Source of the DNA: Pelagerythrobacter aerophilus
Lineage (GTDB): Bacteria; Pseudomonadota; Alphaproteobacteria; Sphingomonadales; Sphingomonadaceae
Length of the DNA: 64,000 nt
Reading direction: 5' to 3'
Assembly: GCF_003581645.1 (NCBI RefSeq)
Contig: NZ_QXFK01000014.1
Location: 310,001-374,000 of the forward strand
The position numbers were made by a program, and so were the translations under genes. The notes under the pieces were generated by a model. The model saw only the letters and a list, made by a program, of their open reading frames with translations, had not been told where the DNA came from and searched no databases. This document shows positions 1 to 64,000 of the stretch, piece after piece (position 1 is the first letter of the stretch; each line of letters begins with the position of its first letter).

Positions 1-1230
1 ACGATGACGCTGGCGCAATACGCGATGATGCTCATCATCGGGTGGCAAACCTATAACATCGCGCGCGACGCAGGAATGAGCGTCGCCGGCGCATCGGGCC
101 AGCTGGCGCTGATTGGTCTGCTGCAGTTCGTTCCGCTGTTCCTGCTGACGCCGTTTTCCGGCCTGGCGGCCGACCGGTTCGACAGGCGCAACCTCGCGCG
201 GCTGACGATAGTGCTCCAACTTGCCTGCGCCGCGACGCTGGCACTGCTCACGTGGAACGAGGCAGTGCGGCTGCACTGGCTGTTCTCGATTGCCGTGGTG
301 CTCGGCGTGGTGCGCGCCTTCAACGGTCCTGCGCTTTCCGCGCTCGCGCCGAACCTCGTGCCCAAGGCCATCCTGCCCAACGCGATCGCGCTGAGCTCGA
401 TCGCCTGGCAGACCGGGATGATCGTCGGTCCCGCGATCGGCGGATATTTCTACGCCATCGTTCCGGCTCTTCCCTATGCCGTCGCGGCCGGGTTGCTCAT
501 GATCTCCATAGTGGCGCTCAGCACCATCGGCAAAGTACCGCAACCGCCGATCCCCGGGGCGACGCGCCCGATCGGGCAGATGATCGACGGGCTGCACTAC
601 GTTGTGCGCAACAAGATGGTGCTCGGCGCCATCACGCTCGATCTGTTTGCAGTGTTCCTGGCCGGTGCGACCGCGCTCTTCCCGGTCTATGCCCGCGATA
701 TCCTCAAGGTCGGCGAGACCGGCCTGGCGCAGCTCGCCATGGCACCTGCGACCGGGGCCGCGCTCACCGCTCTGTGGTTCTCGTTCCGCCCGCTGAAAAG
801 CAATGTCGGACCCAAAATGCTGTTCGCGGTCGCGATTTTCGGCCTTGCGACCGTGATCTTCGGCGTCTCGACCTGGATGCCGCTCAGCCTCGCGATGCTG
901 TTCATCGTCGGCGCGGCGGATATGTTCTCGGTCTATATCCGCCAGTCGCTGATCCAGCTGCACACGCCCGACGACAAGCGCGGCCGGGTATCTTCGGTTT
1001 CACTGCTGACGATCTCCGCCTCCAATGAATTCGGCGACTTCTTCTCCGGCACGCTTGCGTGGCTGATCGGCCCGGTGCTCGCCGTGGTGAGCGGCGGGAT
1101 CGGCGCGATCGTCACCGTTGCGCTGTGGGCGAAGATATTCCCGGTCCTGCGCACGACCCGGACCTTTGACCCGCCCGAAGAATTGGACGATCATACACCG
1201 GAAGAAAAGTTGCAGGAGCACATCCCATGA
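1..1230 (+). CDS. MFS transporter, EntS/MFS_3-like (5' partial)
   Basis: Integral membrane transporter of the major facilitator superfamily, probably a drug or metabolite exporter; the substrate cannot be told. The reading frame is open at base 1. The first visible ATG (4) lies inside what should be transmembrane helix 1, so the true start is upstream of the window. The motif-A-like loop [11 protein letters not shown], about residue 53 of the visible part, joins TM2 and TM3. Alternating hydrophobic segments continue to about residue 380, followed by a charged tail. The C-terminal half ([20 protein letters not shown]) is typical of the EntS-like subgroup. The stop overlaps the cysK start by 4 bases (ATGA), so the two are probably cotranscribed. 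A functional link to cysteine synthesis is not established. Confidence 0.85.
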
Positions 1231-2147
1231 AAGCTGCCAGCGTCCTCGAAACGATCGGCCGCACGCCGCACATTCGCCTCGCGCGCATGTTCCCCGACCA
1301 TGAGGTCTGGGTGAAGAGCGAGCGGGCCAACCCCGGCGGTTCGATCAAGGACCGCATCGCGCTCGCCATGGTTGAGGATGCCGAGAAATCCGGCGCGCTC
1401 AAGCCGGGCGGCACGATCATCGAGCCGACCAGCGGCAACACTGGCATCGGCCTCGCGATGGTCGCCGCGGTCAAGGGATATGAACTAATCCTCGTCATGC
1501 CGGAGAGCATGAGCATCGAGCGCCGCCGCCTGATGCTGGCCTACGGCGCGAAGTTCGATCTCACCCCCAAGGAAAAGGGCATGAAAGGCGCGATCGAGCG
1601 CGCGAGCGAACTGGCGGCGGAAACCGAAGGCGCTTGGATCCCGAGCCAGTTCGACAACGAGGCGAATTGGAAGGTTCACGTCGCCACTACCGCGAAAGAA
1701 ATTCTCGAAGATTTCGCGGACAGCCCGGTCGACGTGCTCGTTACCGGGGTTGGAACCGGGGGCCATCTCACCGGCTGTGCCGAAGAACTGAAGCAGCGCT
1801 GGAGCGGAATGAAGGCCTACGCCGTGGAGCCCGAACTCTCGCCCGTTATTTCGGGTGGCCAGCCTGGGCCGCATCCGATCCAAGGCATCGGAGCGGGCTT
1901 TATTCCGGGGAACCTGCATACTCAGGCGATCGACGGCGCGATCCAGGTTTCGGCCGACGATGCCAGGGAAATGGCTCGCCGCTGCGCGCGAGAGGAAGGG
2001 CTGCTGGTCGGTATATCCAGCGGCGCGACTCTCGCCGCGATCGCGCAGAAGCTGCCTGAACTCGATACGGGCGCCCGCGTCCTCGGCTTCAACTACGACA
2101 CCGGCGAACGTTATCTCTCGGTGCCTGATTTCCTGCCGGAGGAGTAA
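1227..2147 (+). CDS. cysK: Cysteine synthase (O-acetylserine sulfhydrylase)
   Basis: PLP enzyme making L-cysteine from O-acetylserine and sulfide; cytoplasmic homodimer; final step of cysteine synthesis. The 306 aa match the usual 300-325. The PLP lysine is in NPGGSIKDR (about K41). The substrate loop TSGNTG is at about 68-73. The phosphate-binding glycine loop [10 protein letters not shown] appears as [10 protein letters not shown] near 175. The product could be CysK or CysM; overall form favours CysK. The start is fixed by the ATGA overlap with the upstream transporter. A hairpin straddles its stop codon. Confidence 0.95.
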
Positions 2148-2157
2148 GCTCCTCCGG
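2136..2157 (+). terminator. Perfect 9-bp hairpin over the cysK stop codon
   Basis: CCGGAGGAG (2136-2144) pairs perfectly with CTCCTCCGG (2149-2157). The loop TAAG contains the cysK stop codon. No T-tract follows, so this is either a weak or Rho-assisted terminator, or a 3'-end protecting hairpin. Confidence 0.5.
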
Positions 2158-2282
2158 GTACGGAGCCGGACTCACGCTCTTCTGCCCCTCGCTCCCATCT
2201 TGTCGAAGGACCGCATTTCCTTCTAGCGTTGCCCAGCGCGGTGCTCCGACGAGCTCGGCATGAACGGTTTGGGAGGTCGCTA

Positions 2283-3422
2283 ATGCACGTCAGGCGTCGC
2301 ACTGTGCTGGCTGGAGGCGCTGCCACTCTTCTGGCAGGCTGCACCCCCACCGGCGCGCGGATTTCATCGACATCCGCCAGCCCGCGCCTGGTGCCGCTCC
2401 GCCTCGATGCCGGCCATGTGATGAAGGTCACCGTCTGCCTGCGCCCGTTCCGTCCGGCCGGCCCTCGCCTCGAGGCCGAGCGGTTTGGCGAGACAACCGT
2501 GGTCCACAACTACGGCCATGGTGGTGCGGGCTGGTCGCTCGGGTGGGGCTGCGCGGCGGAGGCCGCGGCGCTCGCGCGTTCGGGTGGGGCAAGTGAATTC
2601 GCCGTGGTAGGCGCAGGCGTGATCGGCCTCACGACCGCGCTGCGCCTGATCGAAACGGGCGCGAAGGTAACGATCTACGCTGAGGAGTTCCCTGCCGAAA
2701 CCCGCTCCGCACGCGCCACGGGCGTGTGGTCACCGAGCAGCCGGATCGCTCTGGCGGACGCTGCGCCGACCGGATTCGCGGAACGTTGGGAAGGCTGGGC
2801 CCGCGCCTCCTATGCCACGCATCTGCGGATGGTCGGCCTTCTCGGAGATCCGGTCGAGTTCCTCCCCCAGTACGAGGTGAGCGACGGCGAACCGGGAGGC
2901 GGTCCGCCGGCCGCGCACGATTTCCTCCACATCCACCGCCGGGTACGCGACCTGCAGCCGCCCTGGCGGCAAATGGCCGCGGAGGAGAACCCTTTCGCAC
3001 CGCGCGAAACCGCAACCGGCAACGGAATGGTGTTCAACGTCGCCAGCTACGCTGACCGGCTCGCACGGCTCTTCATGCTGCGCGGTGGACGGATGATTCG
3101 GCGCAGCTTTCCCGACCGCACCGCGGTGCTCGCATTGCCGGAAGCGGTGATAGTGAACTGCATGGGCTACGGCGCAAAGGCGATCTGGAGCGACGCCGGC
3201 ATGGTGCCGGTCCGCGGCCAGATCGGATGGCTGATCCCGCAGCCGGAGTCGCGCTATTCGCTCTACTACGGCGGCGTGAACGCGATCTCGCGGCGCGACG
3301 GTGTCGTCATCCAGTATTATGGCCCGAATGAGGACTTCGGTTACGGCGACCCGAACGAGACGGTCGATCGGGCCGAAACGGAACGCGCGCTGGCGATCTT
3401 GCGGCAGGTTTACGCGACCTAG
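2283..3422 (+). CDS. D-amino-acid oxidase-like FAD oxidoreductase with Tat/lipoprotein signal
   Basis: Predicted FAD-dependent oxidase of the DAO/DAAO family (379 aa), likely oxidising a D-amino acid or related amine. The start is ATG 2283, preceded by GGGAGGT about 5 bases upstream. The N-terminus carries a twin-arginine-like RRRTVLAGG motif followed by a lipobox-like LLAGC, so the protein is probably exported and lipidated; this is unusual for DAO enzymes. The Rossmann motif VVGAGVIGLTT is at about residue 113, later than usual because of the leader and an N-terminal segment. A C-terminal stretch (RGQIGWLIP, then GDPNETVDRAE) matches the DAO FAD-binding end. The next gene, a dienelactone hydrolase, starts 14 bases later, so the pair is probably an operon. 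Confidence 0.8.
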   Translation: MHVRRRTVLAGGAATLLAGCTPTGARISSTSASPRLVPLRLDAGHVMKVTVCLRPFRPAGPRLEAERFGETTVVHNYGHGGAGWSLGWGCAAEAAALARSGGASEFAVVGAGVIGLTTALRLIETGAKVTIYAEEFPAETRSARATGVWSPSSRIALADAAPTGFAERWEGWARASYATHLRMVGLLGDPVEFLPQYEVSDGEPGGGPPAAHDFLHIHRRVRDLQPPWRQMAAEENPFAPRETATGNGMVFNVASYADRLARLFMLRGGRMIRRSFPDRTAVLALPEAVIVNCMGYGAKAIWSDAGMVPVRGQIGWLIPQPESRYSLYYGGVNAISRRDGVVIQYYGPNEDFGYGDPNETVDRAETERALAILRQVYAT

Positions 3423-3436
3423 GCGGGATAGCGATC

Positions 3437-4135
3437 GTGGCACCTTTCCAAGCAGTCACCTACACCGATGGTGATCGTGCGCTCGCCGGCCGCCTTGTTC
3501 GCCCGAAGGGCGAGCCTCGCGCCGCGATCGCTGTCTTCCCGACGATCATGAACCCCACCGCCGCCGTCGAGGCGAAGGCTCGCGCGTTGGCGGAGGTGGG
3601 CTATTTGGCGATGATCTGCGACTTCTACGGCGCCTCGCCCGGCGACCTCGTGCAAGCGAACGAATGGGCGAATGACCTGCGCGCAGATCTGCGCGCCTAC
3701 CGCGCCCGGCTTCATGCCGCGCTCGCTGCACTGCGTGAGGCTGCACCAGATCTGCGGATGGCGGCGATCGGCTTCTGCATGGGCGGACAGGCCGCGCTCG
3801 AACTTGCCCGCGACGGGACCGATCTGGCGTTGGTGGCGAGTTTTCACGGCCTGCTGGACACGCAGGCTCCCGCCGAACCTGGCGCGGTCAGAGCGCGCGT
3901 ACTCGTTTGCCATGGCGATGCCGACCCGCTCGTTCCGCGCGAACACGTGCTGGCGTTCTGGAAGGAGATGGATCGCGCCGACGCGAACTGGCATTTCCAC
4001 AGCTACGGCGGCGTGAAGCACGGCTTCACCAATCCCGCTCCACCTCCGGCCAGTGCTGCGGTCGACTACGACGCCAGCGCCGACCGGCAAAGCTGGGCCG
4101 CAATGCTGGAATTGTTGTCCGAAGTTCTCGGCTAG
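3437..4135 (+). CDS. Dienelactone hydrolase family protein
   Basis: Alpha/beta hydrolase of the DLH family (232 aa), probably cytoplasmic; substrate unknown. The catalytic triad is visible: nucleophile Cys in GFCMGGQ (about C114), Asp in HGDADPLVP (about D161-163) and His in KHGFTNP (about H195). GTG start at 3437, 14 bases after the oxidase stop. Members of this family act on lactones and esters; nothing nearby suggests chlorocatechol degradation, so it is best called generic DLH. Confidence 0.9.
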   Translation: MAPFQAVTYTDGDRALAGRLVRPKGEPRAAIAVFPTIMNPTAAVEAKARALAEVGYLAMICDFYGASPGDLVQANEWANDLRADLRAYRARLHAALAALREAAPDLRMAAIGFCMGGQAALELARDGTDLALVASFHGLLDTQAPAEPGAVRARVLVCHGDADPLVPREHVLAFWKEMDRADANWHFHSYGGVKHGFTNPAPPPASAAVDYDASADRQSWAAMLELLSEVLG

Positions 4136-4166
4136 TCTCGCGCGCACATTTACGCGTTGGATCGGC

Positions 4167-4209
4167 AAGACACATTCTTTAACTTTTCTCTTTTCTGCGA
4201 TTGTGTCTT
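4167..4209. promoter_or_regulatory. Inverted repeat in the AT-rich aqpZ leader
   Basis: AAGACACA (4167-4174) and TGTGTCTT (4202-4209) are perfect inverted 8-mers, 27 bases apart, in the only AT-rich stretch of the region, just upstream of the aquaporin gene. It could be an operator or an mRNA hairpin. No regulator can be named. Confidence 0.3.
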
Positions 4210-4256
4210 AACTTGTTCTGGGGAGACGAAGAACAACGGAGAGGGAGGACAAAGAC

Positions 4257-4982
4257 ATGGTCCGCAAACTAGGGGCCGAATTTTTCGGCACGTTCTGGCT
4301 CGTTTTCGGTGGCTGCGGCGCGGCGGTTCTCGCGGCGGGATTTCCTGACCTTGGCATCGGCTTCGCCGGTGTCGCATTTGCCTTTGGTCTTACGGTCCTG
4401 ACGATGGCTTACGCGGTCGGAGGAATTTCCGGAGCGCATTTCAATCCTGCGGTAACACTGGGCCTTGCGGTCGCCAACCGCATCTCATGGAAAGAGGTGA
4501 TCCCATACTGGATCGCTCAGGTCGTGGCGGCGATCGTCGCGGGCGCTGCGCTGCTGGCGATCGCTTCCGGGCAAACCGGCTTCGAGGCCGGCGGATTTGC
4601 CACCAACGGGTTCGGCGAGTTGTCGCCGGGCGGCTATTCCATGAAGGCGGCCCTGCTGATCGAGGTGATTCTGACTGCCGGCTTCCTGATCGTGATCCTG
4701 GGATCGACGTCCCGGGTCGCGCCGGCAGGTTTCGCGCCGCTCGCGATCGGCCTGGCTCTTACGTTGATCCACCTCGTCTCGATCCCGGTGACCAACACTT
4801 CGGTCAATCCGGCACGCTCGACCGGCGTGGCTCTGTTCGCGGACACCGCGGCCATGGGTCAGCTATGGCTCTTCTGGCTTGCACCACTGGTCGGCGGGGC
4901 GCTGGGTGCGCTGATCTGGCGCTTCCTGTTGATGCCGGGAGAGACCCTGGACCACATCGGCGGAGATGCCGAGCGGGCGTGA
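4257..4982 (+). CDS. aqpZ: Aquaporin Z
   Basis: Inner-membrane water channel of the MIP family, 241 aa, six helices plus two half-helices. Both NPA boxes are intact: HFNPAVT near residue 62 and VNPARS near residue 183. The Arg after the second NPA, typical of the selectivity filter of water-specific members, is present. Start ATG 4257 follows the strong Shine-Dalgarno GAGGGAGG. The AT-rich leader with an inverted repeat suggests its own regulated promoter. The gene converges on the acyl-CoA dehydrogenase gene, with a GC-rich hairpin between them. Confidence 0.95.
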
Positions 4983-4992
4983 CCTGGTACGC

Positions 4993-5021
4993 GCCGCCCC
5001 GCGCAGAGCACGCGGGGCGGC
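4993..5021. terminator. GC-rich hairpin between convergent genes
   Basis: GCCGCCCCGCG (4993-5003) pairs perfectly over 11 bp with CGCGGGGCGGC (5011-5021), loop CAGAGCA. It lies 10 bases after the aqpZ stop, facing the end of the minus-strand acyl-CoA dehydrogenase gene. There is no T-tract on either side. Confidence 0.55.
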
Positions 5022-5078
5022 ACTCGGCAGCCGTGAGCGACGTTCGAAAAACGATGACGGTGGCTGGATGGCCGCCGT

Positions 5079-6884
5079 TTAAACAGCCGTGGCGAACCCA
5101 TCCTCGCCGAGCGCCATCATCGCTTCGCTCCCCGCTTCGAGCTTGCGCCGCAGCGCACCGGCATCCGGCAGGAAACGTTCGGCGTAGTAGCAGGCGGTGA
5201 CGAGCTTGGCCTCGTAGAACGCCTTGTCCTCCGCTCCGGCAGCGAGCTTCTCTTGCGCGACTTTCGCCATGCGCAGCCACATCAGGCCGAGCGTCACCAG
5301 CCCCATGATATGCATGTAGTGGTGCGCGCCCGCGCCAAGGTCGTTCGGGTTCTGCATCGCATTCTGCATGAACCACATGGTCGCGGCCTGTTGTTCGTTC
5401 AGCGCCTTCTCGAGCCGTCCGGCGAGCGGCCCCAGCGTCTCGTCGCCCTTGACCGCCGCGGCTTCCTCGCCGACCAGCTTGAAGAACACCTGGATCGCGG
5501 CGCCCCCGTTCTGCGCCAGCTTGCGCCCACACAGATCCATTGCCTGGATGCCGTTGGTACCTTCGTAGATCTGGGTGATACGGGCATCGCGCACGAACTG
5601 CTCCATGCCCCATTCCTTGATGTAGCCATGCCCACCAAAGACCTGCTGCATGTTGACCGCGGTCTCGAACCCCTTGTCCGTGCCGTAGCCCTTGATCACC
5701 GGGGTCATCAGGCTGAGTAGCATGTCGGCCTCGGCGCGCTCTTCTTCGCTCGCGGCCTTGTGCGACAGGTCGGCCAGCAGTGCGCCCCACAGTGCGAGCG
5801 CCCGGAAGCCTTCGGTAAAGGCCTTCGCATCCATCAGCATACGGCGCACATCGGGATGGACGATGATCGGATCGGCCTTTTCCTCCGGCTCGGCCGGGCC
5901 GGCCAGCGCCCTGCCCTGCCGCCGGTCGAGCGCGTAGGCCACTGCGTTCTGATAGGCGGCTTCCGCCTGGCTGAAGCCCTGGATGCCGACCCCGAGTCGC
6001 GCCGCGTTCATCATGATGAACATCGCGGCGAGCCCCTTGTTTTCCTCGCCGACCATCCAGCCCTTCGCGCCGTCATAGTTGAGCACGCAGGTCGAGTTGC
6101 CATGGATGCCCATCTTGTGCTCGATCGAGCCGCAGGTGACGCCGTTCCGCTCACCCAGCGAGCCATCATCGTTCACCAACAGCTTGGGAACCACGAACAG
6201 CGATATGCCCTTCGTCGAATCCGGTGCGCCGGGGGTCTTGGCCAGCGCCAGGTGGATGATGTTCTCGGTCAGATCGTGCTCGCCGGCAGAGATGAAGATC
6301 TTGGTACCGGTGATCGCGTAGCTGCCGTCGGCCTGTGGCTCCGCCTTGGTGCGGATCAGGCCGAGATCGGTGCCGCACTGCGGCTCAGTCAGGTTCATGG
6401 TGCCGAGCCATTCGTTGGCGATCATCTTCGGCACGTACTTCGCCTGCTGCTCGGGCGATCCCTTGGCAAGCAGCGCCGACACCGCGCCGTTGGTCAGACC
6501 CGGATACATGCCGAACGCCTGGTTGGCCGAGGAGATGAACTCTTCGATCACGAAGCCGAGCACGTGCGGCATGCCCTGCCCGCCGAACTCTTCGGGCGCG
6601 GAGATCGTACCCCAACCGGCCTCGCGAAATTGCTCGAACGCCTGCTTGAATCCCGGCGGCGTGGTGACCGAGCCGTCCTCGTTCCGGGTGCATCCGTGTT
6701 CGTCGCCGGCCTGATTGAGGGGCGCGAGGACTTCGGAGCAGAACTTGCCCGCCTCATTGATCACGGTGTCGATCATATCCGGCGTGGCGCTCTCGAAACC
6801 CGGCAGATCGCCGTAGCTCGCGAGGTCGAGGAGTTCGTTGACGACGAAGCGCGTGTCGCGGGTCGGGGCGGTATAGATCGGCAT
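5079..6884 (-). CDS. Acyl-CoA dehydrogenase, long form with C-terminal domain
   Basis: FAD-dependent acyl-CoA dehydrogenase (601 aa), first step of fatty-acid beta-oxidation. At 601 aa it is longer than classical 380-400 aa enzymes. It matches the bacterial type with an N-terminal extension (about 1-35), the ACAD core (about 40-460) and an extra C-terminal domain (about 470-600). Recognisable core motifs are TEPQCGTDLG (about 168), GTKIFISAGEHDL, and YEGTNGIQAMDL (about 440). Chain-length preference cannot be read. The upstream MerR-type gene ends only 28 bases before this start on the same strand, so it is probably its operon partner and regulator. Confidence 0.92.
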   Translation of the reverse strand: MPIYTAPTRDTRFVVNELLDLASYGDLPGFESATPDMIDTVINEAGKFCSEVLAPLNQAGDEHGCTRNEDGSVTTPPGFKQAFEQFREAGWGTISAPEEFGGQGMPHVLGFVIEEFISSANQAFGMYPGLTNGAVSALLAKGSPEQQAKYVPKMIANEWLGTMNLTEPQCGTDLGLIRTKAEPQADGSYAITGTKIFISAGEHDLTENIIHLALAKTPGAPDSTKGISLFVVPKLLVNDDGSLGERNGVTCGSIEHKMGIHGNSTCVLNYDGAKGWMVGEENKGLAAMFIMMNAARLGVGIQGFSQAEAAYQNAVAYALDRRQGRALAGPAEPEEKADPIIVHPDVRRMLMDAKAFTEGFRALALWGALLADLSHKAASEEERAEADMLLSLMTPVIKGYGTDKGFETAVNMQQVFGGHGYIKEWGMEQFVRDARITQIYEGTNGIQAMDLCGRKLAQNGGAAIQVFFKLVGEEAAAVKGDETLGPLAGRLEKALNEQQAATMWFMQNAMQNPNDLGAGAHHYMHIMGLVTLGLMWLRMAKVAQEKLAAGAEDKAFYEAKLVTACYYAERFLPDAGALRRKLEAGSEAMMALGEDGFATAV

Positions 6885-6912
6885 GCGTTGGTCCTAAGAA
6901 AAAGAGTTCTGG

Positions 6913-7347
6913 TCAGTCGATCGATTCGACCAGCTTGATGAAGGCGCTCAGTTCCTTGATGGAAGAATCGATATCCGCCTTCTGGCGTTTGAGCTTGGCG
7001 ACGTGCGCGCGGCATTTCTCGACCGTTACGCGCCGCTGCTCGACCCGCCCGTCGCCGAGATCGTAGAGGTCGATCATTTCGCGGATCTCGGATAGCGAGA
7101 ACCCGACGTTCTTCGCACGCATGATCCACGCAAGTCGCGCGCGGTCGCGTTTCGAGTAGACTCGCGTTAGACCGAGGCGCTTGGGGCCGATCAGCCCTTC
7201 GTCTTCATAGAAGCGCAGTGCGCGAGCGGTGCAGCCGAACTCCGAGGTCAGGTCGGAGATGGAATATTGCTCGCGCGAATGCTTGTCGGGGCGCTCGAGA
7301 TGGGCGCCGGAATGCGGTTCGGGGAGCTTGCGGGCGGGATCAGGCAT
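6913..7347 (-). CDS. MerR family regulator linked to acyl-CoA metabolism (LiuR/AcdR-like)
   Basis: DNA-binding regulator, 144 aa. A non-conserved N-terminus (about 28 aa) is followed by a MerR HTH with YSISDLTSEF, ARALRFYEDEGLI, SKRDRARL and GFSLSEIREMIDLYD. A coiled-coil dimerisation helix forms the C-terminus. No metal-binding cysteines are present, which fits MerR members controlling acyl-CoA and branched-chain catabolism (LiuR/AcdR) rather than metals. It is upstream of, and co-directional with, the acyl-CoA dehydrogenase. A 16-bp near-palindrome lies 19 bases upstream of its start, consistent with autoregulation. No Shine-Dalgarno is visible. Confidence 0.85.
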   Translation of the reverse strand: MPDPARKLPEPHSGAHLERPDKHSREQYSISDLTSEFGCTARALRFYEDEGLIGPKRLGLTRVYSKRDRARLAWIMRAKNVGFSLSEIREMIDLYDLGDGRVEQRRVTVEKCRAHVAKLKRQKADIDSSIKELSAFIKLVESID

Positions 7348-7356
7348 GGCCGCAGA

Positions 7357-7381
7357 ATAATACCCTTTACGTAAACGTCAA
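7357..7381 (-). promoter_or_regulatory. MerR-type operator and promoter of the merR-acyl-CoA dehydrogenase operon
   Basis: On the minus strand TTGACGTTTACGTAAA (7381-7366) is a near-perfect palindrome, TTGACGT-TT-ACGTAAA with one arm mismatch. It is followed by a possible -10 TATTAT (7362-7357). The start codon lies 9 bases beyond that -10, so the message would be almost leaderless. The form resembles sites reported for LiuR-type regulators (recalled, not checked). The site overlaps the hisI stop codon. Confidence 0.5.
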
Positions 7382-7737
7382 TCTTCGGCCGGGATCAGGC
7401 GGTCGCCGTCGAGCTTGCGGAAGAAGCAGCTCTCCGCCCCGGTGTGGCAGGTCGGCCCCTGTGGACGGCAGCGAAGCACTACCGCGTCCTGATCGCAATC
7501 GACGAGGATTTCTTCAACCTGCAAGGTGTTGCCCGAAGTCTCCCCCTTCAGCCAGAGCGCGCCGCGCGAGCGCGAATGGAAGTGCGCCAGACCGGTCTCG
7601 CGCGTTTTTGCCAGGGCTTCGCGATCCATGAACGCCACCATGCGCACCGCACCGCTGGCGCTGTCGACCGCCACTGCAGTGAGTAATCCGCTGCTGTCGA
7701 ACTTGGGTTCGAATCGGTCGATCAAGGTGTTCTCCAT
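7378..7737 (-). CDS. hisI: Phosphoribosyl-AMP cyclohydrolase
   Basis: Third step of histidine biosynthesis: opens the adenine ring of PR-AMP. Start taken at the ATG at 7737 (MENTLIDRF), giving 119 aa, the usual stand-alone size. An upstream extension in frame lacks family character. The metal-binding signature is intact: CDQD, RCRPQGPTCH and the final CFF cysteine (C-x6-C type). It is a single-domain HisI without the HisE part, standing alone away from any his operon. Confidence 0.93.
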   Translation of the reverse strand: MENTLIDRFEPKFDSSGLLTAVAVDSASGAVRMVAFMDREALAKTRETGLAHFHSRSRGALWLKGETSGNTLQVEEILVDCDQDAVVLRCRPQGPTCHTGAESCFFRKLDGDRLIPAED

Positions 7738-7859
7738 CAGGCTAAACAGTCGCGCGGCCCTGCCCGTTAATTGATTTGTTGCACGATAACCACAGGGGCG
7801 GCTCAAAATCCGCACCCGCCACACATGTCACTTTGATGAACGGCCACCAGATGGGAAGA

Positions 7860-8084
7860 AGTGGATGCAGCTCGCAAGAGCCGCCCACCGACCGTTCGGT
7901 GCCACAAGAGCGCCAGGTTCAGGGGGAATTGGGGACGCAGCCAGCCGCACGGTGATGGCGCCCCCGCAACGTTGAGGGATCGGGTCTCGTGCCCGCAGTC
8001 GATGGGGGTGACTGCGCAGCTTTAAGCGAGACCGACGATTTTCGTCACGTGGCGCCCGGAGCTTCGGCTTCGGGCGTTTCGTTT
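7860..8084 (+). ncRNA. Candidate structured RNA (orphan sRNA or decayed cobalamin-like riboswitch)
   Basis: The 356 bases between hisI and comF hold no convincing gene but a series of short hairpins on the plus strand: GCTC-GCAA-GAGC (7870-7881), ACCGA-CCGT-TCGGT (7887-7900), GACGA-TTT-TCGTC (8034-8046), and a UUCG-capped terminator (8053-8084). GGGGGAA (7922-7928), CCCCCGCAAC (7961-7970) and AAGCGAGACC (8024-8033) appear in the order of cobalamin riboswitch boxes, but the last is degenerate. No plus-strand gene follows; comF comes in from the other side. The 5' end is a guess. A 39-codon frame from ATG 7836 exists but lacks supporting signals. Confidence 0.4.
8053..8084 (+). terminator. Intrinsic terminator with UUCG tetraloop
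   Basis: CGCCCGGAGC (8053-8062) and GCTTCGGGCG (8067-8076) form a 10-bp stem with one G-U pair, capped by TTCG and followed by TTTCGTTT (8077-8084). The T-tract is only on the plus-strand side, so it ends a plus-strand transcript and is not the comF terminator. Confidence 0.75.
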
Positions 8085-8093
8085 ATGAGATGT

Positions 8094-8894
8094 CTAGTTC
8101 TCGGGCGCCGCCACGGCGCCGCTTGCGCTGTCATCCTCCAGAACCCGGGCAAAACATGCGATAACCACTCGTGTGGCGCCTGCACGCTTGAGAGCGGCCA
8201 CGCAGGCATCGCTCGTCGCCCCGCTTGTCAGCACATCGTCCACCAGGAGGACCTGCGCGCCGCGAACGCGCGTGCCGCGGTGGGGATCGACCGCGATCGC
8301 ACCTTGAAGCGTCCGCATCCGCGCCTTGCGCCCGAGCCCGCCCAACGCCGGAGTGCGTTTACGCCGCTCGAGAGCGTCAACCATCAACTCCGTCCCCGTC
8401 AGACGCGCGATCTCGGCCGCGATGAGAGCGGCCTGATTGAAGCCGCGATGCCACAGCCGCCACCGGTGGAGCGGTACCGGCATCACCAGCCACGGCCCCT
8501 CCATCGCCGGCAGCCGGGCTGCGATCAAGCGCGCCAGCATAGGAGCGAGCGCGATGCGCCTGCCGTGCTTGAAGGCGAGCACGAGCTTGCGCGCGGTGTC
8601 GTTATAGAGCGTCCCGGCGGCGATCCCGTCGTGTCGCGGAGGCTGCGCCATGCAAGGCGCGCAGATGGCATCGCCAGCCATCGACTCGCTCGCGAACGGG
8701 CGCTGGCACGCCGCACATGCGGGTTCACCGGGAATAACGAGTTCGCTCCAGCACGATGCGCAGAGCCCGGCCTGTTGTGCGATTCCCGCACCGCAGACGG
8801 GACAGCGCGGCGGGAAGATCAGATCGACCAGCGGAGCGATCGATTCGCGCAAGGCTGTGGCGGCACTCACCGGGCGATGCTGTCGCTCTTGCAT
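8094..8894 (-). CDS. comF: ComF family phosphoribosyltransferase-fold protein
   Basis: Cytoplasmic ComF-type protein linked in other bacteria to DNA uptake and recombination; its exact biochemical role is unsettled. Start taken at ATG 8894 (MQERQHRPV), giving 266 aa; a longer in-frame start exists at 8975. The N-terminus has two zinc-ribbon cysteine pairs (CPVC, then CASC) followed by CAAC and CAPC. The C-terminal type I PRTase domain has the PRPP loop VLLVDDVLTSGAT. It starts 29 bases from the divergent methyltransferase gene. Confidence 0.9.
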   Translation of the reverse strand: MQERQHRPVSAATALRESIAPLVDLIFPPRCPVCGAGIAQQAGLCASCWSELVIPGEPACAACQRPFASESMAGDAICAPCMAQPPRHDGIAAGTLYNDTARKLVLAFKHGRRIALAPMLARLIAARLPAMEGPWLVMPVPLHRWRLWHRGFNQAALIAAEIARLTGTELMVDALERRKRTPALGGLGRKARMRTLQGAIAVDPHRGTRVRGAQVLLVDDVLTSGATSDACVAALKRAGATRVVIACFARVLEDDSASGAVAAPEN

Positions 8895-8923
8895 GGCGAA
8901 GGCAAGCCCGGCAGGGCGGTCGC

Positions 8924-9675
8924 ATGACGGCAGCCCGGGTTCCGCAGATCTTCTCACCTCATCGGCGACGCGCACGCTGGCGCCGTTCCATTGCCGAACA
9001 GCGCCGGGAGGGTGCGGCCGATTTCGTGTTCCGGTCGATGGCCGAAGAGTTGGAGGAGCGGCTTGCCTTCATGAACTTCCGCCCCGGTACCGCGCTGCTG
9101 TCGGGAGATCCGACCGGGCTGGCACGTACAGCGCTGGCGGAAAGCGCCGAGACGGTCCGCACGGTGGATCCGCTCGAGCATGACGAGGAGAAGGCGATCG
9201 ACGGCACGTTCGATCTGATCGCCAGCCTTGGCGCGATCGACACCGTCAACGACGTGCCCGGCGCGCTGATCCATCTGCGTAATGCTCTCTCTCCCGGCGG
9301 CATCGCAATGGTGAGTTTCGTGGGCGCCGGGAGTCTGGCCAATCTCCGGCGCGCCCTGCTGGCAGCAGAGCCCGACAGGCCGGCGGCGCGCATGCATCCG
9401 ATGATCGACGTCCAGGCCGGCTCGGCACTCATGCAGCGCGCAGGCTTCGGCCGCCAGGTGGCCGATAGCTACCCCTTGCGGGTCCGCTACGGCGCGCTCG
9501 ACCGCCTGGTCGAGGATTTGCGCAGCCAGGCGCTGACGAACGTCCTCGCAGCCGCACCGCCGCCGCTGTCCCGCGCCGCGCTTCAGCGTGCGCGGGAGGC
9601 CTTTCTCGAGACGGCGGATGCAGACGGCCGCGTTACCGAGACCTTCGAGATTGTCATCCTAACTGGCTGGAAGAG

Positions 9676-9679
<4 letters not shown>
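8924..9679 (+). CDS. SAM-dependent methyltransferase, BioC/NDUFAF5-like
   Basis: Putative class I methyltransferase, 251 aa, starting at ATG 8924. An N-terminal basic helix (MTAARVPQIFSPHRRRARW) resembles the NDUFAF5/BioC-like group. The nucleotide-binding region is weakly conserved (GTALLSGDPTGLARTAL), while FDLIASLGAIDTVNDVPGAL and LSPGGIAMVSFVG match motifs II-III. Substrate unknown; related proteins act on complex I subunits or malonyl-ACP. Divergent from comF, a neighbourhood I recall in related alphaproteobacteria. Its TAG stop overlaps the ppdK stop in a shared CTAG. Confidence 0.75.
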
Positions 9680-12339
<2,660 letters not shown>

Positions 12340-12455
12340 TGCGCTCCCTGCCGGAAAAGTTACCGAGACGATGCCGCCCCCATCCTAACTACGCGATCCA
12401 ACCGGTTGTCCCAGGCGATATTTCGCCGCCAGGCCAACCCATGCGGAGCGCGCCC

Positions 12456-14618
12456 TCACCCCTCGATGCGCGAGAAGTCAGCCACTTTGTGCACTGCAGC
12501 ACGGAAGCGTGCAAGCAGATCGAGCCGCGCGGCACGCTTCTTTTCTTCATCCGCGTTTACCGTCACTTCGTCGAAGAAGCGGTCGATCGGCGCACGCAGC
12601 GAGGCGAGCGCGGCCATGGCGGCGGCGAAGTCCTCCTGCTCTACGGCGCGCGCGGCTTCCGGCTCGGCGGCGTGCAACGCGTCGATCAGTGCCTTCTCGG
12701 CCGGCTCGGGCGTGTAGGACAGCCCGCTCGCGTGCCGCTCCGCCATCTTGGCCGCAACCACGGCCGCGAGATCGGGATCGTCGACGATCGCCAGCGGATC
12801 TTCCTCGCCGGTCTGCGCGATCTCGCCCTCGATCCCGCGCCAGTCCTCCTTCTTGAGGATGTTCGAGGCGCGCTTGTACGCGGCGAGCAGATTGGCGCCA
12901 TCCTCGGTCGCGATAAAGGCCTGCAGTGCGTTCACACGAGCAAGAAGCCGCACGAGGTCGTCTTCGTTCCCGAGTGCGAAAACGGCGTCGATGAGATCGT
13001 GACGGACGCCGGCTTCGCGCTGCTGGACCTTGAGGCGATCGGCGAAGAAGTCGAGGAGTCCGCGCTCCGGCTCCCCTGTGGGCCACGGCATCCCGTCAAC
13101 CGGCTCAGACCGAATGGCGGAAAGGTTGCACCGCAGACTATTGGTTTCGAGCAGCTGGATCACGCCGAGCGCTGCGCGACGCAAAGCAAAGGGATCCTTC
13201 GAGCCCGTCGGCTTCTCGTCGATCGAGAAGAAGCTGCGGAGCGTATCCAACTTGTCCGCCAAGCTCACCGCCACCGTCACCGGCGCGGTTGGCACCTGAT
13301 CGCCCTGCCCGACTGGCTTGTAATGGTCCCGGATGGCGTCGGCGACTTCGTCTGACAGGCCCTCGGCGCGGGCGTAGTAACCGCCCATAAGACCCTGGAG
13401 TTCGGGGAATTCACCGACCATCTCGGTGACGAGGTCTGCCTTGGCGAGCCGGGCCGCCTGCTCGGCGAGGTCAGGGTTCGCACCCTTCACGATGCCCTCT
13501 TCCACCAGCCACCTTGCCAGCTTCGCGACACGCTCGACCTTGTGGGCGACGGTGCCGAGCCTCTCGTGGAAGGTGATCCGCTCAAGCTTCTTCGTCTGCT
13601 CGGTGAGCGAGGTCTTACGGTCCTGTTCCCAGAAGAAACGGGCGTCGGAAAGGCGCGCGGCGAGGACCTTGCGGTTGCCGTCGACGATCGCCGCGCCGCC
13701 GTCCGCCGCCTCGATATTGGCAGTGCAGACGAAGGCGTTGGCGAGCTTGCCGCCCTCATCCTCGCACACGAAATACTTCTGGTTGGTCCGCGCGGTGAGC
13801 TGGATGACCTCGGGCGGGACATCGAGAAAAGCTTCGTCGAAGCGGCCGAGCAGCGGCACGGGCCATTCGGTGAGGCCGGCGTTCTCGATCACCAGTCCCT
13901 CGTCCTCGACCAGCGTGAGCCCAGCCTTCGCCGCCGCCTTTTGCGCGCCCTCGCGGATCAGCGCGGCGCGTTCCTCCTGGTCGACGATCACATGGCAGGC
14001 ACGCAGCTTCTCGGCGTAGTCGTGCGCGCCGCCGATGGTGATCTCGCCCGGGCAATGGAAACGGTGGCCGAGCGTGGCATAACCGGAGCGAACGCCGTCT
14101 ACCGCGCACTCCACCAGTTCCTCCCCGAGGATCGCAACGATGCCCGAGAGCGGACGCACCCAGCGCAGCGATCCAGTCGAGACCGAGGCTGCACCCCAGC
14201 GCATGGATTTGGGCCAGGCGAAATCGCGTGCGATCGCAGGGATGGCTTCGGCAAGGAGGTCGCGCGTCGCGCGTCCGGGCTTCTCGATCACGGCGAACCA
14301 GGTCGCTCGCCCCTTGATCTCGCGCAGTTCGAGCTGGTCGCGAGTGACGCCGTTCTTGCGGCAGAAGCCGTCGATCGCCGCATCGGGCGCGCCTTCGGGC
14401 GGGCCCTTGGCTTCCTCGCTTACGGCCCTGGTGCTTTCGGGCAGACCCTGCGCGACGAGGGCAAGCCGGCGCGGAGTCGACCAGACGGTCACCTCGCCGA
14501 CCTCGACGCCAGCCGCGTCCATCTCGCGGCGAAACAGCTTTTCGAACTCGGCGCGCGCGCCGGCCTGCATGCGAGCGGGAATTTCTTCGGAGCGAAGTTC
14601 GAGGAGGAAGTCGCTCAT
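12456..14618 (-). CDS. glyS: Glycyl-tRNA synthetase beta subunit
   Basis: Beta subunit of the bacterial alpha2-beta2 glycyl-tRNA synthetase; tRNA recognition and editing-like domains. Start at ATG 14618 ([17 protein letters not shown]), chosen because it forms an ATGA overlap with the glyQ stop; a longer frame begins 9 bases upstream. At 720 aa the length fits the family. The N-terminal [10 protein letters not shown] signature is characteristic. An HD-like domain lies mid-protein and an anticodon-binding DALR-like region is at the C-terminus ([10 protein letters not shown]). Strictly coupled to glyQ. Confidence 0.96.
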
Positions 14619-15514
14619 TTCGACCACTCCGGGTATTTCTCGGCCCAGCGCGGGGCTTCCTTCGCCATGTAGGCCTCGCAGCTACCGCGGGCGAGGTCGC
14701 GGACCTGGGCCATGTAGCTAGCCCGTTCCTGCACGCTGATGACGCCGCGCGCCTGGAGCAGGTTGAACACGTGGCTGGCTTCGATCGCCTGTTCGTAAGC
14801 GGCGATCGGTACGTTGTTGTCGAGACAGTTGCGGCATTCCGCCGCGGCCTTGCGGAAGAGATCGAACAGCGCGTCCGTATCGGCAACCTCGAAGTTCCAC
14901 TTCGACATCTGCTTCTCGTTCTCGAGAAACACGTCCCCATAAGTGACGCCGCGGCCGTTGAAGTTCAGATCGTAAACGTTGTCGACGCCCTGGATGTACA
15001 TCGCCAGGCGTTCGAGGCCGTAGGTCAGTTCGCCCGCGACCGGCTTGCAATCGAAGCCGCCCATCTGCTGGAAGTAGGTGAACTGCGTCACCTCCATCCC
15101 GTCGCACCAGACTTCCCAGCCCAGCCCCCAGGCGCCGAGCGTCGGACTTTCCCAGTCGTCCTCCACGAACCGAATGTCGTGCAGCAATGGGTCGATCCCG
15201 ATCACCCGCAGGCTTTCGAGGTAGAGATCCTGAATGTCCGCCGGGCTCGGCTTCAGAATCACCTGATATTGATAGTAGTGCTGCAACCGGTTGGGGTTCT
15301 CGCCGTAGCGGCCGTCGGTGGGGCGGCGGCAGGGCTGAACGAAAGCAGCATTCCACGGCTCGGGTCCGAGCGCGCGTAGCGTCGTGGCCGTGTGGAACGT
15401 GCCGGCCCCCATCCGCATGTCGTAGGGCTGGAGAATCAGGCACCCCTGCGCGCTCCAGAAATCGTGGAGCGCGAGGATCATGTCCTGGAAGCTTTTCGAA
15501 GGGTTCCGGTCCAT
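14615..15514 (-). CDS. glyQ: Glycyl-tRNA synthetase alpha subunit
   Basis: Catalytic alpha subunit, class II aminoacyl-tRNA synthetase. Start taken at ATG 15514 ([20 protein letters not shown]), 299 aa, matching the conserved N-terminus; a 9-residue longer frame is possible. Diagnostic stretches are [26 protein letters not shown] and [16 protein letters not shown]. Its stop overlaps the glyS start (ATGA). The upstream region is the divergent promoter area of the XRE operon, so the two share a roughly 150-bp control region. Confidence 0.96.
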
Positions 15515-15586
15515 CGCGCCGCGCCATGGCGTAGCGGGCAAAACCCGTCAATGGTGCGGCAGGCATTCAGGCGGAATGACAGGTAG

Positions 15587-15654
15587 TCGCGACATGATGT
15601 CAGGTTATATTGACATAGTCAGCGAATCGCGACATATAGTCAGGCATACCTGAC
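15587..15654 (+). promoter_or_regulatory. Multi-copy operator and promoter of the XRE operon
   Basis: TCGCGACATGATGTCAGG (15587-15604) and TCGCGACATATAGTCAGG (15627-15644) are 15/18 identical and exactly 40 bp apart. TTGACATAGTCA lies between (15610-15621), and GTCAGGCATACCTGAC (15639-15654) is a perfect inverted repeat. TTGACA (15610-15615) can act as -35, with CATATA or ATATAG near 15633-15639 as -10, so the repeats flank and overlap the promoter. The obvious binder is the XRE protein encoded at 16043. Confidence 0.6.
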
Positions 15655-15671
15655 ACTTGGAGAGGATCGCC

Positions 15672-16046
15672 ATGTCGGCTTTGCAACGTGCCAAGCTTTA
15701 CCTCGTCGCTTCGTATCTCGGCGCGGCTGCCACCTGCCTGCTGATCCTCGCGCTCGTATTCGGATGGCCGGACTTTGTGCGCGGATTTTCGATTGGCCTG
15801 CTGCTCGTCAGCCTGTTGATGTTGCTGCGGCGCAGGCTGCGTGACGAATACTTCAACGAGCTGTGGAAGGCTGGCGCGTCGATGGCGTTCCTCGCGGCCG
15901 TCGCCTGGTTCCTGCTCGCCGAAGGCGTCGCGCACGGGCTGGGCGGCGTCGACGGCGGTCCCTACTGGCCGGAGAGAATGACGGGGGTTGTCGCAATCGC
16001 CGCCTTCTTCATCGGCTTTCACGCCAAACGGCTGCAAAGCCGATGA
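15672..16046 (+). CDS. Small inner-membrane protein of an XRE operon
   Basis: Unrecognised membrane protein, 124 aa with four predicted hydrophobic segments (roughly residues 10-30, 34-50, 70-90, 95-115). Start ATG 15672 (MSALQRAKLYL) follows the GGAGAGG ribosome binding site; an in-frame start 15 bases earlier lacks one. First gene of a three-gene operon; the stop overlaps the XRE start (ATGA). Function unknown. It could sense something for the paired regulator or be its target. Confidence 0.75.
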   Translation: MSALQRAKLYLVASYLGAAATCLLILALVFGWPDFVRGFSIGLLLVSLLMLLRRRLRDEYFNELWKAGASMAFLAAVAWFLLAEGVAHGLGGVDGGPYWPERMTGVVAIAAFFIGFHAKRLQSR

Positions 16047-16240
16047 ACAACCGGCTGAAAGTGTTGAGAGCGGAACGCGACTGGAGCCAGGCCGAACTGG
16101 CCGTCCGGCTCGATGTCTCGCGCCAGGCCGTCAATGCTATCGAGACGGGCAAGCACGATCCGTCGCTGCCGCTGGCCTTTCGCATTGGCCGCTTGTTCGG
16201 AATGCCGATCGAGGAGATTTTCGATGATGGTCACGCATGA
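16043..16240 (+). CDS. Short Cro/CI-type (XRE) transcriptional regulator, YozG-like
   Basis: 65-aa stand-alone helix-turn-helix protein: MNNRLKVLRAERDWSQAELA, then SRQAVNAIETGKHDPSL in the recognition helix, and a short tail IEEIFDDG. This minimal XRE type typically pairs with small membrane proteins, as here. It starts within the stop of the upstream membrane gene (ATGA), and the next membrane gene starts inside its 3' end. It is likely to bind the repeated operator upstream of the operon (15587-15654); that is inference. Confidence 0.9.
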   Translation: MNNRLKVLRAERDWSQAELAVRLDVSRQAVNAIETGKHDPSLPLAFRIGRLFGMPIEEIFDDGHA

Positions 16241-16880
16241 CGACCGATCCCGGGGGCCGGACAGCGGCGGGATGACTTTCGGCAAGGCTCTCGGCGGGCT
16301 GGCGCTGGTGCTTGGCGCGATCTTTGCCGCGGGCGTCACCTTGGGCGTGGCAGTCGTTGCAGTGACCGATGGCCCGACCGGCCCCATGCTCGCGACGATC
16401 GCGATAATGCTCGCGGTCTGCGGCGTCTGCCTGTGGGGCCTGCTCCGGCTGAAGCCCTGGCCCGCAGGTGACGAGCCCGTCGCGCCGAGCCAGCGCCGCG
16501 CCCGTTCGATGCTCGTACTATCGGGAATCCTGGGCGGTGTCCTCGGCATTATCTTGTCGCTCGGGATGTTCGGCGACGAGGGAATAGACGTCGCTTTCAG
16601 CAACGCGCCGCTCGCACCGGCGGCCGCGGCAGTCATCCTCGCCGGGTGGCTCTTGGTCGTCCCAGTGCTCTCGTGGATATGGTGGCGCAATATCGACGAG
16701 CACGAGGCACAGGCGTACACCTCGGGCGCCGTTGTCGCGCTCTATTTCTATTACTTCGTCACGCCTGCGTGGTGGATCGGCTGGCGCGGCGGCTTCCTGC
16801 CGGAGCCGCAGCACATGCTCGTCTTCATCCTGGCGACGATCGCCTGGCTGGGCGGGTGGGCGTGGCACCGATATCGCTGA
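16224..16880 (+). CDS. Membrane protein, third gene of the XRE operon
   Basis: Unrecognised membrane protein, about 218 aa with roughly six hydrophobic segments. Two adjacent ATGs (16224, 16227) follow GAGGAG at 16211-16216; either could be the start. The gene overlaps the end of the XRE gene by 14-17 bases, indicating translational coupling. A polar N-terminus (VTHDDRSRGPDSGG) precedes the first helix. An aromatic stretch (VVALYFYYFVTPAWWIGWRG) near residue 170 resembles the end of a membrane helix. Function unknown. Confidence 0.75.
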   Translation: MMVTHDDRSRGPDSGGMTFGKALGGLALVLGAIFAAGVTLGVAVVAVTDGPTGPMLATIAIMLAVCGVCLWGLLRLKPWPAGDEPVAPSQRRARSMLVLSGILGGVLGIILSLGMFGDEGIDVAFSNAPLAPAAAAVILAGWLLVVPVLSWIWWRNIDEHEAQAYTSGAVVALYFYYFVTPAWWIGWRGGFLPEPQHMLVFILATIAWLGGWAWHRYR

Positions 16881-16917
16881 CACCACAGACTTTCCCTGCA
16901 ACAAGGATCCAGGAACG

Positions 16918-17859
16918 ATGAAACTGAACCGCATCTCCATGAATATCCGCGCGCTGCTGCTCGGCGCCTCGGCCGGCGCCTTCGCGTTCGTCGCCCCGGT
17001 CCAGGCACAGGACGTCGCGCCCGCGGCTGCGGAGACGCAGGAGGCGGCAGCGGCGATCGCCACGCCGGCGCTGTGGAAGGTGGCCGACGAGGACACGACC
17101 ATCTACCTTTTCGGCACGGTCCATGCGCTGCCCGACGGCATCGAGTGGTATCACGGCCCCCTCGCCAAAGCGCTCGGTTCGTCCGAAATCCTGGTGACCG
17201 AGATCGAGATGAACCCGGAGGCGATGGCCGCGACCCAGCAACTCGTGTTGGCCAAGGGCGTGCTGCCCGAGGGGCAGACGCTGCGCGACTTGCTGACCGA
17301 AGAACAGCGCGCCGCGTACGAGGCAGCGCTGGCCAAAGTCGACCTGCCGGCTGGCGCCTTCGACCGGTTCGAACCGTGGTACGGCGCCATGATGATGACC
17401 ATGCTGCCGCTGCTCAAGCAGGGCTATTCGCTCGATGCCGGGGTCGAGAAGGTGCTGGAAACCAAGGCCGGTGACGGGATGGAGCGTGGCGCGCTCGAGA
17501 CCGTCGATGAACAGCTCTCGATCTTCGACAACCTGCCGCAGGACGCGCAGATCGCGTTTCTGATGGAAACGGTCGAGGGGGTCGACGAGATCAAGGCAAT
17601 GCTCGACGCGATGGTCGCGGAATGGGCCGAAGGCGACGCGACCGAGCTCGCGCGACTGATGAACGAAGGCATGACCGATCCGATACTGGCCGAGCGTCTG
17701 CTCTACGCCCGCAACGCCAATTGGGCGAAATGGATCGACGAACGGCTCGATGCGCCGGGCGCGGTGTTCATCGCGGTGGGTGCGGGCCACCTCGCGGGCG
17801 AGCAGAGTGTGCAGGACAAGCTCGCCGAGCTTGGCATCGAGGCCGCTCGGGTTCAGTGA
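16918..17859 (+). CDS. TraB/GumN family protein (exported), copy 1
   Basis: TraB/GumN (PF01963-type) protein, 313 aa. Start ATG 16918 with AGGA upstream. An N-terminal signal peptide ends around PVQAQD. The family motif is FGTVHALPDGIEW near residue 62, and the closing AVGAGHLAGEQSVQDKLAELG near the end carries the second conserved GxxH. Family members are proposed metal-dependent proteases (TIKI-like) or regulators; the bacterial function is not known. A related gene follows 13 bases downstream, so this looks like a tandem duplication. Confidence 0.88.
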   Translation: MKLNRISMNIRALLLGASAGAFAFVAPVQAQDVAPAAAETQEAAAAIATPALWKVADEDTTIYLFGTVHALPDGIEWYHGPLAKALGSSEILVTEIEMNPEAMAATQQLVLAKGVLPEGQTLRDLLTEEQRAAYEAALAKVDLPAGAFDRFEPWYGAMMMTMLPLLKQGYSLDAGVEKVLETKAGDGMERGALETVDEQLSIFDNLPQDAQIAFLMETVEGVDEIKAMLDAMVAEWAEGDATELARLMNEGMTDPILAERLLYARNANWAKWIDERLDAPGAVFIAVGAGHLAGEQSVQDKLAELGIEAARVQ

Positions 17860-17872
17860 TCGGGCACATCCA

Positions 17873-18757
17873 GTGATCCGGCGACTGGCTTTCCCGTGGG
17901 CAGCCCTGCTTGCGCTCGCCGCCTGCGGGAAGGCCGATCCGCCCCCGGGCTTCGAAACCCCGCCTTCTCCCGCGCTGTTCGAAGTTTCCGCTCCTGGCGG
18001 CGCCGTGGAAGGGTGGATGTTCGGCACGATCCATTCATTGCCTGACGGCGTCGACTGGGAAACCGAGGCACTTGAGGGCGTGCTTTCGCGCGCAGACCTG
18101 CTGGTGGTCGAAGTGCGCGATCTGGATGACGCGTCGGGGCTGCGCAAGGCTTTCGCGGATCGCGCCTATACGGCCGATCAACCGCCCTTGGCTGAGAAAG
18201 TCCCCGACGCAATACGCGGCGATCTGCTCGCAGTGCTCGCCGAGCACGATATCATCGCGGACAGGTTCGGGGATATGGAGACCTGGGCGGCGGCACTTAC
18301 GCTCGCACAATATGCCGAAACCGGAGAAGCGGCGAACGGTGTCGATCGTACTCTGCTTGCGCGAATTCCGCGCGAGAAGACGGTCGAACTGGAGGGCGCC
18401 GCACGGCAGCTCGATGTGTTCGATCGCTTGCCCGAGGCGGAGCAACGCGATCTTCTGGCAGCCGTGATCGCCAATATGACGCGGCAGGATCAGGATCCGA
18501 TGCGCCATGCAGCCGATTGGTACGCAGGACGGATCGAGCACCTTGCCGATCCCGCGACGAGTGCGATCCTGGCCGATGCGGAGCTGCGCGAGGCGCTCTA
18601 CGCCGGCCGCAATCGTCGCTGGGCGGATCGGCTCGTGGCGCTGCTCGGACGCGAGCCGCGCCCGCTGGTCGCCGTGGGGTCGGCCCATCTCGCGGGTGAG
18701 GATGGCCTGCCCGCACTGCTCGCCGCACGAGGTTACACAGTGCGACGCATCCAGTAG
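17873..18757 (+). CDS. TraB/GumN family lipoprotein, copy 2
   Basis: Second TraB/GumN protein, 294 aa. GTG start at 17873 gives VIRRLAFPWAALLALAACGK, a lipoprotein signal with lipobox LAAC. A much longer in-frame start lies inside copy 1 and would destroy the signal. The motif FGTIHSLPDGVDW and the terminal AVGSAHLAGEDGLPALLAARG match copy 1 in position. Overall identity is clearly lower, so the duplication is old. Copy 1 is predicted secreted or periplasmic and copy 2 membrane-anchored. Confidence 0.85.
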   Translation: MIRRLAFPWAALLALAACGKADPPPGFETPPSPALFEVSAPGGAVEGWMFGTIHSLPDGVDWETEALEGVLSRADLLVVEVRDLDDASGLRKAFADRAYTADQPPLAEKVPDAIRGDLLAVLAEHDIIADRFGDMETWAAALTLAQYAETGEAANGVDRTLLARIPREKTVELEGAARQLDVFDRLPEAEQRDLLAAVIANMTRQDQDPMRHAADWYAGRIEHLADPATSAILADAELREALYAGRNRRWADRLVALLGREPRPLVAVGSAHLAGEDGLPALLAARGYTVRRIQ

Positions 18758-18762
18758 CGCGC

Positions 18763-18790
18763 TTGCATTCCCGCCCCGGTCCGCTATAGG
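18763..18790 (+). promoter_or_regulatory. Candidate sigma-70 promoter of rplY
   Basis: TTGCAT (18763-18768) and TATAGG (18785-18790) with a 16-bp spacer sit 78 bases upstream of the rplY start, in the gap after the TraB genes. Plausible but not unique. Confidence 0.4.
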
Positions 18791-18867
18791 CGCGCGCTTC
18801 CGGCCATGGTCATCCCTGGAGGCGTGGCGGAAACCTGTACTCAGAAGCATTTCGAAAGGTAAGCGAC

Positions 18868-19539
18868 ATGAGCGACGCTCTGACCCTGCCGGCCGAGACG
18901 CGCGATCGGGCTGGCAAGGGAGCCTCCCGTGCACTGCGTCGCGAAGGCCGTGTTCCCGCCGTCATCTACGGCGGCAAGGAAGCCCCCACCCCGATCCACG
19001 TCGAGGAACGCCTGCTGGTGAAGCAGCTTGGCACCGGCCACTTCATGAATTCGATCGTCGAGATCGAGTTCGGCGGCAAGACCCTGCGCACGCTGCCGAA
19101 GGACGTCGCTCTCCACCCGGTCACCGACCGCCCGATTCACGTCGACTTCCTGCGCCTCGCGAAGGGCGCCAAGGTCGATGTCGCCGTGCCGGTGCTGTTC
19201 GTGAACGAAGAAGCGAGCCCCGGCCTCAAGAAGGGCGGCGTGCTCAACGTCGTGCGTCACGAGCTCGAGCTGGTCTGCGAGGCGGACAAGATTCCGAGCG
19301 AGATCGAGATCGACGTCACCGGCCTCGAAGTCGGCGATTCGATCCACATCAGCCACGTCAACCTGCCCGCAGGTTCGGAAAGCGCGATCACCGACCGCGA
19401 CTTCACCATCGCCACCGTCGTCGCCCCGTCCGCGCTCAAGCGCGCCGAGGCTGCCGAGGGCGAAGAACCCGCGGCCGACGAAGTTCCTGCCAGCGAGCAG
19501 AGCGACGAAGGCGAAGAAGAGGAAAGCGGCGAGGAATAA
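18868..19539 (+). CDS. rplY: 50S ribosomal protein L25/Ctc
   Basis: 5S-rRNA-binding ribosomal protein of the long Ctc type, 223 aa: an N-terminal L25 domain (about 5-95: [20 protein letters not shown]) and a C-terminal beta domain (about 100-185). The tail is strongly acidic and low-complexity (ends [10 protein letters not shown]). Start ATG 18868 with AAAGG upstream. A strong terminator follows. The usual partner pth lies nearby but is separated by acs, so the common rplY-pth pair is interrupted here. Confidence 0.95.
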
Positions 19540-19568
19540 TCCCGCCATTCCTTTTGCGGCTTTTTCGA

Positions 19569-19604
19569 AGCGCCGGTCCAGCGATGGGCCGGCGCTTTGT
19601 TTTT
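19569..19604 (+). terminator. Intrinsic terminator of rplY
   Basis: AGCGCCGGTCC (19569-19579) pairs with GGGCCGGCGCT (19586-19596), one G-U pair, loop AGCGAT, followed by TTTGTTTTT. Strong Rho-independent terminator. Confidence 0.9.
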
Positions 19605-19680
19605 GCGCGCTCGTTTGTCTATCTACCGCGCCGCGATACGATGATGCTGACTCGCATCGCGAGCCCCGGGAGATACTGAC

Positions 19681-21630
19681 TTGAGCGACACCGTTACCAC
19701 CGCCGAAACCGTACCCGTCCCAGCTTCCGCAAAGGAGCGGACCGGTTGCACGCTCGAACAGTACGAGGCGATGTATCGCCGCAGCATCGAGGCGTCGGAC
19801 GCGTTCTGGACCGAGCAGGCGCGGCGGCTCGACTGGTTTCGCGCGCCGACCACGATCGTCGACTGGAGCTACGATCCGGTTTCGATCAAGTGGTTCACCG
19901 ACGGCACGCTCAACATCTGCCACAACGCAGTGGACCGCCATGTCGACGCGGGCCACGGCGACACCGTTGCCCTGATCTTCGAGCCCGATGATCCCGACGG
20001 CGCGGTGCGGCGCCTGACCTATGCCGATCTCCAGCGCGAGACGATCCGCATGGCAAACACGCTCAAAAAGATGGGCGTGGCGAAGGGCGACCGCGTCACG
20101 ATCTACATGCCGATGATCCCCGAAGGCGCGATCGCCATGCTCGCCTGCGCGCGGATCGGCGCGGTCCATTCGGTGATCTTCGGCGGCTTTTCTCCCGACG
20201 CCATCGCCGGCCGGATCGAGGATTGCGCAAGCGACTGGGTCATCACCGCCGACGAAGGCCTCCGCGGATCGAAACCGATTCCGCTCAAGGCCAATGTGGA
20301 TGCGGCGCTGGAGAAAGTCTCAGCCAAGGCGGTGCTGGTGGTCCGCCACACCAGCGCCGGCGTGCCGATGAAGAACGGGCGCGACCATTGGTATCACGAG
20401 TTGTCCGAGGGGGTCTTGGAAGAATGCCCGTGCGAGGAAATGAACGCGGAGGACCCGCTATTCATCCTCTACACCTCGGGTTCGACCGGCAAGCCCAAGG
20501 GGCTGCTGCATACTACCGGCGGCTACGCCGTCTGGGTCGAATCGACCTTCCGCCATGTGTTCGATTACCGCCCGGGCGAGATCTACTGGTGCACGGCGGA
20601 CATCGGCTGGGTCACCGGCCACAGCTATATCGTTTACGGCCCGCTCCAGGCCGGGGCGATCGCGCTCATGTTCGAAGGCGTACCCAACTGGCCCGATCAC
20701 GACCGTTTCTGGGCCGTGTGCGAAAAGCACAAGGTCAACATCTTCTACACCGCCCCGACCGCAATCCGCGCGCTGATGCGCGAGGGCCCCGAGCATGTGA
20801 CCAAGCACGACCTGTCGAGCCTGCGGCTGCTCGGTACCGTGGGCGAGCCGATCAACCCCGAAGCTTGGCGCTGGTACCACGATACGGTCGGCAAAGGCGA
20901 AATCCCGGTCGTCGACACTTGGTGGCAGACCGAAACTGGCGGGATCATGATCACCACCCTGCCCGGCGCGCACCCGATGAAGCCGGGCAGCGCGGGCCGG
21001 CCCTTCTTCGGCGTCTGCCCGGAGATCGTCGACGGCGACGGCGAACCGATCAAGGGCGCAGGCTCGGGCAACTTGTGCATCACGCGGAGCTGGCCGGGCC
21101 AGGCGCGTACCGTCTACGGCGATCACGAGCGCTTCGTACAAACCTATTTCAGCACGTATGCCGGCAAGTACTTCACTGGCGACGGCTGCCGCCGCGACGA
21201 GGATGGATACTACTGGATCACCGGCCGGGTGGACGACGTGATCAACGTCTCCGGCCACCGCATGGGCACGGCGGAAGTCGAGAGTGCACTGGTGCTGCAC
21301 CCCAAGGTCGCAGAAGCGGCCGTGGTCGGCTTCCCGCACGACATCAAGGGCCAGGGGATCTACTGCTACGTCACGCTCAACGCGGGCGAGGAGCCGTCCG
21401 ACGCGCTTGCCGACGAACTGCGGCAGCAGGTTCGCAAGGAGATCGGCCCGATCGCCACACCCGACCACCTGCACTTCACCCCCGCCCTGCCCAAGACCCG
21501 CTCGGGCAAGATCATGCGCCGCATCCTGCGCAAGATCGCCGAGAACGACTACGGCTCGCTCGGCGATACCTCGACGCTGGCCGATCCCACGCTGGTCGAC
21601 GGACTGATCGAGGGGCGGCTGAACCGGTAG
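19681..21630 (+). CDS. acs: Acetyl-CoA synthetase
   Basis: AMP-forming acetate activation to acetyl-CoA, cytoplasmic; 649 aa, full length. TTG start at 19681 with GGGAG upstream. The ATP-binding P-loop [11 protein letters not shown] is at about 261-271. The adenylate-forming motif [10 protein letters not shown] is near 416, and [21 protein letters not shown] near 500. The C-terminal acetylatable lysine is in TRSGKIMRR (about K607). Alternative products such as propionyl-CoA synthetase are less likely given the DTWWQTETG form. It sits between rplY and pth without evident operon structure. Confidence 0.96.
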
Positions 21631-21667
21631 GGCTTGCCGCCCCCGCCAAGCCGGCTAGGGAGCGCGG

Positions 21668-22237
21668 ATGCAGATTTGGGCAGGCCTCGGTAACCCCGGA
21701 CCGCAATACGCGCTCCACCGCCACAACGTGGGTTTCATGGCCTGCGACGTGATCGCGGAGATGCACGACTTCGGCCCGGTGCAGAAGAAGTTCTCCGGCT
21801 GGGTGCAGGAAGGCCGCATCGGCGGCGACAAGATCCTGCTCCTGAAGCCTGCAACCTATATGAACGAGAGCGGCCGCAGCGTGGGAGAGGCGCTGCGCTT
21901 CTACAAACTCGGCATCGAGGCGCTGACCGTGTTTCACGACGAGCTCGATCTCGCCCCATTCAAGGTCAAGGTCCGCACCGGCGGCGGGCTCGCCGGGCAC
22001 AACGGCCTCAGGAGCATCGACAAGCACCTCGGGCCGGACTTCCGCCGCGTCCGCATCGGCATCGGCCACCCGGGGCACAAGGACCGCGTGACCGGCCATG
22101 TCCTCGGCAACTACGCGAAAGCGGAAATGGACGACCTGACCGACATGCTCGCCGCGATGGGCGCCGAAGCGGGATGGCTCGCCAAAGGCGAGGACGCGCG
22201 CTTCATGAGCGACGTGGCCCTGCGGATGCAGGATTGA
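21668..22237 (+). CDS. pth: Peptidyl-tRNA hydrolase
   Basis: Recycles peptidyl-tRNA released by stalled ribosomes; 189 aa, cytoplasmic. The N-terminus has GLGNPGPQYALHRHNVGF with the catalytic His in RHN (about H20). The tRNA-contact motif KPATYMNESG and the FHDELDL motif with its conserved Asp follow, then GGLAGHNGLRS. Start ATG 21668, 37 bases after acs. Confidence 0.96.
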   Translation: MQIWAGLGNPGPQYALHRHNVGFMACDVIAEMHDFGPVQKKFSGWVQEGRIGGDKILLLKPATYMNESGRSVGEALRFYKLGIEALTVFHDELDLAPFKVKVRTGGGLAGHNGLRSIDKHLGPDFRRVRIGIGHPGHKDRVTGHVLGNYAKAEMDDLTDMLAAMGAEAGWLAKGEDARFMSDVALRMQD

Positions 22238-22271
22238 CCTCGCATCACCCGGTCGGGCTTCGCCGCACACG

Positions 22272-22291
22272 ATCCCAGCTTTCGCTGGGAT
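22272..22291. repeat. Short palindromic intergenic repeat
   Basis: ATCCCAGC-TTTC-GCTGGGAT is a perfect 8-bp hairpin embedded in a GATCCCAGCTTTCGCTGGGA context. The same sequence type is, from memory, a dispersed intergenic repeat in many proteobacterial genomes. Only one copy was seen here. It may also act as a weak terminator after pth. Confidence 0.5.
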
Positions 22292-22378
22292 GACGAGAGT
22301 TGGATTGATCCCCCACCCTAGCTTTTCCCCTCGCCCAAGCCTATCGGGCCGGGCAAACCAGTTCTTCCGGAGTTATCG

Positions 22379-23479
22379 ATGGGTTTCCGTTGCGGAATCG
22401 TCGGGCTGCCCAATGTCGGCAAGTCCACCCTGTTCAACGCGCTGACCGAGACGCAGGCGGCGCAGGCGGCGAATTATCCGTTCTGCACGATCGAGCCGAA
22501 CGTCGGCCAGGTCGCCGTGCCCGACGATCGGCTCGAGAAGATCGCCGCGATCGCCGGGTCGGCGAAGATCATTCCCACCCAGCTCGCTTTCGTCGACATC
22601 GCGGGCCTCGTCAAAGGCGCGAGCAAGGGCGAAGGCCTCGGCAACCAGTTCCTCGGCAACATCCGCGAGGTCGATGCAATCGTCCACGTCCTGCGCTGCT
22701 TCGAGGACGACGACATCCAGCATGTCGCCAACAAGGTCGATCCGATCGCCGACGCCGAGGTGGTCGAGACCGAGCTGATGCTGGCCGATCTCGAAAGCCT
22801 CGAAAAGCGCGTTCCCGCCGCGGCCAAGAAGGCGACCGGCGGCGACAAGGAGGCGAAGGCGATGGCGAGCGTTCTCGGCCAGGCGCTGGACCTGCTGCGT
22901 GACGGCAAGCCCGCCCGGCTGACCGAGCCGAAGGACGACGAGGAAGCACGCCTGTTCGAACAGGCGCAGCTCCTCACCGCCAAGCCGGTGCTCTATGTCT
23001 GCAACGTCGCCGAGGAAGACGCAGCCGAGGGGAATGCGCTGAGCGCACAGGTGTTCGAGAAGGCCAAGGCTGAAGGCGCCGAAGCAGTCGTGGTGTCTGC
23101 AGCGATCGAGAGCGAACTGGTCGCGATGGAAGCGGACGAGCGCGCCGAATACCTGACCGAGCTGGGCCTTACCGAAAGCGGCCTCAGCCGGGTGATCCGT
23201 GCCGGTTACAAGCTGCTCGGCCTGCAGACGTTCTTCACCGCGGGGCCAAAGGAGGCGCGCGCCTGGACGTTCCCCGCCGGTGCCAAGGCGCCGCAGGCCG
23301 CCGGCGAGATCCACTCCGATTTCGAGCGCGGCTTTATTCGTGCTGAAACAATTGCCTTCGATGACTACGTCGCGCTCGGCGGCGAGACGGGTGCGCGCGA
23401 GGCCGGAAAGCTGCGGCAGGAAGGCAAGGAGTACCTCGTCCAGGACGGCGACGTCCTGCTGTTCAAGTTCAACGTCTGA
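22379..23479 (+). CDS. ychF: Redox-regulated ATPase YchF (Obg family)
   Basis: Universal P-loop protein that prefers ATP; binds ribosomes and is linked to oxidative stress and translation; 366 aa. The Walker A variant GLPNVGKSTLFNALT is at about 8-22. Switch region DIAGLVKGASKGEGLGNQFL is followed by a coiled-coil insertion (about 130-160). The C-terminal TGS domain includes TFFTAGPKEARAW and ends QDGDVLLFKFNV. Full length. Confidence 0.96.
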   Translation: MGFRCGIVGLPNVGKSTLFNALTETQAAQAANYPFCTIEPNVGQVAVPDDRLEKIAAIAGSAKIIPTQLAFVDIAGLVKGASKGEGLGNQFLGNIREVDAIVHVLRCFEDDDIQHVANKVDPIADAEVVETELMLADLESLEKRVPAAAKKATGGDKEAKAMASVLGQALDLLRDGKPARLTEPKDDEEARLFEQAQLLTAKPVLYVCNVAEEDAAEGNALSAQVFEKAKAEGAEAVVVSAAIESELVAMEADERAEYLTELGLTESGLSRVIRAGYKLLGLQTFFTAGPKEARAWTFPAGAKAPQAAGEIHSDFERGFIRAETIAFDDYVALGGETGAREAGKLRQEGKEYLVQDGDVLLFKFNV

Positions 23480-23496
23480 ACACGCGGAGTGACGAG

Positions 23497-24783
23497 ATGC
23501 GCAGGCTTGCGAGTGCCCTCACCCTGACGGCGGCGGCGCTGCTCGCCGCCTGCGCACCGATTTCCCAAAGCACCGCTCCCGCGAACGCCAGCGCCGCGCA
23601 GGCCGAGCCGCGCGCACCCGTCACCATCCTCGTGTCGATCGACGGCTTTCGCGCCGACTATCTCGACCGCGGATTGACACCGACGCTCTCCACGCTCGCT
23701 GCCGACGGCGTGCGCGCGCCGATGCAGCCGTCCTTTCCCAGCAAGACTTTCCCCAACCACTGGACCCTGGTTACCGGCATGGTCCCCGATCATCACGGTA
23801 TCGTGGCCAACCGGATCGAAGACCCCGCGCGTCCGGGCGAAGTGTTCACCATGGCCACGCTCGACCCCTGGTGGTGGAACGAAGCGAAACCCGTCTGGGT
23901 CGCCGCCGAGAAAGCCGGCATCCGCAGCGCGGCGATGTTCTGGCCGGGTTCGTCGGTCGCCTGGGGCGGCACCATGCCTGAGGGCGGCTGGGGACCAGTC
24001 AGCGACGGAACGCTGCCGCAGGATTGGCAGCAGTTCAGCATGCAGGTGACGAACGTCCAGCGTGTCAACACCGTGCTCGACTGGCTGCGCCGCCCGGCGG
24101 AGATCCGCCCCGCATTCGTCACGCTCTATTTCGATACGGTCGACACGGCGGGCCATGGCGGCGGGCCCGACAGCGAGGAGCTGAACGAGGCGCTGCGTGG
24201 CATCGATAGTGACATAGCCAGGTTGGTGGAGGGACTGGACGATCTCGGTCAACCGGCCAATCTCGTGATCGTCTCCGACCACGGCATGGCGGCGACGAAT
24301 TCCGAGCGTGTGATCGCACTCGATCAGGTGCTGGATGCCTCGCTCTACCGGCTCGTCGAGGGCGGCGCTTATGCCACGTTCGAGCCGACCGAGGGCAATG
24401 CGGCCGCGCTCGAAGAGGCGCTCCTGCGCGAGCACGAGCATATGCAATGCTGGCGCAAGGGCGAGATGCCAAAGCGTTTCGCTTACGGCACGCACCGCCG
24501 CATTCCGCCCTACTTCTGTCTTCCGGAGGTGGGTTGGACGGTCGCCCCGACGCAGCCCGAGCAGGCGTGGAGCGGTGGCAGCCATGGCTACGACCCTGCC
24601 GCGCCGGAGATGGCCGCGCTCTTCATCGCCAATGGGCCCGCCTTCCGCAGCGGCGCGGCTCTGCCGTCGTTCCGCAACACCGCGATAATGCCGCTGGTCC
24701 GCGAGTTGATCGGGCTGCCGCAGGCTGCCGAGGCCGACGGCTCGCTTGAGCCGGTGCGCGGGGCGCTGTCGCCGGAGCGATAA
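23497..24783 (+). CDS. Nucleotide pyrophosphatase/phosphodiesterase-like lipoprotein (alkaline phosphatase superfamily)
   Basis: Exported ectonucleotide pyrophosphatase/phosphodiesterase-type enzyme, 428 aa. The signal LTAAALLAACAP has a lipobox (LAAC). The first metal site is in SIDGFRADYLDRG (about 49-61), the nucleophile Thr in SKTFPNHWTL (about 84). Later metal ligands are in DTVDTAGHGGG and VIVSDHGMA, with a final His in GSHGYDP. It likely hydrolyses phosphodiesters or nucleotides outside the inner membrane. It begins 17 bases after ychF. Its stop codon lies in a hairpin loop. Confidence 0.88.
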   Translation: MRRLASALTLTAAALLAACAPISQSTAPANASAAQAEPRAPVTILVSIDGFRADYLDRGLTPTLSTLAADGVRAPMQPSFPSKTFPNHWTLVTGMVPDHHGIVANRIEDPARPGEVFTMATLDPWWWNEAKPVWVAAEKAGIRSAAMFWPGSSVAWGGTMPEGGWGPVSDGTLPQDWQQFSMQVTNVQRVNTVLDWLRRPAEIRPAFVTLYFDTVDTAGHGGGPDSEELNEALRGIDSDIARLVEGLDDLGQPANLVIVSDHGMAATNSERVIALDQVLDASLYRLVEGGAYATFEPTEGNAAALEEALLREHEHMQCWRKGEMPKRFAYGTHRRIPPYFCLPEVGWTVAPTQPEQAWSGGSHGYDPAAPEMAALFIANGPAFRSGAALPSFRNTAIMPLVRELIGLPQAAEADGSLEPVRGALSPER

Positions 24784-24793
24784 AGGCTCCGGC
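24771..24793 (+). terminator. Hairpin with stop codon in loop
   Basis: GCCGGAGC (24771-24778) and GCTCCGGC (24786-24793) form a perfect 8-bp stem around loop GATAAAG, which contains the TAA stop of the phosphodiesterase gene. No T-tract follows. Confidence 0.45.
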
Positions 24794-24849
24794 GCCGGGC
24801 ACCAATTCTCTCCCCGTCCGTTTCGCCAGGAATTTCAAAGGGGAGAGCG

Positions 24850-25653
24850 ATGGTAGACAAGTCCGAGAAGTTTCGCTGGCTCGTGCGCCTTGGCTTTGCG
24901 GCGCGGGGGATCGTCTATCTCCTGCTCGGCTATATCGCGCTCGGCACCGCAGGCGAGGCACAGAACGGCCAGTCGGCGGTGTTCGACTATATTCAGGAAG
25001 TCCCCTTCGGCACGCCGTTGCTGTGGATCATGGCCCTGGGCCTGCTCGGTTACGCAGCGTTCAAGTTCCTCTCCGCCTTCGCGGATATCCAGCACCGCGG
25101 CAACGACACCATGGGAGCTGTGAAGCGCATCGGCGATGCCGCCAGCGGTGTAGCGCACAGCTTTCTCGCCTATGCCTGCTATCAGTTTGCCAGCGGCGCT
25201 CAGCGGAGTTCGGACGGCGGCTCGAGCGGCGAGGAGATGGCCGGCTCCGTACTATCGATGGAACTCGGTTCGGTAGTCATCGGCGCCGTCGGGCTGGGCT
25301 TTCTGGTGACCGGCGTCATGCAGGGCAAGAAAGCCTGGACTTGCGAGTTCATGCACAGGATCAGCGGCCGCGCGCCTTCCGGAGTGCGGACCATCGGCCG
25401 CATCGGACACGCCGCGCGGGCGATCGTGTTCGCGATCATCGGGTGGTCAATGGTGCAAGGCGCTTGGTTCGCGCAGGAAAGCCAGATCAAGGGGCTTGGC
25501 GAAGCGATACTCTCGCTGCGGGACATGGGCGCGCTCTACACATTGGTTGCCGTGGGTCTGATGCTGTTCGGCGCGTTCAGTCTCGTGCTGGCGCGCTACC
25601 GGATCATCCCGGATCTCGGCCCGCGCGGACTGCGGCCAAGCTTTCGCACCTAG
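24850..25653 (+). CDS. DUF1206 membrane protein (three repeats)
   Basis: 267-aa membrane protein of the DUF1206 family. Three repeats of two helices each are visible by similar openings: RLGFAARGIVYLLLGYIAL (about 12), RIGDAASGVAHSFLAYACYQ (about 95) and RIGHAARAIVFAIIGWSMVQ (about 182). Function unknown. A strong GGGGAGAGCG site precedes ATG 24850. The stop shares a CTAG with the stop of the convergent MerR gene. Confidence 0.85.
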   Translation: MVDKSEKFRWLVRLGFAARGIVYLLLGYIALGTAGEAQNGQSAVFDYIQEVPFGTPLLWIMALGLLGYAAFKFLSAFADIQHRGNDTMGAVKRIGDAASGVAHSFLAYACYQFASGAQRSSDGGSSGEEMAGSVLSMELGSVVIGAVGLGFLVTGVMQGKKAWTCEFMHRISGRAPSGVRTIGRIGHAARAIVFAIIGWSMVQGAWFAQESQIKGLGEAILSLRDMGALYTLVAVGLMLFGAFSLVLARYRIIPDLGPRGLRPSFRT

Positions 25654-26036
25654 GCGAACGCCGCGAGGATCGGACAGGGTCCCTCCCCGCCCTTCCCGCA
25701 GTCCGCAGCAAGCTTCGAGAGCGAGGCGCGCGCAGCGGTGAGCTGCGCAATTTGCGCATCGAGCGCCGCAATCCGCTCGCGGGCCATATCGCGGGCACGC
25801 GGCCGGTCGTCGGTGCGGTCGAGATCGATCAGTTCAGCGATCTCCGCCAGCGTAAACCCCGCCGTCTGCGCCTGCTTGACGTAGCGCAGGCGGCGCAGGT
25901 CGTCGGGGCCGTAGTGCCGCCCACCGGGCGCATCGCCGCGCGGAACCTGTAGCAATCCCTTGCGCTGGTAGAAGCGCACGGTCTCCACGCCGACACCGCC
26001 GGCCTTCGCGAGATCCGAGATGCGCATCGCTTTCAT
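25650..26036 (-). CDS. MerR family metal- or thiol-responsive regulator
   Basis: 128 aa: HTH (MRISDLAKAGGVGVETVRFY), QRKGLLQVPR wing, GFTLAEIAELIDL, dimer helix, and a C-terminal cysteine pair C-x7-C in DCGKGGEGPCPIL. That pair matches the CueR/ZntR effector loop. An effector such as Cu, Zn or a thiol stress signal is likely but cannot be fixed. The start at 26036 has GGAG 6 bases upstream; the GGAG is part of the operator arm. A start 9 bases further in is possible. Divergent from the glutaredoxin/MauE gene it probably controls. Confidence 0.85.
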   Translation of the reverse strand: MKAMRISDLAKAGGVGVETVRFYQRKGLLQVPRGDAPGGRHYGPDDLRRLRYVKQAQTAGFTLAEIAELIDLDRTDDRPRARDMARERIAALDAQIAQLTAARASLSKLAADCGKGGEGPCPILAAFA

Positions 26037-26038
26037 GC

Positions 26039-26069
26039 TTGACTCCGTACCGTAGTACGGAGGTTATGG
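26039..26069 (+). promoter_or_regulatory. MerR-type promoter with 19-bp spacer and perfect operator palindrome
   Basis: TTGACT (-35, 26039-26044) and TTATGG (-10, 26064-26069) are separated by 19 bp, the over-long spacer typical of MerR-activated promoters. CTCCGTAC (26043-26050) and GTACGGAG (26055-26062) form a perfect inverted repeat centred in the spacer. Transcription would start at about 26076, only about 2 bases before the ATG at 26078. Confidence 0.8.
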
Positions 26070-26077
26070 GTGCCTTC

Positions 26078-26818
26078 ATGACTGGAAACAAGACCGCCCG
26101 CCTCCATCGCATGGTGATGGACAAACACATCTGCCCCTACGGCGTGAAAGCGAAGTGGCTGCTCGAACGCCACGGCTACACGGTAGATGACAACTGGCTG
26201 ACGACTCGCGAGGAGACCGACGCGTTCAAGCGCGAGCACGACGTCGCGACCACCCCGCAGACCTTCATCGATGGCAAGCGCATCGGCGGCTACACAGAGT
26301 TGCGCGCCTTCCTCGGCAAGCCGCTGCCCGAGAAGGGCGCGACCAGCTACACGCCGGTGATTGCCGTGTTCGTCATCGCGGCTGCGCTGGGAATGGCCGT
26401 CAGCCAATTCATGTTCGGCTCGCCCTTCACCATTCGTGCGGCAGAGTGGTTCGTCGCCTTCACCATGGCGATCCTCGCGATGCTCAAGCTGCAGGACGTC
26501 GAGCAGTTCTCGACGATGTTCCTCGGCTACGACCTGCTTGCCAAGCGCTTCGTGCCCTACGCCTATGCCTACCCGTTCCTGGAGGCCGGCGCCGGTGTGC
26601 TGATGGCGGCGCACGCGCTCGACTGGCTCTCCATTCCCGTGGCGCTGTTCATCGGCACCATCGGTGCGGTCAGCGTGTTCTACGCCGTCTATGTGCAGAA
26701 GCGCGAGATCAAGTGTGCCTGTGTCGGCGGATCGAGCGATGTGCCGCTGGGCTTCGTCTCGCTGACCGAAAACCTGTTCATGATCGGCATGGCGATCTGG
26801 ATGCTCTTCATGCCGTGA
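26078..26818 (+). CDS. Glutaredoxin domain fused to MauE/DoxX-like membrane domain
   Basis: About 246 aa, two parts. Residues about 10-90 are glutaredoxin-like: a CPYG active site (DKHICPYGVKAKW), the cis-Pro motif TTPQTFIDGKRIGGY. Residues about 95-246 form four hydrophobic helices of MauE/DoxX type, with KCACVGG in a late loop. It likely moves thiol redox equivalents at the inner membrane. Start ATG 26078 is chosen because it fits the promoter; the message would be leaderless. ATGs at 26111 and 26117 are alternatives. Regulated by the divergent MerR gene (inferred). Confidence 0.82.
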   Translation: MTGNKTARLHRMVMDKHICPYGVKAKWLLERHGYTVDDNWLTTREETDAFKREHDVATTPQTFIDGKRIGGYTELRAFLGKPLPEKGATSYTPVIAVFVIAAALGMAVSQFMFGSPFTIRAAEWFVAFTMAILAMLKLQDVEQFSTMFLGYDLLAKRFVPYAYAYPFLEAGAGVLMAAHALDWLSIPVALFIGTIGAVSVFYAVYVQKREIKCACVGGSSDVPLGFVSLTENLFMIGMAIWMLFMP

Positions 26819-26892
26819 GGTGATCGCGCTCTATGGCGTTGACCGTCGGATGCGTTACACGATCCGTGCCCGATTCAGCTTGAGGGGACGAG

Positions 26893-27357
26893 ATGAACTA
26901 TTACGAGGATATTCAAGTCGGCGCGAAGCAGAGCTTCGGCCGCTATGAAGTCACGCGCGAGGAGGTGACCGATTTCGCCTCGAAGTACGATCCACAGCCC
27001 TTTCACCTCGACGACGAAGCTGCAGCGAAGACGCACTTCGGCCGGCTCTCCGCCAGCGGATGGCACACCTGCGCGATGACCATGGCGATGCTGGTCGAGA
27101 ACATGAAGTCGCAAACGCAGGCGGGGCTGGGTTCGCCCGGTGTCGATCAGCTCAAATGGCTGCGGCCCGTCTACCCCGGCGACACGCTGCGGTGCGAGAC
27201 CGAAGTGATCGAGAAGCGGCGCAGCAAGTCCCGGCGCGACATGGGCCTGTTCAAGTCGCGCGTTCGGGTCTTCAACCAGGATGACACGCCGGTGCTGGAG
27301 ATGACCTCCAACGGCCTGATCAGTGTGCGCGATCCGGAAGCTCCGATCGAGGACTAG
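26893..27357 (+). CDS. MaoC family dehydratase (enoyl-CoA hydratase-like)
   Basis: Single hot-dog (R)-hydratase-type protein, 154 aa. The catalytic Asp/His region is YDPQPFHLDDEAA (about 35-47); the SGWHT motif follows near 56. Probably hydrates enoyl-CoA or a related thioester; substrate unknown. Start ATG 26893 with GAGGGGA upstream. Stop lies 4 bases from the end of the convergent lipoprotein gene. Confidence 0.9.
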   Translation: MNYYEDIQVGAKQSFGRYEVTREEVTDFASKYDPQPFHLDDEAAAKTHFGRLSASGWHTCAMTMAMLVENMKSQTQAGLGSPGVDQLKWLRPVYPGDTLRCETEVIEKRRSKSRRDMGLFKSRVRVFNQDDTPVLEMTSNGLISVRDPEAPIED

Positions 27358-27361
27358 CGGC

Positions 27362-27880
27362 TCACGAGCCGCACTGCGCAATGCCCGTTTCGGTATAGAC
27401 GGTCTGGTCGCGCGCATTGCGCAGCACCAGGCGCGCGGGAAAGTCGATCGTCTCGGTTCCGCTCGGCGTGCCTTCCTCGGCCGCGATGTCGAGGATCAAG
27501 GCAAACTCCCTTCCGTCGTACTTGCCGCGCGTTCCGAGCGGCAGTTCCGGGCTGCCGGCGTCGGGCGCGAGGCGGTGGAGTTCGCCTTCGACCTTGATGT
27601 AGGCGCCGCGCTCGCTGGCGAGAGCAAGCACCCCCGCTCCGTCCGGAGCCTCGGCGGGCTGGCCGCCCGGCATGAAGCTGCAACCGGCCCCGAACAGGTC
27701 GTATCGCTCGACATCGGCGAAGAGGATCGGTTCCGGCGTCACGGGTTCGGGAGGGATGATCTGCGCTGCCTCGATCGCGGCGATGGCGCGTTCTTCCGCC
27801 GCCTCCTGCTGCGCCGGCGTCAGTTCGGGCTCGCTGCAGGCCATGAGCAGGAACGAGAGGAAGAGAACCGCTTTTCTCAT
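27362..27880 (-). CDS. Hypothetical lipoprotein downstream of mutL
   Basis: Unrecognised 172-aa protein. Start ATG 27880 gives MRKAVLFLSFLLMACSEPEL, a lipoprotein signal with lipobox LMAC. GGGAG lies upstream, inside the end of mutL. Only one base separates the mutL stop from this start, so translation is probably coupled. A Pro/Glu-rich linker is followed by a beta-rich domain with two cysteines (AGCSFMPGG near 65 and the terminal AQCGS). No known domain recognised. Confidence 0.7.
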   Translation of the reverse strand: MRKAVLFLSFLLMACSEPELTPAQQEAAEERAIAAIEAAQIIPPEPVTPEPILFADVERYDLFGAGCSFMPGGQPAEAPDGAGVLALASERGAYIKVEGELHRLAPDAGSPELPLGTRGKYDGREFALILDIAAEEGTPSGTETIDFPARLVLRNARDQTVYTETGIAQCGS

Positions 27881-27881
27881 C

Positions 27882-30926
<3,045 letters not shown>

Positions 30927-30936
30927 GGGGAGAGAT

Positions 30937-31839
30937 ATGGCGCCGCCTTCGTCACGGCGCTCGAGCTATTCGCGCAGGGCGCAATACGGGGTTTTCACCG
31001 GCTACGTGATTGCCGGGGTCGGTGCGCTGATCGGCGCCATCCTGCTCGCTCTCTCGCTCTGGCGGCCCGCCAGCTTCAACGGCCCGCGCAGCGTTGCGCA
31101 GGACGCAGTGGCCCCCGCCGCAGAAGCCAGCGCGGAAGTTCGGGCCGAAAGCCAGAACCTGATCGAGGCAATTCGCGGCTATCTGCGCGCGGGAAGCCAG
31201 AATGCCGAGCTGAAGCAGGAGGTCGAACTCGCCCGCATCCGCCTCGCCGAAGCCGAGGCGATCAAGCGCGAGAACGAGCGTCTCAAGGCGCTGCTCGGCA
31301 TCGAGCAGGAAGAAACGAAACCGGTTGCCGTGGCGCGGCTTATCGGATCGAGCTCCGCCAGTTCGCGGCGCTTCGCCTATCTCGGCGCCGGCAGTGTGGA
31401 CGGAGTGAAGGTCGGCATGCCGGTGCGCAGCCCGCGCGGCGTGGTCGGCCGGGTCCTCGAAGTCGGGCGGCAGAGCTCGCGCGTGCTCCTCCTCACCGAT
31501 AGCCAGAGTATCCTGCCCGTTCGGCTCGTCGACGACAATGTCGTCGCCTACGCCGAAGGCCGCGGCGATAGCATGCTGCGCATTCGCCTGATCAATCTCG
31601 GCATCAACCCGCTCAAGAAGGGCGATATCTTCGTGACCAGCGGCGCCGGAGGATATTACCGGCCAGGCACTGCGGTCGCCATCGTTGCCGAAAAGACCGA
31701 AGACGGCGCGCTCGCGCGGATCATCAGCGATCCTGCGGCCACCGATTATGTGGCCGTCGAGGAAATCTGGCAGCCCGAGGCTATCCGGGCCGCGGAGACC
31801 CCGATCGAGCAATCCGTCTCGGAAGCAGATAATACCTGA
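30937..31839 (+). CDS. mreC: Rod shape-determining protein MreC
   Basis: Periplasmic scaffold linking MreB to the elongation synthases, 300 aa. One N-terminal transmembrane helix (about 20-42), a coiled coil (about 85-120: ELARIRLAEAEAIKRENERL), then the beta domains with the conserved VDGVKVGMPV and GVVGRVLEVG. The stop overlaps the mreD start (TGATG). Confidence 0.94.
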   Translation: MAPPSSRRSSYSRRAQYGVFTGYVIAGVGALIGAILLALSLWRPASFNGPRSVAQDAVAPAAEASAEVRAESQNLIEAIRGYLRAGSQNAELKQEVELARIRLAEAEAIKRENERLKALLGIEQEETKPVAVARLIGSSSASSRRFAYLGAGSVDGVKVGMPVRSPRGVVGRVLEVGRQSSRVLLLTDSQSILPVRLVDDNVVAYAEGRGDSMLRIRLINLGINPLKKGDIFVTSGAGGYYRPGTAVAIVAEKTEDGALARIISDPAATDYVAVEEIWQPEAIRAAETPIEQSVSEADNT

Positions 31840-32393
31840 TGGAACGGGCCGATCCGAGATCACGGCGGGACGCTTACGGTTCGCGGATCAATCGCGCGCA
31901 TTCGCCGCTTCTCGCTTATACGGTCCCTTGGGCGACAATCCTGCTGGCCAGCCTGCTCCCCGTGTTTCCAATCGCAACGGCCGCACCGATCGTGCCGCCG
32001 GTTGGGCTGATGACGATGCTTGCCTGGCGGCTCGTGCGGCCCGGGCTGCTGCCAGTCTGGGCCGGCTTCCCGCTCGGCATGTTCAACGACCTCTTCAGCG
32101 GTCAGCCGTTCGGCAGCGGAATCCTGCTGTGGTCGCTGGCGATGATCGTGGTCGAGGCGATCGAAACCCGTTTTCCCTGGCGCAGTTTCGTTCAGGACTG
32201 GTTGATCGCCGTGGGTATAGTCACCTGCAGCATCGTCGCGGCAGCGTGCCTGTCGGGCGCCTCGCTGGGTCCGCCCCTCTTCGCCGCCCTCATGCCCCAG
32301 GTCTTGCTGTCGCTGATGCTCTATCCCATTATCGCGCGAATGATCTCCACCCTTGATCGGTTCAGGCTGCTGCGCGTTCGGATTCTCGGCTGA
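31839..32393 (+). CDS. mreD: Rod shape-determining protein MreD
   Basis: 184-aa polytopic inner-membrane protein of the elongasome. About five hydrophobic segments between residues 25 and 170, with the family-typical GMFNDLFSGQPFG loop near 80. Identified mainly by position, size and topology. TGATG overlaps at both ends couple it to mreC and mrdA. Confidence 0.88.
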   Translation: MERADPRSRRDAYGSRINRAHSPLLAYTVPWATILLASLLPVFPIATAAPIVPPVGLMTMLAWRLVRPGLLPVWAGFPLGMFNDLFSGQPFGSGILLWSLAMIVVEAIETRFPWRSFVQDWLIAVGIVTCSIVAAACLSGASLGPPLFAALMPQVLLSLMLYPIIARMISTLDRFRLLRVRILG

Positions 32394-34435
32394 TGTTCCG
32401 CAGGAAACCGCTGTTCCGCAAAGCTCCGCACGTCCAGATCACCTCCGCCACGCTCGATAACACGTACGACCGGCGCAGCTTCGTGGTGGCTGGTTTCGGT
32501 GCGAGCATCGGCCTGCTGCTGGCGGGCCGGATGAGCTATCTAGCGATTGCCGAGAACGAGAAGTACGAGACGGAGGCGGAAAGCAACCGCGTCAACCTGT
32601 CGCTGATCCCGCCTCGCCGCGGGTGGATCATCGATCGCAACGGTGCGCCGCTCGCATCCAACCGCGCCGACTTCCGTGTCGACGTGATACCGGAGCGGAT
32701 GAACCACCCCGAGCAGCAGATGGCGGTTCTGCAGGAGGTGCTGAACCTCGACCAGGCCGCCATGGCCGACTTGCGCGAGCAGATCGAGCAGACACGGGGA
32801 TTCCGGCCCGTCGAAGTTGCCAGCGGTCTTTCCTACGAACAATTCGCGGCCCTGAGCGTTCGCCTGCCCAACCTTCCGGGCGTGGTGCCTCAGCGCGGCT
32901 ATTCGCGCTATTATCCCACCGGTCCCGCAGTCGGGCACCTGATCGGTTATGTCGGACCGGCCTCGGCCGAAGAGTACGAGAAGGACCGCAATCCGCTGCT
33001 GATCACGCCCGGGTACAAGATCGGCAAGGACGGGCTGGAAAAGCAGTTCGAACAGCGGCTCCGCGGTGTCCCCGGCGCGCGGCGCGTGGAGGTGACCGCC
33101 ACCGGTCGCATCGTGCGCGATCTCGAAACGCGCGACGACATTCAGGGCAAGCCCATCAAACTGACCATCGACGGCCCGCTGCAGGACTATGCGGCGCGCC
33201 GCATCGGACTGGAATCCGGCTCCGTCGTGGTGATGGATTGCCGAACGGGCGACGTGCTGTGCATGGCCTCCATGCCCAGCTTCGACCCGAACAGCTTCTC
33301 CGACGGCATCGGCCGCGTCGAATATGCCATGCTGCGCGACGACGAGCGAGTTCCGCTGCGCAACAAGGTGCTGAAGGGACTCTACCCGCCCGGTTCGACC
33401 GTGAAGCCGATGGTGTCGATGGCGCTCTTGCGCGAGGGCGTCGATCCCGAAGAGACCGTCTATTGCGGGGGCGGTTTGCGGGTGGGCAACCGCGTGTTCC
33501 ACTGCTGGCAGCGCCGCGGCCATGGCCAGGTGAACATGGCCAAGGGCATTTACCAGAGCTGCGACGTCTATTTCTACCACCTGGCGCAGCGCATCGGGAT
33601 GGATCCGATCGCGGCGATGGCACACCGCTGCGGCATGGGGCAGGAATTCGACCTGCCGGTGCTCAGTCAGTTCTACGGCACGGTGCCGGATCCGGCATGG
33701 AAACTGGAGAAGTACGGCAGGGAGTGGCAGGCCTACGACACGGTCAATGCCACCATTGGCCAGGGCTACATGCTGGCGAACCCGCTCCAGCTCGCGGTCA
33801 TGGCATCGCGCTTGGCGAGCGGGCGGCACGTCGAACCGCATCTGCTGTTCGGCGAGTCCAAAGGCCATTTTCCTCCGGCAGACTTCGCCCCGGAGCACGT
33901 TGCGCTGGTGCGCAAGGCGATGAGCGACGTGATCAACGGACCCGGCACTGCCGGCCGGGCGCGGTTGCCGCTCGATGACGTGCTTATGGCCGGCAAGACC
34001 GGCACCGCGCAGGTGGTGTCGCTTTCCCGGTCCGATGGCCGTTCGGGCCCATGGAAGTATCGCGATCACGGCCTGTTCATCTTTTTCGCGCCCTACGACA
34101 ATCCCCGCTATGCCGGGGCTGTGGTAATCGAGCACGGCGGAGGTTCGAGCGCGGCCTACCCGATTGCGCGCGACGTGATGACGTTCCTGTTCGATCCGCG
34201 CAAAGGCGTGGAATCCCTGCATGCGCTGGAGAAGCAGTGGGGCGGCAATGCGCAGGAACGCCTTGCAGCCCGCTACGCGGCCTATGCCGCTCAGACGGGC
34301 GAGACGGTGCCGCCTGCTCCGCGGCGCGATGAGGAGATCTTCGCCCGTGTCGACGCGGAGGCGCGCGCCGCAGCGATGATCCCGGTGGCCGAGGCCACGG
34401 ACGCGGCCGTCAATCGATCGGATCTGGCCGAATGA
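32393..34435 (+). CDS. mrdA: Penicillin-binding protein 2 (peptidoglycan transpeptidase)
   Basis: Elongation-specific class B PBP, 680 aa. One N-terminal anchor (about 30-48), the non-catalytic dimerisation region (RRGWIIDRNG, about 74), then the transpeptidase. Active-site motifs: SxxK in PGSTVKP (about residue 334), SxD-type SCDVYFY (about 387) and KTG in AGKTGTAQV (about 534). The C-terminal tail beyond residue 610 is Ala/Arg-rich and variable. The stop overlaps rodA by 4 bases. Confidence 0.95.
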   Translation: MFRRKPLFRKAPHVQITSATLDNTYDRRSFVVAGFGASIGLLLAGRMSYLAIAENEKYETEAESNRVNLSLIPPRRGWIIDRNGAPLASNRADFRVDVIPERMNHPEQQMAVLQEVLNLDQAAMADLREQIEQTRGFRPVEVASGLSYEQFAALSVRLPNLPGVVPQRGYSRYYPTGPAVGHLIGYVGPASAEEYEKDRNPLLITPGYKIGKDGLEKQFEQRLRGVPGARRVEVTATGRIVRDLETRDDIQGKPIKLTIDGPLQDYAARRIGLESGSVVVMDCRTGDVLCMASMPSFDPNSFSDGIGRVEYAMLRDDERVPLRNKVLKGLYPPGSTVKPMVSMALLREGVDPEETVYCGGGLRVGNRVFHCWQRRGHGQVNMAKGIYQSCDVYFYHLAQRIGMDPIAAMAHRCGMGQEFDLPVLSQFYGTVPDPAWKLEKYGREWQAYDTVNATIGQGYMLANPLQLAVMASRLASGRHVEPHLLFGESKGHFPPADFAPEHVALVRKAMSDVINGPGTAGRARLPLDDVLMAGKTGTAQVVSLSRSDGRSGPWKYRDHGLFIFFAPYDNPRYAGAVVIEHGGGSSAAYPIARDVMTFLFDPRKGVESLHALEKQWGGNAQERLAARYAAYAAQTGETVPPAPRRDEEIFARVDAEARAAAMIPVAEATDAAVNRSDLAE

Positions 34436-35547
34436 ACTCGGTAATCCCTGCTCCCATCGCACGTCAGCCATGGGCAATGCTGCTTCCGCTTATCGCCCTG
34501 GTCGGCTTCGGCGCCATGGTGCTGTTCTCGGCAGCCGGGGGGAGTTGGGAGCCCTTCGCCACCTCGCATCTTCTACGCTTTCTCATCTTCCTCGTTATGG
34601 CCTGGGTCATGACGCTGTTCGGGCGCGAGTTCGTGCGTTTCGCAGCCTATCCGCTCTATGCCGTCCTCTTGATCCTTCTGGTGGCGGTGGAGGCGATCGG
34701 CTTCGTCGGCGGCGGCAGCCAGCGCTGGCTCGATCTCGGGGTGGTTCAACTTCAGCCTTCGGAGCTGATGAAGCCCGCAATCATCCTCGTCCTCGCCCGG
34801 TTCTACAGCGGTCTTCCTCCGAGCATGACCATGTCGTGGCGCGCGCTCGTACCTGCGGGCGTGCTGATCGCCATACCGATGGGGCTCGTTCTGCTGCAGC
34901 CGGATCTGGGCACCGCGTTGGCCATCGGCTTCGGCGGCGCCACGGTGATGTTTCTTGCAGGCCTGCCGCTGCGCTGGTTCATCACGGCCGGTATCGGCGC
35001 CCTGGTGGCGGCTCCCATCGCCTTTTTCTTCGGGCTGCATGACTATCAGCAACGCCGCGTGACGACGTTTCTCGATCCGGAGAGCGATCCGCTCGGCGCG
35101 GGCTACCACATCACGCAGTCGAAGATCGCGATCGGATCGGGCGGACTGTTCGGCAAGGGGTTCAACGAAGGTTCGCAGAGCCACCTCAACTACTTGCCCG
35201 AACCGCACACCGACTTCGTCTTTGCCACCATGGCGGAGGAATGGGGCCTCCTTGGCGGCCTCGCCGTGATCCTGATCTACGGCCTGATTATGCGCTGGGG
35301 CCTAAGCGTGGCGCGCAAGTCGCACGATCGCTTCGCCCGCCTGCTCGCGTCGGGTATGGTGGCGACGATGTTCTTCTACGTCGCGATCAACCTGATGATG
35401 GTGATGGGCCTCGCTCCGGTCGTCGGGATCCCCCTGCCTTTCATGAGCCATGGCGGATCGTCGATGATGACGAACATGATCTGCATCGGCACGCTCATGA
35501 TGGTCAACCGCTGGAACAGCCGCGCTCCGCGCAGCCAATTGAGCTAG
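34432..35547 (+). CDS. rodA: Rod shape-determining SEDS glycosyltransferase RodA
   Basis: Peptidoglycan polymerase partner of PBP2, 371 aa, about ten transmembrane helices. SEDS signatures: GGGSQRWLDLG (about 95), QPSELMKPA (about 104), QPDLGTA (about 158), and the C-terminal VVGIPLPFMSHGGSSM. ATGA overlap with mrdA. Final gene of the rod-shape cluster. Confidence 0.95.
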   Translation: MNSVIPAPIARQPWAMLLPLIALVGFGAMVLFSAAGGSWEPFATSHLLRFLIFLVMAWVMTLFGREFVRFAAYPLYAVLLILLVAVEAIGFVGGGSQRWLDLGVVQLQPSELMKPAIILVLARFYSGLPPSMTMSWRALVPAGVLIAIPMGLVLLQPDLGTALAIGFGGATVMFLAGLPLRWFITAGIGALVAAPIAFFFGLHDYQQRRVTTFLDPESDPLGAGYHITQSKIAIGSGGLFGKGFNEGSQSHLNYLPEPHTDFVFATMAEEWGLLGGLAVILIYGLIMRWGLSVARKSHDRFARLLASGMVATMFFYVAINLMMVMGLAPVVGIPLPFMSHGGSSMMTNMICIGTLMMVNRWNSRAPRSQLS

Positions 35548-35643
35548 AGCGAAAATCGGCTCTTTTCATGCGCGCGGAGATCGCTATATGCAGCGCCTCC
35601 CGAGTCGGGCGGCAGCAGCCGGCCCGTCGGTCTGACGGGATGT

Positions 35644-35719
<76 letters not shown>

Positions 35720-35911
35720 CCTTTTCAGAGGCTTAGCTGCCTTTCCCCTTTCCTTCCGAGATTGATCGCTTCGCGTTCCAGCAGCGAACCGGAGACGGTA
35801 TCGCCGTTGCACGTCCGCCCCAACATTTCTTGGGATAGGTTAGTCGTCGCCGATCCGGCAGAAGCGATGCGCGACCCGAAGGGCCCGTGCTCGCACAGGC
35901 TCTCACCTTCG
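35720..35911 (+). other. Non-coding stretch between tRNA-Lys and a terminator
   Basis: About 190 bases without a convincing frame. It ends in an intrinsic terminator that must belong to a plus-strand transcript, either the tRNA read-through or a separate small RNA. It was examined for an FMN riboswitch ahead of ribH; the conserved boxes are absent. Confidence 0.35.
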
Positions 35912-35941
35912 AGCCCCGCCTTCGGGTGGGGCTTTCTTTTT
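35912..35941 (+). terminator. Intrinsic terminator upstream of ribH
   Basis: AGCCCCGCC (35912-35920) pairs with GGTGGGGCT (35925-35933), one G-U, loop TTCG, followed by TTCTTTTT. It closes the tRNA-Lys transcript region and separates it from ribH. Confidence 0.85.
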
Positions 35942-36006
35942 GTCCCCTTCCCCTCCAGCGATCGCGTGGCTACGCCCGCGCTGGTTCATTGCCAGCGGAG
36001 AAAGAC

Positions 36007-36426
36007 ATGGCGCGCTTCCTGATCGTCGAAGCCCGGTTCTACGACCACCTCAACGACATGCTGATCGACGGCGCGCGGAGCGCGATCGAGGCGGCGGGGC
36101 ACGAAGCGGAAGTGCTGACCGTCCCGGGCGCGCTGGAAATTCCCGGCGCAATCGCCCTCGCGGCGGAAAGCGGCCGCTATGACGGGTTTGTCGGCATCGG
36201 CGTAGTCATTCGCGGCGAGACCTACCATTTCGAGATCGTCGCGGGCGAGAGCGCGCGCGGGATCATGGCACTGACGATGGACGGAATCGCCATCGGCAAC
36301 GGCATCCTGACGGTCGAGAACGAGCAGCAGGCCCTTGTCCGCGCGGACAAGAGGCAGAAGGACAAGGGCGGCGAAGCGGCGAAGGCCGCACTTGCGCTGC
36401 TCGCACTTCAGGAGAAGTTCGCGTGA
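36007..36426 (+). CDS. ribH: 6,7-dimethyl-8-ribityllumazine synthase
   Basis: Penultimate step of riboflavin synthesis, forms icosahedral or pentameric assemblies; 139 aa. Start ATG 36007 with GGAG nearby. Family features: the substrate loop [15 protein letters not shown] (about 40), [21 protein letters not shown] (about 68) with the catalytic His, and [13 protein letters not shown]. The family's usual 'TxxQA' stretch appears as VENEQQA. Not in a rib operon; it overlaps an aldo/keto reductase gene by 4 bases (GTGA). Confidence 0.94.
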
Positions 36427-37352
36427 GCGTGCATCCGGCTATCGGCGGCATTCCGTTGGTGCTGGGCGGGAACGTCTTTGGCTGGACCGCCTCGGACGAC
36501 GAGAGCTTCGCCGTGCTTGATGCGTTCTACCAAGCCGGCGGTCGAATGATCGACACCGCAGACGTCTATTCCGCCTGGGTCGAGGGGCACAGGGGTGGCG
36601 AATCCGAACGGGTGATCGGCGCGTGGCTCGAATCGCGCGGCGTCCGCGGCGAGATGCTGATCCACACCAAGACCGGCATGCTGGGCGGCAAGGAGCTCTA
36701 TGAGCCGGCGCGCGTGCTGCGCTCGCTCGATGCGTCGCTGGAACGGCTGCGGACCGATTATCTCGATCTTTACTACGCTCACAAGGATTATCCCGAGCTA
36801 CCGGTGGAGCAGATCGTCGAAGCGTTCAACGGCACGATCGAGAGCGGGAAAGTGCGCGAGATCGGTGCCTCCAATTTCGATGCGGCGCGCCTCTCCGCCG
36901 CGGTCGAGGCCGCGGACGCGTCGGGCCGAGCGGCGTTCACCGTGCTGCAGAACGAATACAACCTCGTCTCCCGCGACAAGTACGATGAAGACCTGCAGGC
37001 GTTATGCACCGCACGGGGCATTGCCATGCTGCCGTTCTACGGTCTCGCTGCGGGCTATCTGAGCGGCAAGTACCGCACGCCTGAGGATTTCGAGCGAGGC
37101 GCGCGGTCGCGCAGTGTGAGAGCTTACGCCGAAAAAGGACGGCCAGTGCTCCGCGTCATGGACGAGATCGCTGCGGAAACCGGCGCCAGCCTGCCTGCGA
37201 TCGCCCTCGCCTGGCTGGTCCGCCAGCCCGGCATTCCGGCGCCGATCGCAAGCGCACGCACGATCGAGCAGTTGCGCGATCTGCTCGAGTTCACCCGGGT
37301 GCAGCTAAGCGAGGATCAGGTCGCGCGACTGACGGAATCCTTCTCGAGCTAA
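36423..37352 (+). CDS. Aldo/keto reductase
   Basis: NADPH-dependent oxidoreductase of the AKR family, 309 aa TIM barrel. GTG start at 36423 within the ribH stop. Catalytic tetrad is visible: Asp in MIDTADVYS (Tyr follows), Lys in HTKTGML and His/His-like in [11 protein letters not shown]. Cofactor region [16 protein letters not shown] is near the C-terminus. Substrate unknown. Confidence 0.92.
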
Positions 37353-37391
37353 GCTCAGGAACCTTCTCCCTGCCTGAGCGCTCGGGCTTGG

Positions 37392-37700
37392 ATGAACGGC
37401 TCGCTCGAATGGATCGCCGCGATCGGCACAATGATCGCTGCCGGTTTGATCGCCGCCGACCTCGGCCGCAAGGCCACCGGATGGGGCTTCGTCCTGTTCT
37501 GCGCGGTCGCAGTGACCTGGATCGTCTCCGGCCTTACCAGCGACGCTCTGCCGATCGCCGCGATGAACGCGATCCTCCTGCTCATCAACCTCTGGGGTGT
37601 CTGGCAGTATCTTCTCAGCCCGAAGAACCGGAAGAAGATCGAAAAGCTTGAGGAGCTCGAAGAGCAAGCCGAGCGCGAGGCCGAAGCCGAAAACGGCTAG
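37392..37700 (+). CDS. Small hypothetical membrane protein
   Basis: 102 aa, unrecognised. Three hydrophobic segments (about 8-24, 30-47, 55-75) followed by a highly charged helix (KNRKKIEKLEELEEQAEREA) likely to be a cytoplasmic coiled coil. Converges on eno with only 6 bases between the stops. Confidence 0.65.
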   Translation: MNGSLEWIAAIGTMIAAGLIAADLGRKATGWGFVLFCAVAVTWIVSGLTSDALPIAAMNAILLLINLWGVWQYLLSPKNRKKIEKLEELEEQAEREAEAENG

Positions 37701-37706
37701 GCCGCG

Positions 37707-39056
<1,350 letters not shown>

Positions 39057-39076
39057 CTAGGCGCCCTCTATGCGCC

Positions 39077-39101
39077 GGAACAATGCCACGCAAGTTACGT
39101 T
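39077..39101 (+). promoter_or_regulatory. Predicted EcfG general-stress promoter (stress cluster)
   Basis: GGAAC (39077-39081), 16-bp spacer, CGTT (39098-39101): an exact match to the alphaproteobacterial EcfG consensus GGAAC-N16/17-CGTT. It would start transcription near 39108, 66 bases before the ATG at 39174. Confidence 0.75.
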
Positions 39102-39173
39102 GCGACACAGAACCTTGAAACCGCCGTCCGGCGGTGGTGGATAACGAACCAATTGAGGGCTAAGGAACGAGAC

Positions 39174-39776
39174 ATGGCTGACGCGACGACCTCCAGCACG
39201 AGCAAGAAGAAAACCACCAGGAAGACGGCGGCCAAGCCGGCCGCCCCGGCCACGGCAACCGCGGCGGCCGCGCCCGCAGGCGCCGGAACGACGACCGATC
39301 ATCGCACGGAAGCGAAGTCACGCTTCAATTCCGCACTCGAGGAAGCCAAAGCCGGCGCTGCGGCGCTCAAGGCCGAAGCTGCCGACCGTGCCGTCGCTTA
39401 CCGCGATCAGGCCAAGGGCCGTTCCGAGGACTGGGTGGAAGAGGCGAAAACCTATGGCCGGCAGGCCAAGGGCAAGAGCAAGGAACTCGCGACCGAAGGC
39501 AAGGCCAAGGCTAGCGAGGCGCTTTCCTCGCTCAGCAGGATGGTCTCGGAGAATGCCACTGCGATCGACGAGAAATTCGGCGCGCAGTACGGCGACTATG
39601 CGCGCAAGGCGTCCCGCAGCCTGGAGGAAGCCTCGGTCAAGCTCGACAGCAAGAGCGTCGACGATCTGAGCGAGGACGCGCGCGAGATGGTTCGCAAGAG
39701 CCCGGGGCTTGCGGTCGGCCTGGCCGCGGTCGCGGGTTTCATGCTGGCGCGGATGTTCCGCGGCAGCCGCGACTGA
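39174..39776 (+). CDS. DUF883/ElaB-like membrane-anchored protein
   Basis: 200 aa; start ATG 39174 (the longer frame reaches into the promoter). N-terminal Lys/Ala/Thr-rich disordered region like a histone tail (KKKTTRKTAAKPAAPATA), a long Ala/Lys/Glu helix (about 50-170), and one C-terminal hydrophobic helix, LAVGLAAVAGFMLARMF. This layout matches ElaB/YqjD-type inner-membrane, ribosome-associated stress proteins. First gene of a four-gene cluster behind an EcfG promoter. Exact function unknown. Confidence 0.8.
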   Translation: MADATTSSTSKKKTTRKTAAKPAAPATATAAAAPAGAGTTTDHRTEAKSRFNSALEEAKAGAAALKAEAADRAVAYRDQAKGRSEDWVEEAKTYGRQAKGKSKELATEGKAKASEALSSLSRMVSENATAIDEKFGAQYGDYARKASRSLEEASVKLDSKSVDDLSEDAREMVRKSPGLAVGLAAVAGFMLARMFRGSRD

Positions 39777-39801
39777 TCTTCCGCACCCCGCGGTGGCATC
39801 C

Positions 39802-40203
39802 ATGCAAGACGAGCCCCTGCCGTACGCGCAGGACGGCGACGAGGAACCCGGCGGAGAATCTCCCCGCTCGGGCTCTTCGTTGACCGACGATCTCGTGGCG
39901 CTGCTGGACGATGGGAAGACCTATCTGGAGGCTGAGAAAGCCTACCAGAAGAGCCGCGCGATCTATGCCGCGCACGAAGGCAAGAACGGCATCATCCACG
40001 GACTGGTCGCCTTCGCGCTCATCCACACAGCGTTGATCGGGCTTGTCGTCGGCGCGGTGATCGCGCTCGCGCCCATCCTGACCATCTGGGGTGCCACCGC
40101 GCTCGTTACGGGCGTGCTGCTGATCTCCGGGATCGTTCTCGCGCGCAAGGCGCTGGCCCATTTCAGGGATGCCGGCAACAGCTTCACGGACGATGGGCAA
40201 TGA
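39802..40203 (+). CDS. Phage-holin-family (PF07332-like) membrane protein
   Basis: 133 aa, chosen start ATG 39802. Acidic N-terminus, helix (DDGKTYLEAEKAYQKSRAIY) and two hydrophobic segments (about 65-85 and 90-112). Resembles the putative Actinobacterial holin-X/phage holin family protein often found beside YqjD-like genes. It is not evidence of a prophage. ATGA overlap with the next gene. Confidence 0.75.
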   Translation: MQDEPLPYAQDGDEEPGGESPRSGSSLTDDLVALLDDGKTYLEAEKAYQKSRAIYAAHEGKNGIIHGLVAFALIHTALIGLVVGAVIALAPILTIWGATALVTGVLLISGIVLARKALAHFRDAGNSFTDDGQ

Positions 40204-40514
40204 GCGATCCCCAGCGCAAGATGATCGAAGATCGCGCGTTGCGTGACGCGGCTTTTGCGCTGGTCAAGGCCGACATCGCTCATCTTCGCGTCGATCTCAC
40301 CACCAAGGGCATCGGTGCGCGCTTCCTCGACCGGGTTGCCGAAGGGGCGAGCGACGTGCTCGACGAAGCCGCCGAAGTGGCCGGGAACAACCGCGGTGTG
40401 CTGTTCACGCTGCTCGCTGCAGTGGTGCTCTGGCTGACGCGCAACCCGCTCCTCGCACTGTTCGACGACGAGGACGGCGAGGACGAAGAATCCGAGGAAC
40501 CCGAGCGCGATTGA
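40200..40514 (+). CDS. Small hypothetical protein with C-terminal anchor
   Basis: 104 aa, unrecognised. Soluble N-terminal half, a hydrophobic helix (about 67-84: GVLFTLLAAVVLWLTRNP), and an acidic tail (DDEDGEDEESEEPERD). It starts inside the stop of the holin-like gene. A second EcfG promoter overlaps its 3' end. Confidence 0.7.
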   Translation: MSDPQRKMIEDRALRDAAFALVKADIAHLRVDLTTKGIGARFLDRVAEGASDVLDEAAEVAGNNRGVLFTLLAAVVLWLTRNPLLALFDDEDGEDEESEEPERD

Positions 40515-40521
40515 GCCCGTT
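40496..40521 (+). promoter_or_regulatory. Second predicted EcfG promoter
   Basis: GGAAC (40496-40500), 17-bp spacer, CGTT (40518-40521). Lies across the end of the upstream gene and 37 bases before ATG 40558, and would give a short leader of about 30 bases. Confidence 0.65.
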
Positions 40522-40557
40522 CGATCCAAGACAATCCATTCCAGCGGAGACGAACCG

Positions 40558-41052
40558 ATGGCCGACAAGCAAAAACGCGAAGAACTGAAAAACCGGATCG
40601 AGGCGGGTCAGCAACGCCACGCTAACCGCACGGTCGGCGATTATGCACGCGAGGCGCGCGATACGGCGACCGCATTCGTTAAGGATCATCCTGTGGCGAC
40701 GGTGGTCGGCGGGGTGGCGATCGGCGTGATCGTCGCCAGCATGGTTCCCGGACCGGGACGACGGATGCGCAAACAGGCGACTAGGCGCGGTTCTGCGCTC
40801 GCCGCGATGGCAGCCGAGATCGGTCTCGCCTACGGTGCCAGCCTTATCGACAGTCTGGGCACTGCCGCCCGTGCAAGCGGCGACCGGCTCGAGGATCTGG
40901 GCGACGCGATCGGCGACAGCGCGCACGATCTGCGCAGGCAGGCGAGCCTGCAAGGCAGCGCCGCCAGCGAAGGCGCGCGGCGTCTGACGCGCGAAGTGAG
41001 CAAGAAGACCGGCCGCAAGGTTCGCGATCTGCGAGCGCGAATGGCGCACTGA
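40558..41052 (+). CDS. YtxH/DUF883-like stress membrane protein
   Basis: 164 aa. Charged N-terminal helix (KQKREELKNRIEAGQQRH), a hydrophobic segment (about 42-62: HPVATVVGGVAIGVIVASM), then Arg/Lys-rich and amphipathic helices. Overall similar to YqjD/YtxH-like proteins. Own EcfG promoter plus probable read-through from the upstream cluster. Closed by a strong terminator. Function unknown. Confidence 0.75.
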   Translation: MADKQKREELKNRIEAGQQRHANRTVGDYAREARDTATAFVKDHPVATVVGGVAIGVIVASMVPGPGRRMRKQATRRGSALAAMAAEIGLAYGASLIDSLGTAARASGDRLEDLGDAIGDSAHDLRRQASLQGSAASEGARRLTREVSKKTGRKVRDLRARMAH

Positions 41053-41075
41053 TCGGGTCCTTCGGGTAACGCATG

Positions 41076-41110
41076 CGGCGCGGCGGGCTTGCCTGCCGCG
41101 CCGTTTGCTT
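41076..41110 (+). terminator. Intrinsic terminator of the stress cluster
   Basis: CGGCGCGGCGGG (41076-41087) pairs with CCTGCCGCGCCG (41092-41103), one G-U, loop CTTG, followed by TTTGCTT. Ends the cluster at 39174-41052. Confidence 0.85.
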
Positions 41111-41149
41111 TAATGCCCGCGCCGTCCTCCCCAAGACCCGAGATCAGAT

Positions 41150-41380
41150 ATGGAAGAAACCGAAGCCAAGCAGCGGCTGCACCTCGTAATGGGCGGCCGC
41201 GTCAAGGATCCGCGGAGCCTGGAGTTCCAGGACCCGGAAAGCATTCACGTGGTGGGTGTGTTCAGCGACTACGAAGACGCGGTCGAAGCCTGGCGCTCGA
41301 ACGCCCAGCGTACGGTCGACGACGCGGAAATGAAGTACGTCGTCGTCCATCTTCACCGGCTGTTGACGCCGGAGGTGTGA
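41150..41380 (+). CDS. DUF4170 domain protein
   Basis: 76-aa soluble protein, full length for DUF4170: LHLVMGGRVKDPRSLEF at the start, HVVGVFSDYEDAVEAWRSNAQ in the middle, KYVVVHLHRL at the end. Function unknown. Ends at a hairpin shared with the convergent greA. Confidence 0.85.
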   Translation: MEETEAKQRLHLVMGGRVKDPRSLEFQDPESIHVVGVFSDYEDAVEAWRSNAQRTVDDAEMKYVVVHLHRLLTPEV

Positions 41381-41389
41381 GGCGGCTGC

Positions 41390-41411
41390 AGCCCCCGCTT
41401 GCGCGGGGGCT
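41390..41411. terminator. Bidirectional hairpin between DUF4170 and greA
   Basis: AGCCCCCGC (41390-41398) and GCGGGGGCT (41403-41411) pair perfectly around TTGC. T-tracts are weak on both sides. Confidence 0.55.
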
Positions 41412-41422
41412 CAGCTTTGCAC

Positions 41423-41899
41423 TCAGATGAATTCGATCTTGTCGACGAGGTAGAACTTGTCGCCCGAGGGAACGGTGACTTCGATCTCGTCACCCACGCT
41501 CTTGCCGATCAGCGCACGGCCAAGCGGCGAATTGTAGGATATCCGCCCCTTGTTCGCGTCGGCCTCCGTCTGACCGACGATCTGGTATTTCACCGGCTTG
41601 TCATTGTCGTCGAGCAGAGTGACGGTGGCGCCGAATACGATCTTGTCGCCCGACAGCGTCGAGGGATCGATGATCTGCGCGCGGCTGACCCGATCCTCGA
41701 TATCCGCGATCTGCGCTTCGACCTGGCCCTGCCGCTCCTTCGCGGCATGATATTCGGCATTCTCCGAAAGGTCGCCGTGTGCGCGTGCTTCCTCGATCGC
41801 GTCGACGATCTTCGGACGTTCCGCACGCAGAGTCTTGAGATCGGCCGTCAGCCGCTCATAACCCTCCGCCAGCATCGGAACCTTTTCCATCGTAGCCAT
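41423..41899 (-). CDS. greA: Transcription elongation factor GreA
   Basis: Rescues backtracked RNA polymerase by stimulating transcript cleavage; 158 aa. N-terminal antiparallel coiled coil with the catalytic acidic tip ([21 protein letters not shown], about 37-57) and the C-terminal FKBP-like domain ([18 protein letters not shown]). Start at 41899; the next ATG is three codons in. It lies downstream of carB, 108 bases away. Confidence 0.95.
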
Positions 41900-42007
41900 C
41901 GCGTCTTTCCTCCAGGCGGTCCCGCAACGGCAACTCGCCGTTCCGCTCCTCCCTCGGGAGGCGGCGATTGAACGGTGAATTGTCCGGAAGAGGGAACCGC
42001 AGTTGTT

Positions 42008-45000
42008 TCAGCTATAATAAGCTTGCAACGGGCGCACTTCAAGCTGGCTCGCCTTGACCGCCCGAATCGCCCTCGCCGCAGCGACCGAAGCCGCCGCGGT
42101 GGTGTAGTAGGGAATCTTCATTTCCAGTGCAGTGGCGCGGATCGATTTGGAGTCGATCAGGCTTTGCCAGCCCTCGGTGGTGTTGAAGACCAGCGCGATC
42201 TCCCCGTCGATCATCCGGTCGACGATGTGCGGCTGCCCCTGCGCGACTTTGTTGACACGCTCCACCGGCAGGCCATGCTCGGCCAGATAGGTCTGTGTGC
42301 CGGCGGTCGCGATCACTTTGAAACCCTGCTCGATCAGCGCCTGCACAGCAGGCAGGATCATCGCCTTATCGCTGTCCTTGACCGACACGAACATCACGCC
42401 GCCGTCCGGCAGCGCCACCCCTGCGCCGAGCTGCGACTTGAAGAAGGCGGCCGGGAAATCGCGATCGATTCCCATGACTTCGCCCGTCGATCGCATCTCC
42501 GGTGTCAACACCGGGTCTGCCCCCGGGAAACGAGTGAATGGGAACACCGCCTCCTTGACGGCCATGTAGTCGAGCTCGCGTCTGAACGAGGGGAAAGCCG
42601 AAAGCGGCTCGCCTGCCATCACCCGCGCGGCGATCTTGGCGACCGGCTGCCCGATCGCCTTGGCGACGAAAGGCACCGTACGGCTCGCACGCGGGTTGAC
42701 CTCGATCAGATAGATCTCACCGTCCTTGACCGCGAACTGCACGTTCATCAGCCCGTGGACGCCCAGTGCGAGCGCGAGGGCTTCGGTCTGACGCTCCATT
42801 TCCTCGACGATCTCGACAGGCAGCGAATAGGGCGGCAGCGTGGAGGCGCTGTCGCCCGAGTGCACGCCGGCTTCCTCGATATGCTGCATCACGCCGGCGA
42901 CACGCACTTCCTCGCCGTCGCAGAGCGCGTCGACGTCGCATTCGATCGCATCGCGCAAATACTGATCGACCAGCACCGGGCTGTCGCCCGAAACGTGCAC
43001 GGCGGTGGCGATGTAGTTGTCGAGCTGGGCTTCGGAATCGACGATCTCCATCGCCCGCCCGCCGAGTACGTAGCTCGGGCGCAGGAGCACCGGATAGCCG
43101 ATCCGCGCCGCGACCGCGGCGGCCTCGTCGCGGCTCTTCGCAATGCCGTTCATCGGCTGCTTGAGCTTGAGCTTGTTGACCAGCTTGGCGAAACGCTCCC
43201 GGTCTTCCGCCAGATCGATCGCGTCGGGGCTGGTGCCGAGGATCGGAATGCCCTCATCCTCCAGCGCCTGCGCCAGCTTGAGCGGAGTCTGCCCGCCGAA
43301 CTGGACGATCACGCCGACGAGTTCGCCCGCCTGTTGCTCGACGCGCAGGATCTCCAGCACGTCCTCGGCGGTTAGCGGCTCGAAATAGAGGCGATCGGAC
43401 GTGTCGTAGTCGGTGCTTACCGTTTCCGGGTTGCAGTTGACCATGATCGTCTCGAACCCGGCCTCGGCCAGCGCGAAGCAGGCGTGAACGCAGCAGTAAT
43501 CGAACTCGATGCCCTGCCCGATCCGGTTCGGCCCGCCGCCGAGGATGACAATCTTGCGCCGGTCGCTCGGCATGGCCTCGTCCTGGGGCTCACCGAAGCT
43601 CGGCGCCTCATAAGTCGAGTACATGTAGGGGGTGACCGCCTCGAACTCCGCAGCACAGGAATCGATGCGTTTGAAGACGGGTTGCACGCCGAGCTTGCGG
43701 CGCAGCTTGCGCACCTCTTCCTCGCTCGTCGCGCCGGCCATCGCGCGCAGGGCATCGTGCAGCAGCCCTGAATTGCGCGCCTGGGTTTCCGCCAGCCCGC
43801 CGGCGACACCGACCGAACGCACCGCGAGCGTGGCGAGGCGGCGATCGGAAAAGCCCATCGCCTTCAAGCGCCGCAGTCCGGCTGCATCGTTCGGAAGGCC
43901 GTTCTCGCTCACCTCCCGTTCGGCCGCGACGATATCGGCGATCTGGCGCAGGAACCACGGATCGTAGCCGGTGATCGCGTGGATATCCTCGACCGTGAAG
44001 CCTTCGCGCATCGCCTGTGCGGTCTTGAGCAGACGGTCGTCGGTACGGCGACTGAGCGCGGTGGTGATCGCCTCGCGGCCCGCACCTTCCAATTCCAGAA
44101 CGCGGTTGAACCCGTCGAGCCCTGTTTCGAGCCCGCGAAGCGCCTTCTGCACCGACTCCTGGAAGTTGCGGCCGATCGCCATGACCTCGCCAACCGATTT
44201 CATCGCGGTCGACAGCTCGGTCTTCGCGCCCTTGAACTTCTCGAACGCGAAGCGCGGGATCTTGGTGACGACGTAATCGATCGTTGGCTCGAAACTGGCC
44301 GGCGTCGCGCCGGTGATCTCGTTGGTGATCTCGTCGAGCGTATAGCCCACCGCGAGCTTGGCCGCGACGCGCGCAATTGGAAAGCCGGTCGCTTTCGAGG
44401 CAAGCGCAGACGAACGCGACACGCGCGGGTTCATCTCGATCACGATCAGGCGCCCGTCCTTCGGGTTGACCGCGAACTGGACGTTCGAGCCGCCGGTTTC
44501 AACACCGATCTCGCGCAGCACCGCGATGCTGGCGCTGCGCATGATCTGGTATTCCTTGTCGGTCAGCGTCAGCGCGGGGGCGACCGTGATCGAATCGCCC
44601 GTATGGACGCCCATCGGATCGATGTTCTCGATCGAGCAGATGATGATGGCGTTGTCGGCGCGGTCGCGCACGACTTCCATCTCATATTCCTTCCACCCGA
44701 GCAGCGATTCTTCGATCAGCACTTCGGTGGTCGGCGAGGCGTCGAGCCCCTCGCGCACGATCCGCTCGAACTCCGCCTTGTTGTAGGCGATGCCGCCGCC
44801 CGTACCGCCGAGTGTGAAGCTCGGACGAATGATCGCCGGCAGGCCGGTCGTCTCAAGAACTGCGAACGCCTCATCGAGCGTGTTGGCCACACCGCTGCGC
44901 GCAGATTCGAGCCCGATCTTGTCCATCGCCTCGCGGAAGCGCTGGCGATTCTCCGCCTTGTCGATCGCGTCGGCGTCGGCGCCAATCATCTGGACGCCGT

Positions 45001-45331
45001 ACTTCTCCAGCGTGCCGTCGTTGAACAGCGCCAGCGCGCAGTTCAGCGCGGTCTGCCCGCCCATCGTGGGCAGCAGCGCGTCGGGCCGCTCCTTGGCGAT
45101 GATCTTCTCGACGATCTTGGGCGTGATCGGCTCGACGTAAGTCGCGTCGGCGAACTCGGGATCGGTCATGATCGTCGCGGGATTGGAGTTGACGAGGACC
45201 ACCCGGTAGCCCTCCTCCTTCAACGCCTTGATCGCCTGCGTGCCCGAATAATCGAACTCGCAGGCTTGACCGATAACGATCGGCCCGGCGCCGATAACGA
45301 GGATCGAGGAGATGTCAGTGCGTTTGGGCAT
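42008..45331 (-). CDS. carB: Carbamoyl-phosphate synthase large subunit
   Basis: Makes carbamoyl phosphate for arginine and pyrimidines with CarA; 1107 aa. Two homologous halves, each an ATP-grasp: the first opens [20 protein letters not shown], the second [19 protein letters not shown] (about 575). The C-terminal MGS-like regulatory domain begins near [15 protein letters not shown]. Start ATG 45331 overlaps by one base the stop of a small gene placed between carA and carB (TAATG). Confidence 0.97.
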
Positions 45332-45798
45332 TATTCGGCAAGTTCCTCGATGAGACGCGTCCAGTCCTCCAAACCTATCTGCGAAGTTTGAAATGCAAAG
45401 TCTGCGCGCACGCGAAACACATGATTAAAAGCAGGCTGCGGACTGACCTTGAATGCTGGCAACAAGTCTTTGGCATCTTCAATCGACATGCGCTTATGAG
45501 GACTTCCGAGTGGTGCAATCCGGAATGGTAAGACCCAGCGCTCTGGCCAGATATGGGTGATCTCCTGATCTGGATCGGGTTTCGACCGCACAATAAAGGG
45601 CACCGTCAGAGTGCGATCAGCACTGGAGTAGAGAATCCCTTGGGCGCCAACCGGCATCTTTGAAGCCTTAGTGATTCGTCCCTTTTCCTGAGGAGATCCC
45701 GCGTCAGAGGGAGCGACTGCCCATGTCTGTGCGCCCACGCCCGCCCAGATATTCGTGAGCGTGCTCGAAGCAAACACGTAGATGTCCATTCTACTCAC
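45331..45798 (-). CDS. Hypothetical EVE/PUA-like protein inserted between carA and carB
   Basis: 155 aa (GTG 45798, GTGA overlap with the carA stop) or 152 aa (ATG 45789). No known family is certain. A beta-rich layout (MDIYVFASS, then [46 protein letters not shown]) resembles EVE/PUA-type small modified-nucleotide-binding domains; this is inference. GC over bases 45361-45600 is about 51% by hand count, clearly below its neighbours. The last base of its stop codon is shared with the carB start. It looks like an acquired gene that kept the operon coupled. Confidence 0.6.
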
Positions 45799-46958
45799 GC
45801 CAACATCCCCACGAACTTCTCGAACAGGTAAAAGCTATCCTGCGGCCCCGGGCTCGCCTCGGGGTGATATTGCACGCCGAACGCCTTCTTCCCGCGGATC
45901 GCGATGCCGCAGTTGGAGCCGTCGAACAGGGAGACATGGGTTTCCTCGACGCCCTCTGGCAGCGTCGCATTATCGACCGCGAAGCCGTGGTTCATGCTGG
46001 TGATCTCGACCACGCCATCCTCCAGTCGCTTGACCGGGTGGTTCGCGCCGCGGTGGCCCTGGTGCATCTTGGCTGTCTTCGCGCCGGCCGCGAGGCCTAG
46101 CATCTGGTGGCCGAGGCAGATGCCGAAGATCGGCATGTCGCGCCCCAGCAGCGCCTTGATCGTCGGCACCGCGTACTCTCCGGTTGCGGCCGGATCGCCG
46201 GGGCCGTTGGAGAGGAACACGCCGTCGGGCTGAAGCGCGAGGATCTCGTCGAACGAAGTCTTCGCCGGAACCACAGTCACCCGCGCGCCGGCCTTCACCA
46301 GATTGCGGAAGATGTTGTCCTTGCTGCCGTAGTCGATGGCGACCACGTGCGGCTTCGCATCGCGCGATGCGCGGCCGTAGCCGGTGCCGAGGCGCCAGTA
46401 GCCCCCTTCCCAGCTTTCCTGCTTCTCGCGGCTGACGCGCTGGGCGAGGTCCATGCCCTCCAGCCCCGGCCATTCCTGCGCACGCTTGAGCAGCGCGGGA
46501 ATGTCGAACTTACCCTCCGGGTCGTGCGCGATCACCGCATTGGGCGCACCGTTGAGGCGGATGCGGCGAGTGAGCGCACGGGTATCGACGCCTGAGAGGC
46601 CGATCTTCCCCATCGCAGCAAGCCACTCGCCGAACTGCTCACGCGCGCGGAAGCTCGAATGCGGCGTGACCTCTTCGCGCACCACGCAGCCGACAGCGCC
46701 TTCCACCTTCGACTCGATGTCTTCGGGATTCGCGCCGACGTTGCCGATGTGCGGGAACGTGAAGGTGACGATCTGCCCGGCGTAAGACGGATCGGTCATC
46801 ACCTCCTGATAGCCGGTCATCGCGGTGTTGAAGCACACTTCGCCGACGGCACTGCCAGCAACGCCGAAGCCCCGGCCCCAGATGACCGTTCCGTCGGCCA
46901 GCACGAGGACTCCCGTCGCGCCGCTGGGTTGCGCGCGAGAGTTTGCGGGGTCTGCCAT
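45795..46958 (-). CDS. carA: Carbamoyl-phosphate synthase small subunit
   Basis: Glutaminase subunit, 387 aa from ATG 46958 (MADPANSRAQPSGATG), with GGAG upstream; a longer frame reaches 47042. N-terminal domain (LADGTVIWGRGFG), C-terminal class I amidotransferase with nucleophile Cys in GICLGHQML and the His/Glu pair in YHPEASPGP. Upstream of yqeY on the opposite strand. Confidence 0.96.
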   Translation of the reverse strand: MADPANSRAQPSGATGVLVLADGTVIWGRGFGVAGSAVGEVCFNTAMTGYQEVMTDPSYAGQIVTFTFPHIGNVGANPEDIESKVEGAVGCVVREEVTPHSSFRAREQFGEWLAAMGKIGLSGVDTRALTRRIRLNGAPNAVIAHDPEGKFDIPALLKRAQEWPGLEGMDLAQRVSREKQESWEGGYWRLGTGYGRASRDAKPHVVAIDYGSKDNIFRNLVKAGARVTVVPAKTSFDEILALQPDGVFLSNGPGDPAATGEYAVPTIKALLGRDMPIFGICLGHQMLGLAAGAKTAKMHQGHRGANHPVKRLEDGVVEITSMNHGFAVDNATLPEGVEETHVSLFDGSNCGIAIRGKKAFGVQYHPEASPGPQDSFYLFEKFVGMLA

Positions 46959-47101
46959 GTGGCGCTCCGAGTCAGGTGTTTCCGGCGATGTCGCTAAGTC
47001 GTTGCCGCTAGGCCCCGGTGGCGTGCCCGTCAACCTGTCCAATTGCGATTTATCGGGTTAAATGCCCTGCCTGGCAAAACCCTTCCACAGAAAGAGCACT
47101 C

Positions 47102-47554
47102 ATGATCCGCGACGACATCAAGCAGGCCACGGTCCAGGCAATGAAGGGTGGCGACAAGCCGCGCACCGCCGCGCTTCGCCTGATCTCCGCCCGGATCAAG
47201 GACCGCGATATCGAAATGCGCACGTCCGCCAAGGACGTGAACGACAACGATCTCGTCACCGAAGTGCTGCAAAAGATGGCCAAGCAGCGCCGCGAATCGA
47301 TCCACATGTATGAGGAAGGCGGCCGCGAGGAACTCGCGCAGCAGGAACGCGACGAGCTTGCGGTAATTGAGGAGTTCCTGCCGCAGATGATGGACGAGGC
47401 CGCCACCCGCGCCGCCATCGAGGACGTCAAGACCAGCCTCGGCGCCTCCTCGATCAAGGACATGGGCCGCGTGATGGCTGAACTGAAAGCCCGCCACGGC
47501 GCCGTGCTCGATATGAGCAAGGCGAGCGGCTGGGTGAAGGAAGCGCTGGGCTAA
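47102..47554 (+). CDS. yqeY: GatB/YqeY domain protein
   Basis: 150-aa helical protein with the domain found at the end of GatB/GatE; may bind tRNA or aid amidotransferase function, unproven. MIRDDIKQATVQAMKGGDKPR at the start, EEFLPQMMDEAATRAAI in the middle. Start ATG 47102. In relatives yqeY is directly followed by dnaG and rpoD; here a 480-bp element lies between. Confidence 0.92.
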   Translation: MIRDDIKQATVQAMKGGDKPRTAALRLISARIKDRDIEMRTSAKDVNDNDLVTEVLQKMAKQRRESIHMYEEGGREELAQQERDELAVIEEFLPQMMDEAATRAAIEDVKTSLGASSIKDMGRVMAELKARHGAVLDMSKASGWVKEALG

Positions 47555-47561
47555 GGTAAAG

Positions 47562-47596
47562 CTCCCCTCCCGCTTGCGGGAGGGGCTGGGGGAGGG
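47562..47596. repeat. Left 35-bp terminal inverted repeat
   Basis: Outer part is itself a hairpin: CCCCTCCCGC (47564-47573) and GCGGGAGGGG (47576-47585) around TT. The inner part CTGGGGGAGGG runs to 47596. Identical in reverse complement to 48007-48041. The GGGGGAGGG (47588-47596) sits about 6 bases before the TTG start of the nuclease gene and is its likely ribosome binding site. Confidence 0.9.
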
Positions 47597-47601
47597 CCTG
47601 T

Positions 47602-47991
47602 TTGGACAAGGGCTACAAACGACCGACCACCCGCTCACGCGAACTGCGCGTAAATCCCACCGACGCCGAAACCAAGCTCTGGTCCTGCTTGCGCTCCAAA
47701 CAAGTCGCTGGTGTCCGCTTCAACCGGCAGTACCCAATCGGCCCCTACGTCTGCGATTTCACCGCTCGGTCGAAGGGACTGGTCATAGAGGTGGATGGCG
47801 GACAGCACGCCACAGCCTCGTCCTACGACTCGGCTAGAACATGCTATATCGAGGCGCGCGGCTACCGCGTCCTCCGCTTCTGGAACAACGATGTGCTGAA
47901 CAATCTCGAAGGTGTAGTCTCGGAAATCGAGCGTGCGCTCGCCGAACTTGGCACGCGCGATATGTCCAAGCCACAGGGCAGCGACTGGTGA
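47602..47991 (+). CDS. DUF559 (Vsr-like) endonuclease domain protein
   Basis: 129 aa, TTG start at 47602. DUF559 belongs to the very-short-patch-repair/PD-(D/E)xK nuclease fold. The pattern is complete: ARELR-like opening (RSRELRVNPTDAETKLW), the buried FNRQYPIGPYVCDF with the metal-binding Asp, then LVIEVDGGQH (catalytic Glu and Asp/Gln) and GYRVLRFWNNDVLNNLEGV. Nothing suggests inactivation. Single gene inside the inverted-repeat element. Confidence 0.85.
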   Translation: MDKGYKRPTTRSRELRVNPTDAETKLWSCLRSKQVAGVRFNRQYPIGPYVCDFTARSKGLVIEVDGGQHATASSYDSARTCYIEARGYRVLRFWNNDVLNNLEGVVSEIERALAELGTRDMSKPQGSDW

Positions 47992-48006
47992 ACGGCTCTA
48001 CACATC

Positions 48007-48041
48007 CCCTCCCCCAGCCCCTCCCGCAAGCGGGAGGGGAG
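48007..48041. repeat. Right 35-bp terminal inverted repeat
   Basis: Exact reverse complement of 47562-47596. Its outer end GGGAGGGGAG (48032-48041) ends 4 bases before the dnaG ATG (48046) and provides the Shine-Dalgarno for dnaG. Confidence 0.9.
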
Positions 48042-48045
48042 TAAG

Positions 48046-49911
48046 ATGCTCTCACCCCAATGGCTGGACGAACTGCGTGCGCGGGTGACGCTTTCGAGCG
48101 TCATCATGCGCACGACCAAGCTCCAGCGCGCGGGGCGCGAGTGGAAGGCGTGCTGTCCGTTCCATAACGAGAAGACGCCGAGCTTCACCGTCAGCGACGA
48201 GAAGGGGTTCTACCACTGCTTCGGCTGCGGCGCGCATGGCGACGTGATCCGCTGGATGACCGACCAGCGCGGCCTTTCCTTCATGGACGCGGTGAAGGAA
48301 CTCGCAGCCGAGGCAGGACTGGAGGTCCCCGCACCCGATCCGCGTGCGGCGCAGCGGGCGGAAGAGCGCGCGGGGCTGCACGATGTGACTCAGGCGGCGC
48401 AGGATTGGTTCGTCGCAAGTCTCGAAGGACCCGGCGGCGCCAGGGCGCGCGAATACCTGCAGTCGCGCGGGTTCAATGCGCGGACGATCGAACGCTTCGG
48501 CTTCGGCTTCGCGCCCAACGAGCGGCAGGCGCTCAAGGCGGCGCTGTCGCGCTTCGAAGAAAAATTGCTGATCGAAGCAGGTCTGCGGATCTCGGTGGAG
48601 GAGCGCGATCCCTATGATCGGTTCCGAAATCGCCTCATGCTGCCGATCCACGATGCGCGCGGGCGAGTGATCGCGTTCGGCGGCCGCATCCTCGAGGCCG
48701 ATACCAATGCACCCAAGTACCTGAACTCGCCCGACACGCCTTTGTTCGACAAAGGGCGCACGCTCTACAACCTGCACCGCGCCGGGCCCGCCTCACGTCA
48801 GACGGGGCGGATGATCGTCGTCGAAGGCTACATGGACGTGATCGCGCTGGCGGCGCACGGGTTCGAGGATGCCGTGGCCCCGCTCGGCACCGCTCTGACC
48901 GAGCGGCAGATCGAACTGCTCTGGCGCATGGTCGAGACGCCGATCCTGTGTTTCGACGGCGACGCGGCGGGCCAGCGCGCCGCGATGCGCGCGATCGAGC
49001 GGGCCCTGCCCTTGCTCCGTCCCGCCCATTCGCTGGCCATCGTGCGTCTGCCTGCCGGGCTCGACCCCGACGACCTGCTGCGCGCGAAGGGCAAAGGGGC
49101 AATGGAGAAGTTGGTCGCCGAACCCGCAAGCCTGCTCGACACGCTGTGGGAATTCGAGCGCGCCGCACAGCCGCTGAACACGCCTGAGGACAAGGCCGGC
49201 CTCAAGCAACGCCTGGTCGATCACGTGGAGAAGATCGAGCATCCCGACATCCGCGCGCTTTACAAGCGCGAACTGCTGGAGCGCTTCTCCGCCTTTGCCT
49301 TCCCGCGCCGTGAGCGCACGCGCGGCGACTGGCGCAAACCGGTCGCGCCGCGACTTTCGCCGGATGCCGCCCGGCGGCTGCGCGGCGCACGAGACGGCTC
49401 GCGTGATCAGCTCGTCTCCGCAGTGATTGCCGGATTGGTGCGTTTTCCGGAGGAAGCGCTGCGCCATGCCGAACAGCTCGGACGCTTCGCGCAGATGGAT
49501 GCGAAATCCGGGCCGCTGGTCGACGCAATACTCGAAGCGGTGGAAATGCTTGAACCGGGAGAGATTTTCCCCATATCATCGTTCGACGGTCCCGTCGCGC
49601 CGCCGGATAACACCCGTTTCGCCTTCCTCAGTGAAGGCATCGATCCGCAAGACGCGCGCGAACAGTTGGCCGAAGCCGTAGCGTTGCTGGTCGAAAGACC
49701 CGCGCTGGAGGCTGCGCTTGCCGCAGCGACCGCGCGTTTCGAGACCGACCCTGAAGGAGCGTTCGCTGAGCAGCAGAGGTTGCTCAAACGAAAGCTGGAA
49801 TTCGAGCGACGACTCGGGCAAATGGCAAGCCGAAGGGCTGCTTCGGCGGCCCAAACTGATTCAACGCGTCGGCGGGAGACAGGGCCCGCCAACGGCGCAG
49901 AAACGGACTGA
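48046..49911 (+). CDS. dnaG: DNA primase
   Basis: Makes RNA primers at the replication fork; 621 aa. N-terminal CHC2 zinc finger ([12 protein letters not shown], then [10 protein letters not shown], about 38-66). RNA polymerase domain with [18 protein letters not shown] (about 260) and the metal-binding FDGDAAGQ (about 304). The C-terminal helicase-binding domain spans roughly 450-600. Start ATG 48046. Its ribosome binding site lies within the neighbouring repeat. Confidence 0.96.
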
Positions 49912-49921
49912 ACGCACCTCC

Positions 49922-51952
<2,031 letters not shown>

Positions 51953-51962
51953 CTTCGATTCG

Positions 51963-51987
51963 GGAACCGGCTGCGGTGTCAGCCGTT
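51963..51987 (+). promoter_or_regulatory. Predicted EcfG promoter after rpoD
   Basis: GGAAC (51963-51967), 16-bp spacer, CGTT (51984-51987). Start of transcription is expected at about 51994, exactly at the beginning of a hairpin-rich stretch that ends in a terminator. The nearest coding gene downstream is rpiB at 52191. Confidence 0.65.
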
Positions 51988-51993
51988 ATTCGA

Positions 51994-52080
51994 GTCCAGA
52001 CGATGTAAAAATCGACTGGATGAAGTTTCTCTCAGGAGAAGCTATCAGGAGCCCCGACGCCTAACAGCGCCGGGGCTTTT
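51994..52080 (+). ncRNA. Candidate EcfG-dependent small RNA
   Basis: About 87 bases. Stem 1: TCCAGACGAT (51995-52004) with ATCGACTGGA (52011-52020), one A-A mismatch, loop GTAAAA. Stem 2: TTCTC (52027-52031) with GAGAA (52036-52040), loop TCAG. Stem 3 is the terminator at 52050-52080. The predicted start from the EcfG promoter falls at the base of stem 1. No open frame. It could alternatively be the rpoD 3' leader with an accidental promoter. Confidence 0.5.
52050..52080 (+). terminator. Intrinsic terminator (rpoD or sRNA)
   Basis: AGCCCCG (52050-52056) pairs with CGGGGCT (52071-52077), extended inside by CGC/GCG, followed by TTT. Short T-tract. Confidence 0.7.
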
Positions 52081-52190
52081 GCGTCGTGGGTGCCGAAAAT
52101 GGCCTCCTGGAACCGATCTCTCCCTCGCCCCGCCGGGGACAAGGCGGGTTTGCGGTGGCGACATGGCGCGCGAATCACTATGGGGACGCC

Positions 52191-52628
52191 ATGCGTATCG
52201 CCATTGCCTCCGACCATGCCGCCATCGAGATGAAAGCCGCCCTGCGCGAGTGGCTGATCGAAGAAGGTCATGAAGTGGCCGATCTCGGCCCCGACAGCCA
52301 CGACAGCGTCGACTATCCCGATTTCGGCTACAAACTCGCAGCCGTCGTCGCGGAAGGGACCGCGGAGCGCGGAATTGCGCTCTGCGGATCCGGGATCGGC
52401 ATATCGATCGCCGTGAACCGCAACCCGGCCGTGCGCTGCGCGCTGGTGTCGGAGCCGCTCTCCGCCAGCCTCGCACGCGAACACAACAATGCCAACTGCC
52501 TCGCCCTCGGCGCACGGCTGATCGGCATCGAGATGGCACGGGCATGTGTCTCGGCCTTTCTCCAGACCGAATTCGGCGGCGGCCGTCATCAGCGCCGCGT
52601 CGACAAGTTATCGAACCCAAGCTGCTGA
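52191..52628 (+). CDS. rpiB: Ribose-5-phosphate isomerase B
   Basis: Interconverts ribose-5-P and ribulose-5-P (RpiB/LacAB fold), 145 aa. Start ATG 52191 ([15 protein letters not shown]); an upstream in-frame extension lacks family character. Conserved substrate loop [15 protein letters not shown] (about 64) with the catalytic Cys, and [13 protein letters not shown] near the end. Next to glyA with 8 bases between. Confidence 0.94.
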
Positions 52629-52636
52629 GGAATTTC

Positions 52637-53947
52637 ATGAGCACCGCGGAAGCCGCCAATGCCGACATCATGCACAGTTTCTGGCAGGACACCCTCGCCG
52701 AAGCCGATCCCGAGATCGCCGAAGCCGTCCAGAACGAGCTCCAGCGCCAGCGCAACAAGATCGAACTGATCGCGAGCGAGAACATCGCGAGCCGCGCCGT
52801 GCTGGAGGCGACTGGCAGCGTCTTCACCAACAAGTATGCCGAAGGCTACCCGGGCAAGCGCTACTACGGCGGGTGCGATTATGCCGACGTCGTCGAAACG
52901 TTGGCGATCGAGCGCGCGAAGCAGCTCTTCGGTTGCGACTTCGCGAACGTTCAGCCCAACAGCGGCAGCCAGATGAACCAGGCTGTGTTTCTCGCGCTGC
53001 TCCAGCCCGGCGACACCTTCATGGGGCTCGATCTCAACTCGGGCGGGCACCTGACCCACGGCTCACCCGTGAACATGAGCGGCAAGTGGTTCAATGTCGT
53101 GCCTTACGGTGTGCGCAAGGACGACGAGCTGCTTGACATGGAACAGGTCGAGCGGCTCGCGCACGAACACAAGCCGAAGCTCATCATCGCCGGCGGCACC
53201 GCCTATTCGCGCCAGTGGGATTTCGCGAAGTTCCGCGAGATCGCCGATGCTGTGGGCGCCTACTTGCTGGTCGATATGTCGCACTTCTCCGGCCTCGTCG
53301 CCGGCGGTGCGCACCCCTCCCCCTTCCCGCACGCGCACGTGGTGACGACCACCACGCACAAGAGCCTGCGCGGCCCACGCTCGGGCGTGATCCTCACGAA
53401 CGACGAGGATATCGCGAAGAAGGTCAACAGTGCGGTCTTCCCCGGTATGCAGGGCGGCCCGTTGATGCACGTGGTGGCGGCCAAGGCGGTCGCGTTCCGC
53501 GAAGCGCTGCGGCCCGAATTCAAGAGCTACGCTGCCCGCGTGGTCGAGAATGCGAAGGCGCTCGCGGCCAGCCTGGAGGAGAACGGCCTGCGGATCGTGT
53601 CGGGCGGAACCGATAACCACCTGATGCTGGTCGACCTCACGGCCAAGGACGTGACCGGCAAGGCGGCCGAAAAGGGTCTCGATCGGGCCTGGCTCACCTG
53701 CAACAAAAACGGCATTCCCTTCGACACGCGCAGCCCCTTTGTCACCAGCGGCGTGCGCCTCGGCACTCCCGCGGGCACGACGCGTGGCTTCGGCCCGGCG
53801 GAGTTCCGTAAAGTCGGAGCGCTGATCGCCGAGGTCGTCGACGGGCTTGCCAAGAACGGGCCCGATGGCGATGCCCAGATTGAGGAGCGCGTGCGCGGCC
53901 GGGTCAACGAGCTGTGCGATGCCTTCCCCGTCTATCCGGGAATGTGA
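52637..53947 (+). CDS. glyA: Serine hydroxymethyltransferase
   Basis: PLP enzyme, serine to glycine plus 5,10-methylene-THF; 436 aa. Start ATG 52637 with [20 protein letters not shown] (about 57) binds folate and PLP. The PLP lysine is in [16 protein letters not shown] (about 240). Closing [13 protein letters not shown] matches the family. Followed 6 bases later by nrdR. Confidence 0.96.
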
Positions 53948-53953
53948 TGCGCG

Positions 53954-54415
53954 ATGCGATGCCCCTTCTGCGCGCATGACGACAGCCAAGTAAAAGACAG
54001 CCGCCCCACCGAAGACGGCACCACGATCCGCCGCCGCCGCCAGTGCACGAGCTGCGGCGCGCGGTTCACCACGTTCGAACGTGTGCAGTTGCGCGATGTA
54101 ACCATCGTGAAGAGTGGCGACCGGCGCGAAGCGTTCGACCGGTCGAAGCTCGAGCACTCGGTAGCCCTCGCCTGCCGCAAGCGCGGCATCGAACAGGAGC
54201 GGATCGACCAGCTCATCTCCGGTATCCAGCGCCAGGTGGAGACCGCAGGCGACACCGAAGTGCCATCAGCCCGGATCGGCGAGCTGGTTATGGACGGTCT
54301 GCGCCAGATCGACAGCGTCGCCTATATCCGCTTCGCCAGCGTCTATCGCGATTTCAGCGAAGCCAAGGACTTCGAGGAATTCGCCAGTACCGTGCGGGAT
54401 GCGGGTGGCGACTAG
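53954..54415 (+). CDS. nrdR: Transcriptional repressor NrdR
   Basis: Zinc-ribbon and ATP-cone repressor of ribonucleotide reductase genes, 153 aa. N-terminal [17 protein letters not shown] and [12 protein letters not shown] provide four zinc Cys. ATP-cone begins [17 protein letters not shown] (about 50). Conserved ending [17 protein letters not shown]. Start ATG 53954. glyA-nrdR order is common in alphaproteobacteria. Confidence 0.96.
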
Positions 54416-54488
54416 GACGCGTGCGCTGCACTATTACCGTTCGTCGCGCGCGTAGTCGCTCGACGAACGGATATGGAGATCGCTGGAA

Positions 54489-55226
54489 TTGGAAAGCACC
54501 GCGCCCGTCATCGTTCTCGTCCGCCCCCAGCTGGGGGAGAACATCGGCAAGGCCGCGCGGGCCATGCTCAATTTCGGACTGACCGAAATGCGGCTCGTCG
54601 CCCCGCGCGACGGATGGCCGAACCCCAGCGCCGGCCCGGCGGCAGCCGGTGCCAATGGGGTGCTGGAGAACGCCACGGTACACGACACTCTGGCAGACGC
54701 GGTCGCCGACTGTGCGCATGTTTACGCTACCACCGTTCGCAAGCGCGGCGTGACCAAGCCGGTCGTGACGCCCGAGGAAGCCGCGACTGAAATCGCGCGC
54801 GCGCAGGGACGGTCCGCCATCGTGTTCGGGCCCGAGCGCTCGGGCCTCGAGACCGAGGACGTCGCACTCGCCCGCGCGATCGTGACGGTGCCGATCAATC
54901 CCGAGTTCGGATCGCTCAATCTGGCGCAGGCTGTGATCCTCTGCGCCTACGAGTGGTCGAAGACGCAGTGGGATGGCGGCGCGCTCGTGCAGCCCACCGG
55001 GGAAGACCTCCTCCCGCCCGCGCCGCAGGAGGAGCTAGATAGTATGATAGAGCAACTCGAGGCGATGCTCGAACCGCGCGGCTACTTCCAACCTGAAAGC
55101 CGAGCCGCGGCAACGCGACGGACCCTCCGAACGATGCTGACCAAGCCAGGCTGGAACCACCTAGAGGTACGGACCATGCGCGGGGTGTTGTCGAGCCTGT
55201 CCAAACCTCGACGGGACGGCGCCTAA
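54489..55226 (+). CDS. TrmJ-like SPOUT RNA methyltransferase
   Basis: Predicted tRNA 2'-O-methyltransferase of the SPOUT/TrmH class, 245 aa. TTG start at 54489, GGAG upstream. Motif 1 LVRPQLGENIGKAARAMLNFG (about 10), motif 2 IVFGPERSGLETEDVAL, motif 3 NPEFGSLNLAQAVILCAYE. TrmJ (position 32) is the best guess; the exact target cannot be read. Its TAA stop overlaps the chorismate mutase stop. Confidence 0.85.
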   Translation: MESTAPVIVLVRPQLGENIGKAARAMLNFGLTEMRLVAPRDGWPNPSAGPAAAGANGVLENATVHDTLADAVADCAHVYATTVRKRGVTKPVVTPEEAATEIARAQGRSAIVFGPERSGLETEDVALARAIVTVPINPEFGSLNLAQAVILCAYEWSKTQWDGGALVQPTGEDLLPPAPQEELDSMIEQLEAMLEPRGYFQPESRAAATRRTLRTMLTKPGWNHLEVRTMRGVLSSLSKPRRDGA

Positions 55227-55534
55227 CTACGCAGCCGGTCCCACTCCGCGAGTTCGTACGCAATCGAGGTTTCGACCAGAAGATTCCAGATTTCCGCGAT
55301 TTTCTCTCCAGGAAGGTTCCGCGTTTGCGCATCGGCGACAACCGCGGCGATAACCGCAGCCTTGCGCTCCTCGTCCCGCACGGTGTCGCGGGATTGCTTG
55401 ATCCGGGCCGCGGCGCGCATGTAGCCGAAACGCCGGTCGAGCAGCGCCATCAGTTCGCGGTCAGTCGCGTCGACACCGATCCGCACATCGCGCATATCGG
55501 CGCATTCATCGGGCAATTTGAAGTCTTCGGTCAT
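55223..55534 (-). CDS. Chorismate mutase (AroQ type)
   Basis: 103 aa, ATG 55534 (MTEDFKLPDECADM); a longer frame starts at 55576. All-helical AroQ fold: DMRDVRIGVDATDRELMALL with the chorismate-binding Arg, RRFGYMRAAARIKQSRDTVRD with a second Arg/Lys, then ETSIAYELAEWD. Converts chorismate to prephenate, for Phe/Tyr. May also serve salicylate/isochorismate pyruvate-lyase related roles; mutase is preferred. Confidence 0.82.
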   Translation of the reverse strand: MTEDFKLPDECADMRDVRIGVDATDRELMALLDRRFGYMRAAARIKQSRDTVRDEERKAAVIAAVVADAQTRNLPGEKIAEIWNLLVETSIAYELAEWDRLRS

Positions 55535-55740
55535 GCGCGCGCCCTGCCCCCTGAGACCGATTTTGTCGAGCGCCATCGCGTGCTTGACGCGTAGCGCAAT
55601 CCTGCTAGACGCGCGCCTTCGCGAATTTGGCCCCGCATCCCGGTGAAGCGGTGGCCGCGCCTGGCGAATGGGTCAGGCGGGCGATGCCGGGTTGAAGCGC
55701 CATCACTGGGATGGCGACAGCAAATCGAAGGACACGACAC

Positions 55741-56355
55741 ATGTCGAAGCGCAAGAGCGCCAAGCACAAACTCGACCGCCGGATGGGCGAAAACATCTGG
55801 GGCCGTCCGAATTCCCCGATCAACAGGCGCTCTTACGGCCCCGGCCAGCACGGCCAGCGCCGCAAGGGCAAGATGAGCGACTATGGCCTTCAGCTGCGCG
55901 CCAAGCAGAAGTTGAAGGGTTACTACGGCGACGTGACCGAAAAGCAGTTCAAGCGCACCTATCAGGAAGCGTCGAGCATGAAGGGCGACACCAGCCAGAA
56001 CCTGATCGGCCTGCTCGAGCGCCGTCTGGACATGGTCGTCTATCGCGCCAAGTTCGCGCCGACGATCTTCGCCGCGCGCCAGATCGTCAGCCACGGGCAC
56101 ATTCGCGTGAACGGCGTGAAGTGCAACATCGCGAGCCGGCGCATCAACGTCGGCGACGTCATCAGCCTGGGCGACAAGGCCAAGGAAATGGCGCTGGTGA
56201 TCGAGGCGCAGAGCCTGGCCGAGCGCGACATCCCCGACTACGTGGCCCCTGACGGCACCGACAAGATCACCTACACCCGCGTGCCCACGCTGGACGAGGT
56301 CCCTTACCCGGTGACCATGGAACCGAACCTGGTCGTCGAGTTCTACTCGCGCTGA
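55741..56355 (+). CDS. rpsD: 30S ribosomal protein S4
   Basis: Primary 16S-binding protein and translational regulator, 204 aa. Start ATG 55741 ([20 protein letters not shown]). S4 N-terminal domain and S4 RNA-binding motif ([31 protein letters not shown], quoted in part: [11 protein letters not shown]). Stand-alone, with its own strong terminator. Confidence 0.97.
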
Positions 56356-56380
56356 TCCGACTTCCGGCTTCGAACGAGAA

Positions 56381-56409
56381 AAAGGCGGTCCCGCGGGGCC
56401 GCCTTTTTT
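56381..56409 (+). terminator. Intrinsic terminator of rpsD
   Basis: AAAGGCGGTC (56381-56390) pairs with GGCCGCCTTT (56397-56406), one T-G, loop CCGCGG, followed by TTT. Strong. Confidence 0.9.
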
Positions 56410-56473
56410 CTATTCGTCGCAAGATTACAGAAGCTTAGGAACCCGGCGCGGGTTTGCGAATTTCCCTGGAGCT

Positions 56474-56656
56474 ATGACAAAGTACCGTTTCATAACTCCT
56501 CACCGCAAGGGCAAGTGGTACCCTGATCTCAAGCAGGCTCAGCTCTTCGCCAGCTCCATCGGCGCAGGTTTCCTGGAACGGATGACCGGCCGCTTCGTGG
56601 CCTATCCCGGCACCAGCCTTGAAGCGCTCGAGGCTCCGGATCAGTCGGCGAAATAG
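56474..56656 (+). CDS. Small conserved-looking hypothetical protein
   Basis: 60 aa: [20 protein letters not shown], then [20 protein letters not shown]. Balanced composition and CTGGAG upstream of the ATG make a real gene likely. The 3' end overlaps tgt by 16 bases on the other strand. No domain recognised. Confidence 0.6.
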
Positions 56657-57771
56657 TCTCGCCGGAACGCGGCGGCGAAGGCCGCGAAGCGCCGTTCCGC
56701 GATTGCTTCACGCATGGCCTGCATCAGTTGCTGGTAGAATGCCAGGTTGTGCTCGGTGACGAGCATGGCCCCGAGGATTTCACCCGCTTTCTGCAGGTGA
56801 TGAAGATAGGCGCGCGAGTAGGTCTCGCAGACCGAGCAGGTGCAGCGCGGGTCGAGCGGGTCGGTATCCTCCGCATGCCGTGCATTTCGCAGATTGAGCG
56901 GGCCATTCCAGGTGAACGCCTGCCCATTGCGGCCGGAGCGGGTCGGCAGGACACAGTCGAACATGTCGATCCCCCGCTCGACCGCGCCAACGAGATCGTC
57001 CGGCTTGCCAACACCCATCAGATAGCGCGGCCTGTCTGCAGGTAGCATGTCCGGCGCGAAGTCGAGTGTGGCGAGCATCGCTTCCTGCCCCTCGCCCACC
57101 GCCAGGCCGCCGACGGCGTATCCGTCGAAGCCGATCTCGGTCAGCGCCTCGGCCGACCGGCGGCGCAGTTCCGGGTCGAGCGCACCCTGCTGGATACCGA
57201 ACAACGCTGCCCCAGCGGCATGTTCACCGCCCGCGTCGAAGGCATCGCGGCTCCGCTTCGCCCAGCGCATGGAAAGCTCCATCGAGGCGGCGATCTCGTC
57301 GTAAGGCCGATCGACCCGCGGGCATTCGTCGAATGCCATCACGATGTCGGAACCGAGCAGGCGCTGGATTTCCATCGACCGTTCCGGCGTGAGCATATGC
57401 TTCGACCCGTCGATATGGCTGCGGAACTCTACCCCTTGTTCGGTCAGCTTGCGCAGGTCCGAAAGGCTCATGACCTGATAACCGCCGCTGTCGGTCAGGA
57501 TCGGCCGCGGCCAGTTCATGAAGGTGTGCAGACCGCCGAGCCGTGCGACGCGCTCTGCGCCGGGACGAAGCATCAGGTGATAGGTATTGCCGAGGATAAC
57601 GTCGGCGCCCGTCGCCCGCACGGTCTCCGGCTTCATCGCCTTGACCGTCGCCGCCGTGCCAACCGGCATGAAGGCGGGCGTGCGGATTTCGCCCCGCCGC
57701 ATCGCAATACGGCCGGTACGCGCCTTGCCGTCGACGGCGTCGACCCGAAAATCGAACCGGGGACCGGTCAT
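56641..57771 (-). CDS. tgt: Queuine tRNA-ribosyltransferase
   Basis: Exchanges guanine-34 for preQ1 in tRNAs with GUN anticodons; 376 aa. Substrate pocket SGGYQVMSL (about 95) with the catalytic Asp region, [22 protein letters not shown], and a second Asp in [13 protein letters not shown]. Zinc ligands [16 protein letters not shown] (about 306). Start ATG 57771 overlaps the DUF481 stop (TGATG). Pathway partner of queA at 60628. Confidence 0.96.
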
Positions 57772-58847
57772 CAGAAGTCGTAGACGAGCGTCAGGCGCGT
57801 GACCGTGTCGGTCGAGACTTTGCCTTCCGGCGGCTTGCTGTCGTAGTCCACCGCATAAGTGATCCGCGAGCGCAGTCGGTCGCTGACCTTCGCATCAAGC
57901 CCGCTAACCAGATTGAGTGTCGTGCGGGACGAATCGACGATGACCGTCGCCTGGCCACCGGTTTCGGTCACCATGTTGGCATCCTGCGTGAACGAGAGCC
58001 GCTCGGCGATCTTCCAGTCGAAATCGAATCCGAACAGCGCGGCGAGACGGGTCTCGTCCTCCTCGACCGTGAAATTCGTCACCCGCAGTGCCGGACCGGC
58101 CTTGACCGATAGCTTGAGATCGCCGCTGTTCGCGATCTGATAGCCGATCCCTCCGGAAATCGCGTAACGGCCGGTAAAGCCTTGCAGCTTGTTGCGCTCG
58201 TACTGGGCGAGACCATAGACGAACAGCTCGTCCTTGACCTGGTAGCGAGGTTCGTAGGCGAACAGGAACTGTTCGCGGCTCGTTACGCCGTTTGAACGCT
58301 GGTAGTCGGCGGTTGCGCGCAGCGAGTGACTCCAGTCCAACCCCTGGCGTTTGAGCTTCAGCCCGGCGGAAAGGCCGACGTTGTTGCTGTTGCCGCTGGC
58401 CTGGAAGCCGCCGAGCTGTCCCTCTCCGCTCCACAGCTCGAACACGCCGGCCTCGCGAATCTTGCGTGTCTCTGCCTCGCGCGCAAGTCTCGTCTTCTCT
58501 GCAACGTCCGCTCGCCAGGCGGTCTCGATTACCTCGATCTCTTCCTCGCCCTGGGGTGCGGCTTGCTGAGCGAGGGCAAGCACGGTTTCGATCTTGCTCT
58601 TGTCGTTGGTCTTCATCGCGGCGTTGATCATCGCGCGCACGCCGCCGGGGATGTTGGAAACCTCCTCGGCAGTGGGTGCAGATTCGACGACGGGCTGGAT
58701 TTCGCCCACCGGCAAGGGATCGGACTCAACAGGCGGGAGCATCATCCCGTCGTTCTGCACCGCTGCGGTTTGGGCCGCAGCCGGCGAAGACGCGAGAACA
58801 ACAGCGGCGACGCCCGCCGCGACACAAAAGGGGGATCGTTGGAACAT
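57771..58847 (-). CDS. DUF481 outer-membrane beta-barrel-like protein
   Basis: 358 aa from ATG 58847 ([20 protein letters not shown] signal peptide). Low-complexity Pro/Glu segment, a helical part (about 60-120), then the DUF481 domain of alternating beta strands with an aromatic C-terminal F (LTLVYDF), typical of outer-membrane insertion. YncE/salt-stress-induced type; function unknown. Coupled to tgt. Confidence 0.82.
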
Positions 58848-58867
58848 CGCCAAATCGGGTTAGCGTG

Positions 58868-59632
58868 TCATGACCGGAGGCGCCAGCCCGTGCGGAAGAT
58901 CACTGCGATGACTACCACGCAGATTGCGAGGAATGCCAGAGTCAGGCCGAGCGAGACGCCGATCGACACGTCGGACTGGCCGTAGAACGTCCAGCGCAAC
59001 CCATTGACCAGATAGACGATCGGGTTGGCCAGCGCGATTTTGTCCCACGGGCTCGGCAGCATGTCGATCGAGTAGAACGTACCGCCGAGGAAGGTCAGCG
59101 GGGTCAGGATCAGCAGCGGGACCATCTGCAGCTTCTCGAACCCTTCGGCCCAGACGCCGAGGATGAAACCAAGCAACGAGAAGCTCGCCGCCACGAGCAT
59201 GACATAGACCAATGCGAACAGCGGATGCGCGATCGTGTAGTCGACGAACAGCATCGCGGTGGTGAGGATGATCGCGGCGAGGATCAGGCTCTTGGTCGCC
59301 GCCGCGCCGACGAAGCCGAGAAGGGTCTCGGCGACGCCCACTGGCGCGGAGAGAAGCTCGTAGATCGCGCCGGTGAACTTGGGCATGTAGATGCCGAAGC
59401 TGGCGTTGCTGGTGCTCTCGGACAGCAGCGTCAGCATCAGCAGACCGGGTACGATGAACGCACCGTAGCCCACCCCGCCGACCTCGTTGATCCGCCCGCC
59501 GATCGCAGCGCCGAAGACGATGAAATAGAGGCTCGTGGTCAGCACGGGCGAGACGATCGAGCCGAACACCGTGCGGCGGAAGCGCGACAGCTCGTTGCGG
59601 TAGATTGCGAAAGTCGAACGCCAGTTGATCAT
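58868..59632 (-). CDS. ABC-2 type transporter permease
   Basis: 254-aa polytopic membrane protein with six helices: SIVSPVLTTSLYFIVFG (about 25), LLMLTLLSESTSNASFG, LILAAIILTTAML, and a final LAFLAICVVVIAVIF. The closing GLRWTFYGQSDV loop is typical of ABC-2 permeases. Start ATG 59632 overlaps the ATPase stop (ATGA). Substrate unknown. Confidence 0.9.
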   Translation of the reverse strand: MINWRSTFAIYRNELSRFRRTVFGSIVSPVLTTSLYFIVFGAAIGGRINEVGGVGYGAFIVPGLLMLTLLSESTSNASFGIYMPKFTGAIYELLSAPVGVAETLLGFVGAAATKSLILAAIILTTAMLFVDYTIAHPLFALVYVMLVAASFSLLGFILGVWAEGFEKLQMVPLLILTPLTFLGGTFYSIDMLPSPWDKIALANPIVYLVNGLRWTFYGQSDVSIGVSLGLTLAFLAICVVVIAVIFRTGWRLRS

Positions 59633-60582
59633 GCTGCCAGCCCCTGCCGCTCGACCAGGTCGACGAAGATGTCTTCCAGGCTCGATTCCTTCTGATCCAG
59701 CGCGGTGAATACGACGCCGTTTTGAACCAGGGCGGTCGCCACCGCGGCGACTTCCGCCTTGCCTTTCCCGGTTCCGTCGCCGCCGCGGTAGCACAGCGTA
59801 CGTCCATCCTCGGAGAGCGTGACCGGGTAGTCGCGAAGCGCAGACGGGATTTCGGCCAGTTGCGCGGCGAGTGCGAAATGCGCCTCGGTGCGGCCAAGCC
59901 GCCGCATCATCGCATCCTTCTCGTCCACCAGTAGCAGGCGGCCCTTGTCGATCACGCCGACACGGTCGGCCATCTCCTCGGCCTCCTCGAGATAGTGCGT
60001 GGTGAGGATCACCGTGACGCCCTGCTCCCGCAGCGCTCCGATCTGACGCCACATGTCGCGCCGCAGTTCGACGTCGACGCCGGCGGTGGGCTCGTCGAGG
60101 AACAGAAGCTCGGGATCGTGCGCGAGCGCCTTCGCGATCAACACGCGGCGCTTCATCCCGCCCGAGAGCTTGCGGATTTCCTCGCCGCGCTTGTCCCATA
60201 GGCTCAGCGAGCGCAGCACTTCCTCGATCCGCTTCGCGTCGGGCGCACGGCCGAACAGGCCGCGCGAATAGCCGACCTGGCGCTCGACCGTGTCGAACAT
60301 GTCGAAGCCGAGTTCCTGCGGAACCAGCCCGATCCGCTGGCGCGCACTGCGCCAGTGGCGCGCCAGGTCTTCGCCAAACGCGTTGATGGTGCCGGAGCTG
60401 ATACGGACCATGCCGCAGACTGCGCCGATCAGCGTGGTCTTGCCCGCCCCGTTGGGGCCGAGCAGCGCGAAGATCTCGCCCTTGCGGATCTCCAGATCGA
60501 CGTTGTCGAGTGCCTTGAGGCCGCCGGGATAGACCTTGGTCAGCCCGCGGATGTCGAGAATGGGTTGGGGAATCGGTTCCAT
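59629..60582 (-). CDS. ABC transporter ATP-binding protein
   Basis: 317 aa. Walker [17 protein letters not shown] (about 38), Q-loop LVPQELGFD, signature [15 protein letters not shown] (about 143), Walker [13 protein letters not shown] (about 163), H-loop [17 protein letters not shown]. Exporter type (NodI/ABC-2 class), partner of the permease it overlaps. Confidence 0.95.
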
Positions 60583-60627
60583 GGGCTGCGGAACATTGCC
60601 GCAACGGCCGCACTTGCCAAGTGTTAA

Positions 60628-61656
60628 TCAGGGCAGCAGCAGCGAGGAATCCCCGTAGCTGTAGAAGCGATACTTTTCCGCAATCGCATGCGCGTAGGCC
60701 GCCTGCATCCGCTCCCGCCCCATCAGCGCGCTGACCAGCATGAACAGGGTCGACTTGGGGAGGTGGAAGTTGGTCATCAGGCCGTCGATCGCACGGAAGG
60801 CGTAGCCGGGGGTAATGAAGATCGCCGTGTCGCCTTCGAAGGCGTGGATCGTACCGTCCTCCCCGACCGCGCTCTCCAGCAGACGCAAGCTGGTGGTGCC
60901 GACGGCGATCACACGCCGGCTGCTTTGCCGTGCGGCGTTGAGCCGATCTGCAGTCGCCGCGTCGATGCGCCCCCATTCCGCATGCATCCGGTGCTCGTCG
61001 GTATCCTCGGCTTTGACCGGCAGGAACGTGCCCGCGCCCACATGCAGCGTCAGCGTCTCGGTGGCGACGCCGCGCTGTTCGAGACGCGCAAGCAGGTCGG
61101 GCGTGAAATGGAGCGCCGCGGTCGGTGCCGCGACAGCGCCGTCGCGCGCGGCGAACATCGTCTGGTAGTCGGTTCGGTCGCGCTCGTCGGTCTCGCGGCG
61201 CTGGGCGATATAGGGCGGGAGCGGCATGCGGCCTGCGCGTTCGAGCAGCACTTCGACGGCTTCGTCGCCTTCGAATGCAAGCGTGAAGCTGCCGTCGTCG
61301 TGACGTGCCTCGGCGATGGCCGTCACGCCCGCGCCGAATTCGACGCGGTCTCCTTCGCGCAGCCGCTTGGCATTCCGCACGAAGGCCTGCCAGCGCCTGA
61401 GGTCCATCCGCTTGTGCAGGGTCGCGCCGATCCGCGCCTCGCCCCGGCGTCCTTCGAGCTGTGCGGGAATGACGCGGGTATCGTTGAACACGAGCACGTC
61501 GCCCGGTTCGAGAAGGTCCGGCAAATCGCGCACCACCCGGTCGGCGAAGGCGCCCTCGCCCGGCACGACCAGCATGCGCGCGGAATCCCGCGGCACAGCC
61601 GGGCGCAACGCGATCAGGTCTTGAGGAAGATCGAAATCGAAGAGGTCGACACGCAT
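60628..61656 (-). CDS. queA: S-adenosylmethionine:tRNA ribosyltransferase-isomerase
   Basis: Transfers ribosyl from SAM to preQ1-tRNA giving epoxyqueuosine; 342 aa. Hallmarks: [14 protein letters not shown] (about 54), [21 protein letters not shown] (quoted in part: AAPTAALHF), [11 protein letters not shown] and the closing [10 protein letters not shown]. Full length. Same pathway as tgt, 3.9 kb downstream with ABC and DUF481 genes between. Confidence 0.96.
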
Positions 61657-61712
61657 GGCGCGCGCTTAGTCGCGCAAAGGGCGTTCGTCACCCCGCGGAA
61701 ATGCCTGAAATG

Positions 61713-62477
61713 TTACCGATCCACCGGATCTGCCGGAGAGTCCTCATTGACCGGCGGGCTCTCCCCTACCGGCGCGCTCAGCATATCGGCAGTGATTTCC
61801 TGCGGCTGCGGCAACTGCGGCTGCGGCATGCGCTGCGGCTTGTTGTCGGCGGCAATCGAGGCCTGGAGAATCCTGGTCGGATTGGCCGGCGGCTCGCCCC
61901 GCTCGATCGCATCGACCGCATCCATCCCCGCAATCACGCGGCCGAAATTGGTATAGCGCTTGTCGAGGCTGAAGCGTGGATAGAAGACGATGAAAAACTG
62001 GCTGTTGGCGCTGTCTTCCGACTGGGCGCGGGCCATCGCGACGGTGCCGCGCAAGTGCGGCATCGGATTGAATTCTTCCTCCAGATCGGGGAGCTGGGAA
62101 CCGCCCTGCCCCGTTCCCGTCGGGTCGCCCGTCTGCGCCATGAAGCCGTCGATCACGCGGTGAAAGATCACGCCGTCGTAGAACCCCTGCCGGGCGAGCG
62201 TTTTGACCCGCTCCACATGGTTGGGGGCCCAGCTCGGCATCAGGCGGATCGCGACGCGCTGTCCGGTCGAGAGGTCGAGCAGAAGGATGTTCTCCCGATC
62301 TTCCTCGACGTTGTAATTGATCGGCGCGTAGACCGGCGCGGCCGCTGCTTGCGCAGTGGCATCCTCCTCCATCGCAGCCGCGGAGTCTTCCAGCGCATCG
62401 TCGTCCTGTGCGGCGGCGACGGTGGGGGCGGCAATAAGCGACAGTAGGGCGCCGGCGGCAATCAGGCGTCTGATCAT
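61713..62477 (-). CDS. Exported cyclophilin-type peptidyl-prolyl isomerase
   Basis: 254 aa from ATG 62477 (MIRRLIAAGALLSLIAAPTVAAA signal peptide, quoted in part: MIRRLIAAGALL). Catalytic cyclophilin core (about 60-210): FHRVIDGFMAQTGDPTGTG, RAQSEDSANSQFF and FGRVIAGMDAVD. C-terminal Pro-rich tail about 45 residues. Periplasmic folding helper. Confidence 0.93.
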   Translation of the reverse strand: MIRRLIAAGALLSLIAAPTVAAAQDDDALEDSAAAMEEDATAQAAAAPVYAPINYNVEEDRENILLLDLSTGQRVAIRLMPSWAPNHVERVKTLARQGFYDGVIFHRVIDGFMAQTGDPTGTGQGGSQLPDLEEEFNPMPHLRGTVAMARAQSEDSANSQFFIVFYPRFSLDKRYTNFGRVIAGMDAVDAIERGEPPANPTRILQASIAADNKPQRMPQPQLPQPQEITADMLSAPVGESPPVNEDSPADPVDR

Positions 62478-62575
62478 GAGTATTCCGTCTTTCAGGCAGC
62501 TTCGGCGGCAGCGTCTAGCGCCGGGGGACTGTCGGTTCAATGAATGATGCGCAGCGGGATATTTCAAAGGAGCGG

Positions 62576-63099
62576 TCAGTAATCCCCCCGACGCCCGATC
62601 TTCTCCACCCGCGCGATTACCTCGTCACAGACGGCGGGGCTGACGAAGGGTGAGATGTCGCCGCCGAACAGCGCGATCTCCTTGACCAGCTTCGACGCGA
62701 TCGGTTGGAGGGAGACGTCGGCCATCAGGAACACCGTCTCGATCTCGTCGTCAAGCTGCTGGTTCATGCCGGCCATCTGGTATTCGTATTCGAAGTCCGC
62801 CACAGCCCGCAGGCCGCGTACGATCATGCTCGCGCCCTGCGTCCGTGCGAACTTCATCAACAGCGCATTGAACCCGACCACGTCGACGTTGCCGAGCCCG
62901 AGCGAGGCGACCTCGCGCCGCACCATCTCCATCCGCTCTTCGGGTGAGAACATCGGGTTCTTCGACGGATTGGTCGTCACCCCGATGATCAACCGGTCGA
63001 CCAGCTTCGCCCCGCGCCGAATGATATCGGCATGCCCGAGCGTGATCGGGTCGAATGTGCCCGGATAGACGCCGATGCGCTCCGAATCGTTCTTGGGAC

Positions 63100-63103
<4 letters not shown>
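62576..63103 (-). CDS. coaD: Phosphopantetheine adenylyltransferase
   Basis: Penultimate CoA synthesis step; 175 aa. GTG start at 63103 overlapping the ispA stop (GTGA). Nucleotidyltransferase motif GVYPGTFDPITLGHADI (T/HxGH type, about 12) and the ISSSLVKEIA equivalent SKLVKEIALFGG near 155. Start chosen from the overlap. Confidence 0.95.

Positions 63104-64000
<897 letters not shown>

Follow-up and report, generated by a model that had tools for sequence, protein, structure and literature searches.

Background

REP-type repeats are common intergenic elements of bacteria. Among their classes it is GTAG for which a dedicated enzyme is known; CGTC repeats are described as having none (PMC3733652). 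A further class of repeat, the triplex motif (TM) or PIT repeat, was given the consensus CCCTCNCCCN3-6GGGNGAGGGN3GGGNGAGGG by Holder et al. 2015 (PMC4666352). According to that paper, TM/PIT repeats are intergenic elements of more than 260 bacterial genomes, sometimes arranged as inverted pairs, and E. coli K-12 carries 23 copies including five inverted pairs. It also reports an intrastrand triplex formed in solution by TMECO oligonucleotides, ties the repeats to genome instability in E. coli, and states that no genetic-mobility activities were found around the TM sites. Among DUF559 proteins, Caulobacter VsrA is linked to mismatch repair and SOS by PMC12907096.

Results

A DUF559 gene enclosed by inverted repeats between yqeY and dnaG

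The window, by which we mean the whole stretch of 64,000 nucleotides that was analysed, holds a small DUF559 gene bounded by two copies of a repeat. The features of the locus are as follows.

47102..47554, + strand: yqeY (PF09424), upstream neighbour
47562..47596, + strand: left repeat, read directly from the sequence
47564-47585: hairpin of the left repeat, CCCCTCCCGCTTGCGGGAGGGG = CCCCTCCC-GCTTGC-GGGAGGGG; perfect, with 10-bp arms and a 2-nt loop
47586-47588: loop CTG of the left repeat, between hairpin and tail
47589-47596: gene-facing G-rich tail of the left repeat, GGGGAGGG, mirror image of the 3' arm GGGAGGGG
47602..47991, + strand: DUF559 gene (predicted nuclease), TTG start, 129 aa; PF04480 E = 2.7e-37
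48007..48041, - strand: right repeat, exact reverse complement of the left repeat
48007-48014: gene-facing tail of the right repeat, reverse complement of GGGGAGGG
48018-48039: hairpin of the right repeat, reverse complement of CCCCTCCCGCTTGCGGGAGGGG; 10-bp arms and a 2-nt loop
48046..49911, + strand: dnaG (DNA primase), downstream neighbour

The preliminary description had reported two exact 35-bp inverted repeats with 10-bp hairpins around the gene, placed 7 bases after yqeY and 4 bases before dnaG, and both statements agree with the sequence and its coordinates. The arms at 47562-47596 and 48007-48041 form a 35-nt identical run as reverse complements, a longer alignment of the repeats reaches 45 bp at 91%, and the gaps are 7 bases from the yqeY stop at 47554 to the left repeat and 4 bases from the right repeat to the dnaG start at 48046. 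In the left repeat the G-rich tail ends 5 bases 5' of the TTG start, and within 47588-47602 it occupies the putative ribosome-binding-site position. The tail could serve as the ribosome-binding site of the DUF559 gene, and folding of the repeat might therefore regulate or autoregulate that gene.

Comparison of the window protein with PF04480 gave 127.4 bits (curated cut-off 20.6) over profile positions 3-108 of 109, which places it in DUF559. An alignment of 34 sequences identified R16, E23, W27, F40, D52, F53, E63, D65, G66, H69, D76, R79, G87 and R92 as invariant, and the conserved D52, E63, D65 and H69 are kept in 120-121 of the 122 DUF559 genes that are flanked on both sides. An AlphaFold model of the window protein (mean pLDDT 86.2) matches the folds of 3hrl (Z 17.7), the homing endonuclease I-Bth0305I (3r3p, Z 13.9) and Vsr (1vsr, Z 10.3). 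The Vsr/PD-(D/E)xK fold that had been attributed to DUF559 in advance is also that of the predicted structure; the modelled protein shares the Vsr/EDxHD-type PD-(D/E)xK fold and is predicted to be a nuclease. The dN/dS ratio of the window gene against its copy in genome G151 is 0.09; six further pairs, including one from a single genome, gave 0.07-0.18. The conserved residues of DUF559 are intact and under purifying selection. A weaker-scoring type of DUF559 (L019, L020, L205, L210 and L214) has no C/T-rich flanking palindromes; because IMIDESG replaces the IEVDGGQH motif in L214, this branch may be domesticated and non-catalytic.

Flanking palindromes recur around DUF559 genes

DUF559 is found in 127 of 149 genomes of the family (Sphingomonadaceae). 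Perfect hairpins with an arm of at least 9 were surveyed around 196 DUF559 domains (137 labelled family, 31 class, 26 phylum and 2 unlabelled, with two domains each from open frames L162 and L082), matches with E above 1e-20 to a custom HMM being excluded. The labels follow the draw, so that the phylum draw includes same-class genomes and one same-family genome, and the family set consists of the best-scoring listed matches together with the genus matches, weak ones and orthologues included. The window gene and its G151 orthologue are the two unlabelled domains; they stand outside these tallies as well as outside the cold-shock, pair-matching, arm, tail-consensus and protein-palindrome permutation sets. 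Hairpin density in the family set was 4.5-9.7/kb across the four 50-bp bins lying up to 100 bp from the gene, against 0.00-0.36/kb beyond 300 bp. The corresponding near and far values were 4.5-7.7/kb against 0-0.33/kb in the class set and 3.1-8.5/kb against 0-1.15/kb in the phylum set, where the far maximum lies in the bin 400-600 bp downstream. Hairpins on both sides within 200 bp were present at 84/137 family, 10/31 class and 10/26 phylum domains, and on neither side at 23/137, 7/31 and 2/26, respectively. Cold-shock control genes at 30 loci of the same family gave 0 both-sided, 4 one-sided and 26 without.

A second set of named species (GTDB) gave 79 usable loci from 80, L270 having been left out at a contig edge. 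Hairpins occurred there at 5.01/kb within 150 bp against 0.143/kb beyond 300 bp, or about 35 times background. Matched inverted pairs were found at 35 of these loci, unmatched hairpins on both sides at 7, one-sided hairpins at 27 and none at 10. By record title, the matched pairs include Alpha-, Beta- and Gammaproteobacteria, Mariprofundus, Chloroflexi and a Gastranaerophilales MAG, and one-sided C/T-rich palindromes were seen in a Nitrospirae MAG, a Syntrophaceae MAG and two Desulfobacterales-type MAGs. A sample of seven DUF559 loci from a plasmid collection contained exactly reverse-complementary flanks in L363 (Deinococcus plasmid pDEIPR03), repeat pairs at both flanks of L369 (Sphingomonas parapaucimobilis), one-sided C/T-rich palindromes in L364, L367 and L368, an unrelated palindrome in L366 and no flanking palindrome in the cyanobacterial L365. 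In the Deinococcus plasmid loci L363 and L364, from two species, the DUF559 gene and its palindrome occupy different places in one and the same hpa cluster, which may reflect movement over a short range or insertions made separately. Phage records with a DUF559 match numbered 4. The preliminary description would have been refuted if other DUF559 genes lacked flanking inverted repeats; many have them, as the 84 both-sided family domains and the 35 matched GTDB loci show, and the pairing of DUF559 with palindromes recurs beyond the window in many distant bacteria.

The palindrome matches its partner and its protein

The upstream and downstream palindromes of the same gene share a mean inverted run of 12.7 nt, against 6.7 nt when permuted (maximum 7.6 in 2,000 permutations). 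Exact reverse complements over the whole hairpin account for 31 of 122 pairs, and exact direct copies for 4 of the 120 pairs that are not self-palindromic. A within-genome permutation was then applied to 86 genes from 32 genomes holding several DUF559 genes, palindromes being swapped among paralogues. Similarity of a palindrome to that of the nearest foreign protein homologue was 0.640 against 0.439 permuted, a value reached in 0 of 5,000 permutations, and the palindrome was nearer to the homologue's than to the mean of the paralogues' in 73 of the 86 genes and less near in 10. Restriction to non-syntenic homologues gave 0.512 against 0.385, and to those below 60% identity 0.450 against 0.362, again with 0 of 5,000 in both cases. 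On a protein tree of 165 genes, palindrome types changed 28 times, where 300 shuffles gave a mean of 75 and a minimum of 67; with within-genome shuffles of 80 genes they changed 14 times against 33.6 (minimum 25), the types used in the tree, tail-consensus and type-count tests having been set after inspection of the data. Palindrome type is thus tied to the phylogeny of the DUF559 protein and not to the genome that carries it, and this holds for non-syntenic loci as well.

Repeat architecture and the E. coli gene ycjD

Mirror symmetry of the tails was evaluated, with A and T equated, on 262 hairpins that flank DUF559 genes, 42 of 304 having been dropped for lack of a purine-rich arm or for a short tail. 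In 132 of the 262 hairpins the gene-facing tail mirrors the purine arm perfectly, against a shuffled-tail expectation of 0.9, and an outer-side mirror tail is present in 15. Among arms that are not mirror-symmetric, the mirror match was better in 111, the direct match in 27, and 45 were tied. About half of the hairpins have no mirror tail, as is the case for most CTTCTCC-type repeats. The tail consensus is G-rich, for example TTGGGGTGAGGG and CTGGGGGTGGGC, and the palindromes lack a GTAG tag at their foot. A layout of C-stem, G-stem and a third G-rich mirror stem, capable of a purine-motif triplex, is present in the window repeat and in roughly every second of the other hairpins; it is the commonest layout and that of the TM/PIT repeats. 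The arms of the window repeat, CCCCTCCC/GGGAGGGG, do not match the literal TMECO consensus, and many other DUF559 flanks have the arms CCCTCTCCC/GGGAGAGGG.

The DUF559 gene of E. coli is ycjD, located between sapF and fabI. TM repeats adjoin it downstream, with no TM-type repeat upstream, and the tail of the first copy in KE47 (L330) faces the gene as in sphingomonads; this copy is more degenerate in an O16:H48 strain (L332) and in H240 (L329). The second copy has the sequence of entries 9, 16 and 19 in Table 1 of PMC4666352. Since the repeats next to ycjD are imperfect, they were not flagged by the perfect-hairpin test. Of 5,426 E. coli genomes, 3,333 contain at least 80% of the 1.4-kb ycjD region. 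MG1655 itself presumably carries ycjD, and by the map position of fabI the second copy is probably entry 9 of that table. Among the 40 matches listed for the ycjD region, 14 cover the fabI part alone, and UTI89 (L331) is the one inspected. There, RND efflux and TetR-type genes (probably those named 'eef' in PMC12817139) occupy the place upstream of fabI that ycjD takes elsewhere; the region is a replacement and no clean empty site.

A dispersed repeat family in the genome of the window

The genome of the window (G000; 3.65 Mb in 19 contigs) contains 22 exact copies of the 22-bp palindrome (NN loop), against 0 for a reversed-pattern control, and 32 copies with at most 2 mismatches, against 1 for the control. 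These counts are therefore not due to chance. The palindromes are often paired about 40 to 100 bp apart, like REP doublets. The preliminary description would also have been refuted by a repeat that occurs nowhere else; it is a dispersed family in this genome.

Five DUF559 genes are carried by G000. Three are bounded by inverted palindromes of three families, CCCCTCCCGC (the window), CCCTCTCCCACCGGGAGAGGG and CCTCCCCAACG, and the genes at C6:685020 and C14:115752 are without flanking palindromes. These latter two have equal scores and matching flanks on two contigs, and the contamination estimate is 4.71%; a duplicate or a mixed assembly is possible. A search for decayed DUF559 within 8 other repeat regions of G000 gave nothing convincing, the best tblastn match having E 0.003 over 41 residues. 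A RAYT as the true mobiliser was considered for G000 and rejected there, its only Y1_Tnp match being one stop-bearing frame on C18, with no GGGAGGG/CCCTCCC run in its 2.7-kb locus.

Twelve sites of dispersed pairs were compared with G151 and G152, and no target-site duplications were recognised. The slot is mostly filled in every genome compared, at several sites with another repeat family, and the one clear empty slot is the L012 site in G151. The same intergenic slots were compared for L008, L009, L011 and L012 and their orthologues L333/L349, L350/L340, L341/L347 and L352/L344. Several orthologous slots in G000, G151 and G152 hold different families (a CCCCTCCCGC pair against a CCCTCTCCCC pair), a single remnant or nothing. 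Judged from these slots, the dispersed pairs evidently turn over, one repeat family apparently being replaced in place by another.

Repeat abundance accompanies DUF559

Two repeat patterns were summed across the 149 family genomes, the counts including the flanking copies of the DUF559 genes themselves. At least 5 copies were present in 55 of 86 genomes with a DUF559 match of E<1e-25, against 4 of the 63 others (p 1e-13). The threshold of at least 10 copies gave 40 of 86 against 3 of 63, and these three (G016, G020 and G111) have weaker DUF559 alone; a strong DUF559 is thus present in 40 of the 43 genomes with that many repeats. No genome among the 42 without a DUF559 match of E<1e-20 reached 5 copies, and at least one counted repeat was found in 21 of the 63 genomes without DUF559 below 1e-25. 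Nine threshold pairs were tried, with p below 1e-7 in all. Within the genus, a DUF559 gene flanked by CCCCTCCCGC is present in G000, which has 22 exact copies, and in G098, which has 25; G004 has 2 copies, and its two DUF559 genes have other flanks or none. A type-specific copy-number test on incompletely fetched genes gave p 0.0035 (form A) and 0.014 (form B), and the 17 completely fetched genomes gave p 0.023 (from a single positive genome) and 0.13. Type-specific dependence of copy number across the family is weakly positive, the counts being weak because the DUF559 genes of each genome were incompletely fetched.

Age of the copy between yqeY and dnaG

DUF559 genes are patchy across the genus. 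In the comparison of yqeY-dnaG gaps that the preliminary description had proposed, the gene is not universal at this site: it lies between yqeY and dnaG in G000 and G151 and is absent there from the other 5 of the 7 genomes of the genus. The order yqeY-DUF559-dnaG was found at 27 loci outside the genus, ten from genomes with G handles (L034, L035, L048, L089, L097, L099, L143, L144, L158 and L160) and 17 named (L249-L260, L265, L276, L284, L324 and L369), with species overlap possible between the two sets. Against G151, dS is 0.44 for DUF559, 0.42 for yqeY and 0.60 for the N-part of dnaG. The gene-free spacers of G150 and G152, in which no repeat is present, had suggested a recent insertion, a reading set aside in view of the 27 loci and the like dS of the gene and yqeY. 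No target-site duplication was seen on comparing by eye the filled (G000/G151) and empty (G150/G152) spacers, the junctions of which are unalignable. A second DUF559 site lies past carA, about 2 kb from yqeY-dnaG, in several Sphingomonadaceae genomes (L098, L108, L116, L126, L149 and L155).

Because of the 27 loci and a dS so close to that of yqeY, the simplest reading of the window copy is that of a long-standing, vertically inherited gene which some relatives do not have; independent insertions into the same spacer are a possible alternative. A recent minimal mobile element is not supported for the window copy, given also its dN/dS of 0.09.

Discussion

Considering the layout of the locus, the cognate pairing of palindrome and protein, their co-occurrence and the intact residues together, we therefore propose a nuclease of its own repeat as the best explanation. 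DUF559 is probably a cognate nuclease, dedicated to a family of dispersed palindromes that can potentially form triplexes and on which it would act. By inference, the protein binds its repeat and cuts it, reads a hairpin or a triplex, and through its cuts causes repeats to spread or to be replaced. The repeat-gene-repeat cassette would be the 'master' locus and the paired repeats elsewhere its non-autonomous progeny, a division of labour as in RAYTs and REPs, except that a Vsr/EDxHD-type PD-(D/E)xK nuclease would take the role of the HUH transposase. The enzyme may recognise the hairpin and its G-rich mirror tail when these are exposed in replication or transcription, and may nick or cut beside the hairpin. 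Repair of the break could then copy the repeat pair into intergenic sites or overwrite a pair already there. A cut whose repair copies a repeat in or replaces one would account both for the dispersal of the repeats and for the change of family in place. Counting against the proposal are the weak type-specific copy-number test, the DUF559 genes with no strong hairpin at either flank, the counted repeats in genomes without a strong DUF559, the CTTCTCC-type repeats that mostly have no mirror tail, the imperfect and one-sided repeats at ycjD, the failure to see a target-site duplication, the old and vertical rather than hopping character of the window cassette, and the link of VsrA to mismatch repair and SOS.

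The main rival, which we hold to be unlikely, is a host-domesticated, structure-specific repair nuclease that resolves or repairs lesions at hairpin and triplex repeats, or nearby mismatches, and so processes repeats without spreading them; the repeats flanking the gene would act as a regulatory sensor or a fork barrier. A repair-only role agrees with the purifying selection and vertical inheritance of the gene, with its Vsr-like predicted fold, with the G-rich tail at the ribosome-binding-site position in the window, and with the SOS link of the DUF559 protein VsrA (PMC12907096). Repair alone, however, leaves unexplained why distinct palindromes go with distinct proteins, why repeats are abundant almost only with the gene, and why an inverted pair resembling the dispersed ones encloses the gene.

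A homing-type element, in which DUF559 cuts sites or repeats of another family and the cassette or pair is copied by break repair with the arms as homology, is the mechanistic sub-case nearest to the dedicated repeat nuclease and overlaps with it, and as a separate explanation we judge it improbable. It is a close variant because a DUF559 gene is placed in the EDxHD homing family (PMC9403480), and it is consistent with several orthologous slots holding different repeat families in three related genomes and with I-Bth0305I being the closest characterised fold to the model after 3hrl. The 129-aa protein, however, is a catalytic domain alone, without the DNA-binding extension ascribed to I-Bth0305I in PMC3943268, no allele-specific cleavage site is known, and the yqeY-dnaG spacers of G150 and G152 hold no repeat for homing. 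That the palindromes are merely terminators or insertion hot spots gathering at dispensable small genes, with DUF559 as a passenger, fits mostly intergenic repeats and a gene patchy in the genus but is very improbable given 0 of 30 both-sided cold-shock controls, flanks that match each other, a palindrome that tracks the protein at non-syntenic loci and an abundance that accompanies DUF559.

Extending the dedicated repeat nuclease more widely, DUF559 might represent a second, RAYT-independent class of repeat system in several phyla, with a Vsr/EDxHD nuclease that reads a hairpin-plus-triplex structure, copies or converts repeats, and includes in ycjD the TM/PIT enzyme; we regard this broader statement as evenly balanced. 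If true, the enzyme so far missing for the intrastrand-triplex repeats would be supplied, its E. coli representative being ycjD. As a small nuclease of a type that is repeat-enclosed, co-varies with its repeats and co-occurs with their abundance, ycjD is a direct and easily tested candidate, and a function would be given to a domain that Pfam describes as unknown. A search of the open PMC literature, in which subscription papers are few and bioRxiv is absent, found no paper linking DUF559, YcjD, COG2852 or PF04480 to palindromic or triplex repeats. The parts are known, and the pairing of DUF559 with repeats appears to be new within the open literature.

The preliminary description had drawn an analogy to REP/RAYT with a different enzyme, and this analogy stands, as inverted copies of a dispersed palindrome flank the gene and the enclosed gene is DUF559. 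Like the REPtron (TnpAREP/RAYT), as characterised in PMC8266576 and PMC3733652, the system has inverted repeat copies around a gene, intergenic doublets, a repeat type that fits its protein and a likely domesticated, vertical mode of inheritance. It differs from the REPtron in its enzyme, a DUF559 protein of predicted PD-(D/E)xK/Vsr type here and an HUH Y1 transposase there, and in its G-rich mirror tail, where the REPtron has GTAG; the inverted dispersed-repeat flanks of a REPtron are present and its HUH Y1 transposase is not. The predicted fold is shared with Vsr, I-Bth0305I and 3hrl (NGO0050), at VIA Z values of 10.3, 13.9 and 17.7, whereas the window gene has no methylase or intron context, comprises the catalytic domain only and is enclosed by repeats. 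Caulobacter VsrA (CCNA_02930) is likewise a solitary gene with a DUF559 domain in the account of PMC12907096, but the role proposed for it there is mismatch repair. With the TM/PIT repeats, the system shares a hairpin of C-stem and G-stem followed by a third G-rich stem, an intergenic location and, in E. coli, copies beside ycjD; it differs from them in the arms of the window repeat, CCCCTCCC against CCCTCNCCC of the published consensus, and in its association with a gene, the paper of Holder et al. reporting no mobility gene for the TM sites.
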